This document shows, one piece after another, positions 1-10,959 of a DNA stretch of 10,959 bases (its first letter is position 1; every line of letters starts with the position of its first letter). Below the pieces are notes generated by a model. That model was not told where the DNA came from, ran no database searches, and was given only the letters and a program-made list of their open reading frames with translations. The DNA is from Lachnospiraceae bacterium. GTDB lineage: Bacteria > Bacillota > Clostridia > Lachnospirales > Lachnospiraceae. The stretch is taken from the NCBI GenBank assembly GCA_021199395.1, contig JAJQIE010000340.1, forward strand, positions 1 to 10,959, written 5' to 3'. A program made the position numbers and the translations under genes.

Positions 1-1558
1 GCGAGGAATAATCTGTGATGATCAGGTCTGTGATGAACAGCAGATCATTCAGCTCGGTTTCTTCTGACAGATCCAATACCCGGTCTTTGTATTTATCCGG
101 AACCGGATGCGATTCCCGGACAAATGGATGATGCTTGATAATCAGGGCATATTCCTTGCCGACCGCGTCCATAAACTCGTCGACCTGAAATTTTTCCATC
201 GGATAATAGGAATCTTCCTTCACATCGCCGCGGAAGGTGGGCGCAAACATGATTACCTTTTTCCCCTGCAGCATCGGATACTGCTGATACAGACGCGCTC
301 TGGTCTGCTTCTTATAATCCTCATCGAAGAACACGTCGCTGCGCGGGATACCAGTCGGCACCACATTGGCAGTCGGGATACCAAAGCCCTCCGAATGGCA
401 GATCTGAACGTTCTTCGTGCTGACCGTCACATAATCATAATTGCGGTGCATCGCGGTGCGCTGCGGAGAACCCTTAGGCTTACCAAGTCTTGTGAACCCA
501 AATGTTTTAAAAGCTCCGCAGGCATGCCAGAGCTGGACTACCTTTGTCTCGTCTCTGACTGAAATATAATGCACATACGGCGTAAATTCATCCAGGACAA
601 TGACCTTGCTCGTCGCGCACAGCAGAGCAAAGCGATCCATTTCAGCCCGTGTCATATGAAAGAGATCCTTTGTGTTCAGATACATCTGAATATCCAGATT
701 CGGATCGTCCTTGATTTTTTCATAGACAAAAGCGAAATTGCCGGACAGCTCATCCCGCCTGACTGAGATAAAGGAGATCCTTCCGGGCTCTACAGCCTGA
801 TTTTTCTTCAGACGATTGTACACGCGGATCAGACGGCGCTTTTTCAGATTCGTGATTCGGTTATAGGCGACCTGTCTGGCGCTCCCAAGTGAAATCTTAT
901 GCTGGCTTAAATATTGCAGCCTGGCGTTCACATGAATAGCAAATTTTTCCAGAAGCGTCGTTGCATTCGACTGTTCCTTTCCTGCGTAGCCGACAATCCC
1001 GACGGTTGCCAGAAGTCCGTCGAACAGGAACCAGGGCAGCAGACACAGCGCCAGAATAAAAGACAGCCAGTGATAGATTTTGTTCAGCCTCCTTTTTAAC
1101 TTCCAGCCGCTATGTATTGTCTCAAACCGTTCCAGCTTCTTTTTCCAGTCCTCCTGATGGACAAACAGAAGAGAATGATCTTCAATCCTGCACTGGTATA
1201 CAAGCTCGTCCTGTTCAAAGATATCCGGAGTGATCGGGATTGGGATTTTTTCCTCATAATAATCATTATAAAGGACGTTAAAGTACATCCGAATGTCATT
1301 CCCTGAATTTCTGGATTTCCAGAACAACTGATCCAAAAGATAGGTGTATTCGCTGTGGAAGGTAAGCGTGTCCTCCACTTCCTCCTGCTCGAAACGGCGG
1401 ATCACCAGTGGAATCCTCCGATCCTCCAGTCCGTTGATAAAATGCAGGAGCACCTTCGGCTTGGAAAGAGGTCCGATATACGCAAACGCTCCGTCCACGA
1501 CAAAGCTGATTTTATTGGCCCTGATATGGATTTCTCTCACCTTCAGGCTGTAGTCCAT
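1..1558 (-). CDS. TagF-like CDP-polyol phosphotransferase, paralog 1 (3' end cut by window edge)
   Basis: Probable CDP-glycerol/CDP-ribitol-type glycerophosphotransferase that adds polyol phosphate units to a lipid-linked surface polymer at the inner face of the membrane. I translated 519 residues without a stop; comparison with the paralog at 8044-9747 predicts about 95 more beyond base 1. The start is an ATG preceded by AGGAGG seven bases away, and the N-terminus aligns with the paralog (MDYSL / MEYGL, then REIHIRA). The C-terminal half has the family motifs: LWHACGAFK near residue 345 with the presumed catalytic His, GIPRSD, FAPTFRG, IKHHPF and ITDYSS at the cut end. From residue 260 to 519 it aligns without gaps to the paralog at about 74% identity by hand count. 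Residues about 140-259 do not align and contain a hydrophobic stretch at roughly 164-193 absent from the paralog. It lies 125 bases after the epimerase gene, same strand. Acceptor and donor are unknown. Confidence 0.9.
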   Translation of the reverse strand, partial: MDYSLKVREIHIRANKISFVVDGAFAYIGPLSKPKVLLHFINGLEDRRIPLVIRRFEQEEVEDTLTFHSEYTYLLDQLFWKSRNSGNDIRMYFNVLYNDYYEEKIPIPITPDIFEQDELVYQCRIEDHSLLFVHQEDWKKKLERFETIHSGWKLKRRLNKIYHWLSFILALCLLPWFLFDGLLATVGIVGYAGKEQSNATTLLEKFAIHVNARLQYLSQHKISLGSARQVAYNRITNLKKRRLIRVYNRLKKNQAVEPGRISFISVRRDELSGNFAFVYEKIKDDPNLDIQMYLNTKDLFHMTRAEMDRFALLCATSKVIVLDEFTPYVHYISVRDETKVVQLWHACGAFKTFGFTRLGKPKGSPQRTAMHRNYDYVTVSTKNVQICHSEGFGIPTANVVPTGIPRSDVFFDEDYKKQTRARLYQQYPMLQGKKVIMFAPTFRGDVKEDSYYPMEKFQVDEFMDAVGKEYALIIKHHPFVRESHPVPDKYKDRVLDLSEETELNDLLFITDLIITDYSS

Positions 1559-1683
1559 TGCAAATCCTCCTGTGAGTTTTTAATTTTCTTTATTGCCGCT
1601 CGAATCCGACGAATATTTTCCAGTGTATACGGGCATGGAGAAAGCGACTGCCTGTCCGACCAGAATCCTGCTCGATCTGTCTG

Positions 1684-2409
1684 TCAGGCTTCGCCGTGAG
1701 GTCTGGTTCTCTGATACAGTGCTTCCAGATCTTTTTTGTCCCAGCCGATCGCCAGCCGTTTTGCTTTGATCAGCTCCCCCAGATCACCCTTCTGGAAAAT
1801 GCTTGACGTGCCGGCGACAAAGATATCCGCACCCTGTGCGTAGAGCTTTGCCGCATTCTCTACGGAGATATTGCCGTCCACTTCAATATCGACTTCCTGG
1901 TGTCCAAGCTCATCGAGCAGCCTTCGCACCCGGCCTGCCTTCTCGATCGTGTGGGGAACTATTTTCTGCCCTGCAAATCCGGGATTTACGTTCAGGACGA
2001 GCACTCCGGCAATATAATCAGCCACCTCCTCCAGCACCTGGATCGGCGTCCCCGGATTGATCGCGATCATCGGACGGACGCCCTTTTTTAGCAGATAATC
2101 GAGGCATCTCTGGATATGGCTGGTGCCTTCATAGTGGAGCGATACCTGCTCTCCCGGCTGGAAGTCAAACCATTTCAGCTTTTCCTCCGCGCGGTCTACC
2201 ATAAAGTGACAGTCAATCGTAATATCGGTCAGGCTGCGCAGCCTTTTGACGAAATCAGGCCCATATGCCAGATTGGGGACAAAGGTACCGTCCATGACGT
2301 CCACATGGAGGTACTCGATCCCGTATTTTTCAAATTCGCGAACGTAAGTCATTACCTGATCAAATCCCGCGCACATGACGGATGCCGCGATTTTTCCCTT
2401 GCGATCCAT
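1684..2409 (-). CDS. Ribulose-phosphate 3-epimerase superfamily protein, allulose-6-phosphate-epimerase-like
   Basis: TIM-barrel epimerase of 241 residues (family usually about 215-230) that should invert C3 of a ketose 5- or 6-phosphate in the cytoplasm. Visible hallmarks: S10 in the first strand, HVDVMDG with metal ligands H35 and D37, DCHFMV with H68, NPGFAGQ at 142-148 and IEVDG with D178, then the phosphate-binding VAGTSSIF. All four expected metal ligands are present. Several residues (SVMC at 10-13, DCH at 67-68, FAGQ, DGN rather than DGG, GTS) look closer to E. coli AlsE than to housekeeping Rpe, as I remember those sequences. I chose the ATG at 2409 because the homology starts just after it and a purine-rich AAGAGGA lies upstream, though 12 bases away is long. 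An in-frame ATG at 2505 lies inside a palindrome. Its place between the beta-helix gene and a TagF-like gene suggests it feeds a sugar phosphate into polymer synthesis rather than central metabolism. Confidence 0.9.
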   Translation of the reverse strand: MDRKGKIAASVMCAGFDQVMTYVREFEKYGIEYLHVDVMDGTFVPNLAYGPDFVKRLRSLTDITIDCHFMVDRAEEKLKWFDFQPGEQVSLHYEGTSHIQRCLDYLLKKGVRPMIAINPGTPIQVLEEVADYIAGVLVLNVNPGFAGQKIVPHTIEKAGRVRRLLDELGHQEVDIEVDGNISVENAAKLYAQGADIFVAGTSSIFQKGDLGELIKAKRLAIGWDKKDLEALYQRTRPHGEA

Positions 2410-2464
2410 AAATACTGCGTTTCCTCTTTCTTTCTTAATATAAACTCCTGTGCCCGCTTTGCGG

Positions 2465-2537
2465 GTAAAAGTCGTCCAATATTCATGCTCGTGCCATGCC
2501 TGCATGGCACGAGCACGTCTATCGACGGTACTTTTAC
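2465..2537. repeat. Two-tier palindromic element between beta-helix and epimerase genes
   Basis: An inner perfect inverted repeat occupies 2486-2515: 14-base arms (TGCTCGTGCCATGC and its complement) around two bases. An outer inverted repeat flanks it: GTAAAAGTCGTC at 2465-2476 against GACGGTACTTTTAC at 2524-2537, pairing 12 bases with a two-base bulge. A separate small hairpin, CCCGC-TTT-GCGGG, follows at 2453-2465. The element starts about 10 bases past the beta-helix stop codon. The inner stem is not followed by a T-run; the outer right arm in the leftward direction ends in CTTTTAC, so it is not a textbook terminator. It may protect a 3' end, mark processing, or weaken read-through into the epimerase gene. 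Confidence 0.75.
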
Positions 2538-2546
2538 AGCAGATTT

Positions 2547-5500
2547 TTACATGGTAGAATTCTTTGTGTTACCGGAATACGTGTTTTTGCCGACAGTGCC
2601 TGTTACCGTTGACGTCATATTGACCGCGATTTTCGACGACTTGATCGTATTTCCGGATATGGATACTTTACACTTTGTACCGTAGATTCCGGAGGTCGTT
2701 GAGGTACCCGTGATGGTGTTCCCGGTGACAGTAATCGTATAGGACGTTGTCAGAGGATTCAGGAATATCTGCGCGTCGGTCTTACACTTTGTGATCGTAT
2801 TTTCACTGATGGTCATATCGGACTTCAGAGAATTAATCGAGATTCCACGTCCCTTGCAGGTCTTGATCGTATTGCCGGAGATCGTCTTAATTTTGCTGGA
2901 AGCCTGTACAAAGATTCCATGGCTTTTCGCGCTGGTAATCGTATTGTTTTTAATGTTTGACAACGTGCTCTTCTTATCTACGCCAATCCCATATTTCCCT
3001 GCCGATGAGATCTTGTTGCTGCTGACAGTCGTCACCTTGCTGGAATCATAGACAAAGATGGCATTCGTGGCCGCGTCGGAGATCGTATTGCTCTTGATCG
3101 TAGTGACTGTGGATTTCTCCACATCAATGCCATATTTTCCGGCTGAGGTGATCTCATTCCCGCTGATGGTCGTCACTGTGCCGGAATTAAAGACATAGAT
3201 ACCGATCAGCTTAGGGCTGGAAATCGTATTTGTTTCAATCGCTTCTACCGTCGCCTTTTCTACGTCGATGCCGTACTTGCCCGCCGACTTGATTGTGTTT
3301 CCACTGATACTGCCGGTCACTTTACTGGAGTTGTAGACAAAAATACCATTTACCTTAGGGCTTGTGATCGTGTTGCTGGTGATGTTTTTGACCGTACCCT
3401 TTTCCAGAGCGATTCCGTAATTTCCGGCCTTACTGATCTTATTGCTGCTGATCGTTGTCACCTTGCCTGAGCTGACCACGTAAATACCGTTTGAGGTCGG
3501 GCTGGAGATCGTGTTGCTCTTGATGGCAGCAACGGTTGCCTTTTCTACGTCGATGCCATATTTTCCGGCTGACGAGATCTTGTTTTTGCTGATAGAGCCG
3601 GTCACCTTACTGGAGTTGTAGACAAAAATACCATTTACCTTGGGACTCGTGATCGTGTTGCTGGTGATGTTTTTGACCGTACCCTTTTCCAGAGCGATCC
3701 CGTAATTTTTGGCCTTACTGATCGTATTACTGCTGATTGTGGTTACGCTGCCTGAGCTGACCACGTAAATGCCGTTGGAAGCCGGGCTGGTAATTGTGTT
3801 GCTTTCAATGGTGGCAACGGTTGCTTTTTCTACGTCGATGCCATACTTCCCTGCTGACGAGATTTTGTTTTTGCTGATGGAGCCGGTCACCTTACTGGAG
3901 CTATAGACAAAAATACCATTTACCTTTGGACTCGTGATCGTGTTGCTGGTGATGTTTTTAACCGTACCTTTTTCCAGAGCGATCCCATAATTTCCGGCGC
4001 TGGAGATCTTGTTGCTGCTGATTGTAGTCACCTTTCCGGAATCAAACACATAAATGCCGTTGGTAGCCGAGCTGGAAATCGTGTTGCTTTTAATCGTGGT
4101 AACGGTCGCGTTTTCTACATCAATCCCGTATTTTCCTGCGGAAGTAATGGTGTTTCCCGTTATGCTGGACGCGGAGGAGCCGGAAAATACGTAAATCCCG
4201 TTGGTCTGTGCCTTTGTGATGGTATTATTTGTAATCGTATTGCCTGTGCTGTCCGTCGTCAGCTGAATCCCGTAATAAGCGGTATTGCTGCTCGATGATC
4301 CGGTATAGGTAATGCTGTTAGCAGTCACCGTTGAATTTCTCGTATCATACAGGCGGATTCCGTTGCTGGCGGTCTTAATCGTATTATTGGAAATAGTAAC
4401 GCCGCTGATATAGTAATTTCCGTTCGGAATCGGATCGCCGCCGCTGTCCTCGTCAATACCCTCGCTCTCATAAGAGGTTGAGAAGCCGCGCACCAGAATA
4501 GCCACCCCTTCATACGCGGCATACGGATCCGTGCCTTTGCAGGTGATAGTATTATTGGATATCACAATATTCTGGTTCGACGCGGGCGTCTGATAGCTGG
4601 TGGAGGAGGTCGCCGCAAGCCCGCCTTCCTTTGCCAGAGTAGACGACAGGAAGGTACCGGAATCATAGATGGAATATAGGACAATGCCGCGCGGCGCCGC
4701 CGCGCCGGATTCCGTGTTTGCGTTGATGGTATTATTGCTGATGGTGCAGTTGATCCAGTTCATGCCCTGGATGGTTGCGCTTTTACAGTTGGTAAAGGTA
4801 CAGCCGGTAATGCTGATCGTATTGACCGGATTGTTGAGCACGGTGGTGTGGCTGCCGATCCCTCGCGGAACATTTTTAAAGGTACAGTTTGTAATTGTGA
4901 TATTTTTGGTCGCAAGATCCTGATAGGTGTAGGATGGGAAATGCGACGCTTCCAGAATATCGATCTGGATTGCTTCATAGGCTTTGTTGCTTGTAGAGGT
5001 AAGCGTCTGATCCTGGAAAATACATCCTGAGATGGTTACGCCATTGACGCCGGCGATTTCCATCAGATGCGCATTCTTTGCGTTCTTTAACGTACAGTTT
5101 TTAATGGTAAGGTTTGACGTATGCGCGGCTTTCATCAGGGTATTGCTGTTCCCGTTTTCGTTCCAGATACCGCCCTCAATGATGATATTTTCATAGCAAT
5201 AGCCATTGTGCGTCGCGCCCATATCCGTAGACGCGCCGACCATGATCATATTCGCCTCACGCTTGGATTCCTGCTTCAGCGTGACTCCGCTTGTCACATA
5301 CAGCCAGGTATTGCTGTAGATGCGAAGGCTGGCGTCCAGCGTATAGGTATAGCTGGAGCTGCCGGAGGGAAGCGGGATCACTACCTTATAAGGGTTACTG
5401 CTGGTAGCGTTGTCTCTGGCTTCATCCAGCGCGTCCTGAATCGCGGAGCTGTTGTTCGCTTTGATATCCGACGCGGACACTTTGATGACTGTATATCCAT

Positions 5501-5966
5501 CCTCGGAGACAGTCGCTATCGCATCCTCTTCGACAGAGGCTTCAGCGATCTCCGGGTCATCGACGGATTCGACAGACGCGATGGAGATCCCTGTATCGAG
5601 AGCGTCCTGCGCCTCGTCCGTTTCGACTACAGCTATGCCAGAAGCTTCCGTCTCTGCCGTGGTTTCTTCAACGGCGTTTTCAGCTTCGTCTGTAATTTCT
5701 GCGACCACAGCTTCTGTCTCCGCGACTGTGGCTTCAGCAGCAGTCGTCGCATCTAATACTTCGACGTCTTCAATCAGAGAACCTGAGCCGTCCGTATTCC
5801 CTTCTGCACCGGAAGCATCCGCAGCGGACGTATCTTCCTCCGGCTCTACGATGAGGACATCATCGGCCACGACTTCGGCGGCTTCTGCGGTAACCACCGT
5901 ATTCATACCGACGGTGGGCGATAGCATCGCGCATGCAAGCAACAGTGACATAAACTTCCGTTTCAT
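2547..5966 (-). CDS. Secreted right-handed parallel beta-helix repeat protein (1139 aa)
   Basis: Large exported protein. Residues 1-29 form a signal peptide (KRK, hydrophobic core, then AEA for cleavage before about residue 30). Residues about 31-155 are a low-complexity acidic linker rich in Ala, Glu, Thr and Val. From about 158 a pectin-lyase-fold region begins (AIQDALDEA, VVIPLP, NIIIEGGIWNENGN at 260-273, EAIQIDILEA at 331-340), recalling glycoside hydrolase 28 and polysaccharide lyase N-terminal coils. From about 520 to the end it is built of NosD/PbH1-type coils of 23-24 residues with the signature NTI..A..GI.V. No LPXTG motif, C-terminal membrane helix, SLH or choline-binding repeat is visible, so how it stays on the cell is unclear. 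I cannot point to convincing catalytic residues; it could bind, process or scaffold a surface polysaccharide, or act as an adhesin. The start has AAGGAGG five bases upstream and its own promoter. The gene splits two groups of polymer-synthesis genes. Confidence 0.9.
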   Translation of the reverse strand: MKRKFMSLLLACAMLSPTVGMNTVVTAEAAEVVADDVLIVEPEEDTSAADASGAEGNTDGSGSLIEDVEVLDATTAAEATVAETEAVVAEITDEAENAVEETTAETEASGIAVVETDEAQDALDTGISIASVESVDDPEIAEASVEEDAIATVSEDGYTVIKVSASDIKANNSSAIQDALDEARDNATSSNPYKVVIPLPSGSSSYTYTLDASLRIYSNTWLYVTSGVTLKQESKREANMIMVGASTDMGATHNGYCYENIIIEGGIWNENGNSNTLMKAAHTSNLTIKNCTLKNAKNAHLMEIAGVNGVTISGCIFQDQTLTSTSNKAYEAIQIDILEASHFPSYTYQDLATKNITITNCTFKNVPRGIGSHTTVLNNPVNTISITGCTFTNCKSATIQGMNWINCTISNNTINANTESGAAAPRGIVLYSIYDSGTFLSSTLAKEGGLAATSSTSYQTPASNQNIVISNNTITCKGTDPYAAYEGVAILVRGFSTSYESEGIDEDSGGDPIPNGNYYISGVTISNNTIKTASNGIRLYDTRNSTVTANSITYTGSSSSNTAYYGIQLTTDSTGNTITNNTITKAQTNGIYVFSGSSASSITGNTITSAGKYGIDVENATVTTIKSNTISSSATNGIYVFDSGKVTTISSNKISSAGNYGIALEKGTVKNITSNTITSPKVNGIFVYSSSKVTGSISKNKISSAGKYGIDVEKATVATIESNTITSPASNGIYVVSSGSVTTISSNTISKAKNYGIALEKGTVKNITSNTITSPKVNGIFVYNSSKVTGSISKNKISSAGKYGIDVEKATVAAIKSNTISSPTSNGIYVVSSGKVTTISSNKISKAGNYGIALEKGTVKNITSNTITSPKVNGIFVYNSSKVTGSISGNTIKSAGKYGIDVEKATVEAIETNTISSPKLIGIYVFNSGTVTTISGNEITSAGKYGIDVEKSTVTTIKSNTISDAATNAIFVYDSSKVTTVSSNKISSAGKYGIGVDKKSTLSNIKNNTITSAKSHGIFVQASSKIKTISGNTIKTCKGRGISINSLKSDMTISENTITKCKTDAQIFLNPLTTSYTITVTGNTITGTSTTSGIYGTKCKVSISGNTIKSSKIAVNMTSTVTGTVGKNTYSGNTKNSTM
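3012..4148 (-). repeat. Tandem 95-residue (285 bp) repeat array inside the beta-helix gene
   Basis: Residues 607-701, 702-796 and 797-891 are three head-to-tail copies of a 95-residue unit. They are followed by half-units at 892-938 and 939-985 (47 residues each) and a degenerate one after that. Each full unit holds four coils, for example AGKYGIDVEKATV, SNGIYVVSSG, NYGIALEKGTVKNITSN and KVNGIFVYNSSKVTGSIS. At DNA level the spacing is exactly 285 bases (the same CTGGTGATG begins at 3376, 3661 and 3946), and a stretch of about 105 bases around the GIALEKGTVKNI coil differs at only about five positions between neighbouring copies. Confidence 0.9.
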
Positions 5967-5984
5967 AAGAACCTCCTTATTGTG

Positions 5985-6013
5985 TGTATATAGTGTGTAA
6001 TAAATATTGTAAA
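5985..6013 (-). promoter_or_regulatory. Candidate sigma-A promoter of the beta-helix gene
   Basis: On the minus strand TTTACA (6008-6013) is followed after 17 bases by TATACA (5985-5990). Five of six -35 bases and four of six -10 bases match consensus. The predicted transcript would start only about 15 bases before the AAGGAGG ribosome site at 5972-5978, giving a very short leader. An AT-rich palindrome lies directly upstream of the -35 box. Confidence 0.5.
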
Positions 6014-6026
6014 CGACAGTAATCGT

Positions 6027-6073
6027 TTTTTATCATATAGGAAAGTTCTCCGAACTTCCCTACATGATAAAAA
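6027..6073. repeat. Imperfect palindrome upstream of the beta-helix promoter
   Basis: TATCATATAGGAAAGTTC at 6031-6048 pairs with GAACTTCCCTACATGATA at 6052-6069 across a three-base loop. The only two non-Watson-Crick positions would be G-U in RNA, and the pairing extends four more A-T pairs outward. The T-run lies before the stem and the A-run after it on both strands, so this is not a normal terminator. Its position about 14 bases upstream of the candidate -35 box makes it a possible operator. Confidence 0.6.
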
Positions 6074-6078
6074 TTTAT

Positions 6079-6128
6079 GCGCACGAATGCGTATGGAATT
6101 TTATTGCTTCGCAATACGCATTCGGCGC
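6079..6128. repeat. Inverted repeat with an overlapping alternative hairpin
   Basis: CGAATGCGTAT at 6084-6094 pairs with ATACGCATTCG at 6114-6124. Four further GCGC pairs follow outside a one-base bulge (6079-6082 with 6125-6128). Inside the loop, TATTGC-TTC-GCAATA at 6102-6116 forms a second hairpin that shares bases 6114-6116 with the long stem, so the two cannot form completely at once. Leftward, the long stem is followed by a T-rich stretch after several bases. Confidence 0.5.
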
Positions 6129-6131
6129 GGC

Positions 6132-6189
6132 AAAAAGTGTGCTTCTTGAGATTTGGTAAATTCGTGAGTGTGTGCGAAGCACACTTTTT
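6132..6189 (-). terminator. Stem-loop terminator after the dehydrogenase gene (likely bidirectional)
   Basis: AAAAAGTGTGCTTC at 6132-6145 is complementary to GAAGCACACTTTTT at 6176-6189, giving a nine-pair GC-containing stem plus an A/T run on each side. Read leftward, the stem ends in five T, 26 bases past the dehydrogenase stop codon at its near edge. The 30-base loop is long for an intrinsic terminator. One arm can instead fold locally as GTGTGC-GAA-GCACAC (6170-6184), which would compete with the long stem. Confidence 0.65.
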
Positions 6190-6214
6190 TATGTCTTTTT
6201 TCTCTCATTTCGTT

Positions 6215-7261
6215 TTATATCTCAAACATTACCTTCAGGCTGAACTGGCTGCTGTCGCGCACACACGCCATGGCGGCCTCATATTCTGAAAGCGGGAAGG
6301 TCTGCGTCACCAGCGATGAGAATGCGTCCGGACTGGCTGCCATGAGGGAAAGCGCGTCCTGCCAGTCGTTCACCTCTGTATTGTAGCTGGAGTTCCAGGT
6401 TCCCTTCACCGTAATCTGCTGTCGCAGGATTTTCCAGTAGGTGTTTTTTTCGAAGGTCATGTCGCCCTCCGGATTTCCCACCAGGACGACCGTGCCAAAG
6501 GTACCGCAGGCTTCCACGGCATTCCCCGCGGTCGAGGCTTTGCCGACACACTCAAACACGATGTCCGCGCCCTCTCCGTCAAGCTGCGCCTTTACCTGTG
6601 CCTCCACGTCTCCCTCGCGGGTGTTTACAGTCCCATAGCCGAGCTTTCCGGCAAATTCCAGCTTTGCACTGCTCCTTCCGCAGACAATGACCCTTGAAGC
6701 GCCCTGATTTGCAGCGAAGGCGGCAATCAGAAAGGCAATGGTCCCGGCACCCACGACCGCCACAGTCCGCCCTTTTACCTGACCGGCGACATGGAGCGCG
6801 TGCAGGCTGACCGCGGATGGCTCGCAAAGCGCTGCGGTCTTATAATCCAGACTTTTATCGAAAAGCACGAGATTCCAGACCGGTACCGCGAGATACTGAG
6901 CGAAGCCTCCGTCACAGCGGGAACCAAAATAATTGTAATGCCTGCACTGGGCATACTGGCCCTTTGCGCACGGCTCACATTCCCGGCAGGGAAGGAGCGG
7001 AAATACCGCAGCCCGTTTGCCGAGCAGCTTTGGATCGACGCCTTCTCCGAGCATCGCGATCTGCCCGGCGAACTCATGCCCCGGAATGGTGGGAAAATGG
7101 TATGTCCCGGTCTTATAGATGCGGGGAATGTCGCTCGAACAGATCCCGCAGGCCTTTATCTGCAAAAGCACCTCGCCCGGTTCCGGTTCGGGCATATCTG
7201 TCTGTTCATATCTCAGATCGCCAATGCCATGAAGCACCAGCGCGTTCATTACAAAGCTCAT
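6215..7261 (-). CDS. Zinc-dependent medium-chain dehydrogenase, galactitol-1-phosphate-5-dehydrogenase-like; probable polyol-phosphate-forming reductase
   Basis: A 348-residue cytoplasmic oxidoreductase. An N-terminal GroES-like domain carries catalytic zinc ligands C41 (GICSSD), H62-E63 (GHEF) and E147, and four structural-zinc cysteines C92, C95, C98 and C106. The nucleotide-binding fold has GAGTIA at 171-176, where the last Gly of the usual GxGxxG is Ala. The flow of motifs (SDIPRIYK.G, FPLLPC, FGSRCDGGFA) resembles E. coli GatD far more than S. aureus TarJ, as I remember them. At the end of the second Rossmann strand, where GatD has an Asp, this protein has G195-R196, a pattern typical of NADP-binding enzymes. 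The start at 7261 follows AGAAGGAG by eight bases; an in-frame ATG at 7285 overlaps the previous gene and lacks this site. It lies 20 bases after the cytidylyltransferase gene, so it most likely supplies the polyol phosphate that enzyme activates. Substrate (pentulose or hexulose phosphate) is not determined by sequence. Confidence 0.88.
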   Translation of the reverse strand: MSFVMNALVLHGIGDLRYEQTDMPEPEPGEVLLQIKACGICSSDIPRIYKTGTYHFPTIPGHEFAGQIAMLGEGVDPKLLGKRAAVFPLLPCRECEPCAKGQYAQCRHYNYFGSRCDGGFAQYLAVPVWNLVLFDKSLDYKTAALCEPSAVSLHALHVAGQVKGRTVAVVGAGTIAFLIAAFAANQGASRVIVCGRSSAKLEFAGKLGYGTVNTREGDVEAQVKAQLDGEGADIVFECVGKASTAGNAVEACGTFGTVVLVGNPEGDMTFEKNTYWKILRQQITVKGTWNSSYNTEVNDWQDALSLMAASPDAFSSLVTQTFPLSEYEAAMACVRDSSQFSLKVMFEI

Positions 7262-7281
7262 ACTGCAATCTCCTTCTGATG

Positions 7282-8001
7282 TCAATCCGTTTTCCGGTTC
7301 CGGATGATGTTTTCTGCGATCAGCAGGTCGCTGTCCGTCGTAATTTTAAAATTGATCGTATCGCCCCTGACCATGTGCAGGGTAACTCCGTTTAGCGTAC
7401 AGATCTGGGAGGTGCCTGTAATCACTGCCTTCTGCTCCTCGGACAGGGCGGCCTGCATGTCCAGAAACTGCTTCAGCCGGAAGCTGTCGGGCGCCTGCCC
7501 GTGGTAAACGATGCTTCTCTTTGGGATTTCCGATACCTCATTTCCATCATCTGAGTGGAGAATCGTATCGCTGGCCGGAACCGCGGCGACCACCGCGCCG
7601 TATTTTGCGGCGCTGTCAATACTGTCGTTTAAAATCTGCTCTGTGACGAACGGGCGCGCCGCGTCGTGAATGACAATCACATCCTCCTCTCCGACGGGAT
7701 GATCCCGGCAGATCGCGTCTGTCACATTGCGGATCGAATCGAGACGCTCCTTTCCGCCTTCCGTCAGCCGCAGCCGACGCGCCTCCTGTCGGGAAAAGCC
7801 TTCCTCGACCAGCCTTTCCATGTAGTCCATCCAGTCATGGTGAACCGCGATATAGATCTTGTCAAAGCGTGCGACCTTCAGCATATGCTCCATTGTATAC
7901 GCAATGACCGGTTTTCCTTCCAGTTCAATAAATTGCTTTGGGATGGAAGAGGACTTCACCCTGCTCCCGGTTCCTCCGGCCAGTATTACGCCATATATCA
8001 T
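7282..8001 (-). CDS. TarI/IspD-family cytidylyltransferase (probable CDP-polyol pyrophosphorylase)
   Basis: A 239-residue enzyme that joins CTP and an alditol (or methylerythritol) phosphate to give a CDP-alcohol and pyrophosphate. Family motifs are in order: LAGGTGSR at 7-14, PKQF at 21-24, GGKERLDS at 82-89, HDAARPF at 112-118 and GDTINFKITT at 213-222. Length is normal for the family. Details such as MIYGVILAGG, PKQFIELEGKPVI and the FDKIYIA segment are closer to TarI than to IspD by memory. Its operon position between a TagF-like gene and a reductase supports a polymer role, so the common automatic label of methylerythritol-phosphate cytidylyltransferase is probably misleading here. The start codon follows a modest GAGAGGGA by about eight bases, 42 bases after the upstream gene. 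Whether the substrate is ribitol-, arabinitol- or a hexitol-phosphate cannot be read from the sequence. Confidence 0.9.
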   Translation of the reverse strand: MIYGVILAGGTGSRVKSSSIPKQFIELEGKPVIAYTMEHMLKVARFDKIYIAVHHDWMDYMERLVEEGFSRQEARRLRLTEGGKERLDSIRNVTDAICRDHPVGEEDVIVIHDAARPFVTEQILNDSIDSAAKYGAVVAAVPASDTILHSDDGNEVSEIPKRSIVYHGQAPDSFRLKQFLDMQAALSEEQKAVITGTSQICTLNGVTLHMVRGDTINFKITTDSDLLIAENIIRNRKTD

Positions 8002-8043
8002 AGCTTAATCCCTCTCTGCATTTCTGTTTATTATTATAGTAAA

Positions 8044-9747
8044 TCACTGATATCCCGGCTCTATTCCCATCGCCTGGTACAAAAGAGCGACGACCCGATC
8101 TGTGGAATGTCCGTCAAAGTCATCAAAAAATCTTTTCTTAAACGCACCCAGCCGGTCAACGGCAAAATCCCGGTTCACGACCGCGCGCTCCAGCTCTTCC
8201 TGCGTATAAAAAAACTGTCCGGGCACAAAGGATTCAAAATCAAAATAAAAATCCCGCTCGGAAATATATTCCTCCAGATCGAAGGTATAAAACAGCATTG
8301 GAATATCCAGAAGCGAGGCCTCAAAAACCAGAGAAGAATAATCGGTAATGATCAGATCTGCGAGAAACAGCAGGTCATTTAACTCTGTCTCCGCTGAGAG
8401 ATCCAGCACCCGTTCTCTGTAAGCTTCCGGGACGGGATGAACCGCGCGGACAAACGGATGATGCTTGATCAGCAGGACGTATTCTTCTCCGACAGCATCC
8501 ATAAAAGAGCCGACCTGAAAGCGTTCCATCGGATAATACGCGTCGTCTCTGTCATGCCCCCGGAATGTGGGCGCAAATAAAATCACCCTCCGCCCCTGAA
8601 GAAGCGGATATTTCTCATACAGGCGGCGACGCGTCCGTGTCCGATAGTCCCTGTCAAAGAAGATATCCGTGCGCGGAATACCGGTCGGCACAACATTCGC
8701 CGTCGGGACGCCGAACCCTTCTGAATGACACATACGGACATTTCCGGTGCTCACGGTCACATAATCATAATTCCTGTGAAGCGCGGTCTTCTGCGAAGGG
8801 GCTTTCGGCTTCCCCAGACGCGAAAAGCCAAAGGTCTTAAACGCCCCGCACGCGTGCCAGAGCTGAACCACCCTCGTATCCGGGCCGATGGCGATATAAT
8901 GCACAAATGGCGTGTACTCATCCAGCACGAGAACCCTGCTGGTCGCGCACAGAAGCGCCAGGCGGCTGATCTCCGCCCCGGACATGTGGTACAGATCCTT
9001 TTTGGTCAGATACATCTGGATATCCAGTCGGTCATCCTGTGCAATTTTATTGTATACAAACGCAAAATTTCCGGATAATTCTGTCCGCCTCGCTGAGATA
9101 AAGGAAATTCTCTCCGGCACGAGGGAATGCTCTTTTTGCATCCGGCTGTAAGCACGGAGCAGCTGCCCTCGCTTCCATGCGATCCACGGAATGCGGACGA
9201 GCCTCCTTCCATCCCGAAAAACGCTTCTGTGCTCGTCCAGAAACGAAAATGCCTTTTTTATATAAGCTCTGGATGCCTGCAGACCGGTGTTCCGGGAACC
9301 GGTATTTTGCTCTATGGAGGAAAGCGTTTTCTGCCAGCCCGGCTGATGCGCGATCCGCAGGGAATTCCCCTCTGCGTAAGCCTTATAGACCAGGCCGTCC
9401 TGCTCCAGAACGTCGGGGCCGATGCTTACGGAAGCTTTTTCTTCATACTCATCCACATAGAGGAGGTTTACATACATCCGGATATCATTTCCGGAATTTT
9501 TTGACTTCCAGAACAGATAGTCCAGGAGGTAAGTGTAATCGCTGTGGAAGACCAGCTTTCGCGTCTTATCATCCCGCCGGAACTCTGAGATGACCAGCGG
9601 AATCCTGCGATCCTCCTCTCCATTGAAAAAATGCAGGATCACCTTTGGACGGGAGAGCGCGCTAACAAAATGAAATTCGCCGTCCACGACAAAGCGGATC
9701 CTGGCTGCCCTGATGTGAATTTCCCTGAAGAAAAGACCGTATTCCAT
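8044..9747 (-). CDS. TagF-like CDP-polyol phosphotransferase, paralog 2
   Basis: Complete 567-residue paralog of the gene at the left edge. Residues 1-139 form the N-terminal domain (REIHIRA, LLDYLFWKSKNSGNDIRMY) and align without gaps with paralog 1. Residues about 140-212 are a basic, helix-prone linker with no long hydrophobic run. Residues 213-567 are the GT-B-like catalytic part with LWHACGAFK (H298), GIPRTD, FAPTFRG, IKHHPF and ITDYSS (467-472). It probably extends or starts a polyol-phosphate chain on a lipid carrier, using the CDP-polyol made by the next genes. The start is supported by alignment to paralog 1 rather than by its ribosome site: AGGTGA abuts the ATG and GAGGAA is 11 bases away. 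It is the first gene of the leftward operon, with a perfect TATAAT promoter ahead. Confidence 0.92.
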   Translation of the reverse strand: MEYGLFFREIHIRAARIRFVVDGEFHFVSALSRPKVILHFFNGEEDRRIPLVISEFRRDDKTRKLVFHSDYTYLLDYLFWKSKNSGNDIRMYVNLLYVDEYEEKASVSIGPDVLEQDGLVYKAYAEGNSLRIAHQPGWQKTLSSIEQNTGSRNTGLQASRAYIKKAFSFLDEHRSVFRDGRRLVRIPWIAWKRGQLLRAYSRMQKEHSLVPERISFISARRTELSGNFAFVYNKIAQDDRLDIQMYLTKKDLYHMSGAEISRLALLCATSRVLVLDEYTPFVHYIAIGPDTRVVQLWHACGAFKTFGFSRLGKPKAPSQKTALHRNYDYVTVSTGNVRMCHSEGFGVPTANVVPTGIPRTDIFFDRDYRTRTRRRLYEKYPLLQGRRVILFAPTFRGHDRDDAYYPMERFQVGSFMDAVGEEYVLLIKHHPFVRAVHPVPEAYRERVLDLSAETELNDLLFLADLIITDYSSLVFEASLLDIPMLFYTFDLEEYISERDFYFDFESFVPGQFFYTQEELERAVVNRDFAVDRLGAFKKRFFDDFDGHSTDRVVALLYQAMGIEPGYQ

Positions 9748-9780
9748 TCACCTGCTACTTCCTCTCGAATAGTCTTAGTC

Positions 9781-9809
9781 ATTATATCAATATGTACCCG
9801 GAAATTCAA
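9781..9809 (-). promoter_or_regulatory. Sigma-A promoter of the transferase-cytidylyltransferase-dehydrogenase operon
   Basis: On the minus strand TTGAAT (9804-9809) is followed after 17 bases by a perfect TATAAT (9781-9786). The predicted start would be near 9773, about 26 bases before the transferase ATG at 9747. The copy of GGCTTTGT at 9810-9817 (9810 is shared with no promoter box) sits directly upstream of the -35 box. Confidence 0.75.
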
Positions 9810-9827
9810 GGCTTTGTTAAACCATTC

Positions 9828-9856
9828 TTGTCACATAAGCGGCTTTGTGCTATCAT
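9828..9856 (+). promoter_or_regulatory. Sigma-A promoter of the rightward glycosyltransferase-like gene
   Basis: TTGTCA (9828-9833) is followed after 17 bases by TATCAT (9851-9856); each box matches consensus at five of six positions. It drives the gene starting at 9929 through a leader of roughly 65 bases. It is back to back with the leftward promoter, about 18 bases between the two -35 boxes, so one regulator could control both. Confidence 0.7.
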
Positions 9857-9928
9857 TACACCATAAAAGACCTGATTCGAAGATTATTTCTCACTCATCC
9901 GTTCAAGGTCTCACAGGAGGAATTAGAA

Positions 9929-10959
9929 ATGTATAAATTTACGATCATCGCGTATGCGGGAGAAAACTACAGCCCGGATCCGCTTTTTAAAAGCCTGCTC
10001 GCATTCCCTGACCCGGATCTGATTCAGCTGATTGTGACAGACGCGACTGCCGATGCGCTTTACAGAGTGTATTTTGAAGAGGCGGGAAGGACTGGCCGGA
10101 TAGCTGTCCGTTATCTTGCCTGTCCGGGGAAAAACATTGCCGAATGTTATAATCTGGCAATTCCGGAAATCAAAGGAGAGTACACAGCCTTTGTGGATAC
10201 CGACAGCGAATACTCCGATACCTGTCTGTCGCGCGTGCGCGTTGTGATCAACAGCCCCGAATTTACGGGGAAAAACTATATCTGTGTGATGCCGTATTTT
10301 GTCGGAACGGATGATGAGCCTCTTTTGTATAAAATCTGCCCGCGTAGCGGAGGGAGCAAAGACATCCGTAATAATCCCAGCCCTGTAATCCTCTGCCTGT
10401 ACGCGTATTTCATCCGGACGACTCTTGTGTGCGGTATGCGTTTCAGGGAGGACTGTCCCATCGACGCGCGCCAGATGTTTATTCTGGATCTGATGGAAAA
10501 GGAGACGGTCTATTATCTGGCGGGAAAGCAGTCTGTCTTTTACCGCCACGCGCTTGAGAACACAACTGCCTTTTTCACCGGGAGTCATGAGAAAGTCTGG
10601 TACACCGATACGCTGAAACACGTGTATCTTCCTTATATAAAAGAGCGCTACGAGCGGGGAGAGCTGACTTTGGAGCAGGAGGAGGCGATCCTGTACCTGA
10701 TCTATGCCAGATTTTCCTGTAACATGAATCAAAGCGACAAGAAGCTGCTGGATGAACAGGAGATTCGTGAATTTTATGAGATCGTCCATGAGCTCCTGCG
10801 CTATATCCATTACGACGTCATCGTCCAGAGAAAAAAGCTCGGTCATTTCACGCTTCCCGTCTGGCTGGTGTGGGATTTCATGAAAAATAAGGCAAGGCTC
10901 TGCGGCGACGCGGACGGGCTTGTCTTTTCCGGCGGCAGCATGCTCATGGACATAAATAA
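9929..10959 (+). CDS. GT-A family 2-like glycosyltransferase domain protein (3' end cut by window edge)
   Basis: An open frame of 343 residues continues past the right edge; no stop is seen. The start ATG has AGGAGG eight bases upstream and its own promoter. The N-terminal region fits a nucleotide-sugar-binding GT-A fold: a first strand MYKFTIIAY, GKNIAECYNLAI at 68-78, GEY at 83-85 and FVDTDSEY at 88-95, where D90-T-D92 would be the metal-binding DxD. Further on, RFREDCPID (171-179) resembles the F.ED element of family 2 enzymes. Residues after about 200 are less typical (helical, charged), so more domains may follow; related Clostridia have long proteins that join such a domain to a TagF-like domain, which is a possibility here and not shown. 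It probably decorates or starts the same surface polymer made by the divergent operon. Sugar donor and acceptor are unknown. Confidence 0.8.
   Translation, partial: MYKFTIIAYAGENYSPDPLFKSLLAFPDPDLIQLIVTDATADALYRVYFEEAGRTGRIAVRYLACPGKNIAECYNLAIPEIKGEYTAFVDTDSEYSDTCLSRVRVVINSPEFTGKNYICVMPYFVGTDDEPLLYKICPRSGGSKDIRNNPSPVILCLYAYFIRTTLVCGMRFREDCPIDARQMFILDLMEKETVYYLAGKQSVFYRHALENTTAFFTGSHEKVWYTDTLKHVYLPYIKERYERGELTLEQEEAILYLIYARFSCNMNQSDKKLLDEQEIREFYEIVHELLRYIHYDVIVQRKKLGHFTLPVWLVWDFMKNKARLCGDADGLVFSGGSMLMDIN

Follow-up and report, generated by a model that had tools for sequence, protein, structure and literature searches.

A predicted biosynthetic route to a CDP-activated hexitol at a teichoic-acid-like locus of Lachnospiraceae

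Introduction

Why would a locus with a cytidylyltransferase and two polyol-phosphate transferases also carry a second ribulose-phosphate 3-epimerase and a GatD-like reductase, and which alditol would it activate? We addressed this question in a 10,959-nt stretch of Lachnospiraceae DNA (the window), for which a preliminary description had proposed an unusual CDP-polyol route. Our reading, to which we give a probability of roughly 0.6, is that these genes together specify a pathway dedicated to making a CDP-activated hexitol for a teichoic-acid-like polymer. Trees, gene linkage, presence/absence patterns and pocket signatures point to the hexitol version of that proposal, but by whole-protein scores the epimerase is nearer to the housekeeping enzyme Rpe than to AlsE, hence the hexitol step is argued from a loop in the epimerase, from paralogue logic and from the signatures of the reductase and cytidylyltransferase.

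Results and discussion

Organisation of the locus

An open reading frame list and a Pfam search of the window recovered all the named pathway genes as minus-strand frames with clear Pfam matches. These are a TagF/TarL-type polyol-phosphate transferase (567 aa, 8044..9747; PF04464 (Glyphos_transf), 242.6 bits), an IspD/TarI-family cytidylyltransferase (239 aa, 7282..8001; Pfam, 146.3 bits), a GatD-like zinc MDR reductase (6215..7261; PF08240 (ADH_N) and PF00107 (ADH_zinc_N)), a ribulose-phosphate-3-epimerase-family protein with an AlsE-type loop (241 aa, 1684..2409; PF00834, 180.7 bits) and a second TagF/TarL-type transferase (2..1558; PF04464, 175.1 bits), which has 519 aa inside the window and continues past its end. 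The gene set is thus as first described, but the span given for it, 1684..9747, leaves out the second transferase and includes 3.4 kb of a neighbouring gene for a beta-helix repeat protein. The two transferases share 73% DNA identity over 300 nt, and both fall below the NCBIfam TarL equivalog cut-off of 1000 bits (292 bits for the first, 220 for the second, which is cut by the window end). Start codons were placed at ATG 7261 or 7249 for the reductase (mechanical start TTG 7285) and at ATG 2409, with a purine-rich stretch just upstream, for the epimerase (mechanical start 2505).

The reductase is GatD-like and lacks the NAD-type aspartate

The closest PDB match of the reductase was E. coli GatD (4a2c, 186 bits), and GatD was also its best-scoring family, at 215.6 bits against the curated model's cut-off of 550. 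In a quick tree, 21 TarJ rows fell on one side with support of 100 and the window reductase on the opposite side; cassette reductases as a group separated both from TarJ and from PTS-linked GatD. The preliminary claim of a GatD-like and not TarJ-like enzyme holds, and the tree suggested there as a check, in which a place among catabolic dehydrogenases would have spoken against the proposal, came out in its favour. Alignment showed that the reductase keeps a four-Cys motif and the Cys, His-Glu and Glu positions, which we take to bind structural and catalytic zinc, respectively; the four Cys are missing from TarJ. In the alignment, the second Rossmann strand ends in CGRS(S) (6671..6682, minus strand), at the position where PTS-linked GatDs carry Asp. 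Assuming the rule that Asp here marks NAD-type and CGRSS NADP-type enzymes, the motif indicates an NADP-type reductase, again as first described.

Overall, the enzyme resembles galactitol-1-phosphate 5-dehydrogenase (GatD) in its zinc Cys and catalytic-zinc positions, and differs in its score, its own branch, the lack of the NAD-type Asp and its location outside a PTS cluster.

A changed pocket in the cytidylyltransferase

The closest PDB entries to the cytidylyltransferase were 2vsh and 4jis. Aligned to E. coli IspD T165, Q167, D190 and S193, its substrate pocket reads A170-P-D172, G196, Q199 (7405..7494, minus strand), in place of the TarI residues T-P-Q, D, K present in 17/17 TarJ-linked rows compared (13 loci and four references). 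The changed signature was found in 31/32 GatD- or epimerase-linked cytidylyltransferases and in 0/98 others, a set whose "other" class (63 rows) also holds the TarJ-linked L092, L095 and L100, both L058 rows, four reference TarI copies and one empty row. Two separate cytidylyltransferase clades carry it.

A conserved cassette of three enzymes

The epimerase, reductase and cytidylyltransferase genes recur together in Lachnospiraceae and beyond. In 12 of 13 related loci found via the epimerase, the cytidylyltransferase gene comes first, then the reductase gene and last the epimerase gene, with a transferase gene, another ORF or nothing between the latter two; in the thirteenth, the contig starts just ahead of the transferase. 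Among loci found via the cytidylyltransferase, and counted per cytidylyltransferase gene, an epimerase gene no more than 6 kb away accompanies 9/16 genes with a GatD-type reductase, 0/18 with TarJ (17 loci, as L060 has two such genes beside one TarJ) and 2/74 with neither (GatD-type versus TarJ, Fisher 2e-4). The 9/16 excludes 12 loci found via the epimerase (L003-L007 and L009-L015, with L009 from Roseburia faecis M72), which are part of the 21 counted as GATD+EPI; the tally also scores L153 as "none", its long-loop epimerase being 7.0 kb from the cytidylyltransferase, and leaves out L075 and L101, which the script did not score as cytidylyltransferase loci. L075, from a genome of another family and read by hand, encodes fused IspD and Glyphos_transf domains beside a reductase, an epimerase and an ABC exporter. 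In the related locus L121, the epimerase is paired with a PF01370 reductase. Other related cassettes adjoin genes for LicD and flagellin.

Presence/absence follows the same pattern, with a second PF00834 gene in 15/16 GatD-type and 0/16 TarJ-only genomes, and in 13/14 GatD-type against 21/105 of the remaining genomes among 119 from the family (p 1.4e-7). Together this is strong sequence evidence that the three enzymes would act in one pathway.

The epimerase is a divergent paralogue with an AlsE-type loop

The window epimerase is a divergent paralogue, second to a housekeeping Rpe that was found separately in 12/12 genomes checked (its own and 11/11 linked genomes). As the preliminary description noted, it has AlsE-like residues (GFAGQ, GTSSIF). 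The GTSSIF loop (1795..1812, minus strand) follows strand 8 and, by motif and alignment, is one residue longer than in Rpe, a difference reportedly identified by Chan et al. in 2008 as an AlsE determinant; predicted structure places a strand at residues 196-199 and the start of the next helix at 210. The long loop was present in every cassette epimerase read and the short loop in 34/34 housekeeping Rpe read, with length taken from the motif (from alignment for 13 proteins), the second-copy epimerase of genome G076 excluded, and the motif varying in two short loops that finish in Tyr and one long loop, in L053, that finishes in Val.

The preliminary description held that a tree position with housekeeping Rpe would speak against its proposal; the epimerase instead separated from these proteins with support of 100/97 (12 of 120 listed proteins used, four duplicate rows removed; alignment A1 took 40 of the 120). 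The separation was kept, at 95/90, when the diagnostic loop and everything downstream were trimmed and Listeria Rpe1, a long branch, was left out. The protein shares its fold and most conserved motifs with housekeeping Rpe, but has DGN in place of DGG and scores below the rpe equivalog cut-off (TIGR01163, 199.9 bits against 212.6; its own genome's Rpe 274.3, E. coli AlsE 212.4). It shares family and long loop with E. coli AlsE, a D-allulose-6-phosphate 3-epimerase, yet falls outside the AlsE branch and below the curated AlsE cut-off of 271 (141 bits; E. coli AlsE 428, an Enterococcus raffinosus protein 342). That E. raffinosus protein sits in a cluster with a mannose-type PTS and a GatD-like enzyme 41% identical to the window reductase, a catabolic mirror of the cassette that speaks for the hexitol reading.

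Proposed route and its precedents

In the route that we infer, substrates included, the epimerase would act on D-fructose-6-phosphate by inverting its C3. The product, D-allulose-6-phosphate, is the counterpart of ribulose-5-phosphate with six carbons. The GatD-like enzyme would then use NADPH to reduce C2, giving D-allitol-6-phosphate with the facial preference ascribed to TarJ and GatD, or D-altritol-6-phosphate with the opposite preference. The IspD/TarI-like enzyme, with its changed pocket, would form a CDP-hexitol using CTP, and the two TagF/TarL-like transferases would add hexitol-phosphate units to a teichoic-acid-like polymer, possibly exported by the ABC exporters whose genes lie alongside some related loci. 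A six-carbon substrate is likely on these signatures; the exact alditol is a guess, with allitol the most likely of the hexitols. A more specific proposal, which we advance tentatively and consider somewhat doubtful, is that the cassette makes CDP-allitol, the polymer hence being a poly(allitol-phosphate) teichoic acid, and that cassettes adjoining LicD and flagellin genes place the same alditol-phosphate on flagella. Such a polymer would be a homologue of ribitol teichoic acid with a six-carbon, all-same-side alditol, and the 3-epimerase would serve to convert fructose-6-phosphate into a ribulose-like hexulose.

A close described system is the TarI-TarJ-TarL pathway to ribitol-phosphate teichoic acid (S. 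epidermidis and Listeria loci served as references), which likewise combines in one locus an IspD/TarI-family cytidylyltransferase, a reductase without the NAD-type Asp and a TagF/TarL-type transferase; the window differs in the MDR branch of its reductase, the added epimerase and the changed pocket. CDP-hexitols for surface polysaccharides are made by pairs of an IspD-family enzyme and an NADPH reductase, according to PMC10918830: Mnp1/Mnp2 of S. pneumoniae 35A (CDP-mannitol) and HS5.18/HS5.17 of C. jejuni (CDP-6-D-glucitol), both using fructose-6-phosphate directly with cytidylyl transfer first, the described pairing being PF01128 with PF01370 and HS5.17 an SDR. The window similarly pairs an IspD-family enzyme with a reductase and is predicted to yield a CDP-hexitol, and by comparison with these pairs the reduction and cytidylyl transfer might be reversed; unlike them, it has a zinc MDR in place of the PF01370 SDR, and an added 3-epimerase. 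Conversion of fructose-6-phosphate to allulose-6-phosphate has a biosynthetic precedent in AgmD, a D-allulose-6-phosphate 3-epimerase of the angustmycin cluster (PMC8599513), likened here to the window epimerase by family and described activity.

Alternative substrates

The rival that survives best, although we think it unlikely, is a rare pentitol route, in which a ribulose-5-phosphate/xylulose-5-phosphate epimerase would supply a reductase making D-arabinitol-5-phosphate or xylitol-5-phosphate from xylulose-5-phosphate, followed by a CDP-pentitol. In its favour, the epimerase scores closer to Rpe than to AlsE over its whole sequence and by fold, the strand-8 loop may not bar pentuloses, and a Listeria PTS operon combines GatD-like enzymes with rpe-annotated genes, one of them long-looped. 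However, housekeeping Rpe would already supply xylulose-5-phosphate in the genomes checked, the loop is of AlsE type, and the IspD T165 position is Thr in 0/32 GatD- or epimerase-linked enzymes against 17/17 TarJ-linked rows compared; it is Ala in 14/17 rows with an SDR neighbour, such neighbours being found by motif scan only.

An ordinary ribitol teichoic acid, with the GatD-like enzyme as a non-orthologous substitute for TarJ and the epimerase topping up ribulose-5-phosphate, is improbable. It would fit the cytidylyltransferase score, which at 251 bits exceeds the cut-off of 166 for the NCBIfam subfamily "D-ribitol-5-phosphate cytidylyltransferase", and the 9/16 transferases of other cassette loci that match TarL best among four references, but not the lack of any epimerase beside TarJ-linked cytidylyltransferase genes or a pocket unlike every TarJ-linked row, and ribulose-5-phosphate requires no second epimerase. 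More improbable again is an epimerase acting on D-tagatose-6-phosphate/D-sorbose-6-phosphate with reduction to a galactitol- or glucitol-type phosphate. E. coli GatD works on the tagatose-6-phosphate/galactitol-1-phosphate pair; against this, galactitol could be reached from tagatose-6-phosphate without a 3-epimerase, and no source of tagatose-6-phosphate or sorbose-6-phosphate was noticed by eye among the listed, partly annotated cassette neighbours. That the epimerase is a bystander of allulose or other sugar-phosphate catabolism, beside a locus making a glycerol- or ribitol-phosphate polymer alone, is very improbable: a hairpin and the beta-helix gene separate reductase from epimerase in the window, hence separate transcripts are possible, but the linkage is kept across several gene orders, in a further family and where the partner genes are fused, and epimerase presence tracks reductase type.

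Implications of the proposed CDP-hexitol route

Among the matches listed for freely licensed papers, allitol and altritol did not occur in the bacterial polymer literature, and CDP-ribitol was the only CDP-alditol, with CDP-mannitol, CDP-arabinitol and CDP-glucitol absent; the titles and abstract openings of such matches likewise held no bacterial surface polymer for allitol and nothing on this cassette. As the search covered freely licensed papers only, this is weak evidence of novelty. If correct, the CDP-hexitol reading would mean that a common gut family, Lachnospiraceae, including Roseburia faecis, brings a new activated alditol to the surface chemistry of bacteria; it would also give the rare sugar allulose a biosynthetic use and account for second "ribulose-phosphate 3-epimerase" annotations within wall-polymer and flagellin loci. 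The long strand-8 loop, the AP[DE]/G/[QE] pocket and a GatD-type reductase without the NAD Asp would then serve as pathway markers in other genomes, and the prediction is specific enough for testing.

Neighbouring features and transcription signals

The hairpin separating the beta-helix and epimerase genes (2479..2522, minus strand) has 21-nt arms that are 86% complementary. An inverted repeat 3' of the reductase gene (6027..6073, minus strand; 22-nt arms, 91% complementary) is possibly the end of a transcription unit. Consensus scans of the window gave 20 terminator-like sites against 11.1 expected, and nine promoter-like sites against 12.2 expected; the transcript boundaries suggested here do not draw on these counts. 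The beta-helix repeat protein (1139 aa, 2547..5966, minus strand; PF13229 261 bits, PF05048 204.5 bits) is treated here as a neighbour of the pathway genes. Its N-terminus was judged by eye to be signal-peptide-like.

A linked cytidylyltransferase, reductase and epimerase cassette

All genes of the CDP-polyol route named in the preliminary description are present on the minus strand of the window: transferase 1 (8044–9747), an IspD/TarI-type cytidylyltransferase (7282–8001), a GatD-like zinc MDR reductase (6215 to about 7261), an Rpe/AlsE-family epimerase (1684–2409) and transferase 2 (2–1558), which is open at the window end. A beta-helix repeat protein of 1139 residues (2547–5966, minus strand) lies between reductase and epimerase, with matching ORFs in four comparison loci (L005, L011, L012, L015). 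On the plus strand, a weak glycosyltransferase family 2 match (9845–10957) scored 20.5, below the Pfam cut-off of 23.3. One hairpin follows the reductase and another precedes the epimerase, hence the genes are possibly split over three transcripts in the source genome, which is 71.6% complete and has Lachnospiraceae or Clostridiales bacteria as its closest named relatives.

The epimerase search gave 17 loci on contigs of named genomes. The order cytidylyltransferase, reductase, then a transferase, another ORF or nothing, and finally epimerase was found at 12 of the 13 loci with at least 74% identity, the contig of the 13th starting just before the transferase. The remaining four (L016–L019, 55–56% identity) had no nearby cytidylyltransferase. 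Among the cassette loci is that of Roseburia faecis M72, where genes for an ABC exporter, LicD and a PF02397 sugar transferase lie upstream and a choline-binding-repeat protein is encoded nearby (L009:12423-14219).

For independence from the epimerase query, the cytidylyltransferase served as a second bait in 120 family and 391 class genomes, and neighbours were classed in 106 stretches fetched around its matches. Leaving aside loci found through the epimerase, an epimerase occurred within 6 kb of 9/16 cytidylyltransferase genes with a GatD-type reductase (gap <3 kb in eight of the nine) versus 0/18 TarJ-linked genes (Fisher 2e-4, although p values for linkage and presence overstate independence as the genomes are related), and of 2/74 with neither reductase. 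Outside this tally, a locus from another family (L075) encodes an exporter, reductase, epimerase and one 857-residue protein fusing IspD and Glyphos_transf domains. At L121:7424-12952, epimerase and cytidylyltransferase are followed by a PF01370 reductase replacing the MDR enzyme, then two weak TagF-like matches.

Among the nine linked loci that the cytidylyltransferase search yielded, eight had no TagF-like gene within 6 kb. By Pfam, LicD (PF04991) adjoins the cassette in L132 (4959-10688), L066 (567-5260) and L159 (4091-9151) and lies beside L113 and L121, flagellin adjoins it in L132 and L156 (6875-14796) and is near L137 (5274-14541, lacking the epimerase), and a CheA-like kinase lies beside L144; neither LicD nor flagellin was found in the stretches examined for L061 and L158. 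For the LicD/flagellin-linked cassettes, it is reasonable to guess that flagellin may carry a polyol- or alditol-phosphate.

Predicted substrate specificity of the cassette enzymes

Housekeeping Rpe was also present elsewhere in 11/11 genomes with a linked epimerase, and likewise in the window's own genome. Of the seven GatD-type genomes that lacked a neighbouring epimerase, six had a second PF00834 gene elsewhere, compared with 0/16 TarJ-only genomes, one of which had no PF00834 match at all. At least two such genes were carried by 13/14 GatD-type versus 21/105 other family genomes (base rate 34/119).

An extra strand-8 loop residue reportedly sets hexulose versus pentulose preference (work ascribed to Chan et al. 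2008). The loop is short in 12 housekeeping Rpe proteins from the window's genome and those with a linked epimerase, and in 22 more from comparison genomes. It is one residue longer in the epimerases of the cassettes, in eight second copies that are unlinked, and in the AlsE proteins of E. coli and E. raffinosus. Separation of the epimerase from housekeeping Rpe, a tree check named beforehand, was borne out: 14 short-loop proteins fell on one side (support 100/97), and the split persisted at 95/90 after removal of the loop and of Listeria Rpe1. The epimerase could instead be Rpe-like in substrate, as whole-sequence and fold scores place the window protein nearer Rpe than AlsE, the long loop also occurs in one rpe-annotated Listeria protein, and the rpe-annotated Listeria protein directly adjoining a GatD-like gene has the short loop. 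However, housekeeping enzymes already supply ribulose-5-P, xylulose-5-P and fructose-6-P, hence a dedicated second epimerase would fit chiefly a ketose phosphate with no other source.

A six-carbon substrate would also be consistent with the cytidylyltransferase pocket. GatD- or epimerase-linked enzymes fell mainly in two separate clades of a quick tree, and in both T-P-Q is changed to [A/S/V]-P-[D/E], the next conserved Asp to Gly and Lys/Ser to Gln/Glu. This changed pocket was found in 31/32 linked enzymes versus 0/98 others, the sole exception being L121 (epimerase with SDR-family PF01370 reductase), with A-P-Q followed by Asn and Glu. T165 of E. coli IspD, a substrate contact, corresponds to the first position of this signature, which is Thr in 17/17 TarJ-linked rows compared and Ala in 14/17 rows with an SDR neighbour, an architecture assigned to CDP-6-fructose in PMC10918830. 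The altered pocket may therefore leave room for a sixth carbon. Separately, proteins at L077:1519-3249, L079:7866-9605 and L082:6913-8652 join an IspD/TarI-like domain to an HMGL-like one (PF00682; this domain was checked in L077 only) and have their own pocket signature (TPS, G, Q).

As previously described, the reductase is not TarJ-like: 21 TarJ rows stood apart in a quick tree (support 100). Four PTS-linked GatD rows were split off on one branch (94), and 15 TagF-linked cassette reductases grouped separately (94), as did LicD/flagellin-type and epimerase-less reductases together with L061 (97). An Asp that closes the second Rossmann strand marks NAD use, its absence pointing to NADPH. This Asp is present in the four PTS-linked GatDs and in none of the compared GatD-type reductases beside a cytidylyltransferase, nor in TarJ, a motif difference which suggests NADPH use and agrees with the NADP-type assignment made initially.

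Proposed route and a candidate catabolic counterpart

In the proposed route, the epimerase would turn fructose-6-P into allulose-6-P, which NADPH-dependent reduction would convert to a hexitol-6-P; activation would give CDP-hexitol, from which TagF/TarL-like enzymes would transfer hexitol-phosphate units. TarJ and GatD share a facial preference in hydride delivery; with the same delivery here, the product would be allitol, the hexitol homologue of ribitol with an all-same-side configuration. Of the hexitol route first suggested, the cassette and its tie to a CDP-polyol are well supported, while a six-carbon alditol is, judging from sequence, the likely product. Angustmycin formation, as described in PMC8599513, offers a precedent for a biosynthetic allulose-6-P epimerase. 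The CDP-hexitols described in PMC10918830, CDP-mannitol and CDP-6-glucitol, are made with PF01370 reductases and differ in starting directly from fructose-6-P. The cassette is a variant extending known CDP-alditol pathways rather than a separate kind of system.

The best plasmid match of the window reductase is a GatD-like dehydrogenase of Enterococcus raffinosus (41% identity), in a mannose-type PTS cluster (L069:5468-11073) with SIS and SDR proteins and a protein passing the curated AlsE cut-off. This cluster would run in the breakdown direction, from alditol-phosphate through allulose-6-P to fructose-6-P, and is a candidate for allitol or altritol catabolism.
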